Positions 1-64,000 of a stretch of DNA of 64,000 nt are shown here, in pieces. This DNA comes from Pneumocystis sp. 'macacae' (taxonomy: Eukaryota; Ascomycota; Pneumocystomycetes; Pneumocystales; Pneumocystaceae). The notes beneath the pieces were generated by a model that was not told the origin of the DNA, did no database searches, and was given only the letters and a program-made list of their open reading frames with translations. The stretch's first letter is position 1; every line of letters starts with the position of its first letter. The translations under genes were made by a program, and so were the position numbers. The DNA lies in the NCBI GenBank assembly GCA_018127085.1, contig CM030733.1:558001-622000 (forward strand). The letters are read 5' to 3'.

Positions 1-2013
1 TTTTCTCATATATAGATCGTATTGAACCATATATGAAATATCGATCGATTGATATTTTTTTATTGCAACCATTCATAGAAACCGATCCATCCCATGATTC
101 TGGAGTAAAAAAAAGTGTGTTTAGGATAATATTAATATGTATAGATTCTTGAAGATTTATGGAATCAAGTTCAATGCATAAAGAATGGTAAACATAACAT
201 AAATGTGCTTTTACGACCTTGGATAAAGTTTGAAACACAATTAACAAATACACCTAAATTTGTTTTACCATCTATCATTATACCAGAAAAAATTCATTAC
301 ACTGAAAGATGTTACTTTCCGGGACCGGTTTTCCGTATTTTTATTAATCAGCCGATTGAAGTATTCTATGATATATTGATGATTTTGTATTTATATTATC
401 TAGACTGTTCCATCTTCACAAACCATAGGAAGTTCAGTCATTAGGGATGTAATTGGTGATATTATTGATATTATGGAGTTTAATAGGAAGGAGGCAGCAC
501 GTTTTCTTGCAGATTTATCGTGTTATTTCGCGCCTAATCTATTTGTTTCTGGATCATTAAATGAAATAAATAATCAGACAGATACCCTCACTGAATGGAA
601 GTCTGAAGATATCATCCTGGAAACTATATTTGGACGACTGTTTCGATTACCTACGCCTCTCCAGCGTCCTATATATTATCATTCTCTTTTAATAGAGCTT
701 TGTAAACTAATTCCAAAAAGACTTGCACCATCACTAGGATATACAATTCGATATATTTATAAGGAACTTTCACGTTTTAATGGTGAAATTTTATATAGGT
801 TTTGGTCATGGTTTTCTCATCATTTAAGTAATTTTAATTTCAGTTGGAAATGGAATGAATGGTAAAAATAAAGTATTTTAAGCATTGATTATTCATTTGT
901 TTAGGGTATCGGATCTTGAATTGGATTCAGCACATCCTAAAAAAGTGTTTATAAGAGAAACAATAGAAAAAGAAATCCGTTTAAGTTATTATTCTAAAAT
1001 TAAGGATTCGCTTCCTCAAGCATATTATATATTATTACCTGAGGAGCCTTCCAGTCCTTATTTTGATTATGATTTACCAAGTAGCTTATTTATTTTTATA
1101 GTTGGGTTATTTAATATTTCTAGATTCCAAATACTTTGCAGAGGTTGAAACTTTACTTGAAACAATGAAAGTGAATACAGAGCAATCAGAAACGGATGTT
1201 GCGCTTGAAATTATTGAGAAGACTGCAGCCGAAAATAATGAAGAAGATCCTCAGTTTGAAGTACTTAAAGCTTTAGTACAATGTGTTTTGCATTTAGGAG
1301 CAAGATCCTTTTCTAATGCCTTAAACACAATTGAACGTAATTTACCAGGATTACGAAATCGTTGTAGTGCAAATAGAAAAACATGTCGACAAACAATTGA
1401 TATTATTATGAAATTTTGGAAAGATCAGCCAGGAATTGGTGTAGCTCTTATAAACAAATTTTTAAACTATTCAATCATTAATACAATATCAATCATAGAA
1501 TGGATTTTTTTGGATGCTGATATTGAATATATTAATAGAGGTTTTATTTGGGAATTAATGAAAATAGTTCTTGATAAAATAAACTCAGGAGTAATACAAA
1601 CTAAAAGACATTTAAAAAATGTAAATGTTTCTTTGAATAATGATTTGGAAGATTCTTCAAGATATGAGAAGGTGTATAAAAAAATATCTTCAAATCAAAA
1701 AGATGCTCTTATTACAATATTTGAAACATTTCCAAAATTATATGATCGCATTAAGAATTTACATAAGAGTAATGGTTGTCAAGAAAATGGAACTTTCGAT
1801 GATAGAGTATCATGGCAACTTCAATGGGCCAAAGAATTGTTTGAGGAATCTGTTCGAAAGGTATATTTATTCACATTAAATTATAAAAAAAATTAATTTT
1901 TATAGTGTTATCATGAAATATCAAATCTTTCAGAAATATTAGAACCTATTATACAAGATGAATATATTAAGGAGATGTTCGAAAAAGCAAAGAGTCTAGA
2001 TCGAATTATATAG
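1..2013 (+). CDS. CBC1: Nuclear cap-binding complex large subunit (CBP80), 3' part
   Basis: The large subunit binds capped nuclear RNA together with CBP20. The gene enters from the left edge, so its N-terminus is missing. Readable exons are about 17-105, 190-345, 404-850, 900-1080 and 1125-1860, with a last exon 1905-2013. The segment near 780-865 reads FWSWFSHHLSNFNFSWKWNEW in outline, the typical CBP80 block between MIF4G-like repeats, followed by an RLSYY...I helix and a long alpha-helical C-terminal MIF4G-like domain. The last splice joins VRK to CYHEISN and ends in SLDRII followed by TAG. Introns are 40-50 nt. The family assignment is firm; the exact first exons in the window are less sure. 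Confidence 0.88.
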
Positions 2014-2155
2014 TTAATATATAGACAAATAATATATTTGTAAAATTTTTTTTAGTTTGCAATAATATATTAAAACTCCCATATATATATTTATAGTCCG
2101 AAACAACGTAAATTTATATTAGGTATCCATCTTTATTGTAGTAATTATTGGTAAA

Positions 2156-3395
2156 TCAGTCTTTTTTTGTATGTATTTTTAAATCTGCATTTGTTGTCTT
2201 ATCTGTTTTAGATAAAGGATTTTTCATATCTTTCATGGTTTGCGCAAATATTTGTTCACATTGTTTCGTTTGACTATTAGTTTTTGTTAACCAAATATTT
2301 GGGATATTAATACGTTGAAAATGAGGTTCCACACATTTCTCAATAAACCAATTCCGTATACGAAACTCAAGAAACTGAGCAATCTTAGGAATATCTTGTA
2401 ATTTCGAACGTGCGCCAACCAATGAATGTACATTCATATCCAGTAGAAAGTCAGGTGAAAATGAAAAAACAAAGGCTGCGATATTTGCAATATCTAACTG
2501 ATTTTCACATGGAACAAGAGAAATAGAAAGCTAAAACTCATTTTAGTTATAAAATAGATAATCCAAAAGCACTCACAGTTCCTGAAAAACGAATAATTGA
2601 AAGTGAAAGTGCAATTGGTAAAACAGCGAATTCATATTTAGGATAGTTTAACATAAATTGTGTTTCAATACTAAGCGTTATTTCGTCAATAAGATTAACA
2701 TCCATCACTGCATCCTATAAACCGTTTAACCCTTCATAAAAATCATATAATTCCCCTTACAAGGCAATCAGGCATATTGGTACGTGAAACAATACGACAA
2801 TTACTACAAATTGGAAAATCTTCACCAAGATTTATACCAACTACTTTAATATATCCCTACTAATATGATTTTTATATTTTTTATTATATAAATCGTACCA
2901 GAAAACTTGGCTTGCTTCGCCCATTCAAAATACCGTCCATATAAATTAACAAAGCTTCTCTAAACCCTCCATTATCCCGAAATTGCATTATTGCCTGGGC
3001 AACCAATACATTTAACCAGTCTAAAGATTCAGCCGGGTGAGCTGTCAGATTACCATATATTTTTGACAAAAAATGTACAATCGTAGGAGATAATGTCTGT
3101 GAATGACGCGGCGGCTGTTTATCTTTTAACTACGTTGTATTAATCATATATTTGTATGTTTTTTTCTAAGACCTGTTTGCACAAGTTTGATTTTAAAGAG
3201 CTATCTGTTTTGCGCACATCTGAAAAAACAAAGAATTTGAGAAAAATACAGACAAGAATCCATACTGTAAATTGTCCAGCCTTTGAAATAAGATTTCTGT
3301 GTAAAAAAAAAAAAACAACTTTTTCGCACCAAAAAACCCTGCACAAAGCCAATATTGGCTGTGCTTACTGAGCTACCCAAAAACCAATCCAGTCT
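2156..3395 (-). CDS. MMM1: ERMES complex ER subunit, SMP domain protein
   Basis: Mmm1 anchors the ER-mitochondria encounter structure in the ER membrane and carries a lipid-transfer SMP domain. The order on the minus strand is a segment reading NIGFVQGFL, an intron, then the transmembrane helix AGQFTVWILVCIFLKFFVF. The SMP start follows as HPAESLDWLNVLVAQAI, then VGINLGEDFPICSNCRIV, a beta block with LSIETQFMLNYPKY, and the C-terminal SLVGARSKLQDIPKIAQ block ending with FIEKCVEPHFQRI. At least four short introns are needed. No ATG lies in frame between the TAG-type acceptor at 3396-3400 and the membrane helix, so the start codon must be in an upstream exon I could not place. Confidence 0.88.
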
Positions 3396-4429
3396 CTATG
3401 AAAATAGAATGATATATGCGTTAATTCTTTAGAAATATATATATTCTTGCACTAAAATATAGAACTAGAATATATAGATCTCAGTTCAGCGCTGTGTCAC
3501 AGTTTTTGAACAAGTACGTATTAAAACCAAATATATTTAGAAAGATATACTGCATATACTTTTTCATTCAGTATACGTGTCAAACTCTTGAATATACACA
3601 CTCAACTGAACTGTATATGTTGTATATATGCTGGACTGTGCTTCTAATTATATGTTTCGGATATACAGATACACAAAAATTTATGTATTAGGTATGCACA
3701 GAAACTCCTTTTTAGGTACTTTTTAGTCTCTTCAGTATATTCTTTTTGTTTTATATTGTCCGTATCACTATGTACGACGTACTCCGTTACCGCGATGGAT
3801 CTCTCGGATGAAACGAAAGAAGTAGTTTATTATTTATTAAACCACTTACCAACATTTTTAGAGATTTGCAAAACTTTTTGGCCTAGGAAAAACTATTCTT
3901 CATTATGGGTACCTTCCACTTCTTCTATGGTTAGGTATATAGTTAGATAATTGTATATACAGTTAATATTTTCAGGCTATAGACATAGTGTGCCTCGGCC
4001 GTCTCTAATTAAGTATTTTATGCATTATTTATAAGTTCTAGTATTAATATCCCTAGACTATTTAGTCCTTTTGCTTGAAATATATTAAGATGTAATCATT
4101 AAGTACAATTTATATATTTTTGAAAAGCTTCTGTGTTACATATATTTTGTACATATTTTATGGCTACTTTCCATAAAATATGACTAATATTTGTTAGTGG
4201 ACATCAATAATAAGTAATAACAATTAATGATACTTAGTAATTATTATTTTGTTTCGTTATTCTATTTTGTTTTATTGTTTCATTTCCTTCTATTTATACA
4301 GGCTCTGCAATATGTAAGAGAAGTTGCTAAGCCATAATAACGAATTATGAATATTTGTGTGTGGCTGTTCTAAATTCTGATTTGTATCTGACGAATTGAT
4401 ATGTGTAGTATTTAATGAAATGTTAAATG
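3396..4429. other. Spacer between MMM1 and the zinc-finger relic
   Basis: About 1 kb of AT-rich DNA separates MMM1 from the zinc-finger pseudogene. The missing first exon of MMM1 should lie here on the minus strand. One weak plus-strand gene model starts at 3795 and is listed separately. Otherwise I see only scattered short reading frames and TATA-like runs. Confidence 0.5.
3795..4337 (+). CDS. Possible small protein with a long intron
   Basis: An ATG at 3795 opens a short acidic-to-hydrophobic frame beginning MDLSDETKEVVYYLLNHLP and running to about 3929. A possible donor follows. The next in-frame piece, after an acceptor at 4300-4301, reads ALQYVREVAKP and stops with TAA at 4335-4337. The product would be about 56 residues with one intron near 370 nt, long for this window. 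I do not recognise the protein. It could equally be chance coding: the donor would be GTTAGG and no homolog is known to me. It is kept because the first exon starts cleanly and uses plausible codons. Confidence 0.25.
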
Positions 4430-6110
4430 TTACATATTTTGGAGTACTCTGTGGTGTATCGGATAAAGCATCAATAACGGTATTAGTTTCAGTATTTTTT
4501 TCTGATAGTTGTCTGTTTTAGGAAGGTACTGAATCTTTTGGCTTGCCAAATCAAACAGTTCGTGCATGTTAGATGCTACAGAATCTGTGCATACTTGTTT
4601 AGTTGAATGGTTTACATATTTATCTACAAAAGACAAATTTATTGTATTTGTTAAAGACATAGGATTTTTATCTAACGTTGTTAATACATTTAGTTGTGGG
4701 AGCTGTCCCGAATACTTTAACTTATTTTGAGGATTATAGACGATTAATGAAGAGCATGTCTCTAATGATTGTGATTGCTTTAAAGACACTTTTTTCTTTC
4801 TATAACTTTTAATACCTTTGTCAGTACAACGCTAAAGAGTGGAAAAATAATTAAGTTGCATATTTTCTGCATCTGTCAATTGAATACTTTAAATTGATGA
4901 AAGTTTTGCATTTAATTGAAAAATAAATTCATTGTGAAATTTGTTTTGGTGTGCCTAAAAATAATCAGTTTTGTATGCAAAAAGATAAAAAAACATACTT
5001 TCAAGTTCTCCGATTGTGTAAATGTTTTTTACAACCATCCAATAGGCAAAAATATGGTTGTATGTCTTCATGAATTAGTTTATCCACTCACAAATTTCCT
5101 TTTTCTGTGAAGCGCCTATTACATCCAGGATAAACATGGACAAATGGTCATTCTCCTATGTCGTCGTTCATGTGTCTGTTTAAAGTTAATTTTTGACCTT
5201 ATATTGTAATTAATTAGCAAAACTGAGAAATTGCAGAGGATCAATGAAAGTGTTGTTCATGCAAATAATATATAGTTTCATATACTCAACATATAAAAAG
5301 TATATATTATGTATATATTCAGTTATATTCACATGTATATTTTTATTGCTTTTTCTCTTCAATTATTTCATTGCTCTAAACAATATTGACTTTTTTGTAT
5401 ATATCTGCAAAAAAAGATTACATATCTCTTTTTGCTCTCATATTCCATTGCTGAATTCCTCATAGTTCTGACCTTTAAATTTTCAAATTGCGCAAATGTT
5501 TTACTACAATGCTGACAAACAAACGGTTTTTCCCCAGACTGGCATCACAAATGAATCCGTAAATGCGTTTATTATTGGAACATTTTTTCATATCCATGGA
5601 ATAAGCATTGGTATTTTCGCTTTTTTTGTTTTTTCTTTTATAATTACATTTTCTGTTTTTTTGTTGTCTACATTATCTTTTGACCCTGTTTCTCCATTTA
5701 ATTCCATTTTTATATCTGTATTTAAATTTATATTTAATTTTGTATTTATGTATTCATCTGTATTCTTATTTATCTTTTCATTGACTTCTTTTTTATTATT
5801 ATCTCTGTTTATATTTATTTTTTTCTATATTTGTTTCTGTAAATCTTTCTTTCATCTTTTCCTCCGTCTATTCTATACAATTTTGTCTTGATCAAATAGC
5901 CACCATGAGATCGTCGATATAAGACAATCTTTGTTTTAATTCGCCTGATATTATTGTGTATTTGCTCGGTTTATTTTCTACATTGAATGTACACTGGATT
6001 TGCAGTGGTTCAGCGTTATCAACATTATACTGAGTATTATGCATAATTCTATATTTAATATCTTGTTTTACCTCAGAATAAGAGCAACAAAAAGGTGATA
6101 CAGGTGTTGT
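4430..6110 (-). pseudogene. Decayed C2H2 zinc-finger transcription factor
   Basis: Reading the minus strand gives fragments of tandem Kruppel-type fingers with damaged ligands. Finger A (about 5610-5545) reads YQCLFHGYEKMFQ, then TAA TAA at 5569-5574, then THLRIH, so its second Cys is Tyr. Finger B (about 5535-5455) keeps GEKPFVCQHCSKTFAQFENLK but loses its histidines. The remnant LNRHMNDDIGE, followed by a stop, precedes finger C (about 5135-5075), where Cys is His and His is Asp and another stop interrupts. Finger D is intact across an intron (CLLDGCKKTFTQSENLKAHQNKFH in outline). Its tail stays in frame to 4430 but has stops at 4889-4891 and 4832-4834. The tail NKGIK motif is familiar from fungal C2H2 factors. 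An N-terminal open stretch lies at about 5895-6110. Confidence 0.72.
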
Positions 6111-6488
6111 ATAAATGTATATAGAGAATATCGTTGGATACTCATTAGAGGATGATAAAAAATAACATTTAAGAATAGATTTTGGTCAAATAGTACTTAA
6201 GTGTGTATTTAAAAGAGAATAAAGAAGAAAATACAGAAGGAAGGATGAATAGTAGTATATAATTAGGATGAGTTGAATTAATAAAAATTTAAGTAATAAT
6301 ATATAATTACTAGTTATTTATAATGTAAAATAAATATAGAGTGGTAAAGATGGTATATAATAAGTATAGTGTAGTATTGAGTATAGAAATAGTAATATAA
6401 GCCTAATAGAGATAGATCGAAGATAGATTAGAGATAAATAGGAGAAACTGATAAGAATATACAATTAAAGTGAATTTTCAGAAAGGTA

Positions 6489-8804
6489 TTAAGACTGTGT
6501 AACGTATTCCCATATACGTGCACGACAATCACCAGAACCAGTAGCAAAGAGCCGACCAGTTGGCGAAACAGCTACAGAAATGACAGAGTTTTTATGGCCC
6601 TGTAAGACAAGCTGTGTGCGCCCATGATAGTCCCAAAATTGAACACTACGGTCTTTAGAACCACTAAGTACCCAATGTCCATCAGGAGAACTTGCAACAC
6701 TAAGTACGAAGTCCTATAAAAAATTAATAAACAGATTATTTAGAAAAGGGATTTATACTTTGTGTCCAGTAAGAGTAGCTTTACAAAGGCCGCTTTTAGG
6801 AGCAGGAGAAGTTTCATTATCGGTTAATTCCCAAAGCTTAACCGTTTTATCAAGACTCCCGCTAAGTAAACCACAGCCATTTGATGTAAAAGCGACGCTA
6901 TATACGCTATCCTTATGGTCTTCGAGTCGCTCAATGAGATATCCTGTTTTAGCATCCCAAACACGCACAACTTTGTCCAAACTTCCAGCAGCAACGTAAC
7001 GACTGTCAGGTGAAATAGCAACAGTAGTTACACCATCTTCGATGCTAAGTGTCAGAATACAATGACCTGTTTCAATATCCCAAACACGAGTGGTGCGATC
7101 ACCACTTCCTGATGCAATAAATTTTCCATTTTGACTATAATCAAGTGAATAAATGTCTTGTTCATGTCCCGTAAATAAATGCCGTATTTTCTTTTTTACA
7201 ATATCCCAGATCTATAATTAAAATAAGAAAAAATAAAATAAGACAAGAGTAGATATAAGTTTAGATAGAAAGAATTGATACAAAACATGCCTACAAAATA
7301 AACATGTATCTTCTTACTTTCTTAAAAAGCTTATCTACGCATTGTCATCGCCACTATAAGACTTACTCGAATACGTTTGTCTTCCGCGCCTGTCGCAAGG
7401 TATTTTCCGTCTGGACTAAATGCAACACTTCGTATATACAAATCCCCCTCCCAATTGACTGATTCATCTTGAAGAACACTAATATATATTAAATATATTT
7501 GAAAAACATATAGCTTCTTAGTTATACGTTAATCTCTTGCCTGTCTTTACATCAAAAATTAATGCTACTCGATTGCACCCTGTAGCAAGATATTCTCCAT
7601 CATTACTAAATCGTATACAACAAACAACACTCTGATGATCCAATGTATGAATAAGATTAATATCTAATACTCGTGATACGTTTGGATTAAATAAAACTGT
7701 CCAATCGTTGCCTTCTTTTTTGAATTCTCGGGGAACCATATCAGGATCCATATCGGCTATGGACATGGAATTTTGTCCAAGAGAAACAGGAGGTGCAGGA
7801 GGCACAGGAGGAATCGTTGTCGTTAATGTATTAGGAGGTGCAACAGGTCGTATTGGAGATGGTTGAACTGAAATAAAAGTGTTCGATGCCGTTTCGCTGC
7901 GGTTTGTTAATGGCTTATTTCGCTTTCCTAAAGGTGATGAAGACCCCGGTAAAGACGAATAATTTGATGTTTTTGGTATGTTATATGTATTATTATCAAT
8001 ATTTGTATCAGTACAGATTCGCTTATTAGAATGTTGAGGACAGCTTTGTAGTGGATGTGCACTATTTACTGGAGGATACCCAGTGTTTGGATATGGAAGT
8101 GGGAGTGCTGATTGACCTGTATCGAAAAGTGTGAGACATGATTTTGGATCACTATGGCTTGGTGTCCGCCCTGCTGAATGTGTATTTAGGCCAATATTTG
8201 GGGGTGGAAACGGAAGAGTTGGAGGATTTGAAAGCCTAGGTAGTGTTGATTGGGATGCAGGTGGTATATGAATCCCTCGTGATTCAAGCTCGCGTCGTAA
8301 CCGTGCAATTTCTTCATCATAACTAAATTCTTAAAAATTACCCATACTATAGTCTAAAATACATACGACTGTTTCATTTTTTGATGTGCCATCTCCAATT
8401 CATAAATCGTTTGTCGGATTGTTTGCATTTCTTGTATTTGTGAAGTAACTATGTTTAATAAGAAAATGGTTTAAAATTTCTAAAAAAATTTTTAAAAAAT
8501 ATTGAAAAAATGTATAAAAAAGAAGAATATATAAAAAATAAATAGAAGGCACTTCTCATATTCTCCTCTTCTTCAATATACCTTATTATTGTCTCAAATA
8601 TCTAACATTGAGATATCTTTACACACCTTTATGTTCATAATCATCTTTATGATTCCGGAATGTTATAGCTTCTTGGGCAATAGTATCAAACTCATTCCTA
8701 ACAGCTTCTAGAAGCTCTGCTAATCGGCCTGATGCTGTTGAGGGACCCACCGATCGGTGGTTATATAGATTAGACATATCGACATTACTATCTATCCGTC
8801 TCAT
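6489..8804 (-). CDS. TUP1: Tup1-type general transcriptional corepressor
   Basis: Tup1 tetramers with Cyc8/Ssn6 are recruited to promoters to repress transcription. The N-terminus holds the tetramerisation helix (NHRS...[14 protein letters not shown]) and a coiled region with MHQK-like Gln-rich helices. A Pro/Ser-rich linker and [18 protein letters not shown] lead into the WD40 propeller. WD repeats end in typical VWDIETG, VWDAKTG, LWELTDN and RIWEYV signatures. The final exon ends [16 protein letters not shown]. Exons are split by introns near 6715-6755, 7212-7365, 7480-7524, 8325-8365 and 8450-8622. The start is the ATG at 8802-8804; a second ATG lies nine codons on. The assignment is firm. 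Confidence 0.93.
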
Positions 8805-8815
8805 TTCCACCTTTA

Positions 8816-8831
8816 TTAACCCTAACCCTAC
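8816..8831. promoter_or_regulatory. Telo-box-like CCCTAA pair upstream of TUP1
   Basis: The sequence TTAACCCTAACCCTAC lies about 12 bases upstream of the TUP1 ATG. On the TUP1 sense strand it reads as two GGGTTA units. Myb/TRF-type factors such as fission yeast Teb1 bind such boxes in promoters. That it acts on TUP1 is inference from position. Confidence 0.4.
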
Positions 8832-9672
8832 TAAATATAAGTAATTTTAAAAGGTGTTTTGAATTAATTCTATAAGAGTTAAACATTAATTGAAATGTAA
8901 GTTTAGTAGATTATGTGGTAAAATACCCTAGATATATAAAATTACATATAACAATAGCTTTATAGATGTTTTTCAACAGACAAAGTGCACAACACTTTAT
9001 GCATACTTTTTAATATTTTGTTATAACTATTAAACAATCCATTTGTTATTCATTATTCATGTTATCGTAAAAACCACTGTTATCATAATCACTACATGTA
9101 GATATCGAACTTGTAGAAACAAAAATTAGTTTTAGAAAAAAGAAAGAATACTAGTAAAAACCTATTTTCTTGTATTTTTTTATTTTAAAATGATTTTTAT
9201 TAATTTTTATGTATAAATTTTTCAGAAATATTTCAACTCTTAAGAATTTTCCTCAATAATAATATATAAAAAAGCTATTTTCAACACATGAAATAGATTT
9301 GATTGGATAAAAATTAAATAACACATTGTGATCAGTCGGTCTTATGCCTATATATATGAGCATCGATCCTTTGATAGCTCATTATAGATCTATGCAACAG
9401 TGAAAATGTGTACGGAGAGTTGACGTTAGAGAATATACACACTTAGGTCTAAATTCAAAGTCACTGATTAATTGCTCTAGAAAGATACCTTGTCTGATAA
9501 GATTAAGTTTTTGAGAATTTTTTGTAGTTATTTGTTTTTTGGTGCTACATGTTCTTGGCAGAATTTATTTGAATGGGGATTCAGCAAACAGTTAAAAGTA
9601 GTTATTTTTTGTTTTTGTATTTTACTAAAATAATAAGCTATTGTTGGTAATCTTGCATGTCAGAAAAATGCA
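8832..9672. promoter_or_regulatory. Divergent spacer between TUP1 and the tRNA-editing gene
   Basis: About 840 bases of AT-rich DNA lie between two divergent genes, so both promoters should be here. I see no open frame of note and no RNA gene that I can support. Confidence 0.5.
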
Positions 9673-11011
9673 ATGCTAAAAAGTCTTGAAACACAAGTGG
9701 TTGAATGCAGGTTGGCAGAGAATTTGCCGAAAACATATGATTACCAAGGAAATGATGATTTATGGGAAATTGAATTAGAAGACACAATATTGTTTCCAGA
9801 AGGAGGAGGTCAGCCTTCGGACTTAGGAACAATAAATCTTTTAGATCGAACAGCAGTAATCCACGTGTTGTATGTTTTTCGAAGAGGGCTTGATGCTATT
9901 CATCTTTGTCGATCGCCAATTAAGCAGGGAACACGGGTTAGAATTAGCCTTGATTGGGTTCGGAGGTAGATTTCAGGTTTGTCTAGTCTGATTTATTCAT
10001 ATTGTATAGAAAAGATCATATGCAACAGCATACTGGACAACATTTGTTATCTGCTATCTTGGAACGTGAGCCATATAAGATACCTACGCTTTCGTGGTAG
10101 TTTTTCTTAAAACACTAAACAGTACTTTCGCTTATGTATTATAAATTAGGTTTCTTGGTCCTGATATTTCATACATTGAACTTCTTCAAAAGCCAACGAT
10201 TGATGAACTTGAGCAAGTAGAAGCTAGATGTAATCAAGTAATTGCTGAAAATATGCTTGTTACAGTTGAAAACACGACAGAAACACCTAAAACGCTTCCT
10301 AGTGATTATGATGCAAAAAAAGGGATTATACGAGTTGTTTCCATTGGAAAGTTAGACAGAAATCCGTAAAAAACACTGATTATATTCTTTTATTAACATT
10401 TTAGCTGTTGTGGGACACATGTTCCTAGTACTGCTTACTTAAACATTCTGGTTCTTCTTCATATTACACCTATAAGATCAACGAATGTACGATTGCATTT
10501 TGTTGTAGGAGATCGTGCTATTAAATTACTTAAAAACTCCTTTTATCAAATTAAAATGTTATCTTCTTTTTTTTCATGTAGACCGGAAGAAATTGAAGAA
10601 AAAATACACTTATCTAACCAAAATATAAAGAATTTACGAAAGTCTGAGCGGTATTGGATGTTTGAGGCAGGTGAATCAGAGGCAAATCGTATTAAAAATG
10701 ATATTATTCATAAAGGAGTGTCTTTTGTTTTTAAAGTTAATGGAAATAATGATTATTTTAATGCAATAATTCGAAATCTTGGTAAAAATATTCAAGGTGT
10801 AGTTGTTTTTTGTTCTGGAGAGACCCAAAAGAGTGGTCAATTAATTATCATTGGGGATCCTAAAAAAGTGGAAGCAATGTCAGAAAGAGTAATGAAAGCT
10901 GTAAGTAATGTTAAAGGAGGGGGTAAATCTAGATGGCAAGGGAAAGTGTCTACATGGAAACCAAAGGAAATAGAACAACTCCAACAAATAGTCGAGAATT
11001 TTTATATTTGA
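9673..11011 (+). CDS. AlaX/AARSD1-type alanyl-tRNA editing protein
   Basis: Free-standing relatives of the alanyl-tRNA synthetase editing domain hydrolyse Ser or Gly mischarged on tRNA-Ala. Exon 1 contains FPEGGGQPSDLGTI. Exon 2 carries the metal-binding QQHTGQHLLSAI (HxxxH) block, and exon 4 opens with the second metal motif CCGTHVPS. The remaining exon (10403-11011) is a mixed alpha/beta C-terminal region ending with a Gly-rich KGGGKSRWQGK segment, as in AARSD1 and the C-Ala domain of synthetases. Splices fit cleanly: WVR/KDHMQQ, LSW/FLGPD, RNP/CCGTH. All four metal-binding positions (His, His, Cys, His) are visible. The start is the ATG at 9673, since upstream ATGs meet stops. Confidence 0.88.
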
Positions 11012-11185
11012 AGAATTTATGATACACACTTATATTATATAGAATTAATTATATAGGATTAATTTAATGTTTTTGGTATATAGTTGCAATGAATATTGAA
11101 TTTACTCGAAATATGATTGATGATAGATATAAGAAATAATTGATTATGCTTAGTATAAGAAATTTCAAAGATAAAATATAACTTA

Positions 11186-12030
11186 TTATTTTCTATTTTT
11201 ATAGTTATTTAAAATGCGTACAGCATCTTTAGTGTATATGTATGATAAACCTGACCATATGGTTGTTACAAAAACAAGATATCTAAAATATTTATAAGCT
11301 AAGAAGATATAAAATTTATAATTCACTGAAGGGGATTAAGAAAAATAGGCATAATTTCTGAGTAGATCAAAGGATAAACCATTGTTGCACCAATAAGTAA
11401 ATGCTGTAGTGCAGTATTTACCTAAAAGCAGTAAAAATATAATTTAGTATTATGAATAATTTACTTTACTAATTAGTGTGGGTTTAATTTCGACGCTTGG
11501 TATTGAAAAGTCAAAATAACGCATAAATGTACGAGGAGGATCAAGAGAGATCCAACGATAATATATTGCAGATAATCCGAGAATTGCATCTTTGCCAATT
11601 ATAACGGAGGAAAGAAAGACTATATATGTCAATATATAGAAATAGTATAAGTTAGATATATTATACATGGGATTTGTTGCTGAACGGTGAAACAAAGTGT
11701 TAATATAATTACAAAAATTTTATCGGCCATTGGATCAAGAATTGTTCCAGATATGCTTTTTGCATTCCATTTTCGTGAAATCCATCCGTCTAGTATATCA
11801 GATAAACTTGCATAAACGAAAAGAAGGATAGCATGTAAATGTTGCTCACGCAAAACAAAGTAGCCTGTTATTGGTGCAAGAATTAATCGAGAAAATGTAA
11901 GAAAATTTGGAATTGTATATATATTTTCATATATTCTCCTCTTTAAAACAGTTTTTATATTATGATTTTTTGATGTAATATAAGTAGGATATGTATGTTG
12001 AATTTTAGGTAAAGATGAATGAGAAAACAT
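11186..12030 (-). CDS. CRD1: Cardiolipin synthase, CDP-alcohol phosphatidyltransferase type
   Basis: The enzyme joins CDP-diacylglycerol and phosphatidylglycerol into cardiolipin in the inner mitochondrial membrane. The signature DGx2SRx8Gx3Dx3D is seen as DGWISRKW...GTILDPMAD, preceded by NIYTIPNFLTFSRLILAP. The second exon holds IIGKDAILGLSAIYYRWISL and PSVEIKPTLISKV. Two more exons give NTALQHLLIGATMVYP and the C-terminal helix ending LNNYKNRK. The first Arg motif partner is Ser-Arg rather than Ala-Arg. I start at the in-frame ATG at 12028-12030, which leaves a basic, Ser-rich leader suited to mitochondrial import. The frame stays open to about 12099 without an ATG, so an upstream exon is possible. 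Confidence 0.87.
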
Positions 12031-12652
12031 GGATACATATGGAGTGCCAAAAGTTTTTTTTATTCTTAATACTGATTCCGTAGAATGATTACTATGCAAA
12101 TAGGTTAATTTAGATGATTTGAAATAAATGTTTTAGGATTAATGTTTTATATTACCTTGAGTTAAAAAGAAATAGACATCTAGAATTAAAAAAGCATCTT
12201 TTTACTGTAAAATCTTTCAAGCATGATATTTTTAGGTGTTTATTCATAATAAATTCAATACTTTTATAAATAATTTTAATAAAATAGAAATCGATCGTAA
12301 ACAAATTATTTAAAACATGTAAAAAGATTATTTTTATTTAGTTTTTTCAAGTAATTTAGGAATACATTTAATATAACAAACATATATTTTTAAATAAAAT
12401 ATTTTAAAAATATGATAATATTAAGATAACAAATAGTAGAGCTTTTTTGCAATATAAATCTATTAATTAATAAAACCATATAATGCTATTTAATAGTAAA
12501 ATCTTATAAAATTACAAAAGTGCGTTATGATTACGATATATTAAACATAAATATATTTTATATCTATTAATAGAATTTTGAAAAATAAACTATAGATATT
12601 AATAGACAATTAGGTGATAAATCTGTTTTTTTCTTCAAAAATATATGATATA
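12031..12652. other. AT-rich spacer
   Basis: About 620 bases upstream of CRD1 and downstream of TDP1. The first 70 bases remain open in the CRD1 frame. The rest is low-complexity A/T with no gene or RNA that I can support. Confidence 0.5.
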
Positions 12653-14426
12653 TTAAAAGATCCATGGTGTTGAATTAGGCAATAAATTAGGTTCACAAAG
12701 AATTTCTTTAATTATACAAGAGCAATGATTATCTAATGATAGAACTACACCAGATTCCCAATTTCTACATAAAATAATAGATTTTTTTGCCTTAGACAGT
12801 AGAGTTCCCCTAAAAATATAATTAATATTCATTTCACATAATTTTAATAAAATGCATAAAAATTATAGTTATTATATTTTCTAATTATAAAAAAGATATT
12901 ATAAATGATCAAGTTTAAATAAATTTTAAAAGTGGAAAAATATATTCAATAACATTTTATACCTACCATGCAGATTCAGAAAGATTTGCAGAACCTATGT
13001 AGAAAAAACTAAGCGACGGCGTATGGTTTCTTACAAGAATAATCTATATTTTTGTAAGTATATAATTTATTAAATATACAAAAATAATTTTACTTTATGA
13101 TGCATAAGACATCCTCTATGCATGCTTTTAGTGTCATATAAAATACTTTTTGGAAATTCGGAATGTTCCCAAAATCGCTTTTGAAAGCATATTGTGCCTG
13201 CTGATTCTTTCCCACCCTTACTAGATAAAACTGTGTTCATACTTGGAAAATGAACTTTTATAGAGTTTTTCCAAGATTCTGAATCCATGTTATAGGAAGT
13301 AATTGTTTGATTACCTTTTAATGCACGGTAGATATTAGCCATGAATGTCGATTTTAATAATCCTAAAGATGATGTCTATTAAATATTAAAAAATCTAAAT
13401 AAAATATTAAATATAACCATAATATTTATTTCTATATCATTTTTGGTTGCTTTTCCAAGTCTTTGAACTGCTCTTGCTAAAGATAAATAACCTGTATTCT
13501 TTAAATTAACAATATTTAACGCACTTGATGGTATTGAATGAACAAAATGAATATTTTTACTCATTGTAAAATCATAATATTGCATTTTCTTAAGAATATG
13601 GTCAGGATAATCTTTAGCTTTACAGTAATGAAACAAGTCTCTTTCAAAATCCGTAGAAAATTCTGTAAATACAGATTCCCTTCGAGGAAAATCATGAATG
13701 TACATACTCTATCTTATTAGTTGTATTTGAAAAAAAAAATATACATTCTCCATTACTCCAGTTTCTCCCCAGTCATAATCAACTAAATTAGCCTAATTTT
13801 GTTATTAAAACTTTAAACATGGTATATTACACTTGGGATAACAATACGTAAGTATGTGGTATAAAACAAAAGCTTTCGTCTTTTTTTAGAAAAAAAACAT
13901 AAACTTAAAAAAAGTACCTGTAATTTACAATGCATGCAATTGGCACCTTTCATAGAAGGGAAAATAACAGAAACATTTGGAAAACAAAGATATAGTCCAT
14001 TAATAGCTTGTTTCTTTAACAAAAATTAGCTTTTGTAAAAAAGCTTTATTAAAATCTAAACCTCTTTATCTGATTTAGCTTGATGAACGAAAACAACTAT
14101 TGTTTTAGATAATTGAATTTTTGAAAGAACCCATATTGGATCGATGACAAAAGCAGACAACACAGCCGCTTTTAAAATATCCTATTAACATATTTAATAT
14201 ATATTTTTTAAAAGTATATGATGAGTACTTTTTGAAAAACATTCTCAATTGTTATATCATGTGTTGTTTCTTTATAACCTTTTACTGCTGTAACTTTAAT
14301 TGTACCATTAGGAAACGGAATATCTTTAAAACATATAGATTCTTCAGATTTTTTGAATTCTTTAACTTGTATATTGTCATTTGTTAAACAAACTCTTTTT
14401 GAGGGATAAACATTAGTTTTATCCAT
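12653..14426 (-). CDS. TDP1: Tyrosyl-DNA phosphodiesterase 1
   Basis: Tdp1 removes topoisomerase I peptides from DNA 3' ends using two HxK motifs. The first motif is NCMHCKLQ (His-x-Lys), spliced to FYTTYLRIVIPS. The middle holds FLHD-like IHDFPRRESVFTEFSTDFER and FVHSIPSS. The second motif lies in RGCLMHHKVKLF. The C-terminal exon ends CRNWESGVV...LPNSTPWIF. The N-terminus starts at the ATG at 14424-14426 and leads through GTIKVTAVKG to VLSAFVIDPIWVLSKI. At least six introns are needed. A downstream block reading IGSANLSESAW in outline is expected near 12990-12830 and is consistent with the spliced sequence, though I did not resolve every junction. Confidence 0.87.
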
Positions 14427-15076
14427 TTTATTATCAAATAAACTTTTTTTTCCAGAAATATGAAAAAAATTTCTATAGAACAGTCTTTCAACAAATTTGT
14501 TTTCAGATCACATTTTTTAGTTTAATTTTCTTAATTATTTCTAAAATTGATTTTTAAATTCTCAATAATAGATTTAAAAATGATTGATAAAATATTCATA
14601 AAACATAATATTTTTTTGAAAAAAACATTATAATTATTTTTTATATTTTAAATAAATTTTATTTTTTATTAAAAAATATAAACTTTCAGAATTATAAAAA
14701 AATAAAATTTAAGGAAATATTTTGAAAGATTTTAAAAACTATTTTATCAGAAAATAAATTAAATTTCCATTATTTTAAATGTTAATCTGTTTAATTTGAT
14801 TATAAGTAAGTTTTGTTGATAAACGAGTTTTTAAAATGGATTCTTTAAAGTAATCAAATATCTAATATTATAAAAATAATAAAGTGAACAATAAAAATAA
14901 ATTAAAATATATACTTATGAATTCACGGCTTTCTAATTAAACGAAATATTTCTTAATCTATTCAATTAAAGCAGCAATTCTTTATTTTTTGATCGTTTTT
15001 GATTTAGATTTAATATTTAATTAATTTTATAGGTGTTTAAATACATTAAAAAGGCCTTTGCATAAATAAGAGATTT
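14427..15076. other. AT-rich divergent spacer
   Basis: About 650 bases, almost entirely A/T, between the divergent TDP1 and serine palmitoyltransferase small-subunit genes. Both promoters must be here. I see no conserved frame or RNA. Confidence 0.5.
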
Positions 15077-15342
15077 ATGATTCCAATTGGATTAGCACGC
15101 TTTCTTAAAAGAAAATATTTTCAATATGAAGTAGCGTTTGCATTAAATATGTTAACTACTACAGAAAAAATGATTGTTAGTAGGTTGCCGTAAAAACATA
15201 TTTTTCTGGTTAACTGGTTAACGCAATATTAGACTTTATTTTTATAAGTATTACTGTATTAGTTCTTATAAGTATCTATGTATATTTTCCGGAACATTTA
15301 CGACAGCTTGCTGCTAAGGCTGCTTACTATTGGTATGGATAA
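15077..15342 (+). CDS. Serine palmitoyltransferase small subunit-like protein
   Basis: Small activating subunits bind the LCB1/LCB2 core of serine palmitoyltransferase at the ER and raise its activity, the first step of sphingolipid synthesis. The protein has two exons. The first gives ARFLKRKYFQYEVAFALNML, matching the YEVT-ALYML helix of this family. The intron runs from GTAGGT at about 15180 to TTAG at about 15231. The second gives NFIFISITVLVLISIYVYFP (one membrane helix), then EHLRQLAAKAAYYWYG and TAA. Total length is about 70 residues, typical for the family. The splice restores IVN before FIF. Confidence is good because the whole fold pattern is visible. Confidence 0.82.
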
Positions 15343-15456
15343 ATTCGGATTGATTAAGGCAATTTCTCAAGGAAAATTATTTAATTTCCAATGAAAAAAT
15401 CAAAAATTTGCATCATAAAATAAAAGATTATTATTACTCTATCATGTAATATAAAT

Positions 15457-18224
15457 TCATGATGAACGTCGTTCTTTCAACGATGCCATAGAACTATATA
15501 AGAAATCATATACTCCAGTATAATGCTTTTCTTGGAGTTTGTTTAATACAAGGATTCTGAAATCATTCAAGCTGATTTGTAAACCCCCTTCCTATAAAAT
15601 ACATGAATATATAACTCTTTTATATTACCATTACCTCTGCCCATCGTTTTAAAGATGTGTTGCTTACAGGTCCCATATGTCTTTTAATGATACTGGTAGA
15701 TGTATTCTCTAAATCTCTTAAAGTTTCTGCTGACCAACGTGCAAATACTGTTCCATGGGTAATAGAAAAAATAGAACCAAAAAAAATCCCTTGCATCTCA
15801 GCCATAGATTTGAGTGTTGTAATAATTTCGCTTTAAAAAAGTTAGTTTTTTTCCTATTACAAATATAAACATAATATACTCAGATAATTGACAACCAAGA
15901 GCATTTTTATCTTGTTTATTAAACGCTCTATTTCTCCATAAACAATTACAGAAATCCATTACAAAAGAATTGAAATAATCAACTATATCACGGTGATATA
16001 CAGATTTTATTTCACTTTTTTCATGGTAATCAAAAGCAGCTTTATATCCTGCTATTAATCCACAAGTTCTTGATAAACTCATTCCATTTCCTGAAAAAAA
16101 ACATTGATAAATAATATGAGATGATGGTAATATAATATTTGGTAATTTTTCTTGAACAATTAAATCCGACAAAAGCTCATAAAATGAAAGAACAGAATCA
16201 TGAATACGTATATTATTTTTATGGTACTAGAAAGAATTACAAATAATGTTTAATATACTTCATAAAAATACCTCAAGAATATTAATACATAAATGATCTA
16301 CATGTTCGAGTAAAAATAGAATAGAGTCAAAAGGGTTATTTGGTATATTATTATTAGATGGAAGTTTCCAATAAACCCTTTGATTATTAAGTATTATTAT
16401 TGTTAAATTTAATTATTCATACTCATCTTTATTAATCAATACTGTATATTTTATAATCCATTGTCTAGTTAGACGAGAAAGAAAATTCATTAAGTCTATA
16501 CAATAATTTAAATTTTTTAAATTCTCTAATTTTATAAGATGAGATAGCATAATTGTAATATCTACTATGTTATAAATTATATTACAAAACAAAATAAAAA
16601 AAACCTTTTTGTGATTTAATGGGTACGTGTATTAAAAGATTAAAAAGCGATTCCCGATATTTAAAACCATCCCATGTTTCCAATAATTTATTTAAAAAAC
16701 TATCTATAGATGATAATGTTTCCTTATTAATATATTAGTTAATTGTTTAATATGATTAAAAAAACCTTAAAGAAATATGTAAATTTCTCTAAATATTGTA
16801 AAATATTATTAATATATGTATCATTGTTATTTTCTTTTAAATCCGAAGACAATTTAGCTTCAAACCAAAAATTTAAACGTTTAATAGCAAATTCTGCTCA
16901 ATTAAATTGATATTATATATCATATTGTTAAATATTCTCTTACCTGGACAGCGCAAAACTAAAAGATATTGAAGTACTGGGTTATCCAAAATAGATACAA
17001 GTTGACTGGGAAATTCAATATTATCAATATGTTCAACAAGATCATGTTTAGTTCGGATTTCTTCAGTAGTATATGATTCCTGATACAAAATAAATAAAAA
17101 TATTTAAAAGATTAGAAAGAAAACTTTATTTGAACCAAATGTTCGAATCTCAGGAATCACAAAACTCCCAAATTTTTGCTTTTTAAAACCACGATAAAAA
17201 TTACCCATAATTTCATAATTTGATGTATCATGGTCTTTTCTTATTTTTCTAGATAAGGATTCCTGTAATGCATTGACTTTCGCTAACCATGATTTATTTG
17301 GGTGCTAATAACTGTTAATAGAAATTTAAATTTAAAAAAGACTACATCAAATAATTTATCATGGACTTTTAAAAACTTAGTGATTATAATATCCGGATAA
17401 TATGATTTGTAAAGCTGCAATAGAGAAAATATGCTTTGATCGTTAGGAGATTGACGTTGAATTTCAAGACTAATATAATTAAAAAAATAGTTAATAAAAT
17501 TACAAACAGTTTTTCTATTCGAAAAGCCTTTATATTGTTACAACGTGTTATAAGGATTAAAATATGACAAAGATATTTCCTAAAATCATGAATCAGTAAA
17601 CACTAAGATTGATTTTAACAACCTAAGTGTTATAAAATCAATATAATGAAAAATAACACCATAAAGCTGATTTAACTCATCATATCCATCTAGATAATCG
17701 TAAACCATAACAACCCATTTAAGAAGCATATTCTTAAATTCATTACATAAAGTCCAAAACCAAATTTATATAATGAACCTGTATAAATAAACTTGCTTTT
17801 CCTCTACCATGACCAAGACTCCCTAATATTCTAATAACCGTATTTTGCTTAACTTTTTCGCACGGCATCATTAAATTAATGATTGTAGTCGCATTGCTTT
17901 GGCTGATATGATGACTACGACATATCATTGAAATACCTTTATCAATTAATACAGAATCTAATCCAACCTTTTCAACAATATTTGATAAGTATTTTATAGC
18001 ATCAACTAGTCTTTCTTTTGAAAAATCCTCAGAAAAAATCTCTATTATTAATATTTATTTAAACAATAATTGATTTAATTAAAAGTACCTTGTTCAAGTT
18101 GTTCAATGGCTATTTCTGACGGATTTTTTTCATTTAAATTATCATAAAAAGGATTAAAAGATTCTTATCCAATATTAAATTTTATTTTTGTTGCATTATT
18201 ATTAAAACCTGTATCAATTTCCAT
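15457..18224 (-). CDS. mis6: Inner kinetochore protein CENP-I / Mis6
   Basis: CENP-I/Mis6/Ctf3 is a HEAT-like subunit of the constitutive centromere network and supports CENP-A loading. The clearest match is SLGHGRGKASLFIQVHYIN, which splices to WLVMVYDYLDGYDELNQLYG, the hallmark Mis6 block. Later exons contain HIDNIEFPSQLVSILDNPVLQ, LSRTCGLIAGYKAAFDYHE, LWRNRAFNKQDKNALGC and a C-terminal VYDFLYSSMASLKERRSS ending in TGA at 15457-15459. There are at least ten short introns. The likely ATG is at 18222-18224, but an in-frame TAA follows about 20 codons later (near 18168), so the first exon model is incomplete. The divergent neighbour at 18566 leaves a 340-base promoter region. Confidence 0.82.
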
Positions 18225-18565
18225 TAATTTTAAATTTTTAAAATATTCAAATCGTTTTAAAAATAATCGTATAACAATTTAGTTCAGATATATACAGTAA
18301 TATATATATAATTTTATTGATTCATTCGTTACAATTTTCCGTTAGCTTTTCTAAATATATCTAAATATTTAATTTAGTATTTCGTGTATGTTGTTAAGAT
18401 TAAATAAGTGATGTAAAATACAAAATGTAAGTAAAATACAATTTTCTTTTATTTTATAAAAAAATACTTATTTATATATGTTTTCATTCACGTTTGTTTT
18501 TTAATATCTAGATATTTTACGGACAACTACAATAAAATCTTTCAAAATCTTTAATCAACTTTAAA
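18225..18565. promoter_or_regulatory. Divergent spacer between CENP-I and the small basic gene
   Basis: About 340 A/T-rich bases between divergent starts. No distinct motif was found beyond T-rich and TATA-like runs. Confidence 0.45.
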
Positions 18566-19107
18566 ATGCTCAATATTCGACGGAAAAAGCCATTTTCAAA
18601 GAAATCTAAGGTATTTTATTATTTTTATATACGTCTATTATCATTTTATTAAAACAAACAAGCTTTTGGTGAAAGAAAAAAGTATTCCTTCGTTAAATAC
18701 TTCTGTTCCGGCAAAAGTACAGAAACCTCGAAAAGTGTTCGTTAAAGATAAAGTATTTAATATTTTTTGTAAATTTAGTAGATGTTGGTAACGGTTCTAT
18801 TTGTTTAGGCTACTCTGCTGTCTATTTTGGAACAAGTAAATCGGAAATTAGATGATGAAGCTAATCTTAAACGAGAAAAAATGGTATTGAGAGAACAGTT
18901 TTTCGTAGAAATTAAAAGGTATTTAGAAGAACATGGTGGCAATTAGGCAAGCAAAACAAGTTAAACGAGAGACAAGAGAACTTGATAAGAAAAATAAGAA
19001 ACAAAAAAAATGGGTAATACATATACACTTTTGTGAATAACATTTACCGAAATTTACAGGAAGAAGCAATAGCAAAGGTCAAACGGAAAAAACAAAAGAT
19101 AGGATAG
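18566..19107 (+). CDS. Small Lys/Arg-rich coiled-coil protein
   Basis: Four or five exons encode a basic protein of about 100-120 residues. It starts MLNIRRKKPFSKKSK, then LLVKEKSIPSLNTSVPAKVQ, then KATLLSILEQVNRKLDDEAN and LKREKMVLREQFFVEIKR. A frame-restoring 28-nt intron would join this to QAKQVKRETRELDKKNKKQ, and a final exon gives EEAIAKVKRKKQKIG. Without that very short intron the protein stops at EEHGGN. The composition suggests a nucleolar or ribosome-assembly factor, but I recognise no family, so no function is assigned. Confidence 0.6.
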
Positions 19108-19255
19108 ACTGCAGAATATTATACCAAGTCAGACTGGTTTATTATGTAAACATCAATTAAGTGCAAAAAGGCACATGATAAATGCATGTAAATGAGTACA
19201 CAAATGTTTGATGAGCTATACATATAATCTTTTTTATCAAAAACATTCACAATAA

Positions 19256-21257
19256 TTAATCGGTAGATACCACAGAGGCATGCTTAAATAGATCTAAAAT
19301 GCGTTCCTTATGTTTTAAATTCAATTCCGACTGTTTTTCAGCCCTTATTTTCCTGTTTTTTTTCCTCATTAGTTCTGAATCATTTAGCTTACAGTATCAT
19401 GAATATCAGTATAAACCTTCTAATAGCCTTCCACTCATAAATGCCCAGAGATCGTTCCCGCCATTCCTAGAAAGCAGATATGCAGATATAAGCATTTTTT
19501 CCGCTTGCTCGCTTTCAGAATGAATAGTAAAATAGGAGCACAAAACGATTGAAGCGATGGCTCGTAGCTGGTTGTTAGCGTGTTTGTCGAATGCAGAGAT
19601 AACGGACAGCAAACTGTTTCTGCAGAATCAGCCCCCTGCTTATCTAGGAACCAGGCAATACTTTGAATGGACATCCCTTCTTACGGAGCCGCTAACTAAA
19701 TCCCATGCAAACCGCAGCTGAGCAAAACTCGATGACCGACATAAGGGCCCTATATCATCGAGAATCTCGTGTGCCCGTCTCTCATCGTGCAGCCTGCTCC
19801 CCTGGAAAATAAGAACAGAATTAAGGCTCCCCAGCAAACTGATCGCCTCGATACTCGTGGGTATCGAATCGTACGCCCTCAATGCTGCCTCCAGCCGGCC
19901 AGTAGACTGTGCGTACACCCCCTTCAAAAGCACATACAATGCCCTCGTGCTGCTGCCAAAAGACGACGACTGTCTGTCCAGATCCCGGATATGCTGACCA
20001 ATCAGCCTCGCCCACAACCAAAACACCACCAACCCCTTCCGCTTTGTCAAAATCCGACCTCAACACCAATGCAAAACAATAGTAAATCAAACATACTTCC
20101 CACGCTACCCTAGCCCACCCCCCGTTCCTGGCCGTCCGCATGCTCTCCCCCTGCAACGCCCCGCTTGCAACCATGCTCCCCAGCATCTCCAGCCCCTCCC
20201 CCAGAAAAACCCCTGCCCTCAATGAGCTCTGGTCTGGCAGATAACAGACCCCCGCCAAAAGATGTCCATAGACAAAAAGCTGCTCCCGGCTAAACCACTG
20301 CACTCCCAGCCTCAACCCCCCCTCTCTCCCCACCGGCACCTCCATCACCTCCTCCCACCCCCCGTCCTCTGCAAGCCCATCAAGCATCCTGTGCAGATCC
20401 CTCACCCCTGCCTCCCCTCCCCTCCCCTCCACCACATCCAGCAGCACCCCCAGCACCCTCCAAACCACCCTCAGCCCCCCAACCGCCTCAAACACCCCCG
20501 CCATCCCCGACACCTCCTCCAGCCGCTCCCTTGCCACCCCATACTCTCCCCCCTCCGCCCTCACACAGACCTCCAGCAGAGACGCCACCACATACACTGC
20601 CTCGTCTCCCCGCTCCCCAGACACCCTCTGGATCCCCGACAGAGCCGACAGCCGCTCCCCTCCCCCCCCTCCCGTCCCCGACACAGCCTCGAACTCCTGG
20701 AACCGGAAGACATACTCCCACCCTGCCGCCCCATGCCTGTCTGCCTCAGAAACACCCCAAAACCCCTGCCCTACTCCTCTGCCGCTGCCACACACGCCCT
20801 CACCCGAATCCTCGCGGTCCTCGGCGACGTCTCCATAAGAATACGCACCAGCTGTGCCTCCATCCCAAACACCGTCTCCCAGTCGCCCTCCTGCTGCCTC
20901 GTATCCTGCCTCAACTCCCACTCACCCACTTACTCTCTGTGCCACAAGAACCTGCGTCCTAAGCACTCACACACACTCCTCCCGCTTACCCCCTTGCTCA
21001 GAACCGCCTCTGCCTCCCCTGCTTCCTCCGTCTCCTCAAAAATAACCTGTGCCAGCCGCTGCCTCGTCCGCATCTCGACCCCCACCGCAACCTGCTTCTT
21101 CCAGATAAGCCCTCCGCCCTCTCCCCACCTGCAGCACCGCCTCTAGACACCCAATCCCCGTCGCCACATGTCTCCTGTGCTCCCTGCCCGCCCTGCGCAG
21201 CCGCTGCGCCTCCGCAAACAGCTCCTCTGCCACCGCCCACAGCACACTGTGCTCCAT
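19256..21257 (-). CDS. MAU2: Cohesin loader TPR subunit Mau2/Scc4
   Basis: Mau2 (Ssl3 in fission yeast) pairs with Scc2/Mis4 to load cohesin. The N-terminal exon gives LWAVAEELFAEAQRLRR and HVATGIGCLEAVLQ, a typical cohesin-loader start. The next exons give RQRLAQVIFEETEEAGEAE followed by AVLSKG, then LVRILMETSPRTARIRVRAC and GWEYVFRFQEFEAV, all TPR-like helices. The C-terminal exons give LLGSLNSVLIFQG, LRFAWDLVSG, ANNQLRAIASIVLCSYF and LLSRNGGNDLWAFMSGRLLEG. Introns are short. Base use shifts inside the gene: the 3' third is AT-rich like its surroundings, and the 5' two-thirds is strongly GC-rich with G-rich sense strand. The start ATG is at 21255-21257, only 62 bases beyond the CENP-A stop. 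Confidence 0.85.
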
Positions 21258-21319
21258 CCGCGGGCTGCCTGTGCACGCCCCGCCGTCCCTGCGCTGCCAC
21301 GGCAACCGTTGCCCAGCAA

Positions 21320-21875
<556 letters not shown>

Positions 21876-21912
21876 GCTGTCTCCCCCCGCCCCCGCGCCT
21901 ATCTGCCGCTGC
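21876..21912. promoter_or_regulatory. 37-bp gap between divergent CENP-A and GPHR-like starts
   Basis: Only 37 C-rich bases separate the CENP-A ATG (minus) from the first GPHR-like ATG (plus). Both promoters must overlap this gap or the opposite gene's coding sequence. No TATA-like or AACCCT histone box is seen. Confidence 0.55.
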
Positions 21913-22959
21913 CATGGCAACTCCCTCCATGGGTCTCTGGCTTGCTGCACTCCATGCTGCGGCCTTTGCCGCTGCTGCTGCTGCACATGCTGCTGCGCGC
22001 CCTGCGCGCCTCGGCGCTGCCGCCCGCGCGGTGCTCAGCGCCACTGCGGGGCTGTGCACCGTGCTCCTTGCACTGTGCATCGCCGAAACAAGTCCTGCGG
22101 CAAGGCATGTCTCCCCCAACCCCGTCCATGCTGAGTGTCCAGGGCTCGCTCGACACGCAGACTCGAGTGGGCTGCAACCGTCCCTGTCCTCCTTGTCCTG
22201 ACTGTTGCGGTCCTCCCATACCTCCTTATCTACCGCGCACTTGCCGTCCACTGTCTCCGCCGCCGCGCTGCTGCTGCTGCCGGCCTCTCTGCCCTCTACA
22301 TCTATGTCCTCTGGACCCTCGACCGCTATCTGCCTGTCTCCCGCCACACACTGCCTCACCCCCCATACACTGCATGCGTTGGCCGCTGGCTGCTGCGCGT
22401 CGGATCCCTGGGCGTCGGGCTTATGGGGCTTGTGTCGGGCGCCGGTGCTGCGCGTGCTGTGCTCCTCCACTGTCCTGCGCCCTGCCGCTGCATGCACGCT
22501 GCATGGAGGCGCGGCGGGCGCTATGTCTTTGGCGCATACAGCGCATACCGCATTGCTGCACATGCTGGCGCGCTCTGGGGGCGCTGTGCACCACGCACTG
22601 CGCCCGGAGTGCTGGGCGCCGGCCTGGCAGCAGCAGCAGCATGGGTGCAGGGCGCAGCAGATGTCTGCCACAGGGCTGTGCAGCATGCACCGGCGGGGCA
22701 GCGAGTGCTGCTGCTTGCATCGGCCGGCGGGGTGTATGGGCTGGCAGCAGCAGTGGGGGTTGCAGGAGACGGGTGTGTGCTGGAGCAGTGGTTTTCAGGG
22801 GCATTTGTGGCAGGCGCAGTGGGAACAGGCGCAGGACGGGCAGTGTGGGTGCTGCTCGGGGGACAGCGCGGGAGAGAGGGGTTGGGCAGGGAGAGGGTGT
22901 CCGGCAGGGTCTGTGATGGGGAAGCGTGGGCTTTGCGAGGAGCGCGTCGACGGCCATGA
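21913..22959 (+). CDS. GPHR/GPR89-like multispanning membrane protein, compact
   Basis: GPHR proteins are Golgi/ER anion channels or receptor-like proteins with N- and C-terminal membrane bundles. Exon 1 (to 22104) is extremely Ala-rich: MGLWLAALHAAAFAAAAAAH, then LCTVLLALCIAE. A GC-AG intron (22105-22142) restores AAR/ARSTRRLEWAATVPVLL. Then follow VLPYLLIYRALA, LYIYVLWTLDRYLP and VGSLGVGLMGLVSGAGA, matching the family's VIGVTLMALLSGFGA block. After a short link come RYVFGAYSAYRI and a C-terminal LEQWFSGAFVAGAVGTGAG, which match the GLxFSxYCVYRI and DRWFDxxFLxxA blocks. Total is about 335 residues against the usual 450-550, mainly because the cytosolic loop is cut to about 25 residues. The call rests on pattern order, not identity. 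Confidence 0.55.
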
Positions 22960-25900
22960 AAAAGGCCGTGCTTGCGCACTCGGGACCGCTCAACTATGCT
23001 AGAGCAGTCGCGCATGCAGAGGGACATGCGGGGGTGCGGGCAGTGGGGGTTGAGCGGGGGACGGGGGAGAGAGGGGAGGGAGAGGCGGTGAGGGGCCGGC
23101 GGGCACAGCGGTCGTCGAGCAGCCCAAGCAGGGCATACAAGGGGGGGTCGCGGCAGTCTGTGCAGCGCACAGGGGAGGAGGGCGAGCAGGGCGCGGGGGC
23201 GGGGGGGGAGCAGGGGGGGCACCAGCGGCGGAACTCGTCGATGCACTCGAACCGGTCGTCGCTGTCGCCGTGCCAGGGACAGACGGTCTATCCGTATGCA
23301 TACCATGCATCGCCGTATTTCTTTGGTAACTACAGTGGAGCAGGCGCAGCAGGGTGTTGGGTGCTGGTGGTTGGGCGGCAGGTGGGCGGGCGGTGGCAGG
23401 GCAGGGCGTGTTGGGGCAGGGTAGGGTTTTCTGTACAGGGCAGGGTTAGGGTCGGGAGTGTGTAGGGTTAGGGTTGTGTATGGCTAGGGCTGGGTTAGGG
23501 TTAGGGTTAGGTTGGGCGGGTTGGGGCTGCTGCGCCTGTGCAACTGGTGGTGCGTGCTGACAGAAGCAGTGCCTCCAAACTATGCGGGAGTGGGGGCGTA
23601 TGCGTCGCACGGGGGACACTCGGGATACACACAGCGGGGCCTTGGAGGGCTGCCGAGTGCGGGGGGACATGCGTTCAATGGGGTGTCGTCGCCACCGGTG
23701 GTGGCGACACAGGCGTGGCAGTCGATGAACCAGCACTATGTATGGGTGTTTGGGGGGGATAGGGGAGAGCGGGGGCTAACGGAAGCCAGTTTTACCAGAG
23801 TGGATATGAGCAGGGGGGGTTTTACCAGCCTCTGTACGGGATTTCGTCGCACTCGTTTGTGATGCCGATGGGGTCGTATGGGGGGATGCTGTATCCGTAT
23901 GGGGGACAGGGGTTTCAGCAGACGGGGGGGTTTTCGGGGCAGACGGGGCAGATGGGGAAGAGTGTTTCCTCGGGAACGGAGTATGCAGCAGGGTCGACAC
24001 TGGGGGCGTCGATACATGGAGAGACGGGGGGATGGACGTCGCAGGTGCCGGGAGAGGAGACGCCGGGGCCGGGTATTGTGCGGCCGCAAAAACGGGTTAA
24101 TGCGGCGGTTAAGATAGTGAATCCGAAGACGAATATGGAGATTCTGATTTCGCCGACACAGTCGGCGCAGGATGCGAGGGACGGGGTGGCGTCGTTGGCC
24201 CTGGATGAGGCATGCAAGGATATAGATGTTTTGTCGGGGACAGGGGAGGAGAAGCGGGACTCGGTGGTTGTGCCTGAGAAACAGGCAGGAGATGACGGGC
24301 CGTCAGGGAACAGGGAGGAGCAGGGGGCAGATGATGCGGTTGGTGCAGGGGAAAAGAGTCTGTCTGCTCGAGAGACGGAGGTGCTGCAGACGGCACAGCC
24401 TGGTGTGGGGTGTGAATCGAGCGTTGCAGTCGGGGAGGGGGGTGGGTTTGAAGAGGAAGCGGCAGAGGCAGAGGCAGAGGGCCAGGGAAGCGGCAGCATG
24501 TCTGGGGGAGTCGAGAAAGATGGTCTGGTCGGGCCTGACCAGGAAAAAAATGTAGCTGAGCCGAATGAAAAGGAAGATGAGTTTGTTGAGGCATTGGACA
24601 AGAATGGCGATAGCGCTGTAGCGGCGGAGGGGAAGGAGGAGAGTGTATCAGAGTACTGCTCTGTATATGAAGAAGCACAGCTGACTGAAGAAAATAATGT
24701 TGTAGAGAAAGATACAGTAGAAAAGGATGGATCTCAAAAAGATATTTTAGAAGAAAACGAGGCTGCGGATGGTATTATAGAAAATAGTGATATGAAAGAT
24801 ACTTTGGAGAAAAGTACTACGAACGATATTTTAGAAGAAAACGCGATACAGGATGGTGTAGAAAAAAATACAGTGGAAGATGCTACAGGAGAATCTGCTT
24901 TTTGTGATTCTAAGTTGAATTTTATGAAAGATGAAGACCTGAAACCCGTGCATGACAATGTAGATAGTACTCTAAATACTCAGGGTGTTGACCAATCTCA
25001 TGACTATAATGTGACTGAACTTCAAGACAAGTCGTCTCAGGACCAAAGCTGTACGACGAAACAATCATCATTGCCTAGTGAAAAAACGAAACAAAAAACA
25101 CTGCCTGCGCCTCTTGATCTTTCCAAGACATCTAGAAATGATGCACGTGCAGTTTCCGTTTCTATTAATTCTCTTAAAAATGCCGAGTTTATTACAGATC
25201 TCACGACTATTGTATATCCAGAAAAATTTAAGCCTCCGGATAAGTCTTTAAATGTAAATTCACTGCCTGGGAAATTTAGATATAATGAGGATTTTTTACT
25301 ACAGTTTCAAAAAGTTTTTAAAGATAAGCCAGATCATAATTGGGATGAACGTATAAGGGATACTATCGGTGATGGTACAGATGACAAAAAGGCTTCCAAA
25401 AATAGCCTTGGTGGGTTGAGTTCGAGATCTATATCACGAAGCATTGGTGTTTCAATGACATCTATCCCTATAGGTACTTTTGGCTTAAGTAAAGCATCTT
25501 TAAGCAAATCTTCATCAAATCAGCATTGTCAGTATGCTAGTGCTCAAGTGCAACAAGGCCTGGATGCTTTATCATCAAATATGGATGAATTAGCGGGGTC
25601 TGGTGCAAAATCCACGTCCAATAACAAGTCCATGTCGTCATCTGGTGTTGCTTTAAGTGATTCCGGGAGTCCTGTTGTTTCTAGATTTTCTTTCACTGGA
25701 TCTAATAATTCAGCTTCGTCTTCATTCCCTATGAGTGGGTCGGGCAGTCCTGTTACACCTAAAATGTCATCTAGGAAAGGAAGTCGTCGTGGAACAGGAC
25801 TTTCGCAATCTGAATTTAAGGGTGACAAACACGACCAGAAGACCGGGGCGAATGCATTTGCGGATCATGTGGTTCCTCTGACAGTATCGGCGAATAGATG

Positions 25901-27583
25901 GCAGCCGAAATTAAAATCTCAAACGATTCAACCAGGTGAGCATATGGATCCTGAAACGGTTCAACGGAAAGTTAAAGCCGCTCTTAATAAGCTTACGCTT
26001 GATAATTTTGATCGGATTACAGACCAGATTTTAGAAATTGCCTCTCAATCGAAAAATGAAACAGACGGACGGACATTGCGGCAAATTATTCAACTTACTT
26101 TTGAAAAGGCTACAGATGAAGCAAATTTTTCAAGTATGTATGCCAGATTTTGTAGAAAAATGATGGAAACAACGAGTCCCGAAATTCGTGATGAGAAACT
26201 ACAATTGGATAAGAATGGCAGACCAATCACTGGAGGCATTCTTTTTAGAAAATATCTTCTTAATAGATGTCAAGAGAATTTTGAACGTGGATGGAAGGCT
26301 AATCTTCCTTCTAAGCCAAATAGCGATCCTAGTAGCTCCCAAGAAGCTGAAATGCTTTCTGATGAGTATTATGTTCTTGTTGCTGCAAAACGTAGAGGGC
26401 TAGGTCTTATTAAATTCATTGGCGAACTTTTTAAATTGAATATGTTAACGGAAAGAATTATGCATGAATGTATAAAAAAGCTTCTTGCCAATGTTGTTGA
26501 TCCTGATGAAGAAGAAATTGAGAGTTTATGTAAACTTTTGACTACTATTGGTAAGGATTTAGAAAGCACTGAAAAAGGGCATTTACATATGAATGTATAT
26601 ATTGAACGCATGGATAAGATTGTTAAAACATCGAATCTTTCTAATCGAATTAAATTTATGGTTATGGTAGGTCTTATGAGATTTTAAGTTTTTTTAACAT
26701 AATTAGGATATTTTGGACCTAAGAAAAACAGGATGGAAATCTAAAAATGCTGATAAAGGGCCTAAGACAATTGCAGAAATTCACGAAGATGTAAAACATA
26801 ATTTTTTGTATTTATAATATTATTAATTTAGATCAGATAGCTAAAGAGAAAGCCGAAGCCGAAGCCACGCGACTTATAAATCAAAATCGTGGATCAAGAT
26901 TAGATTTTGGACGAATGGATAAAAGTGGTCGTTCTAATATATCCTTATTTGGGGTTCCCGATTGGCAGAATTCAAAAAATTTTAATTCTACTGACAGCAA
27001 GGCAGGCGATTTATCACGATTGGGACAGATCAGATCATCTAACCAAAAACCATATGGACCAGGTGGTCAACTTTCATCTTTAAGAAGTTTAAGTGAGAGT
27101 AAGAAATTTGCATTTGAGCCGCATGAACTTCAAAAAGAATTAAGCCATTCATCACAAACATCTGCAACTTCTAATGCAATAACATTAGAACAAAAATCTC
27201 ATCAAAATATGTATAAATTCATTTTGAAACTTCATAATTTAATTATTTGATTTAGTGTACTTTTACCGAAAACCGAATATGTTCTCCAAAATAATCAACA
27301 TACCAGCTCTCAAGAAGCTGATGTTAATCTAAAAAACTCTACGCACAGCATGTCATTGTCAGATTTATCAAAACATAATCTTGTCAACTCTAAAGATATC
27401 TTAGAATTGGTTGATTTAAAAGAAAACGTAGCGATGCAGACTACGCTTACTAGAGACTCAAAAATAGTTCAAAACATCGATTCGGATGATGAAACAACCT
27501 CTAAAGAGCATTTTGCTGATTCCGAAAAATATGAAACTGCACTAGAGAAATTTGCTGATTCTGAAGAATCACCCGTTGCATGA
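22956..27583 (+). CDS. Translation initiation factor eIF4G
   Basis: eIF4G bridges eIF4E, eIF4A and PABP. The start ATG at 22956 leads to HSGPLNYARAVAHAEGH, resembling the YARA motif at the fission yeast eIF4G N-terminus. GC-rich exons encode Gly/Tyr/Gln-rich sequence (QGQTVYPYAYHASPYFFGNY; MPMGSYGGMLYPYGGQGFQ). KRVNAAVKIVNPKTNMEI matches the conserved KIVNP patch. An acidic repeat-like region follows. The eIF4E-binding motif is RYNEDFLLQFQ (YxxxxLL). The MIF4G domain runs from MDPETVQRKVKAALNKLTLD through NFSSMYARFCRKM to RIKFMVMDILDLRKTGWK. The C-terminal exons are Ser/Glu-rich and end SEESPVA. The long intron around 23325-23571 holds TTAGGG repeats. Confidence 0.9.
23405..23515 (+). repeat. 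Interstitial telomere-like TTAGGG repeats
   Basis: Within an eIF4G intron the plus strand carries clustered TTAGGG-type units: AGGGTTAGGGT near 23443, TAGGGTTAGGGTTG near 23463, and GGGTTAGGGTTAGGGTTAGG at 23492-23511. Degenerate GGGTAGGG and GGCTAGGGC units lie between them. Perfect runs are short (about three units), but clustering and shared orientation set them apart from general G-richness. Confidence 0.82.
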
Positions 27584-27775
27584 TACTCAAGATAGTATTT
27601 ATATGTAATCATTGACGTCATTGTACATTGTTAAAATCAATATATCAATACTTGAGAATTGATATTATTAAAGAAAAATATTGTTTTATATTTTAAATTA
27701 GCATTTTTTATAAATCGCTTTTTTGAAAAAACTTTGTATCCTATCAAATAGTTTGATATTGAGTTTTAGTCATTG

Positions 27776-28557
27776 ATGAAGGGTTCTGTAACTTTAAAAG
27801 TTTTTTTGAATACCTTATTAAACTTAGCCTTAGATCGTGTACGCACTGGGTCTTTCAAATATGCTACTTCTGGAAAATCAGGTTTTCATTATACAAAAAA
27901 AACAGGTTTTTTACATAAAAAAAAAGTAAAAAAAACCATTTTAAAGACTTTTTGCATATTAATCTTTCTCAGCGTTCCCTAGATATTCACAAACAGTGGT
28001 CTCATGATCTTTTTAATCAAAAAAATGAGTTTACAACATTAAGTGAAGAGAAACAGAAAAGACTGGCATCAAATCCTTTGTTTTGCCGATTAATGGGTAT
28101 AAAAAATGTTCAAGAGGAGGAAAAGCTTTCTGATAATCCATTATACATGCGTATGCAGGGAGTACAACCACAAACAACGATAAAAGGCTCTGCACAGGGG
28201 AAATCATCATGGACAATTAAAGGTACATCAGGTGCAACAACAGTTATTGTAAGCAACTTAGCAGAGGGAACTACTGCAGAAGATGTTAAAGTATTTTCAA
28301 TTTCTGTTTATGTATTTTTTGATATAATATAGACTTCTCTTGCGTCATTAGGTCATATACAGAAATGTTTGGTGTACAAGACGAGTCATGGAAAGCCGCT
28401 TCAGGCAGAAGTGACATTTTCTCTTCGATCAGAAGCAAATATAGCAGTTGAGAAACTGAACCATGCGATCGCAGATGGTTTTATTGTATTTTCTTTTTTT
28501 TTTCTAAATTAATCTTACAAAGGTCACGTTCTTACAGTTTATATTAAGGAGAATTGA
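27776..28557 (+). CDS. Single-RRM protein of fungal type
   Basis: A small gene of four or five exons. The N-terminal part reads LDRVRTGSFKYATSGKSGF and GFLHKKK, then spliced RSLDIHKQWSHDLFNQKNEF, PLFCRLMGIKNVQEEEKLSD and NPLYMRMQGVQ. The RRM begins ATTVIVSNLAEGTTAEDVK (RNP2-like VIVSNL) and continues TSLASLGHIQKCLVYKTS, then EVTFSLRSEANIAVEKLNHA and GHVLTVYIKEN. The last splice fits ADG/HVLTV exactly. It is likely RNA-binding and nuclear. I recognise the layout as a conserved fungal RRM protein but cannot give a name. The first exon is short and its donor (GTTCTG) is unusual. Confidence 0.72.
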
Positions 28558-28804
28558 GATAAAAATAAGTGTCATTGTAAACCGTAGTGAATTATTAAAA
28601 GAACTAAATATATGTTAAATATCCCTTTTCTCCGATAATATAGTTTTATTTAATGCGCATTCATTTTGCTGGTTATTTTACAGTAAATGATTAACTATTG
28701 TTAAAGATTGATATGTTTGTTATATTTTCACATTGGATAGTATTCTTTTTTATTTTAATATATATATATTTTCAAAAATTATGATGAATGACAGATGATA
28801 TAAA
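28558..28804. other. Convergent spacer
   Basis: About 250 A/T-rich bases between convergent 3' ends, holding both sets of 3' signals. No gene is seen. Confidence 0.45.
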
Positions 28805-31800
28805 TTATGTATCATAATACAATACATCCGCTACGCTTTTAATTAAGATATCACGACTTTTGATTTCATTTAAAATACTATATGCAGCTTGATTTTGATA
28901 AGATTGTGTGCAAAGTTTGTTAAAAATTTGTACTAAAACCTAGAAAAATTATTCATCTGATTATTAAAATATTTTAGAATACTTTGTCAATATATCCACT
29001 AAATTCTTGGATAATAGAACTTTGAGTATTTCCAATATAAAATGGTAACCAATCGTCTACTTTAATTATATTATGATCATATGATAATTTTCCTCCAAAC
29101 AACAATACTGATAAAGGAGTTAAAAGAGTAGTATCTCTTAATGTTAAAGTACTTGAAGAATCTGTTTTTGATTTGGAAGTAAAAACATAAAGAGTGCCAG
29201 GTGGAAGGATGTCTTCTGATATAGGGGGGCCATAAAGATTTCTATTGCTGCTTTTTGGAAAATTGATAGTTGTTGGATGTAACATAACTAAGCTATCGTT
29301 AGAAGTTCTAAGCAATCGTTTATTTGTTATAGCAGCTATATTTGGATAAAATCCTGCGCATATTAATGATTTTATAAGAGGAATACAGTTTGAATATCTA
29401 TTTGATTCCTCATCACCAAGTTCATAAGATAATTTTTCGTTTTTAACATTAGGGACAATCTTGTAATCAACTAAAATTTCTAGAATTTGGTTGGCTATAT
29501 TTTCAATAGTTTGAAGGGTATTTTTATGCAAGAAGTTCTTTTCAATAAAATTTGAAGCAGATGCACTACCTTCTGTATTTCGGATTAAACGCCATTTTCG
29601 AAAACAATTAATAACAGTTATGTGGTCGCTTTTATAATCCATGCTTAATTTAATACGAGCCTCGCGAGATTCTTTTTGAAGTTCAATAGGTTGTAAAAAA
29701 ATATTCCTTACAGTTGTACTTGCTGCAAGAATAAGAATAGGATCTAAACATTTAAAAATTGCGCTATAATTCGTTATTTTTAAACAAGATTCAAATATTT
29801 AAACAGACCCCATTAAACACATTTTCCCAAGAGATGGTTCAACAGGTCTTATGTAAATTAATATTTTTTTATTTCTAAGGATGACTTACAAAGTGGCTAA
29901 AACACTCCCTAAAGGTGTTAAATTTTCATTTTCATCTAAAGCATTTAAAGAATGAAGTCTTTTAAGACCATATTCTACAGCTTCTTTTGAAGGAACTTCA
30001 ATCGTTTCGGATAGAATTTTGGATATTGAATCTTTCACTCCTATGGCTTTTATTTGTAAACATATTTCTTGTAAATCTGATCTAAGAATTTCTGGTAATG
30101 ATGCGACTGCTAAAGCAGAGTATCGATTCTTAGATATTAAAGCATAATAGTAACCATTTTTTACTCTTCCTGCTCTTCCTGCTCTTTGTTTTGAATTAGA
30201 TTGACTAATCCAAGTAGAAAGAAGACTAGTAATACGTTTAGTTTGGTCATATATTTTTTCCCGATGTTTACATGTATCGACTACATATACAACATCAGGA
30301 ATGGTAATAGATGTTTCTGCAATATTAGTGGAAAGAATTATTTTTCTTACTCCTGGCTGTAGTTTTTCAAAAACATCATTTTGCATATATGGAATTGCTG
30401 AATGAAGCATATAAATGCGATATTTAGATTTATCTGCAAAATCAACTCCTGCTCTTCCTGATATTAAAACTCTATTCAGAGAGTTTATTTCAGAATATCC
30501 GGGAAGAAATACTAGAATAGACCCATCATCAGATGTTTTTGCAATATAAGAAATTGTGGCTGCAATAAGACCGTCCGAAATATTAATTTCCTTTTCATTT
30601 ATAGATAATCCATGATTTTGACTTAAATAATTTTTTGAAGACCAGTCTATAGAAGAGTTATAATCATCATTATGTTCATTTTTTATAGTTTTTTCTTCTT
30701 TATACGAATCAAAATAAAATGCTTTTTCATTTTCAACATACAAATTCGTATCTTTGTCAAAAAGCATCGGTGCTTCTTTTTTTGAAAATGTATTTTTTAG
30801 ACTTTCATATATTTCTTCTAAAAAATATGAAGATACTGGAAAACTACGACCCGGTATAGTTATTGAAGGTGCTTGTCCATTTGGAAATTCTTCTCCGAAA
30901 TATTTACAAAATAATATTGGATTTATTGTTGCACTCATTAAAATAATTTTGATTGGTGAAAGTCCAAGAGATTTTCTTTCTTTGATAATTCGTTTTAAAA
31001 TAACAAGTAAAAAATCTATTTGAATATTTCTTTCATGGACCTCGTCTACAATAATATGACTTACTTCCTCAAGTATTGAAGATGATGAGTCCTGGAGCTG
31101 TTTTAAAAGGATACCTGTAGTACAATAATTTATACTACCCACAAGTTTTGCGGGTTTGCTATCAAACCTCACTTGATATCCAACAGATTCTCGCAATTTT
31201 TCATTTCTTTCAAAGCATACACGCTGAGCAACAGAAATTGCAGCTATTCTACGAGGCTGAGTACATAATATATTGCATTTAGCACCATTATTATTGATAA
31301 TTGCATCTTCGAAAATAAACTGAGGAAGCTATTTTTATATTAAAAAATACAGTATAAATAATTATTTAATACTTGAGTAGTTTTACCACTTCCTGTAGCT
31401 CCTATCACTACACAAACAGGATTTTCTTTTATAAGTGCTAATACTTCTTTTTTATAATGATAAATAGGAAGTTCTTGTCTTCTTTTAAGTAAATCCTTTA
31501 ATGATTCATCCTCTTTAAAATTTTCTAAATTCTTCAATAAAATTTTAGAACGTTGGCTTAAAAATTCTGAAGATGGTTTGAAAGGTAAATAATTAAAATT
31601 GTCTTTCTTTTGGGAATCTATATCTTTTGAAACTTCAAAATTTTGGATTTTTTTTAACTGACTAATAGTTTCATTCATGATTCTTAAAGATTTCTCGGAT
31701 ATATTGGCTGAAATAGGTACTAGTGGTCGTAAAAATTCTCCATTTCCTTTTTTAAGTTCTTCAACAAATTCTGTAAACAAATGAGGCATTTTTTTACAAA

Positions 31801-33109
31801 TATCAAGTGCATAAACAAGAAAGCATGCATTTTCTGCATCTTTTTTACTATAACTTTTTATAAAATGCTTTATATATAAAAAAACTTACTTATACATTTG
31901 TGGAGATATTGCTGTAGTTTTTTCACCTGACTTTATTGAAGCAATCCAAAATGAATTTCTTATTTTGAAAGTGCACTCAATTTTTCCTGCTTTTGTTTTA
32001 TATCCAAAAAAATCAATAAATTGTTTAGCATTAGATGTATTTAGACTTTTCCAGTCTTTTACTAAAAGAAGACCTTTATTATTTTTTGAATGATGTTCTT
32101 CTGCCATTTTCTTGAAGTTAATACATGCAAGAATTTCTGCAACTTTGTGTTCATATGATTTCCCTATACCAATCAAATTAGGCTCTTCCGTGTATATTTT
32201 CACTGTATAAAGTTTTTTCTTTTTAATTTTTGTATATGAAGTAGATGTATCGAACTTTGGTAAAGCTAGCCAGCGACATGCATAATTTAAAACATCTAAT
32301 TTAGAGCCAGACTCTTGATTAATCAGATGACCATCATAATTTCCAATTTGATATTCTTCAATTACATCAAATAATAAATTTTTTTTATAGATTTCAGAAA
32401 TAAGATAAAGACAAGCATTTTGACATGCTTCGGTGTTAGTTTCGCCATGTCCTCTACCTATATAATTTTTTTCGCCTATTCTTGCTCTACAAAGCGCAGA
32501 ATAAAAACAATTAGAACTTTTTCCTAAATTATTTTGTTTAATAATTAATTTTGTTTTAACATTCATAATTTTATTTAAAAACATTTCTGGATCACTAAAA
32601 ATGTCACAAGATATTCCAAATTTATTTAATTCCTCTGTAGATGGGAAAGACATGTTTTTTCGAATATTTTCATTATTATAAAGTATAGATTTTGAGTCTG
32701 AATAGTTTTTTTTTTGATCTTCTATTTCTTTCAATAATTTATGATTAAAATTGTGCTCTTTAACTGATCTTTTTTCTCTTTGTACTGATATGTTAACATC
32801 ATTAGGAACATTATATGACTGTATTATTTTTTTTCCAACAGTTGTTTGAGGAGCATTTTTAAAGTGTGCCCATTTTACAGGATGATTTAAATGATTAAAA
32901 CCATTTTTTGCTGCCACAAAAATACGATTCATTGAATCTTCTTTGTCTTCTTCTCTAGATAACGGTCGTTTCCTTCTAGACCTTCTTCTATGAGCTGTAC
33001 GATTAATTCTTTGTTTTTTTAAATCTTTCTTTAATTCCTCTTCTGCACTTCGCTTATTTGTTTTTTCTTGGTGTCTCACTTCTTCTTCTGTTTTTACAGT
33101 TTCTTTCAT
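28805..33109 (-). CDS. DEAH/RHA-family RNA helicase with dsRNA-binding region
   Basis: Relatives of DHX9/29/36/57 unwind structured RNA. The start ATG at 33107-33109 opens a very basic N-terminus (HRRRSRRKRPLSREED), then a dsRBD-like part ending with GIGKSYEHKVAEILACINFK. Motif I is VIGATGSGKTTQV. Motif II is DEVHERN, motif III LMSATIN, then SILVFLPGYSEIN. Motif V is STNIAETSITIPDV and motif VI SKQRAGRAGRV. After it come the winged-helix/ratchet region, SDHITVINCFRKWR, and an OB-like C-terminal part ending SVADVLYYDT. Five or six exons are visible with introns near 28940, 29800, 31330 and 31870. The exact subfamily is uncertain; RHA-type with dsRBD fits best. Confidence 0.88.
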
Positions 33110-33902
33110 ATGAAAATATCAAATATATATCGTTAATTTTTATTTTTTTTCTTTTATAACATTTGATATATATCAAAATTTACTTGTATTAAATATATAA
33201 AATAATTGTTAAAATAATTGTAGTATTGATTACTGGTTTGGAAAAATTAAACAATATTTTTTCGTTCTTTACTTAGAAATCACAATACGTACTAAAACAT
33301 TTGATTTCTATATAAAATACTTTGATTTATGTTATTTATTGTTTTTGTTCAAACGTAGGCTTTATATCTCTTAAAGGTTGTCCCAAATGATTTACACTAC
33401 GATTCGTATGACTTTTTAAAAGATTTTTAAATAAAAACATTGTTATAAGAGTTTTATTTGTTTTTTATATGAAATAGATTGCTTGGAATTTGTATAATGT
33501 GATTTTTTAAAATACAGTTCTAATTTTCTAGACGAATTATTACTTTGGTTTATTAAATAGTTGAAATTAATTTGTAAATTTTTATAAGATAGACTATTTG
33601 AAACGAATTTTTTGTCTTTTGTTTTTATGTAATAAAATGTTTGTTTTCTAGAATACAGTCTATAAATATTGATCTTTGTTTTAAAAATTGGCTGCTTTTT
33701 TATTAATTTGTTCTTTTATTTTGAAAAAAAAAAGTATTTTGATTTTTGAACTGAATATTTATAAATAAAAATATATTAAATTCTTCTATATTTTGCTTTT
33801 TTACTGTTTTTTCCTTAATATAATAGATATTTCTATGTTGATCGGATAAGATTGTTAACGATATAAATTTAAAGAAAAATAAATATAATTTAATTGGTAG
33901 AA
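33110..33902. other. Divergent AT-rich spacer with a coding-like minus stretch
   Basis: About 790 bases between the divergent helicase and holocytochrome synthase genes. On the minus strand about 33455-33690 stays open for some 80 codons and is Asn/Lys/Tyr-rich. About 33350-33430 reads NRSVNHLGQPLRDIKPTFEQ and ends in TAA. No clean start or splice joins these, so I do not call a gene. Confidence 0.4.
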
Positions 33903-34757
33903 ATGGGCTTTTTTTGGGCAGAAAAAGGATTAAAAGCACATAATTCTTGTGATACATATAATGATTCGTTTTCTAGTAAAAAATCTGATGAAAAATGTCC
34001 TATATTTAAGTCTGAAAATAAAAATACATGTCCTTATGAAGTAGGAAAAGATGAAATCAATATATTGAACAGAATGCCAAAGAACCTACCTCAGACAATT
34101 GCACATGGTCAGAAGATAGCTCTTCCTACAAAGCGTACAATGTCTTCGATTCCTAAACATAATACTAATGAAAATTGGGAATATCCTTCTCCACAGCAAA
34201 TGTACCATGCAATGATAAAAAAAGGTCATAAAGATGTACCAGAAGATGCGGTTGAGCCAATGGTAGAAATACATAATTTCTTGGTAACTCTATTTTAGTA
34301 CTATAAATGTTCTCATAGTAGATAGAATGAAAGTGCTTGGAATGAGATAAAAAAATGGGAAGAGAGACGTGGATGTTCTAATCCAAAGCTGTCTCATTTT
34401 AAAGGGAGAGCATCTGATCCTACACTTAAATCTCGTGTACTATATTATATTGGAAAGGTTTATCCTTCGAAATTTGGGTAGTTTTATATCAAGAAAAAAC
34501 GAGATATTATATTTAATTGAAATAGATGTGATTTACCTTTTGATACACATGATTGGTATGTTTCTCGAGATGGAAAGATTGTTCGATATGTCATTGATTA
34601 TTATGATGCTCCTCCTGAGCCATCAGGAGAACCCGTGTTTTATTTAGATGTACGACCAGCAATCGATACGCCAATCGCTGCATATGACAGGATCAGTGTA
34701 TGGATGTTTAAGAAATGGACACAGTTATCCAAAAAAATGAAGGAATTCTATTCTTGA
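33903..34757 (+). CDS. CYC3: Holocytochrome c synthase (heme lyase)
   Basis: HCCS attaches heme to apocytochrome c in the mitochondrial intermembrane space. The start ATG at 33903 gives [14 protein letters not shown]. Two heme-regulatory CP motifs follow (CPIF and CPYE). The conserved body begins [20 protein letters not shown]. Intron 1 (about 34282-34325) restores [19 protein letters not shown]. Exon 2 gives [20 protein letters not shown]. Intron 2 (about 34487-34530) restores [20 protein letters not shown]. The end is [20 protein letters not shown], then [20 protein letters not shown], and the gene stops at 34755-34757. The length fits the family. The call is firm; whether it serves cytochrome c, c1 or both cannot be told. 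Confidence 0.92.
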
Positions 34758-35152
34758 ATACAGAAATACAAACCCATATATTGTGTATACATTGTTTTAA
34801 CGTCGATATTAACATTCTATGTTATTTGAATACTCTATGTATAAACTGGCTATTTTATACAATAAAAACTTAAATTTAGCTTTTTTTCCATATTGTCAAT
34901 TGGGCATCAATAGATATATCAATAAATAAAAATAGTCTATTATTTTTGTTTTGAATTCAATACCCATTAGTGATAAATATGCTTCTGAAAAACCATATAA
35001 AACTATACAAAGATGTTTTAATCTTTGGATCGACTATTTATGGGCTTATAAAACTGTTTAATGGTATCTCTGAATTCGTTAAATATCGATATTGAAAAAA
35101 TCAAATACACCCATGTAATAATCATGCCATCTCGAAATAATAAAATAATACA
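34758..35152. other. Convergent spacer
   Basis: About 395 A/T-rich bases between the convergent holocytochrome synthase and ARL1 3' ends. No gene or RNA is seen. Confidence 0.45.
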
Positions 35153-36163
35153 CTACGATGCATTGGTTTTGCTTTTAATCGCATTAACGAGCCAATCTAG
35201 ACCCTCTGCCAGCCCCTACCATGCTTAGCTTTATTCTTGATTTTCCTTTATATCCACTTCTCCCGTAATTGCACTTGTCGATATAACTGTCCAGTTCTTG
35301 TGGCACATTTCTGTAAGCCCAAGTCTTTCCGATATTTCTGCAGTATTCAATGCATTTGGTACGTCTTGTTTGTTTGCAAAAACTAACAAATCTGTATCTA
35401 AAAGTTCTTTTTCCTGCATAATTGCCTGGAGCTCCTTCGCCGTTGCCGACAAGCGCTGTACGTCCGTCGAATCGATCACATAGATGATTGCTTGTGTTCC
35501 TGTATAATAGCAGCGCCAATAACTGTATGCATAAGCTGTGGTATGTTCACAGAGGTGCTTACGGTCGAATTGATGTTTGTCCCCCAAGATCCTGTCTTTA
35601 TTAATGTATATACAACGCATATTCTATGCATATGCACTGCATATTTGTATATTCTACGTATATAACCTGTATACATTATACATATAATGCTTAGAACTCC
35701 CACACTGTGCATACACTATATATATAGTGTGTATATATAACGTATAGATAACGCATAGTCTTTGCATACAGTGCATCTTCATTGTTTTTTCATACCCAAA
35801 CATTAAACTTAATATTTTTGTACAACACCGTCTCCATATTAAATCCGATTGCTGTCTGGTTAGAACTGTCTCAATCTTCCTACTGCTTACTTGGAACTGT
35901 CGTAACCACTTCTCCCACCTGTTCTTCAGTACATATACTATGTATATATCTATTCCTTACCTGCATTTTGTATAGAATCGTTGTTTTTCCTGCTACACGC
36001 AATGTTATTCCTTTATTTTTTCTTTAAACACAACACGCCTCCATCCAGTCCAAGAATAAGTACTCTGATTTCTTTTTGTCCCCACAAATGCGACAGAAGC
36101 TTTCCAAAGACTCCGCCTAAGTCTTATCAGGGCAGCTGGTGTATTTTTTTCTCTCAAACCCAT
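35153..36163 (-). CDS. ARL1: ARF-like small GTPase Arl1
   Basis: Arl1 recruits golgin tethers to the trans-Golgi. Eight small exons are implied. Exon 1 holds only ATGG (36160-36163), joined to GCGGAGTC to give MGGVFGKLLSHLWGQKEIRV. The P-loop GLDGAGKTT crosses an intron whose donor reads GCGTGT. Then come LYKMQ, VGEVVTTVPTIGFNMETVLY, KNIKFNVW, DLGGQTSIRP, YWRCYYTGTQAIIYVIDS, FANKQD and TSAITGE. The end is GLAEGLDWLVNAIKSKTNAS, with TAG at 35153-35155. The switch II sequence DLGGQTSIRPYWRCYY favours Arl1 over Arf1. Gly2 is present for myristoylation. One intron (about 35597-35800) is unusually long and AT-palindromic. Confidence 0.9.
35610..35790. repeat. ATATAC/GTATAT palindromic tract in an ARL1 intron
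   Basis: Alternating purine-pyrimidine runs such as ACTATATATATAGTG and GTATATATAAC with many small inverted repeats. They fill the long ARL1 intron. The style matches the larger tract at 41.5-42.3 kb. Confidence 0.6.
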
Positions 36164-37019
36164 TTCACAACTGTTGTTTATGGTTTAATCAGTGCCTAAG
36201 TATTCTTAGACCTGTTGGTACCAGTATTTTCTGTATACTTCTCTATACACAGCGTATATACGTGTATACGCTGTGTTAACGCAGTAGCAGCGGGTTCGAT
36301 CAGCGTTGCATTTTCTATGCGCCGCAAGAAACAAAATCTGTATGGATAAAAGGATTAATAGGATTAATGTGTTTAAGGATAAAGAGACATATAAGGATTT
36401 AGAAGATAGAATAGAGTGGATAGGCATTTTTGGGCATTTTTGGGTGTTTTGTAAGCTTTTCTAAATCCAAATTTAAGGGTACTTAAAATTGCTTTATATT
36501 TGGTTAGTTACATTGAATATAAGTTACATTTGTCTTGAATTTACCTGACTACTTAGTGCTTGACCTGTATTTGGCGGGTGTTTGTCTATTTGCTCAGTGT
36601 TTGTTCTGAACTTGTTTATTTAGTCTTTACATATTTTTCCTGGATTCACTCTATATTTGATCTGAATTTACTTTTCTGTCTAAGTTTTTATTGTCTCTAC
36701 ATTTTATTTCCTCTGGATTTATTTGTTTGCTTTTGATTTATTTAATTGCTTTGTTTTTTTAGAGTTTGTCTATCTTACCTAGATTTACTCTGGTTTTATT
36801 CTGACTTTGCATATTTATTCTGTTTTTCCTGAATCTGTTTATTTACTTTACTTTTTTTTGGATTTCTGCTGTATATATTTCCTTTGGATTTATTCTGAAT
36901 TTACATATTTCTACGGTTTTTGCTTTGGTTTTATTGTAGTTTTGCGCTATACTTGCAGTCTCCTCTGAATTTTTTTCTTAATTTGTTTTTAAACATTAGT
37001 TAGGTTATATAGAATTAAG
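36164..37019. promoter_or_regulatory. Divergent spacer with degenerate T-rich repeats
   Basis: About 850 bases between the divergent ARL1 and ATS1 genes. From about 36530 to 36980 units such as TGGATTTATTCTGAATTTAC and CTGAATTTAC recur imperfectly in a T-rich strand. Near 36420-36450 GCATTTTTGG is repeated. No frame is supported. Confidence 0.5.
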
Positions 37020-38054
37020 ATGTATAACAATATGCTTTTTGCGTTGGGTGCAAATGGACAGGGTCAGTTAGGTCTGCCAAGAGGTGCAGATGTTAACCGA
37101 CTTACACAGGTGATGCTAGATGGAGTACAGCCGATGGTCCTTTCTGCAGGAGGCAATCATACATTAATGCTTGATTCTTCTGGTTGTTTGTTGGCAGCAG
37201 GCGATAACGCATTGGGACAGTGTGGATGCGATGTAAAACAATGGGAAGGTTTTTCGCAAATAGCACAAGAACAGTGCTGGACAGCAATTGCTGCTGGGTG
37301 GAAGTTTTCGGTATTTGCAAGAGAAAATGCTGTATGGACAAGTGGATACGGCAAATATGGTGAGCTTGGTTTGGGAAAAGATAATTACCAGGTAATATTG
37401 CACAAGATTCCTGGATTTCCTCCGAAGAATAAGAAAATCGTTCAATTACGTGCAGGTGTGTATCATGTTGTCTGCTTATTAGATAATGGTGAATGCTGGG
37501 GATGGGGTGACGCACGGCACGGTGAATTAGGACCTGGTTTGGTTGATTGTGTATATAGACCGACGAGGATGTCTGTACCAAGTAATGTGTGCGCTGTAGC
37601 CTGTGGACGTGGGTTTTCTGTAACATTATCAATGACTTTGAATATATGGGGACGTTTGCGTGGTGTAACACATGATTCAGGGTTCTCGGAAATGATGATT
37701 GAATTGAACGATATTTTGTCATTAGATGCATCATGGTCAGCTGTTTTTCTTCTGATGAAGAAAGGCAATGTGGTTATGTTGGGATGTAATGATCTTGCTC
37801 AACGTTGTCCAAGTACAATGCCCCCACTGAAGATGCTTGCTGTAGGTAGTGAGCATTGTTTAGGTGTTGGAGTGGATGGAAAGGTTTATGGCTGGGGATG
37901 GAATGAGCATGGTAATTTGTGTGAAGATAAAAAGGATGTGCGAGAAGTGTATCGGTTAAAAGTACCTAAAGGAAATGTTAAATTTGTTGCAGCTGGCTGT
38001 GGGACCAGTTGGATTTATATTGAAACTTTAAATAAAACTGCTAATGAAATTTAA
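37020..38054 (+). CDS. ATS1: RCC1-repeat protein, Ats1-like
   Basis: A single-exon gene of 344 residues, unusual in this intron-dense window. It has seven RCC1-like blades: LFALGANGQGQLGLPRG, LLAAGDNALGQCG, VWTSGYGKYGELGLGK, GECWGWGDARHGELGPG, LNIWGRLRG, VVMLGCNDLAQRCPS and VYGWGWNEHGNLCED. The GGNHTLMLDSSG and GVYHVVCLLDNG turns are typical. Length and early blade order match budding yeast Ats1 and its relatives, linked to tubulin and to wobble-uridine tRNA modification. A second, longer RCC1 gene lies at 47652-49255, which is the Ran exchange factor; this one is the paralogous small type. Confidence 0.82.
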   Translation: MYNNMLFALGANGQGQLGLPRGADVNRLTQVMLDGVQPMVLSAGGNHTLMLDSSGCLLAAGDNALGQCGCDVKQWEGFSQIAQEQCWTAIAAGWKFSVFARENAVWTSGYGKYGELGLGKDNYQVILHKIPGFPPKNKKIVQLRAGVYHVVCLLDNGECWGWGDARHGELGPGLVDCVYRPTRMSVPSNVCAVACGRGFSVTLSMTLNIWGRLRGVTHDSGFSEMMIELNDILSLDASWSAVFLLMKKGNVVMLGCNDLAQRCPSTMPPLKMLAVGSEHCLGVGVDGKVYGWGWNEHGNLCEDKKDVREVYRLKVPKGNVKFVAAGCGTSWIYIETLNKTANEI

Positions 38055-38622
38055 AATGCAGTTGCAAACATTAAACATGTATTCTGATGTTACGTTTTAA
38101 TATTGAATATAGATTAATTCTATATATATATATTGATACAGAATGTTTTCAACGATATAATAGATTTTAGAGTTGTATATTTTAATAAAATCGGTGTATG
38201 AGTATATTTGAATTTAATTAGTGTATATCAATATTTCATTGAAGTTTTATTGAAACATTATTTTGTTTTTAAGTTATATTCTATGAAACAATTGTTTGTA
38301 TTGTCAGGGAAGAACTCGTATTTACCTTTTATATTAAGTTCATAATATATTTATATTTTATGCATTTGTTTTTATTTGTATTTTTAGATTTATAATTTAG
38401 GAGTACTGTTCAATATTATGAAGTAAAACTGTTATATATTAATATTGTACTGTTATTTGATGAGATTCCTTATTTAGAAAATTATGTTTTACGATTCGGT
38501 TTATAGATGCGATTATATTAAAAAAGATAAAGATATTTGTTATTTCATAAAATATATATGTTATATGTATTGCATTTTTATATATTAAAAGTGTTTTTGT
38601 TATATTAAAGACCTTTTAATGG
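38055..38622. other. Convergent AT-rich spacer
   Basis: About 570 bases between convergent genes, almost all A/T. No gene, tRNA or clear repeat is seen. Confidence 0.45.
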
Positions 38623-39273
38623 CTATGTTTCGATTTGAACATTGCTATTTTTAAACAATTGTTGATTAAGAATTGAATCATTTTTTGATCGATTCAGCTT
38701 AGTAATAGTCCTTTTGCAGTAATTGAAAATACAAGAGATATCTTTTGCCTTTGTAATAAAATGATCCGGTAGGCGATGACCTGTTTCTTTATATAACATT
38801 TGTAAAATCTTGTTAAGTTAGTTATGAATGTTTTTTGGTAGATATTTACACGAAGCTTAAGTTTAGGATTTTGAGAAAGAGGTAAAGGCTTAGAACCATC
38901 ATTCTTACCATCCGTAGAGCGTAACATTGCTCTTTGCATTGCTTTTTCGAGTAACTTTATGTCTTTAATTGGTTCCCTGCGTCCATATCTAAATTTTGTT
39001 AAAATTAATTCTTTTTTGTTTTTCAACGCACGGAATAACAGTGAACCCGTTTAACGATGTATGTGAGAATCTGTAACGTTTCCTTTTTACTATTTGAGTC
39101 TTTTTAGGTATTTTAAATACATTTTGATTTTCTGTTTTTTGTATTGCTTCTGAAAGTTGAGAAAATCTGCAAATTTTATAAAAACCTTGTTTATGATAAG
39201 GAAATGTATATATATTCTTATTTATATGCAATGAAGGTGGTCGAATTCTGCTTAATACACTATAAGCTAACAT
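38623..39273 (-). CDS. Probable mitochondrial ribosomal protein
   Basis: Three exons. Exon 1 starts at the ATG at 39271-39273 with MLAYSVLSRIRPPSLHINKN, a basic presequence-like leader, and ends RKRYRFSHTSLNG. A 57-nt intron leads to YGRREPIKDIKLLEKAMQRA, then KPLPLSQNPKLKLR. A 40-nt intron starting GTAAAT leads to ILQMLYKETGHRLPDHFITK, then AKDISCIFNYCKRTITKL, ending NSNVQIET and TAG. The LPDHF(I/V)TKA motif and the basic leader suggest a mitoribosomal subunit; mL50 is one thought, not established. The second join is phase-exact, which supports the model. Confidence 0.6.
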
Positions 39274-39332
39274 TTTTATTTTTTAAGAGGTGTTAACGTC
39301 GAAAATTGTACATGAAATAACCTTAGTAAAAA

Positions 39333-41075
39333 ATGATGATAACAAAACAGAAAAATTGCCAATGTCTAGTGTTTCATTTTCTGTATATTAGGACTCTATT
39401 CAGAACTGTATTAATATTTTCTTCATTTTTTCTTTTTGTTGCGAGTAAGAATGACCCATTACGAGGTGTTCCAGATTCGAGTAAGGGAATATGTTTTTTG
39501 TAGATTTTTATGTTAAAAAGTAGGAAAATCTCTCTATAAATCCGAAAACGGTATGTGGAAGTGTCTTAATACTTCTAAATATATTCCCTTTTCACGTTTG
39601 AATGATGATTGGTGTGATTGTGAGGATGGGTCAGATGAACCCGGTGAATTTTAAAGAAAAAAATGAAATTATTTACTTATACATTGTAGGAACGTCTGCA
39701 TGCCCAAACGGTGTATTTTCATGTAAAAATGCTGGTCATATTCCAAAGTTTATACCAACATCATATTTGGTTTGTTTGATGCTAGTATATTGATATCTGT
39801 TGACAATTATGAGTATAGAATGATGGAATATGTGATTGTTGTGATGGATCAGACGAGTATGAGGGTATTGTTAAATGTGAAAATACATGTCAAGAAGAAA
39901 ATAAAAAATATAAGCAGGAAATGCTTAAAAAGAAGTATATTTATGATAAAGGGTCGAAGATTCGCCAAGAATGGATGGAAAAAGTTAACGAACTGAAGCG
40001 TGGGTTGGAAAAAGATGTAAAAAAACTTGAAATAGAACTAAATAATGCAATTCGTGAAGATCGAATTTTGAAAAGACAGGAAGCTCAAGAAAAATTAAAA
40101 AAATTGGACCTTAAAAATGATACTTTTATTGTTTTGCTTAATAATAGATTTGATGATTTATTTAATAAATATAAGGATGTGTTTGCGTCTTTTATTCAGT
40201 TTGAAAAGCAAAGTTTACTTATTATTGAAGAAGTTTTAAATTATTTAAAGACCTACAAAGATTCTTCAGAACCTTTTTTAAATGATTTTATAACTTCTTT
40301 GGAAAATAAGAATCGAGATTTAGTTTCTACAAAAGATATTTGTGACAATTATATAACTAATTTACATAACGAACCTAAAAAGTTTGTTCAGCTTATTGAA
40401 AATGAATATTATTTATTGTTAAAAAAAAAATCTATGTTTGATTCAATTGAACAATGGTTTAGACGTATTTTTAATAAAGTCAAGCAATATCTTATTTTGC
40501 GTGGAATATTAGTTGATAATGAAGATATTGATTCGCAATGTATGAGTAAATAATTATCTTTATATAAACTATTAATAATTTAGTGAACTATGACGTTTTA
40601 GATGAATCAAATGAAAAGATACTCCAATTGAAGGAGAAATTAGAAGAAAAACGATTAATGATGAAAAAAAATGTGGAAGATTTTAACATTTACTATGCTA
40701 TTAAAGACGAAACGCTAAAATTTAAATTTAAAGAATATCAATATGAACTAACTTTTTTGAAGAATGCATATCAAGTTTCCCTAAACGATAATTATCGTAT
40801 CTTTCTTGGGTAAAGTGTTTTTAACTAATTAAGCAAAATAGTAATGTACACTTAGCTCTTTTTCTCATTTTGACGGTCCAAATAAGCTATATTATCATAA
40901 TGGTGACCAATGCTGGAATGGTCCTCAACGTTCTGTTGTTGTGGAATTACAATGTGGTATCAAAAATGAAATCGTTTCAACTATAGAATATCAAAGATGC
41001 ATGTATTTTATGAAAGTGCTTACTCCTGGTGCCTGTATTTTACCTTCATACGAAATGTCAAAAGATGAGTTGTAA
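39333..41075 (+). CDS. GTB1: Glucosidase II beta subunit with C-terminal KDEL
   Basis: The beta subunit holds glucosidase II in the ER lumen and presents N-glycans through its MRH domain. A hydrophobic signal (LIFSSFFLFVASKNDP) precedes the LRGVPDS start of PRKCSH. Two LDL-receptor-like Cys repeats follow, with calcium-type acids: RLNDDWCDCEDGSDEPG and NDGICDCCDGSDEYE in outline, with SACPNGVFSCKNAGHIPKF between. A long Lys/Glu coiled coil follows. The MRH part has KLYYHNGDQCWNGPQRSVVV, ELQCG and YQRCMYFMKVLTPGACI. It ends MSKDEL and TAA, an ER retrieval signal. At least six introns. The call is firm. Confidence 0.92.
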
Positions 41076-42321
41076 TGTTACTATATTTTGCATATAAATA
41101 ACTGCTTTGGTGTAATTAATTTTAGTACAATATATCCTATAGCATTGTATCTTAAAGTGTTGCATACTATTTGTGTATCTTACACATATTATTTGTATGC
41201 AAAGATAATATGTTTCTATTTTGAAATGATCTATATATTTGATTTTAAGAGACGCTTTATAATAAAGAATATTTATGGATTAATGGATTGATAAGATAAA
41301 GGACAAAGAGACTTTGTTTTTTTTTATTTGGGTTTTGCTGCTAGAATAAGCGTTGCGTGTATTGGATAGTCGTCATATATACGTCTTATTGAGTACACTA
41401 TTCTTCGGATATATATTTGATGTATTAGTTACTTTGGATTTATGTTTTAATATAAATTAGTTTTTTATAAAATATATTTTTCATGTGTTTTTTCTGTGTT
41501 TTGTTTTTTATGTATGTTGTATGTGTACCATGTGCACACCACATCAATATTATGTATTTTATGCATGTTGTATATACTTTGTATACATTGACACATTATT
41601 TTCTTTTGATAATGTACAGTGCATACATTCCATAATTATATATACCCAGGTAGACGTATATGATGTGTATGTAGTATATATAACTCATATAATGTACATA
41701 TAATATATATATAATAGACACTGTGTATATAATAGATATATATTGAATGAATATGTATTTTTATACATTCATATATATGTTGCACTTTTATATATATCCG
41801 ATATACATGCATATTTCTTTGTATATAGACAATATACACTATATTACATATTGTATGTCTATTACTTGGACTATTTGTCTAATGTATGCATGATAATATA
41901 TGTATTGTATATACATATTGCACATTATATCTAATATATACATATTATATACATTATTCACAGTGTATATATCTTTAACTGTATCTTACAAAACATATAC
42001 GCTTTCTATAGATAGTATATTCAATATATATACTCATTCTATAGACTGTGGTCGTATATTATATATCTATTATATACATCTTATATACATTACGTATGAA
42101 TTAGATGCGCATCATATAGATTAAACATATACTATAGACTGGGATGCATGTATTATATTCATTGTATATTTGTATGTCTGTGCTATATATGTGCTCCGTA
42201 TACGTCATATATGTATTATGTGTTCCATATGCATTGACATGCGTTATGTGCGCTTAATACATTTTCTAGATTTTATATACTCATTAATCACTTTATCTAT
42301 CTTTATTGTGAGCCGCTCCCT
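41076..42321. other. Long spacer between GTB1 and DHCR7
   Basis: About 1.25 kb with no supported gene. Reading frames here are low-complexity Tyr/Ile/His runs created by the repeats described separately. The DHCR7 promoter lies at its right end. Confidence 0.5.
41490..42290. repeat. AT-palindromic tract of TATATAC/GTATATA type
   Basis: About 800 bases of short alternating TATA/TGTATA/CATATA units with many imperfect inverted repeats, for example ATAATATATATATAATAG near 41700. TGTATATAC-like nonamers recur in both orientations. It resembles the ARL1 intron tract. Confidence 0.65.
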
Positions 42322-43940
42322 ATGAATACTACAACACGGCCGATCACTGCATCTACTACACTCTTCTGGGGAAGCAATGCTAGAAGTAAGTTTTAGTATT
42401 TTCATGTATATATATGTGAATATTTACGTACATATATACAGTTCCTACACAGTTAAGAGTATTTGGGTCTCTTGGAATGCTCTTAATATGCCCGATCTTC
42501 ACGTTCTGGGTTCTTATAGCATGTACATACCATCAATGTTCACTTATATGGCATACACCACATTTAGCAGAAACAACATATATAGAATGGCTGCAACAGG
42601 GTTTAAAACAGATGCCAAAGCCTACATGGAATACGTTAATTGCATATGCTGCATGGGTAATATTTCAAGGTATTTTGTATGGAATTTTACCAGGGAAGAC
42701 TGGATTTGGACAAATGACACCTGCTGGGCATTGTCTTCCATATAAGGTAGAGAAAATTCTGTTTTTTCCTGTTTTTTCTTGCTTTTTTCAGTTATTGAGC
42801 GAGATTTATGTTTTTTATAGTTTTTTCTGAAGTAATAACTTAAAAAACTTAATAGGTAAATGGATTGCGAGCGTATATAGTTACACATGTATTATTTTTT
42901 GTTCTAGTGCTTTTTGGAGTGTTTCGTGCATCAATAATAGTGGATTACTGGCCTAATTTTTACATGGTAGCAAATATTTATGGATATAGTCTGTCATTTT
43001 TTTCATTTATAAAAGCACATTTATTTCCTTCACACTATGAAGATTGCAAGTTTAGCGGTAGCTCAATATATGACTTCTGGATGGGAATTGAGCTAAATCC
43101 GCGGTTTGGGAAACTATGGGATTTTAAACTTTTTCATAACGGACGTCCAGGGATTATTTGCTGGACATTGATTGATATAAGTTTTGCAGCAGCACAGCGG
43201 CAACGTATAGGTATGTTTTTTGGAAGTTTTGTTTATTTATTGCTTTTATATAGGATACATTACGAATTCCATGTATCTTGTTATTTTTTTACACAGTCTT
43301 TATGTCCTAGACTTTTTCTATCACGAAGACTGGTATTTGCGTACAATTGATATATGTCATGATCGTTTTGGCTTTTATCTTGCATGGGGAGATACAGTCT
43401 GGCTTCCTATAATGTATACCCTTCAGGTTCAGTATTTATATCAGAATCCTGTTAATTTACATCGCTATCATGCTGTATTTGTTCTGGTATGCGGAATACT
43501 TGGTTATATTATTTTTAGAGGAGCAAATAACCAGAAGGATCATGTACGTTTGACAGATGGGAATTGTAAAATTTGGGGGAAATCTCCTAAATTAATTCGA
43601 GCAACGTATACAACATTGAACGGTAAAATTCATAAATCTATATTATTATGTTCTGGTTATTGGGGTATTTTGTTCTACAGGTTAATGCTTTATATTTATT
43701 TATATAGGCCTTGCACGACAGTTTAATTATGTAGGTGATCTTCTATTAGCATTTTCTATGTGTGCTGCATGCGGTTTTGAGAAAAATCCTCTTTTAGCCT
43801 ATTTTTATATTATATACATGTTTATTCTTCTTAATCACCGTGTTTATAGAACCGAAAAACGATGTTCTGCAAAATATGGTCATTACTGGAAAGAATATTG
43901 CAAAAAAGTTCCTTACAGACTTTTTCCGGGTGTCTACTAA
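42322..43940 (+). CDS. DHCR7: Sterol delta-7 reductase, DHCR7 type
   Basis: DHCR7 reduces the sterol C7-C8 double bond in the ER using NADPH. Exons splice into a multispanning protein. VNGLRAYIVTHVLF follows the first membrane helices. Then come CKFSGSSIYDFWMGIELNPR, LWDFKLFHNGRPGIICWTLI, SLYVLDFFYHEDWYLRTIDI, CHDRFGFYLAWGDTVWLP and GANNQKDHVRLTDGNCKIWG. The C-terminal part reads LARQFNYVGDLLLAFSMCAA and EKRCSAKYGHYWKEYCKKVP, ending YRLFPGVY. These follow animal and plant DHCR7 closely, more than ERG4 (C24 reductase) or ERG24 (C14 reductase), which share the fold. Introns lie near 42387, 42747, 43210 and 43680. Most ascomycetes lack this enzyme. Confidence 0.9.
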
Positions 43941-44385
43941 AGTGTTTCAGTATAAAATGTATGAAGTAATAGTTGAAATGTCTTTTAATATATATCCTTA
44001 ATATCTATATAAAAATTTGAATAAATATATATAAATAAAAATGATATTTTTATATATTTAGTTTTAGAGAAACACTATATATATATAATATTAACAAAGT
44101 ATTATTCTTTTTCAAGTTTAGTTATTTTTAATAATCATTAATTCGTAATATTCTGAATAAAAATATTTCCCAAAAATATCATATTAATGATTTTTTTAAA
44201 AACAATTCATTAATTATTAAAACAGTGTTCCATCATTTATATCCAACTGATTGATTGAAATTTCGTTTTTGAGATTTTAAACCAATAATGTTTAGATTTT
44301 TTTCTTTTTTATAATTTTATATTGCAAATAGCAATACCGATTGCATGTATAATCCATGTATAAAACTTTAGACTTCTTATTTACC
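43941..44385. other. Convergent AT-rich spacer
   Basis: About 445 bases between convergent DHCR7 and the TRF4-like gene. Only A/T-rich low-complexity sequence is seen. Confidence 0.45.
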
Positions 44386-45774
44386 TTAATACTTTTTTTC
44401 ATTCTCATTATATATTTGTTTTAACATTTGACGATGTTCAATGATATCTGCATCTATAGAAATAACAGCGCTTAAAATACTATCTATATGCATATTCAAT
44501 TTTTTATGTTTATGTCGAGGACTTGGTTTTATTGTTTTGTTAACGTGATAAAGTCTGGAAGCTAAAAGATCAAAAGCACCTCCTAAAGTAGCTTTAATTT
44601 TCAGAATACACCGAGACGACTTCGCAATGTCATTATCTGGATCTGCTGGATCCTGAATAGACAGAAGAAACGGCTGAGTGGACTTTACCCATCCTCTTGA
44701 TTTCTAAGAAATATATTTAGATTACATTAAGTTTAATTAAAATAAAACCTTTGAAAAATATTTTCCTCCGTTGTCAATACTAATACCAACTTCATTATAA
44801 TTAAATAGTTTCCCATAAAGCTCAAAAAATTCCATAAGAAGGACGCCAAGATTATCTTGTTCTTTAATCTCTTTTGAAAGAAGTTTTGGGTGCCTTTGTA
44901 AAAAACTTACAACAAGACAAATAATAGAATAACTCCCTAATCCTCCTAAAAATACTTCATTAAGACCCCTCATGTTAAGAAAGTGTTTTATAAACATCAC
45001 GAGAGGCTTTAATGCATAATGTTCTTTCATATATTGTTTTATAATATTAGCTGACACCAGACCGCCTGGTTTATTAAATGAAATATCAACATGAATATGT
45101 GTCAATGTATCGATAAACTTAATAATAGGAACAGAAGCTCCTGTTATAACTTGAATATCTTTTGCAACATTTGAACAGCGTAAATAACGGGAAAGTTTAT
45201 GTAAATCTTTTCTAGTTTCATAAACCCGTGGACCTAAAGAAAGGATAACAAGATCAATATCACTAAATTTTTGTTAAACTATACTTAAATTTAGAATTTT
45301 TACTACCTGGTAGGAAGATATAACATCGTATCAAAAGAGCCAAATGCACAAAGTTGAACATTTTTCCAATGCTTTTGGACAAGAGAATTTATTCTTTGGA
45401 TAACAAGCTCTCGAACAAAATGTTCTTCTTTTGTAGGTGAAATAAAGTTTGAAAAATCTAATATTTCACGATGAAGACTAAATGCGTTAATCTAAATTCC
45501 ATAAAACAAAAGAAATATACATCCTAGAAACACTTGTTTCTTCTGAATAGTCTTTTGCCCACGGGGCCTCTATTTCACGCCGTGGCCGTTTGTTAATGGG
45601 TGTATTGCCTTCCAAATGCTTTCTTTTAAAAAGATTTTCCATTTTAGCCACTGTTTTCTGAAAAAAACTTTTTCGAGAATTTGGAGGCGTAGGAGATCTT
45701 CTTTCAATTGCTTTCCATGTTTCATCATTAAAATCGAATTTAATATAATCTTCTTCCTTTGCAAAACTATCCAT
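44386..45774 (-). CDS. Non-canonical poly(A) polymerase, Trf4/Cid14 type
   Basis: These enzymes add short A tails to RNAs for exosome decay, as part of TRAMP. The start ATG at 45772-45774 gives MDSFAKEEDYIKFDFND. Then come EAPWAKDYS, EILDFSNFISPTKEEHFVRE, LVIQRINSLVQKHWKNVQLC and AFGSFDTMLYLP, spliced to SDIDLVIL, which holds the catalytic Asp pair. The third Asp is in HVDISFNKPGG. The PAP-associated domain has LKPLVMFIKHFLNMRGLNEV and FLGGLGSYSIICLVVSFLQ. The C-terminal part ends KQIYNENEKKY with TAA at 44386-44388. Introns lie near 44705, 45270 and 45500. Domain order and the GGLGSYS block make the call secure; Trf4 versus Trf5 type cannot be told. Confidence 0.9.
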
Positions 45775-46354
45775 TATAAAGTTTTTTTATAAAAAAAATA
45801 TGAAATGTTTATAAGGAGTAGAAAAAGACAAAGGTAAATCCAGAAATGTGTTTTTAAATGCTTTATAAACTTTTATTTTTATAAAATCTTCTGACTTTAA
45901 TTTTAATAGCATAGTAGTCGCTAGATAATCGGTTGGTTGTTAGGGAAACTATAAAAATATGTTGAAATGTTAATAGTAAAATATTAAACAACTGCGATCT
46001 ATTTATTATTTTTACTGCTGTAGACTACTTTTTTATGTTTCTATTATTTGTTATTTTTATTTTAAACATATATTATTTGTATTTTTGTAATATGTATTAT
46101 ATGAAATCTATTATCAATGAACATAACTTTTTTGAGAAATTATAGTAATCTTTTTATTTATATTGTGTTTTTTTATGTTTTAAAAAAAGTTTTAAGAATG
46201 AAGAATGTTAAATAAGATCTGTAAAACAAGATATGCAATTGTAAAAATTCCTTAAAATATGCTTTTTATGACTAGCTATCCTTCTAAATTCATTCTTCCT
46301 TCCTTTTAAAAGGTATTTTTTTCTGGAAAATAACTATAATATTCACTTGTTCAA
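45775..46354. other. AT-rich spacer
   Basis: About 580 bases upstream of the TRF4-like gene and downstream of MDM35. No gene is seen. Confidence 0.45.
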
Positions 46355-46648
46355 CTAAGAATTTTTGGTGCGACGTTTACCACCTTCTTCAAATGGTGCT
46401 TGAGCTCTTGCGTGATTTAAAAGTTCCATAATAGGTTTTTCATGAACTACTTTCTAACTCAAAGATAAATTTTATTTTTATTTATTGTTCAATTTTACCA
46501 TAAAACATGCTTTATATGCTTGAAATAATTCATCACATTCTTCTAATGATCGAGATCCCTGAAGAAAACGATTTGCGTACCAATGATTGAAACATGAATC
46601 ATATTTCTGTTTCATTTCATTGCACTCAGGGTTAATACTTGATGCCAT
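46355..46648 (-). CDS. MDM35: Twin CX9C intermembrane-space protein Mdm35
   Basis: Mdm35 (TRIAP1 in animals) partners Ups1/Ups2 lipid carriers in the mitochondrial intermembrane space. Exon 1 starts at the ATG at 46646-46648 with MASSINPECNEMKQKYDSC and continues FNHWYANRFLQGSRSLEECD, then ELFQAYKACFM. Both CX9C pairs are exact: CNEMKQKYDSC and CDELFQAYKAC. A 45-nt intron from GTAAAA to GAGTTAG leads to KVVHEKPIMELLNHARAQAP, then FEEGGKRRTKNS and TAG. The product is about 83 residues, normal for the family. It is too short and split for simple ORF finding. Confidence 0.92.
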
Positions 46649-46962
46649 TATTATTTTAACTTGAAATAAACTAAACTATCAAATTGAAATTATTGATGTG
46701 TTCTTCAACAGTGAGATAAATTTACGAATTACTACAGTAACGATATTTGTATGATATAATATGTAATTATTATTACAGACTGAATGATATTTTAGACTAT
46801 ATTTAAAGATATTTATGTCTCTACTTTTTAAATTTTTATATTTTATATGTAAAATAAAATAAATATATAAATAAATATATATATAATAAATATTTTAGTT
46901 TTAAATTTATTTCAAGAATTTAAATATAAATTTTTTTGAAGGACATCTTAATGTCTTGATTT
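46649..46962. other. AT-rich spacer before the tRNA
   Basis: About 310 A/T-rich bases between MDM35 and tRNA-Leu; nothing else is seen. Confidence 0.45.
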
Positions 46963-47043
46963 GGGAGGGTAGCAAAGTGGTTACTGCGTTGGTTTTAGGC
47001 GCCAATGTCTTCGGACGCGCGGGTTCGAATCCCGTCTCTCTCA
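46963..47043 (+). tRNA. tRNA-Leu(TAG), intronless
   Basis: An 81-base class II tRNA. The acceptor GGGAGGG pairs with CTCTCTC (two G-U pairs) before discriminator A. The D-arm has GTGGTTA. The anticodon stem TTGGT/GCCAA holds loop TTTAGGC with anticodon TAG, reading CUN leucine codons. A variable arm follows (TGTCTTCGGACG). The T-arm is CGGGTTCGAATCCCG. Internal A and B boxes are intact and a T-run for Pol III termination follows at once. No CCA is encoded, as expected for a nuclear gene. Confidence 0.95.
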
Positions 47044-47651
47044 TTTTTTAAAACTTCATAGAAGTTTCTTCTTAGAATGGTAAGAAAGAAATTAATCTTA
47101 TATTCTAAGATTATTTATACTCTTAATATATTGCTGATTTAATCAATGTGTAGAAGTCTCTTAAAAAGAAATATTCTGTTTTTATATAAAAATCATATAT
47201 TTTAATTACTCATACAAAACATGTAAAAAAGCAATGTATTTTATAAATGCTGAAATCAAAAAATATACTAATGCCTGAGTTATGTATTGTCGAAAACTTT
47301 AAAGTTTTAGTAATGTGAATGAACATATATTTAGTCTAGTAATTTTTGATTGAATGTAAAATGAAGCTATAAATATAAATTCTCATCAGATTTTAGGATA
47401 ATCCTAATGGTTTTGGATTTCTCTATATGACTCTGTAAATATCTATGAAGACTTGGATACTGTTAATACTGAAAAATTTATATATTGGAATAAATGTAAG
47501 CCTATAAATAAAGGAATAATTTCAAGAATATATGATATTTTCTATAAATTGTCATTCATTATGGTTATTTGTAAAACTTGATATATAAATTACTTAACAG
47601 TGGTTATTTTAGAAAGTGATGAATGCATAAAAGATAGTATAATTTAGGAAA
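47044..47651. other. AT-rich spacer
   Basis: About 610 bases after the tRNA T-run and before the RCC1 3' end. No gene or further RNA is supported. Confidence 0.45.
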
Positions 47652-49255
47652 TTATGATTCAACTGGAGGTATACCCAAAAGAACGCTATAAAAATAAATA
47701 TAATATATATATACACATAAAATACCTAAATTGACCACCGGCACCACCAGCAACTATTACCTTACCATGTATAGCTGTATTATCGATTTTTGTAGGAACT
47801 TCAATATCATTACCTGATGGACCTTGTCCAACTTGATAGCTTTCTCCAAAACCCCAACTCCATACACTTCCATCATCTTTAATGATAGCAAGATTATGAT
47901 GTGTGCCGCAGTATATTTGACTAACGCTTGGAATCCCTGGCACTTTTGTTGGGATAGGCACGAATCTTGGCCTATTAGATGCATCGTAGACAGTGTATTG
48001 AGGTAAGTATGTACGCGGAATTCCAAGTTGATTTGCATCAAGCCTTCCCCATACGAGTAGTTCTCCCTCCTGCGTTAGTGCTGCAGAATGATGTTCACCT
48101 CCTGTGATATATACAATGTTATAGCGATCAAGGCTTTGGACATGTGTTGGACTGGATATGACTGCACCGTCTTCACCACCAGAACTCTCAATACCACATT
48201 GTCCAAATTGATTCAAACCCCATGAAAAAACCCTACCGTCATGACTAATTGCGAAAGAGTGATAAGATCCTGCTCCTATGGCTTTTATTTTCTTAAGTCC
48301 AAACTCTCGGGGAACGAGTGCATTAAGACGAGTACGCTCTACAACACGATGACCCAATTGAAATTGCTGACCATTTCCCCATGAAAATACTGACCCATAT
48401 GCTGTAAGGGCAAGTACATGATCTGTACCACATACAACAGAAACTATATTACTAAGTTCTTTCAAATGAACTGGGTGACGAGCAATTCTAATCTGAGGAG
48501 AAAATCCAAGAATCCCATCTGAGCACTACAAACGTTATTTTTTATTATTTATACAGTTTTACTCATACCCTGAATGACCCCCATGCGTATACTTGGCCTT
48601 TATCTGTGATTGCTACACTGATACTATCTCCACATGCCATTCTTACTATCTTAACACCATCAGGCATGCCCTCTACTTTACCTGGTACGCTATCTTTTGG
48701 GTTTAACATCTGTTCATCGTCACTATCCGGATCTGTTCTATTGATGTTCCATGTTGTGTCTCTCCCAAGAGCACCTTGATCATTTACTCCCCAAGTATAT
48801 ACATTTCCCTCATAGTCAATGACTGCTGTATGCATACCGCCTACTGCTACATCTACAATTCCTACTGTATCATATGGCAAAAGTGGATTGAGTCGTGGAC
48901 GTTTAACAATTCTTCCAGTAGGTTCTGGTCCTAACCCCAGTTCACTCATAGAGCCTGTTCCAAATACATAAACATTGAGTTTCTGTTGTTTTAATACGGG
49001 TATCTCATTTATAAATGGTACTGATGATCGGCGATTTCCTGTTCCTTTTAACGTGTATGATCGTGTAGATATAATTGATCTTTTTTCCCTCAATTTCCCT
49101 ATATCGTTTATTTTTTTGACTGAATTTAAAGTCCCCGCCTGCATCTGAGACTGCTTTTTCAGATCTCCATATGATTTCATAGTTTTTTTTAAGACTTGGT
49201 TAACTTTAGATGTTCCTTGTTTTGTTTCACGATGATGTATCACAGGTGGACCCAT
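47652..49255 (-). CDS. RCC1: Ran guanine-nucleotide exchange factor RCC1/Pim1
   Basis: RCC1 charges Ran with GTP on chromatin. The start ATG at 49253-49255 gives a basic Ser/Thr/Lys-rich N-terminal tail (about 85 residues) suited to nuclear import and chromatin contact. The propeller begins VYVFGTGSMSELGLGPEPTG and KRPRLNPLL, with VAVGGMHTAVIDYEGNVYTW, GVNDQGALGRDTTW and VAITDKGQVYAWGSFR. A 50-nt intron leads to VSVVCGTDHVLALTAYGSVF, GAGSYHSFAISHDGRVFSWG, TGGEHHSAALTQEGELLVWG and CGTHHNLAIIKDDGSVWSWG. A last exon adds SVLLGIPPVES and TAA. The order, including the DPDSDDEQ-like acidic insert, fits fungal Pim1/Srm1. Confidence 0.92.
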
Positions 49256-49686
49256 TTTCTTCCAAAAAAAGTCAACTCAGAAATTCCAGTTCTTATATTT
49301 TTTCCCCTTTATAAATACTCCGTAAATTTCTCTTTAAATCCTGCTCTTTAACTTAATTCTTACTGTTATATTATTTCCCGTGTGGCTGGCCGAAATGTTG
49401 GTAAAAAAGGTCTAACTACGAAATTATGAAACCTTTAAAAATTATTAAAAAGTTATTAAAAATCATTATTTTAATTTAAGAATAAATTAAGAATACATTA
49501 GTAAATAAGCTGATAAGCAACTTAAAAGTTTAAAAAAGTTAACTAAAAAAAGTTAAATTTAAAAAAGTTTTAAGGAATTTAAACAGGTAAATACCATTTC
49601 TCAAGATTGTTATTAATTTGAATTAAAAGTTCTGGTTAACTAGAAACCAATTTATTTTAAAAACAGTGTCAATTAAGTGACAAACT
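49256..49686. promoter_or_regulatory. Divergent spacer between RCC1 and YIP1
   Basis: About 430 bases between divergent starts. Short direct repeats of AAAAAGTTA type occur near 49450-49570. No frame is seen. Confidence 0.45.
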
Positions 49687-50851
49687 ATGTCAAAAGGGTA
49701 TTTTGGTGGACGGCGGTCAGCAGATGATATGAAGGTACATAGTAGATTAATTAAATTATGAAGTTAAAACTATTATTAATGCTTTATCAGTTTTATCCTT
49801 CGAATTATCATGGAACATCAGCTAAGGATATATTTTTAACAGATAAACGTGAAATAAATATGCAGCTTCATGGTCAAGAAACCTCTTTTGGTACCTGGGA
49901 TAATAAGATGGGATGGATTGCAGCGTTTGGAACAGGGGGCTATATAAATGAACAACCTTTACTTGAAGGTGAGACAGTGAGTAATTTTAGAATTTAGAAT
50001 AATGGTTTTTTGGAAAATCACTAAGATCAAAGTTTTGTTAAGATAATTTTTTTATGAATATGATTTTGTTTATTTTTCTAATTTGAATTTTACTTATTAT
50101 CATTGACTACTAGCATTTCTTTTCCTATATTCTTATTTTTATAACTAACTAGTTTACAGAATTAGGTGTTAATTTTATGCATATTAAGGGGAAGGTAAAT
50201 TTAGAGGTGTTTTGTATTTTTTTAACTGTAATAGACATTAGCGGTGTTAAATCCTTTAGCAAATGTTGACGATCATATAATGGATGACAGTGATTTAGCA
50301 GGACCGATTCTTTTTTGTCTTCTTTTTGCTACTTTTCTTTTATTGGTAAAATATCTGATAAACTGTTGTTTTCTTATATATATTTGATAGAGTGGGAAAA
50401 GACACTTTGGTTACATATATGGTGTTGCGCTTCTTGGTTGCATTTCTCTTCATACGATTTTCTCTTTGATGTCTTTGCGCGGCTTACATTTTTCACGTAC
50501 TGCGTCAATTCTTGGTTATTGTCTTTTACCTTTAGTTCTTACATCTGCCTGTGGTATTCTTATATCCATGGAGTACTTGTCTTTTTTCTACTAATGACAG
50601 TGTTAACTTATTTATAGTGGACTTGTTGGATACATTGTCTCATCTATTGCTATTGCCTGGTGTACTTATAGTGCTAGTGCTATGTTTGTAGCAGTAAGTT
50701 ATATTACATAGAGTTTTGTTATTAAATTTTTAAACAGGCTTTTCAACTCAATGAAATGAGATTTTTAGTTGCTTATCCTTTAGCATTGTTTTACTCTGTT
50801 TTTGCTGTCATGACTGTCTTTGCAGAGAAAAATGTCTCTCTAAAATCTTAA
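49687..50851 (+). CDS. YIP1: Golgi/ER membrane protein Yip1
   Basis: Yip1/YIPF5 binds Ypt1 and Ypt31 GTPases and supports ER-to-Golgi vesicle formation. Exon 1 gives [16 protein letters not shown]. Exon 2 gives [16 protein letters not shown] and [15 protein letters not shown] sequence. A later small exon gives [12 protein letters not shown]. The core is [20 protein letters not shown], then [40 protein letters not shown] and the final hydrophobic helices with [20 protein letters not shown]. It ends EKNVSLKS at 50849-50851. The ELGVNF and DLAGPIxFCLLFG blocks define the family. About six introns. It is acidic at the N-terminus with four or five membrane segments at the C-terminus, as expected. 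Confidence 0.9.
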
Positions 50852-51002
50852 GTTACGCTAGTAGGCATTTGCTTTGTTATATTCTGTTTTTTGATAAAAT
50901 AAAGAAGTTTATAAAACCTTCAACTCAAATAAAATTGATATCTTTTTTACTTTGATCTTTATTTCTTTGTATTTTTTATTTTTTCTTATTGCACTTCACG
51001 TA

Positions 51003-51704
51003 ATGAGTCATGATCTCTCCGGACAAGCGCAAGATATAGATGTTTTCAAAATTTTAGGTGATCTCATTGCGGAACAGAAGAAGAAGTATAATTCAACTGT
51101 TTTTCAGCAGGATGTTTTGTTCTCTAGCAAATCGGATTTTAATTCCTCTAAAAATGAAAATTTAGTAAAAACAGATTGTTTTTCATTCTTGGGACTAAAA
51201 ACTCCTGCTAATTCAGCATCTATTAAAACATATCCCAGTGCATTACGTTACATTATACATAGGATTCTTTGGGATTCTTCTTTATTGAAAAAAATTGCTG
51301 AAATGGTTGATGAACAAGCAAAATATGAGGAAAAATGGTGGAATGATAGACAAGCGCTGATTAAAAGTTGGGAAAGCAAAAAAGAAGTGAATACGGTAAT
51401 GTAGGTTATCGTGTACTTCGGTAAAATATCGATTGATTATTTAGTGCAAATTTAAGTGGAACTGAAAAGGTATATATAACGTGGATATATGGTTTTCTAA
51501 ACCAATAAGGTTTCTGACGAAAATATCGAACAAGAACTTCTTTCATATGATTTAAAAGTGCATAGAGCAATACAGGAAATGTCTAAAGTGCAAGAAAAAG
51601 AGCTTCAAAGGCTCGGTATACCTTTTTTCATAGATGGAAATGAAACAAATATAGAAAACAAAAAAAAAATAATTCAACTGCTTAAAGACTTGGTTTCTGA
51701 GTAG
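51003..51704 (+). CDS. DUF2458-like fungal protein
   Basis: The start ATG at 51003 gives MSHDLSGQAQDIDVFKILGD. The conserved part is TYPSALRYIIHRILWDSSLL, then KKIAEMVDEQAKYEEKWWND and RQALIKSW, matching the pattern of fungal proteins in which an RY(V/I)xR helix is followed by a KxQxxxExxWWxxR segment. A small exon and two introns (about 51395-51480) lead to NIEQELLSYDLKVHRAIQEM, then KELQRLGIPFFIDG and IIQLLKDLVSE. The ELxxYDxKVHRA and LxxLGIPFF blocks close the domain. It is helical and soluble, and the function is unknown to me. The family name is from memory. Confidence 0.65.
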
Positions 51705-51853
51705 AAAACTGTGACTGAAATGAATAAAATAGTAAAACAAAAGACGAAAATCTTATAAATAATGAATATATGGACTATGCCATTTTGTGTATGATTAACC
51801 AAAACTGAAAAACATTGTTTTTTTTTTTTTTCGAAAAAGAATTATATAAAATA

Positions 51854-52339
51854 CTAATGATTTTGTCGATGGATCCCTTTGAAACATCTGGATGTATACG
51901 GCCGCAGTGGTGCAAGAATTAAAAGTGTACCTGTGATAATAATAAACAAGTACACCATAATCATGTCTTTAATAGATTCTCTTTCTACAATACATTAGAA
52001 CGCATATGCATTGTTTTTTGAACTCACGGAAACACACTGTAGTGACATCCGTACTTTTAATTAGCTCCTCTAAATTTTTTTGTTGTGCATTTTTGCAAAT
52101 TGAAAGATTCTGTTCAAGACAATATTTTTTTGTACAATCCTGACACGGCTTATTTTTTGTCGCTGAATCGCTTAGACGGAGAATTACTGAGTTACCAAAA
52201 CATGTGCATTTACAATAAAAATAGATTGCTCCTATGTCCTGTTTTTATTTAATTTTTTAATATTTTATATGATATTTACAGGTATTAATGATAAAATTAG
52301 AATAAATATCAAAATAAACACATTTTTCCCGTATTTCAT
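51854..52339 (-). CDS. Small Cys-rich secretory-pathway membrane protein
   Basis: Three exons. The start ATG at 52337-52339 gives a signal peptide, MKYGKNVFILIFILILSLIP. A 41-nt intron leads to DIGAIYFYCKCTCFGNSVIL, then KNKPCQDCTKKYCLEQNLSI and CKNAQQ. These carry CxCxC, CxxCxxxxC and a further Cys. A second intron (about 52005-52050) restores VCFQRESIKDMIMVYLFIII, then TGTLLILAPLRPY, one membrane helix, and a short basic tail ending RQNH and TAG. I recall similar unnamed fungal proteins with a CKCTCFGNS start and a FQRDSxKD motif before the helix, but no function is known to me. The 3' end faces the DUF2458-like gene, 150 bases away. Confidence 0.75.
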
Positions 52340-52625
52340 TATGAAACTTCCTTCTTCTATTGTTTTATTTGATTTTTAATATTGCATAAAATTTTTTAAG
52401 GTTATTGAATGGTGTTTAACGCTCAACTTCGATACCGATTCTAATATATATTAAAAACAAGTATTAACCAAAACTAGTGATTTTTTAGTAAAAAGTCGTT
52501 GGCAATTTGTTTTTGGTTTTGAGTTGTCTATTTTTTTGGTATTTTTGTTTAACGTATTTGAATCTGTCAATTTAATTAATTTTTAGATCACCTTTAAATT
52601 TTTCATAAAATTTGCAGGAACTTTC

Positions 52626-52926
52626 ATGAAACTTTTTAATCTACATGTTTTAGACGTTATTCATCGATCATTTGTGATATTTTTATCTGGAATAACATGT
52701 ATTTTTATTTTCTTTCTAAAATTCATGAAATACTGATCAAAAAAGTGTATGGTGTTGTAGGTATTGGCCATTTAATTTATAAAAGAAGAGAGAAATTGAG
52801 AACAATTGAGGATCAAATTCGTCAGGTAAATTATAAATTACGTATTCATATGTTTTTTTAATGTTTTAGGGAGTTTTACCGTCAACATCTTCTAAAACAC
52901 CAGTGTCTCAAGATAAACGTGCTTAG
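52626..52926 (+). CDS. COX14: Cytochrome oxidase assembly protein Cox14-like
   Basis: Cox14 is a small inner-membrane protein that couples Cox1 synthesis to assembly. Exon 1 from the ATG at 52626 gives MKLFNLHVLDVIHRSFVIFL, then SGIT. A 47-nt intron restores LYGVVGIGHLIYKRREKLRT. A second intron (about 52827-52870) leads to GVLPSTSSKTPVSQDKRA and TAG. The HR-F-V-L-G-TLY helix followed by a basic YKRR stop-transfer is the Cox14 pattern, and about 69 residues is the usual size. There are no other marks, so confidence is moderate to good. Confidence 0.7.
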
Positions 52927-53489
52927 ATTGTTTTTGTTGTAATGAGATATTTTGCATTATTAGATGTCTACTCTTATTTCTTAAATATAGTGGGTTTTAT
53001 GGGCTCGTAGTTTTTGATTGGTATTAAAGAAAGTGTTGATCAGTTAATACTTTCTTAATATTGAACAAATATTGGTATTATGTTTGTTCGATACTTACTT
53101 TTAAGTGTTAGTGTACTTGTATTGGTTAAAGTATTTACTGTCACTTTCATATGAGTTGTTTAATAAATAAACAATATGACTTTTGATAAAGGTCTATAGA
53201 AAACATTCAATTTACAGAGTAGCTGTTTATCGCAGAATAGCTGAATTTATATATATTGTACATGAAAGTTTCTAAAAGAGTATGTAAGAATTTATTAATA
53301 TTTTGTGATGTTTTTTTAAATTGAATAACATGATAATTCTCAAATCATTAGAATATTAATAAACGATTAGAAAGCTTAAAGAGTTAATACTTGATAATTC
53401 TAGAGTATAATAAGGCTATTTGATGTAACGGATAATTGCCGATATAAGTGACACTCGATACGATTGGTCACCCACCATTTCTATAGATA
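52927..53489. other. AT-rich spacer before RTF2
   Basis: About 560 bases between same-strand COX14 and RTF2. It should hold the RTF2 promoter. No gene is seen. Confidence 0.45.
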
Positions 53490-54301
53490 ATGGGAAATGA
53501 TGGAGGGAGTATTCCTAAGAGAGATGATTTAATTAAAGATTTAAAAAAATCAGATGAAGCTGATGTAGGACAAACAGCGCAATTTCTTGCTTGGCTTTAC
53601 TGTAGTTTTTCAAAATTACCATTATCCGAACCTATTGTTAGTTGTGGCTTAGGCAAACTTTATAATAAAGATGTTTTATTAGAATATCTCTTGTCATCTA
53701 AAGAAAAAGGGTCTAAAGAGAAAGGATGTCAGGAGAAAGGAGCATCGGTGGTACTTCCACCGTTAGAATATGGGATTTCACATATTACGACATTAAAAGA
53801 TGTACGAGAGTTAAAACTTAAAGCAAATCCAGCATATCAGCCATATATAGCACTTAACAGTAAGCTAGTACATACTGAAAGTCTTCCAAGCCGCTGGGTT
53901 TGCCCAGTAACAAAGCGAGAAATGAATGGTCATGCAAAGTTTGTTTACCTTATACGTTGTGGACATGTTTTTGATGATCAAGCATTGGTAAATATTAAGA
54001 GTAACGAGTGTTTGGAAGTATGTGCACAAAATACATTTGAGATGTTTGATTAATAGGAAATTAGTGTGGTACAGCATTTGTAGAAGATGATATTATTCCG
54101 CTGAATCCCAAGCAGGATGATTTACCTAGACTAAAGGCGCGGCTAGCAGCGCTGAAGGCAGCTGGGTTGACACATACATTAGTATCAGTAAAGTCATCAA
54201 AAAAACGCAAGCGAGTGTGTCCAGAAGACGATATTTGTCAGACAATCCCCAATAAAACATCTGTCAAAACTGTCTCTAAGGCATCTACTTGTTCTTCATA
54301 G
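53490..54301 (+). CDS. RTF2: Replication termination factor 2
   Basis: Rtf2 acts at stalled forks and in replisome turnover, and in fission yeast at RTS1. The start ATG gives MGNDGGSIPKRDDLIKDLKK. Then come FLAWLYCSFSKLPLSEPIVS and CGLGKLYNKDVLLEYLL, and a Lys/Glu/Gly repeat KEKGSKEKGCQEKG. HITTLKDVRELKLKANP follows. The degenerate RING (C2HC2) is RWVCPVTKREMNGHAKFVYL, then IRCGHVFDDQALVNI. A 45-nt intron (about 54017-54065) restores ECLE/CGTAFVEDDIIPLNP. The C-terminal tail is KAAGLTHTLVSVKSSKKRKR-like and basic, ending at 54299-54301. The family signature is complete. Confidence 0.92.
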
Positions 54302-54445
54302 GTAAATCATTATTAGAAAGCCGTATAGGTCTACGGCTATGACCTCATAGGGAAAGAGTTGAGAAAAATTGTTCAAGTCGTATTTTTGTTTATCACTTAA
54401 GTTGTTTTTGTTAAATTATCGGTTCTGGGTTTTCTATTAACATGT

Positions 54446-55242
54446 TTATTTCCACCAGAAGATGGATCCCATGCCATCTTTATTACAGGATGCCTTTTTA
54501 ACTTAGTAGGTATTTCATATATTACAGATCCTACTGTGAGTGTATATGGTGCAGTTTCTTGTTCACATGTTCTGTTTGGCATAATTTGCGGGTTGCAATC
54601 AACGAAGAGTTCGCTTTCTACAACGAATCGGATAGTTTCTCCTGTATTTAAAGTAAGATCGCCATCGCTATTGTGCCATATCCATCGCTGTTCATCTATA
54701 TCGCTATATAAATTAGCAGTTTTTTTCTTTAGAAAAAAATATACAATTCACTATTTTTCCATAATAACCCTTTTGGAATAAAAATATCATCAAAAAATCC
54801 TAGAGAAACTCTTTATCTTTAACTAAAGTATTTAATTTTTTGAGAACAAAACCTTTTATCCCTGAGTGTGACATACTTTGTATTTTTCCTGTCAGTACTT
54901 CCCCAATAAATGGGCGAAAAACAATAAGACGGAATTTAGCTAAACTTTTTTAATCTTTTTGCTAGCGGATAATAATTTTTTTAACTTGGAACATAAGCGC
55001 TTCCATCACCATGTTTAATTAGTGCTTTTCCGCAGTAAAGAATATCAAACAAACATATACAGAGGCCTGTATTAATCATTACCTTGTAAAATGTTAAAAA
55101 ATCATATTATTAAAAAAAACAAATTATCTACTTTATTTGCAAATTTCAGATTAATTTCATCTTTTAATGCTTTCATTGCTTGTTTTTGAAATGTATTTGG
55201 TGCAAGACAAATTGTATCAGATAATACTGTCAATAAGAACAT
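54446..55242 (-). CDS. RPC25: RNA polymerase III subunit Rpc25
   Basis: Rpc25 (RPC8, Rpb7-like) forms the Pol III stalk with Rpc17 and helps initiation. Exon 1 from the ATG at 55240-55242 gives MFLLTVLSDTICLAPNTFQK and EINLKFANK. Exon 2 gives VMINTGLCICLFDILYCGKA and LIKHGDGSAYVP. Exon 3 gives LAKFRLIVFRPFIGEVLTGK. A very small exon gives VSLGFFDDIFIPKG. The next exon has RWIWHNSDGDLTLNTGETIR and FVVESELFVDCNP. The last splice, from PYTLT to ASCNKDGMGSIFWWK, restores the family's GSC...GLGxxxWW end. Stop TAA is at 54446-54448. Seven exons; the convergent RTF2 stop is 144 bases away. Confidence 0.9.
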
Positions 55243-55485
55243 AATCAGCAGTAACTCTGGTTTGCACGCTCTGGCCTATACGTTTTGCACTAGAGTTACA
55301 TAACAGTTAAATGATACCGTTTAGTTGTGGAAAAATATAGGGTAAAATATGTTTGATATAGATATTTTTTAACGAAGAAAATATACAAAAGCTAATGTTT
55401 TTAGAAGAACAGCATAAGAAGTGATTGTGCATTAGTAAATAAAGTGTTTGGTTAATTTAGAGATAAACAGTAAAGGATGATAGTA

Positions 55486-56252
55486 TTAACGTCTTCTGTC
55501 TCTTCTAATAGGGGATGGACTTCTTGTAGGACTACGATCTTTTCCTTGAAGACGAAGATATTTTCTCTGACTGAGCTCAAGATCACGAAGAAGTGCAGGG
55601 CTTGGTTTTTTTGAATGCATGAAATTGCAAAATCCGCCTCTCATACATTCGGATGTTTCATGCTGACGACAGCAAGCTTCACGGAAATCAGTCACAGGTG
55701 ATAGCTCTGCATAAACCGGCCGAGCAGCATACCAGCGTGAGTTTAGAGAATCAACGGCCTTTTGTGCATCTTCTTCATATTTGAATCGTGCATACACATT
55801 TCCAATAAGATCTATTTATCAAACAAGAAAAATATAAGAAATCCAAACTTACGATCCCCAACATTATCACATACAACAACTTTTTCAAGTTCTCCATATT
55901 TGCAAAATTCTGCGTACATATCTTCATAAAAAGAGTCAAAATGCTGCGCGATTTGCTGCTCATTGAGCTGATTTTGTTGATCGTGTGCAGGGTTCTAATT
56001 AAAGATAAATAATTAACATTTGCAACAATAAAAATCTTTAAAAATACCTGATAAAGATTTGGACAAAGAATAGTTTGCGAATACGAAGGCTTAACATGTT
56101 TTCTTGAACAGCGATCTCCATGACGACATGCTCCAATTTTACTGTATAAAAGGTTAATAAAAAAAAGATGTTTAAAAGAAAAACTACAAGTAAAAAGAAC
56201 AATTAACTTTATCCTGCTCTGTTCCATAAATACTAGCAAGAAAGGATGCCAT
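55486..56252 (-). CDS. U2AF1: U2AF small subunit (U2AF35/U2AF23)
   Basis: The small U2AF subunit recognises the AG at 3' splice sites. The start ATG at 56250-56252 gives [20 protein letters not shown] zinc finger follows as [20 protein letters not shown]. The U2AF homology motif has [20 protein letters not shown], spliced to [20 protein letters not shown] and [19 protein letters not shown]. The second CCCH finger is [17 protein letters not shown]. The C-terminal tail is short RS/RD-type ([15 protein letters not shown]). Four introns. The small subunit is a natural partner for this intron-dense genome with its strict AG acceptors. Confidence 0.95.
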
Positions 56253-58351
56253 TTTTATTTTAATTTTTTTATATTGTAATTTTTCGATATTCGTCTGGTA
56301 AAATTAATATAAAAATTATTATAGAAGAGGTTAACTATGGAAATAAACATGTTATAGAAAAATTTAAGGAAAAAATAGCCACTGAGGAATATAAGGTGAA
56401 TGAATGTTAATTTTAAACATGGGTATAAATTGTATTAAAAAGTAGAGAAAAATTATATTTAAATCAATATTTTATAAATACATATGTTAAAATAAGAATA
56501 TAGTTGAAAAAATTGTATGATTATTTTTAAATGATATAAATATAGTTTTTAATTATTGCTGTATATATCTTCTGAATCGGTATTACACTCATTAATATCT
56601 AATTTTATAGTACGCTAACTGTTTTGTAAAAGGTTGAGTACTATTTTTGTTTTTATACTGTTTTTAGAATGATTAAAATTTTTTATTTTTTTATATATAG
56701 AGTGTGCTTTCTTCTGTAAATGCTCTTGTATTTTTATCACTTTTACTTAAATTCAGATTTTTAATTTTTGTAACTATGTATAGATGGCTCACTGATTTTT
56801 AAAGATTTAATATACTTTACTTGTTTTGCCTATGTATGCTCTTAAAAAGATAGTTTAAGTATTGAATAAATAGGTTTTTTTGGGTAAAACATAGATGGGT
56901 CTAGTAATATATTCTATTTCTGAATAAAAAGTGAAAATATGCTTCTTTTAAAATATTTCATATAATGCAATGTTTTATCAGGAAAAGGAATTAGTGTTGC
57001 TTTAGATATTTTATGTATTAATTAAAAAAATGTATGAAACTATCAAAAATATTACCTTTAATTATTCATAGTGTATAATATCGTTTTTTTTTTGTTTTTC
57101 CATAAAAATTTAACGAGTTTTTATTTGATAGTGTAACAATAGAATTTGTTTTATGTGAGAATCCATTTCTAGAACACCTATTTTTAAACATATGAGCTGT
57201 TAATGCATATTCTTTTTAGTCTGTATTATAAGAACATTTTTAAGAAATAATGTCCTTGAATATGTCGAGATATTTAATATATCTTTGGTTCGATATATTT
57301 TAATTTGAATAAAATTGTAAATTTCCTTAATCTTCTCGATAAAATGCTTTCATTTATTCTATTACGAAACACTGTATTTGAGCTTTTACTAGAACTGGTT
57401 TCAAATGATTGATAAAGTTCAAAAGGTGTATCAAAATATGTATCAAGAATTTATATAAAATCAATGTGCCCATCTTCTAAGATATTTTTCATTTTTGGAA
57501 TTGAAATGCCTGTTGCTTTGACGTTATTTCTTCAATTCTGTATAATGCCTTTCATTAAGGGTGATCTAAAAATATTTTTTTGTACTCGCATTCTTATTAA
57601 TCTATCTGACATAAATAAAAGCATAAAAAACTATAAAAATGTTTTCTTCATTGATTCTTTAGGATCTATGTAATAATATTTCTTTATAAAAGCATTGATA
57701 CATTATTTTTAAAGTAAATATGGTTTTGATATTTCAAGGTTTATTTAAGAAGCATTTTTGTGTTTATTCCTTTTAAATATACTAACAATTATAGTAAAGT
57801 TTAAATACACTTTAATATAAATTATGAAGTAAAACATAGATTTATAGTTTTTTATGGTAATCTAGAGCTTTAATTTTGACGTAAACATAAAATCGAAAAT
57901 TATGCAATAATAATATATTAGAATATCTAGGAATATACGAATTTAATAAATATAAACAAAAAATTGATATTGAGCTAATTAAAGCTATAAGAACATATAT
58001 TATGGTATGTTTATAATTAAAATTTTAACTAATATGTGTAGTAAAATGCTAAAAAAATTAAAATTTAAAAAACTTTATCAATCTAAAAAATCACAATATA
58101 GAAGCATCAAAAAACTGTAATAAAGAAGAATGAAATTATAAAGTATGTATTTTTCTAGTTGTGTAATAATAATTATTAGGTAAAAAGCTAGATATTAGAA
58201 AATATTAATAAAAAATAAATTTCAAAGTATGTTGAAAAGCAAGTTTTAATTGTTAATTTCTATCGATAAAGAATGTTTCCAAGTTATTTATTTTTGGTAC
58301 ACTATGTTTGTTTGATTTTATTTTGCTTTAAATTCTGGAAAAAAGTTAATA
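56253..58351. other. Long region without an intact gene
   Basis: About 2.1 kb between U2AF1 and the Vip1-like gene. It contains the minus-strand relic described next. Outside that, 57.7-58.35 kb and 56.25-56.6 kb are A/T-rich with no supported feature. Confidence 0.5.
56600..57720 (-). pseudogene. Possible decayed minus-strand gene
   Basis: Minus-strand frames stay coherent over long stretches but are broken by isolated stops. From about 57690 to 57310 one frame reads KKYYYIDPKESMKKTFL, stop, SDRLIRMRVQKNIFRSPLMK, stop, VKATGISIPKMKNILEDGHI, stop, then YFDTPFELYQSFETSSSKSS and RINESILSRRLRKF. Another stretch (about 57225-57100) reads EYALTAHMFKNRCSRNGFSH. A third (about 57015-56800) reads ATLIPFPDKTLHYMKYFKRS. 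I recognise no family. It could instead be a functional gene with many introns, but the stops sit in the middle of coding-like text. Confidence 0.35.
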
Positions 58352-59161
58352 TTATAAATATATATGTTTAGAATATACAGCAAGCCTGCATGCTTCCTCA
58401 TGTATGCTTCTGCATTTTCTATAACATTTTGTAAAAAATGTGCGTATTTGGTTTCCTGTCTTTGTATTCATTGTAAATCGGAAATAATGTATAATGACCT
58501 GAATTTTTTCCTGGACTGTATTTAAAATATTGTATTTAGAATCAAAACTTTTAATTTTTTGATCAATAGTATATCTATCATTGACTGATTTAACTATTAA
58601 GAAATTTGTTAATAAAGAATGATATTATTTTTTAAGGATATTACTTTTTTTTAAAATAAATTGCATAAAAAAATAAAAACGCTCTGATATCTTATATTTT
58701 TTGTTTAATTCTATTCCCTTTTGAAGTGTATTATCTGTAAAAGCATAACTATATGATAAGTATTTAACAAGTCGAACAGAGTGTTGACTAATATATGTTT
58801 TTATATAATTAAGAGTAATTACTATATAAAACATAAGTATTCCTATATATCCTTCTATATTTTTGAGCCCATTTTCTTCTATTGAAAGTTTTGAGCCTTT
58901 CAGTTCTGTACCGTCTAAAAGCAATGCTGATGCTTTAGCTTTACGTGAATCGAATCTTATTCTCATTTCTTGTGTCCCATCTTTTTGTCTGTATCAATTA
59001 AAATATGTATTAGTATCGAGAATTATTCTTATTATTTTCCTTATAACACACCTGTTTAACCTGGTCCCTAAAATTTTTCCACATGATGAAAAGAATGTTA
59101 TAATTTCTTCTTCGGACAAATTTGTAGAAATATTTCTGATATTTACTGTATTTAACCACAT
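58352..59161 (-). CDS. Vip1-like single-RRM protein
   Basis: Fission yeast Vip1 and relatives have one N-terminal RRM and a helical tail. The start ATG at 59159-59161 gives MWLNTVNIRNISTNLSEEEI, then ITFFSSCGKI. A 64-nt intron (about 58988-59051) restores LNRQKDGTQEMRIRFDSRK. Then come KASALLLDGTELKGSKLSI and FTDNTLQKGIELNKKYKISE. A second intron (about 58604-58655) restores KKIKSVNDRYTIDQKIKSFD. The tail gives MNTKTGNQIRTFFTKCYRKC and HEEACRLAV, matching the family's MNTxxGxxVRxFY block. The TAA is at 58352-58354. RNP1 is weak (MRIRFD), as is usual here. The likely role is RNA-binding; details are unknown. Confidence 0.8.
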
Positions 59162-59530
59162 TTTTATCAATAATTATGATTAAAACTTTTAAATTAATAT
59201 CACTTGATTTTTTATTCGACCGTTATTTTAAAACTTCAAGATGATTCTACAAATATAAAATTAATATAATTTAAACATATTTTGAGTTGAATTGTTGAAG
59301 AATAATCTAAGAATAACATGTCAAAGTATTTTCTTTCTTTTTTTCATTTGTTTATCTGTTTTTAAAAAAATATTAAAATATTTCCCTTAAAACATTGTTT
59401 TATTTGTAATCTATACATTATCTTTTTATTTATTTTTTCCAATGTTTTTTCAAGTTATGATTTTGAAACGTTGTCAAAAATTAAATGAAGATTTGAATAT
59501 TTTTATTTATCTTGTAAATATTTAGATAAT
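59162..59530. promoter_or_regulatory. Divergent spacer between the Vip1-like gene and LCL3
   Basis: About 370 A/T-rich bases between divergent starts. No distinct element is seen. Confidence 0.45.
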
Positions 59531-60393
59531 ATGTTTTTATGGACTAAAGATACCTCAAGAGACCCTCAAAATGAAAAAAATGTATCAGAAATACTTCCAT
59601 GGATTTCTACTTCTATTGTTGTTGCAACAATTACATTAACAGGTGCTATATTAATCATTCGTTCGTTTTATTCCCGATATTTGTTAAGATACCCAACAGC
59701 AGAAAGTATTTCTGTATCTATGCTGAATGGTAAACGTGTATTGTCAGGTATTGTTACATCAGGTATGGAGTATTATTTATTTCTGGGTGTGTTATTAATG
59801 ATACAAAAAAATAGTAGGTGATGCGGATAATTTTAGATTTTATCATACACCAGGTGGAATTTGTGCAGGATGGCATTGGTTGCGACATGTTCCTACAACA
59901 AAAAAAGAACTTAAAGACCAAACTATTCATATTCGATTAGCAGGTATTGATGCACCAGAGTTGAGTCATTTTGGAAAAAAAGCACAACCATTTGGAAAAG
60001 AAGCAATGAATTGGCTTACAGCATATATTCTCCATAAACGTGTACGAGTAAAATTATTTAGTAGGGACCGATATGAGCGTATTGTTGCTGCGACTGAAGT
60101 GCGGCATTGGCCCTTTATTTGGATTAGAAAGGATGTTGGGCTTGAAATGTTGAAAAAGGGATTAGGTATGATGACGGCTTTAGGCAATGAATTTATTAAA
60201 TTAAGTAGCAGAGGTATATACATCACAGGGAGCAGAGTATGGTGGGAAAAAGATGGAAATGAGATATCATCATGAAGAGGAAAAGGCGAAAAGAAATAAA
60301 GTTGGAATGTGGAAACAAAGTTGGAGGGTATATGAATCACCAGAGGAATATAAACGTCATATGCATGCATTAGCTTCTAGTTTTCATAAATAA
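59531..60393 (+). CDS. LCL3: Lcl3 membrane-anchored staphylococcal-type nuclease
   Basis: Lcl3 is a mitochondrial or ER membrane protein with a thermonuclease (SNase) domain. The ATG at 59531 is followed by one N-terminal membrane helix ([20 protein letters not shown]). The domain starts RVLSGIVTS, spliced to [15 protein letters not shown]. Active-site parts are [16 protein letters not shown] and [15 protein letters not shown], then [16 protein letters not shown], with the catalytic Arg and Asp in place. A 43-nt intron leads through a small exon to [20 protein letters not shown], then [22 protein letters not shown] is at 60391-60393. The whole fungal Lcl3 pattern is present. Confidence 0.92.
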
Positions 60394-60529
60394 GGCAATA
60401 ATAATTTATATTTATATTTGTAATTTTTTGAAAATCCAATAAATGAAGTTAAATTTTGGTGTTTCGCTATATTTTGTTAATGTTGTTATGTCTTAAATAT
60501 ATATGTGAAATTCTATATTTATAATAATA

Positions 60530-62147
60530 CTACATAAATTGAACCCCAAGACCTAATTGGATTCCTTTTCTAGCTCTATCAGACATTCTTGTTGCTATAG
60601 GAAGACAAAAATTTAATTCAAGACGAGCAATTGTATGACAGTATATAAGCCCTATACCTGCTGCTATTGAAGGTTTGCAAATAAGTTCAGATATAATATC
60701 TTTGAAATTTCCTTAGAAAGTATTAGAATTGTTAAAAATATAATAAATTCAAAACCTTGATTTAATAACAATAATGAACTAGTATTGACAAAAGTTTGAA
60801 ATTTTAGAGGCCAATGTTTAAGTTTTGGTATTGACGTTATAACCGACGTACTAGAAGCCACGTAAATATCACCTCCAACAGCATCGTTTCCATCATGGGG
60901 ACCTAGTCCGTTATAATAAAAACCTCTTATATTGGTTGCACCACCTAAATAAAACCTATCATTTATTTTTGTGTCTTTTTTATCTAATCCCCATAAAACT
61001 CCCATTTTAATAGTATTGTTAAGAATAATTTGTTTCACATTTGAAAGCAATGTTGCTTTAGAAAATTCAGTTTCTGTTTTTATAAAAGAAGTATCACTGC
61101 CTAAAATAATAGAACTAGATATTTCTTGCATTGTGCGAAATAAAAAACCAGAATTTGGGAGTAATGAGTTATTACGGGTATCAATAGTTAAAGTATGTGC
61201 AACTGAAGATTTGAAGGAATTACCAGAAGACAATCTTATAGTTGGTGATGCATTAAGAGAAAGATTACCTATCTGTCTCCATACTCCATTATATGAAATA
61301 TCATGAAGACCTAAATCTGATGACCAAATAAATCGTCCAATGCATCCTTTTAAGATTTCTTCATGTGATGCATAAAAATGATTATCCCGAGATATATTAA
61401 AAATGGATAATTCAATTTGAGAATCAGGGTTAGCATTGATAGGCGTAGTTAGCTTAGTTTCAAATGCAGATCGTGTGTGCGTTCCGAAGATTATGTTGGC
61501 CTGAACATTTTCTGCACCGCCAAATGCATTTCGAATATTTATACTACCATAAGCACTACCTTCACCATTACTTAAATCTGTTCCTGTTCGCGCCCATAGC
61601 CTAGACTTTTCTTTTACATGAAAAATTACATCAATATCATCTTTTCCTGCAAGTGGAGAAGATGCCTGATCTATAGTTACGGATATTTTTTCAAAAATGT
61701 CAAATTTTTTAAGCTGAGAAGCAGTATTTTGGATAGAAAGTAATGCATATGAAAGAGTTTTTTCACTTTCACTAATATTTATTGGAAATAATACTTTTTT
61801 TAAAAAAGATTGACGAAAATTATGTGCACCAATAATTCGAATTGATGAAATATTTACAGGTAATGTTGAATTTCTTTCAACCTATTGAAAAATTAAAATA
61901 TTAATTTCTGGATAAAGAATTTACAATTTCATTTAAACGGAAAATTGTTCGATCATAATCTGCTTTTTGTTTTGCTTTTATAGCAATTTCATGTTCAAGA
62001 AACGCATTTTCAAGTGAGGGTATATTTAATGAAAAAGAAATATCCGCCTTTTTATCATCTAACTATTAATTTGTCTTGAGTTTTGGTTTTTTACACAATA
62101 AAATATAAACTAACCTTTTCTTCATTTTTTACTTGTTCTTTTTTCAT
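60530..62147 (-). CDS. SAM50: Mitochondrial outer-membrane assembly protein Sam50
   Basis: Sam50 is the Omp85-type core of the SAM complex that inserts beta-barrels. The start ATG at 62145-62147 gives MKKEQVKNEEK. A small exon holds DISFSLNIPSLENAFLEHEI and QKADYDRTIFRLNEIV. The POTRA part follows (ISSIRIIGAHNFRQSFLKKV; DIFEKISVTIDQ). The barrel part has GSAYGSINIRNAFGGAENVQ, GTHTRSAFETKLTTP and KSSVAHTLTIDTRNNSLLPN. The hallmark IRGF motif appears as DRFYLGGATNIRGFYYNGLG. The C-terminal beta-signal ends IQLGLGVQFM with TAG at 60530-60532. Introns lie near 60710, 61880 and 62065. The call is firm. Confidence 0.92.
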
Positions 62148-63306
62148 GTTTTGCAATTGAACTGAGATAATCGCAATTTAAATTGTATAGACTTACACTT
62201 TTTTCCAAAAAATGCATATATTTTAATTGTCTAATTCAAGAATATTAACAAATGTTTCTTTATAAATGAAATCTATTTTGCATTTTACGTCTTGAGTTGA
62301 ATCGGACGTTAAGTTTTTAATATCATTTAATAAAAATAAATATATAATATTTTTATTTTTTTTTGATATAATTAAATAATTGTTTTTTATGTTATTTTTT
62401 ATAAATATTTTTATTTGTTTTTTATTTTTAAGAGTTTTAATTTTGAATACTAATTATATTTTTAAAATAGTTTATATTAGAAGTATTAAGTAGAATTGTT
62501 TTCATAAGGTTTTTATATTATATTTTAATTCTTAACTTTTGAATTTGAATTAATAAATAATTTATTTTAGAAAAAAGAAAAAATGGAGAATTTTAAAATA
62601 GTAGAATTAAAGTTATAACATGTTGAAAAATACCCTTGTTTTTAATATTTTTTAATAATAAAAATATATATTTATTAAACATTTTAACTGCATAAAACAA
62701 ATCAATTGGTTTTTATTTAAATATATTTAAATTTTAAAAATGAAATATTTTAAACATTTTTATATCTCATAAATAGCAAGATATTTTTTAAACCCTAAAA
62801 ACATTCCAAATAATTTAGATTTTTAATATATAAACTATATTTTTGAATATTGTGCCTTATTTTAAATTAATATTAATAAATAGTGGTTTAATTATAAAAT
62901 ATATTTAGATAATTATTCTAAATTTGTTGTTTCTTGAAGAAATGGATTATTTATGGAATAATTTTAGTTTATTTGAATTAATGTTTGAAGCATATACAAT
63001 GAATATAGATATAAAAAATATAAAAAATAATTTTTCTTTTATTAGTTTTAATTATTATTTTTGATTTTTTTACTAAAATTATATTATTTTTTCACTCTAT
63101 TTACAAATTTGATATTATATAATGTCTTGTTTATCATTTTTAACTTGAATATATTTATTTTTAGATTTTTTTTTAAAAAATATATTAAAATATTTATAAT
63201 AGAACTTTATTATAATTAGATGATAATACATTTTAAAAATTATATCTACAAATTCTAGAATTGTTTCAACGCATTGGTGCTTCAAACGTAAGAAAACTTA
63301 AATTAC
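62148..63306. other. Extremely AT-rich spacer
   Basis: About 1.16 kb between SAM50 and the peroxin-like gene, nearly free of G and C apart from isolated bases. Long ATTTTTAAA-like runs and no frame over 60 codons are seen. Both promoters (divergent) must be here. It is the most AT-rich stretch of the window. Confidence 0.6.
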
Positions 63307-64000
63307 ATGGCAACAATTGATACGGGTATACTAAAAAATTTAAAGATAAAAATACTAATATTTCATATAGACTGGATAAATGAAATTGTATTACCAGCAA
63401 AAAAAAAAATAATATACGCATCGTTTTCAAAAGATGTAGCATTATCAGAATCAATATCTACTCCATGTTCATTAAACAAAGTGAATCTTTTCTCTTCAAC
63501 ACCACCATCTGTAACGCGTGTTATAATATTACTGCGTCCTCTTTTTGAATGGGCAAATTGGTTACTTTCACTGTTAACCTGGTCTAGCAATGATTCATGG
63601 AATAGTTTTCTTTTAGTTGCATGCTGGTGGATTTTTGTTTTTAATCTAGAAACTTTAGTAATATTTGGTCCTTGGGTAGTGATTTCAATTATGGCATTTT
63701 TATTTGTAAAAAAAAGAAGAGAATTAAGTAAGTATTCTATTTTAGTTATTGCAAAATATTTAAATTAAATAGAACTTGAGCATAATAAAACTTATGTACA
63801 GAATGACTTAGATATTGTAATAAACCAAGCAGAACTTTTTCGAGAGCGTCTTTCAATTTTAATGACACCAATTAATGAAATAGTTACTTTTTTAAATTGG
63901 TCTAGTCCACAACTATCAGTAACTATCCTCATTCGTCTTTTTTTTATTTCACCATTTTGGATAATAATACTTCATTTTTTTATTTCACCAAGACAAATGA
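63307..64000 (+). CDS. Pex24/Pex30-family membrane protein, 5' part
   Basis: Pex23/24/28-32 proteins are ER or peroxisome membrane proteins with a dysferlin-like tail, which here lies beyond the window. The start ATG at 63307 gives MATIDTGILKNL. The conserved part is FSSTPPSVTRVIILLRPLFE, then WANWLLSLLTWSSNDSWNSF and LLVACWWIFVF, matching the family's TPPxxTRxLxxL...LTWTxxDxxxSFLLVxxWW block. Another membrane span follows (IFGPWVVISIMAFLFVKKRR). After a short intron the next exon reads NDLDIVINQAELFRERLSIL and NWSSPQLSVTILIRLFFIS. The gene runs off the right edge. Which paralog it is cannot be told. Confidence 0.72.

Follow-up and report, generated by a model that had tools for sequence, protein, structure and literature searches.

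The stable break hotspots of dogs, birds, and yeast stay in place and become GC-rich, with a GC contrast much smaller than that of the islands described here in Pneumocystis macacae, a lung fungus of macaques. Several other systems resemble these islands in part (papers are cited by PMC number, and statements about them refer to excerpts of each). Native genes have reached a high GC content in a single lineage, that of gerbils and the fat sand rat, with amino acid changes that are ascribed to biased gene conversion (PMC7403616, which also mentions canids); the islands share these features but are compact (3–6 kb), number at least 30 in a genome of 29% GC, and carry a mirror strand pattern, of which the excerpts on these rodents give no sign. 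Human recombination hotspots are flanked on either side by about 2 kb of strand-asymmetric mutation, the two flanks having opposite preferences that are attributed to resected single strands, as in the islands; the human signal, however, is one of rare variants in which C and A are lost, whereas the islands show a fixed composition in which C is gained (PMC7615360). In mouse cells, strand-biased mismatch resolution during single-strand annealing is governed by break processing, which selects the winning strand much as in the scheme proposed below, but that system is a cell reporter in which mismatch type has little influence, so that neither C nor GC is preferred (PMC9001825). Pneumocystis centromeres and Mis12 peaks are, like the islands, genic and kilobase-sized, and the P. 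macacae Mis12 peaks have been noted in GC-rich regions; the mapped centromeres, in contrast, number one per chromosome and have a lower GC content, whereas the islands number from one to several per contig and have a far higher one (PMC10327204). The terms "GC-rich" and "GC content" do not occur in the main text of the P. macacae genome paper (PMC7940399), the centromere preprint mentions the P. macacae Mis12 peaks within GC-rich regions (PMC10327204), and a search of the open literature, with subscription papers and supplements outside its scope, found no published account of the islands.

The stretch of DNA analyzed here (the window) comprises 64,000 nucleotides, in which the island, delimited by a maximal-scoring segment and the GC profile, occupies positions 19684–24645 (4962 bp, 64.1% GC), or 578–583 kb on a 663-kb contig. 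The remainder of the window, measured with 19.5–25.0 kb excluded, has a GC content of 28.7%, and 4.9-kb stretches elsewhere in it range from 23% to 33%. The GC-rich island in AT-rich surroundings that had been proposed is thus confirmed, and the excess is found in every class of site: in the codons of the exons, in the five introns measured (59–75% GC), and in two short intergenic gaps (75–77% GC). The island comprises two halves: the left (19684–22363), in which the top strand is C-rich with a GC skew of −0.2 to −0.6, and the right (22364–24645), in which it is G-rich with a skew of +0.3 to +0.46. The sign changes at about 22.4–22.5 kb. This flip near 22.4 kb, the telomere-type repeats at 23442–23526, and the sister islands had all escaped the original prediction. 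In the window outside the island, weak GC rises correlate with skew flips at 0.12, 0.23, and 0.38 on three scales, and local GC peaks do so at 0.07, 0.22, and 0.35, the smallest of which is not significant; these values only suggest a tie between the two.

Four genes cross the island. MAU2, the cohesin loader (PMAC_001317; 19260–21257, minus strand, ends approximate), matches Pfam Cohesin_load with an E value of 4.4e-16; its bulk is within the island and its 3′ end outside, and its exons, checked against relatives, pass leftward from GC-rich to AT-rich DNA. The public model PMAC_001317 has two stretches in a different frame from the exons of the window and of the relatives, and the composition comparison for MAU2 used the window exons in place of that model. 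A CENP-A-type histone H3 gene (21322–21875, minus strand, ends approximate; Pfam Histone, 3.7e-10) contains two GC-rich introns. It is followed on the plus strand by a gene at 21915–22959 whose main exon matches GPHR_N with an E value of 0.14, below the cut-off, and for which the name GPHR-like is weakly grounded. The eIF4G gene (22956–27583, plus strand, start and end approximate; Pfam eIF4G1 and MIF4G) corresponds to PMAC_001318 (100%) and has its 5′ part within the island and its 3′ part beyond, with an open frame at 23763–26684 that spans the passage from GC-rich to AT-rich DNA. An intron of about 243 bp and 63% GC (23326–23568) contains the degenerate (TTAGGG)n tract at 23442–23526, in which the repeats are on the plus strand, the outward strand in this half. 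For the names given in the original prediction, Pfam finds domains that fit MAU2, CENP-A (a histone fold), and eIF4G, and the GPHR-like assignment is weak.

For both eIF4G and MAU2, the best relatives are proteins of other Pneumocystis species. In P. canis, eIF4G (PCANB_000773) and MAU2 (PCANB_000776) are each on a contig of 297,114 bp, their gene numbers are separated by two others, and both have the ordinary composition of proteins from AT-type genes. Orthologous proteins of other Pneumocystis, in a comparison made among species other than P. jirovecii, likewise have an ordinary composition across the same residues; the closest species, P. jirovecii, was not among the matches listed in the protein searches, one of which gave the best 120 of 575. 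For a methyltransferase, comparison with relatives was confined to the Pfam-matched region. The genes had been taken as native, and the proximity of eIF4G and MAU2 in P. canis and the passage of genes through the island edges agree with this. Relatives with ordinary composition, together with a contig join at the edges, had been named as grounds for refuting the proposal; the relatives are indeed ordinary, and the genes are continuous through the edges.

The island belongs to a class. Fifty-two candidate places are known, a number that leaves out eight contig-end repeat places and includes 14 candidates obtained by reducing 20 minisatellite-word matches to one per neighborhood. Thirty-six of these were examined and 30 are strong islands, which occur on every one of contigs C1–C16, with two or three on several of them; the verified islands have 58–66% GC and are compact, at 3–6 kb. 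In 19 islands, the GC profile is bell-shaped, with a climb from 31% at about 2.5 kb on either side to 65% at the flip, and GC skew declines together with GC and is near zero past about 3 kb. Two weak loci, L028 and L034, have a local skew flip with almost no rise in GC. BLAST between islands gave 41 short matches, the longest of 169 bp; among the 15 longest of these no common seeding element was seen, and several of the 15 coincide with minisatellites. One pair, between the window and L005, lies over the CENP-A coding sequence and probably reflects histone kinship. TTAGGG repeats are present inside many islands, with 149 copies on the outward G-rich strand as compared with 11 on the opposite strand.

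In all 30 strong islands the left half has a negative GC skew and the right half a positive one (two-sided binomial, 2e-9), a count in which 11 islands were fetched once the pattern was already known from the first 19 and in which islands truncated by the edge of a fetched stretch were retained. In control stretches the left skew was below the right in 11 of 24. Log-weights on the outward strand relative to the flanks are 0.00 for A, 0.00 for T, 0.83 for C, and 1.51 for G, as expected for a force that favors G:C and is blind to A versus T. Third-position skew was measured in five pieces of window genes and in 11 Pfam-matched frames from other islands; among 30 frames scanned singly, a match was given by 8 of the 20 chosen as inward and by 4 of the 10 chosen as outward, one of 151 outward frames was dropped for a size limit, and a frame in L007 matching a SUZ12 zinc domain below the cut-off was excluded. 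The skew is negative in 6/6 gene parts that run inward and positive in 9/10 that run outward. The single exception, an acyltransferase, consists of 50 codons adjoining the flip; this match and those to TTC4 and RPL44 lie at or just past the flip and were scored as outward, and TBP was followed until its open frame closed. Because genes directed toward the center have C-rich third codon positions and those directed away have G-rich ones, the direction of the gene is not what sets the skew.

The island is probably one of roughly 40 long-lived double-strand break hotspots at which resected ends undergo GC-biased, strand-asymmetric repair. Breaks would cluster around the island center, and 5′ ends would be resected outward for some 2 kb, leaving as the surviving 3′ overhang the top strand on the left and the bottom strand on the right. 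Repair over the resected stretches would prefer G:C to A:T unequally between strands, so that the gain of C on the 3′ overhang would be about twice that of G in log-odds. Over the P. macacae lineage, the GC content of the center would have risen from about 30% to 65%, with alteration of conserved proteins. Action of telomerase on extended 3′ ends would be in keeping with the TTAGGG tracts of the outward strand. The genome encodes a Spo11-family domain, TP6A_N, at 219.9 kb of C12 (E value 4e-13), which identifies a meiotic break enzyme; three matches to the UDG superfamily at two loci and four to HhH-GPD at three loci are at most candidates for the mismatch glycosylases that this scheme would call for. 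More tentatively, and with somewhat less than even confidence, the base composition may record the polarity of break resection, conversion being both strand-biased and GC-biased at roughly 40 fixed hotspots. Heteroduplex bases opposite G would then be corrected to C on the 3′ overhang, and removal of the complement would seal the change, with mirror-image C|G islands as the outcome. Biased conversion at a recombination hotspot, the explanation originally offered, is the best fit to the 30 islands, their bell-shaped profile, the mirror pattern, and the balance of A and T, although it has a rival in mutation.

That main rival, which we consider unlikely although well ahead of the others, places a mutation bias at the same hotspots: strand-specific errors made while resected DNA is refilled would act with neither conversion nor heterozygosity. 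It predicts the island geometry equally well, and human hotspots do show mutagenic, strand-asymmetric repair (PMC7615360). Self-fertilization has been reported for Pneumocystis. In P. macacae, about 0.1% of sites differ between isolates (PMC7940399). Both conditions should weaken conversion and speak for mutation bias. L028 and L034 flip with almost no gain in GC, so conversion favoring GC is insufficient on its own at these two loci. On the other hand, human hotspots appear to lose C and A on the forward strand (PMC7615360), whereas the corresponding strand of the islands gains C. The equal loss of A and T in the islands would also be unexpected if transitions lead, and no candidate for a Y-family polymerase (IMS) was found by an exon-by-exon search, which may miss genes split by introns.

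The remaining explanations are improbable. A change of skew from minus to plus is typical of many replication origins, and the island skew runs in the same direction, but fixed bidirectional origins, with skew produced by leading and lagging strands, would give a pattern extending as far as forks travel, whereas that of the islands is limited to about 3 kb per side and fades with GC; moreover, a twofold rise in GC is beyond fork asymmetry alone. Equally improbable is the retention by selection of functional GC-rich elements, bound by Mis12, the kinetochore, or other factors. Each P. macacae chromosome is reported to have about four to six Mis12 ChIP peaks, which tend to lie in GC-rich regions, but the preprint authors leave open a ChIP artifact, and centromeres mapped in P. 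carinii and P. murina average 3.9% lower GC (PMC10327204). Selection on bound elements does not predict protein changes over kilobases or the mirror skew. The islands were also considered as centromeres of the Pneumocystis type, which in P. carinii and P. murina are single on each chromosome and low in GC; the two or three islands on several contigs, at 58–66% GC, do not conform to this.

Transcription-linked strand bias or codon choice is very improbable: most window genes are oriented outward, as it would require, but it is contradicted by the C-rich third positions of genes on the C-rich strand (6/6 parts) and by the flip of third-position skew within the GPHR-like frame, from −0.67 to +0.17. 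As improbable is an origin in an ancient subtelomere, foreign DNA, or an assembly chimera, for which the TTAGGG repeats of many islands might speak, but native genes are continuous across the edges and 30 internal islands have a single architecture. An exact GC run that occurs eight times near contig ends, at distances up to about 13 kb, is absent from the long GC runs of internal islands, the island lies at 578–583 kb of 663 kb, and verified islands lie inside each of C1–C16; the subtelomeric alternative of the original prediction is not supported. Horizontal transfer was rejected on the nearest relatives of eIF4G and MAU2, which are Pneumocystis, and on the lack of edge junctions in the genes. 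As to a chimera, the assembly combines Nanopore and Illumina reads, and its authors found no misjoins at rearrangement breakpoints, a check in which the islands were not the target (PMC7940399).

GC-biased conversion is usually weak and statistical, whereas here conversion or a close cousin would act at 30 or more islands that differ twofold in GC from their surroundings, and the strand signature of the islands points to the responsible repair step. If the islands are break hotspots with biased repair, they would provide a recombination map, drawn from sequence alone, for an unculturable fungus. They would also show, as a natural test, which of the two heteroduplex strands undergoes correction, and would be an instance of such a process visibly distorting essential proteins. 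If, in addition, their composition does record resection polarity, these sites would carry much of the recombination of the species, and the price would be changes in housekeeping proteins, including CENP-A.

The window lies on contig C14 (558001–622000) of an 8.27-Mb genome of 19 contigs, and its eIF4G protein is a 100% match to PMAC_001318 of Pneumocystis macacae. As predicted originally, it contains a GC-rich island in AT-rich surroundings: GC is 64% at 19684–24645 as compared with 28.7% in the remainder of the window, with exons, introns, and gaps alike GC-rich. The names given to three of its genes, MAU2, CENP-A, and eIF4G, have Pfam support, but that of the GPHR-like gene is weak (E 0.14). 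Two public gene models look wrong around 21559–23568: PMAC_001318 joins the GPHR-like frame and eIF4G into one gene and has its start in sequence antisense to CENP-A, and PMAC_001317 (MAU2) has two stretches in a different frame from its relatives. The sole Rfam match above the gathering score in the window is a tRNA gene on the + strand (46963–47043).

G/C runs of at least 16 nt, (TTAGGG)2, and an 11-bp minisatellite word were clustered into 52 internal places, of which 36, including the window, were examined, the choice being blind to skew. Thirty are strong islands with 58–66% GC. The first 19 are 2.8–6.2 kb long (mean 4.2 kb) in flanks of 32% GC; several of the later 11 extend beyond the retrieved sequence and are at least as long as measured. 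In four loci (L028, L029, L031, and L034) the GC rise is weak or absent, and two others (L016 and L020) are plain poly-G. Each of contigs C1 to C16, which from their lengths make up ~99% of the genome, has at least one verified island; if the other 16 places behave alike, the genome-wide total would be ~40–45. Separately, a conserved GC run, probably a subtelomeric repeat, lies close to contig ends (C3:306, C4:553k, C8:480k, C10:472k, C13:6.5k, C15:374k, C16:10.6k, and C16:338.7k). One island, L005, matches CENP-A coding sequence (~4478–4572 against window 21351–21445; 84% identity over 95 bp) and, on this similarity, may therefore also contain a histone H3-type gene.

The islands share a mirror-symmetric strand pattern. 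Top-strand GC skew is negative in the left geometric half and positive in the right in all 30 strong islands (two-sided binomial 2e-9), 11 of which were fetched once the pattern was already known; the half values nearest zero are −0.01 (L017) and +0.04 (L022 and L033). Among control stretches in the window, the left skew is below the right in 11 of 24. In the mean profile of 19 islands, which is sharpened by centering on the sign change (the flip), unlike the half-by-half test, GC rises from 31 to 65% toward the flip. On the left, C increases from 0.16 to 0.42 and G stays flat at 0.15–0.20 up to ~1 kb from the center; the right side mirrors this. GC reaches half-height ~2.1 kb from the center, and skew has faded along with it by 3 kb. 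The four weak loci likewise run from minus to plus in 500-bp steps, but each was centered on its TTAGGG tract, and L028 and L034 show a local flip with GC barely raised; the evidence from the four is suggestive only. Within the window, weaker minus-to-plus flips with mildly raised GC occur near 36.3 and 49.4 kb (35000–38000 and 48000–50500) and could be islands that are weak or young; flips in the opposite direction, comparable in size, are present at 12.3 and 34.8 kb.

On the outward strand (read away from the island center), 0.5–1.8 kb from the flip, log-weights relative to the flanks are 0.00 for A and T (bootstrap limits ~0.02), 0.83 for C, and 1.51 for G (~0.07 for both). Balanced A and T are expected of a force that favors G:C without distinguishing A from T, as gene conversion does at equilibrium. 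GC-biased, strand-asymmetric repair at long-lived double-strand-break hotspots is, on balance, the probable explanation of the islands, and the genome has a Spo11-family domain. The ~2:1 ratio of G to C log-weights on the outward strand suits a proposed scheme in which a change corrected on the 3′ overhang that survives would be sealed on resynthesis of the partner strand, and one corrected on the donor strand would create a second mismatch and be half lost. Mutation bias linked to the breaks is a less likely source: if transition-led, it does not predict balanced A and T, and a six-frame search of the whole genome, which can miss intron-split genes, gave no candidate for a Y-family polymerase (IMS), one source of such mutation. 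A real loss of this polymerase would be notable.

Gene direction does not account for the skew. In Pfam-matched gene parts and pieces of window genes, third-position skew depends on whether the gene is read toward or away from the center, being negative in six of six inward parts (C 0.60, G 0.15) and positive in nine of 10 outward parts (G 0.53, C 0.20), and within the GPHR-like frame it switches sign at the center of the island (−0.67, then +0.17). Outward genes do seem commoner than inward ones: open frames matched 68 Pfam families on the outward strand (150 of 151 scanned), a figure inflated by overlapping WD40 models, as compared with 15 for the 112 left-hand inward frames and 15 for the 106 right-hand ones.

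TTAGGG occurs 149 times outward and 11 times inward in the 30 islands, and 22 of their 23 (TTAGGG)2 places, which have the flip 0.1–2.8 kb away, are outward. The genome has 25 internal (TTAGGG)2 places; of the 24 examined, 20 are in strong islands and four in the weak loci. Telomerase could leave outward TTAGGG on one side of the center by acting on 3′ ends that had been extended beyond the break, or the motif could just accompany the G-rich strand. Within islands 6.2% of bases belong to tandem repeats, as against 1.1% in the flanks. Several islands (L007, L009, L011, L015, L017, L019, L030, and L033 among others) share an 11-bp GTGTATGCGCA-type minisatellite, which may mark breaks or result from them; genome-wide, its word TGTATGCGCAG has 20 occurrences as compared with two for the reversed control. 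Of the 20, 10 are in verified islands and 10 at places outside the examined set.

The encoded proteins bear on the age of the islands. Island-coded eIF4G residues are 30–53% G/A/R/P in P. macacae and 5–32% in the same alignment blocks of P. canis, P. murina, P. carinii, and P. wakefieldiae; outside the island the share is similar to that in these relatives. With P. murina as the third species, 66 island residues changed in P. macacae alone (29 to G/A/R/P) and 33 in P. canis alone, as against 40 (six to G/A/R/P) and 37 in the conserved C-terminal part. Six exon pieces of MAU2 have 26–37% G/A/R/P versus 9–26% in P. oryctolagi, P. wakefieldiae, and P. canis (22% versus 14–15% in the last piece, mostly beyond the island), and an RNA methyltransferase from another island has 42% versus 24–25% in relatives. 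In this comparison with P. canis, P. murina, P. carinii, P. wakefieldiae, and P. oryctolagi, the raised shares indicate that the islands developed wholly or mainly along the lineage of P. macacae, whose split from P. jirovecii reportedly dates to ~62 million years ago (PMC7940399). Pneumocystis reportedly self-fertilises, and conversion should therefore be weakened. The force needed is modest; its persistence is the unusual part.
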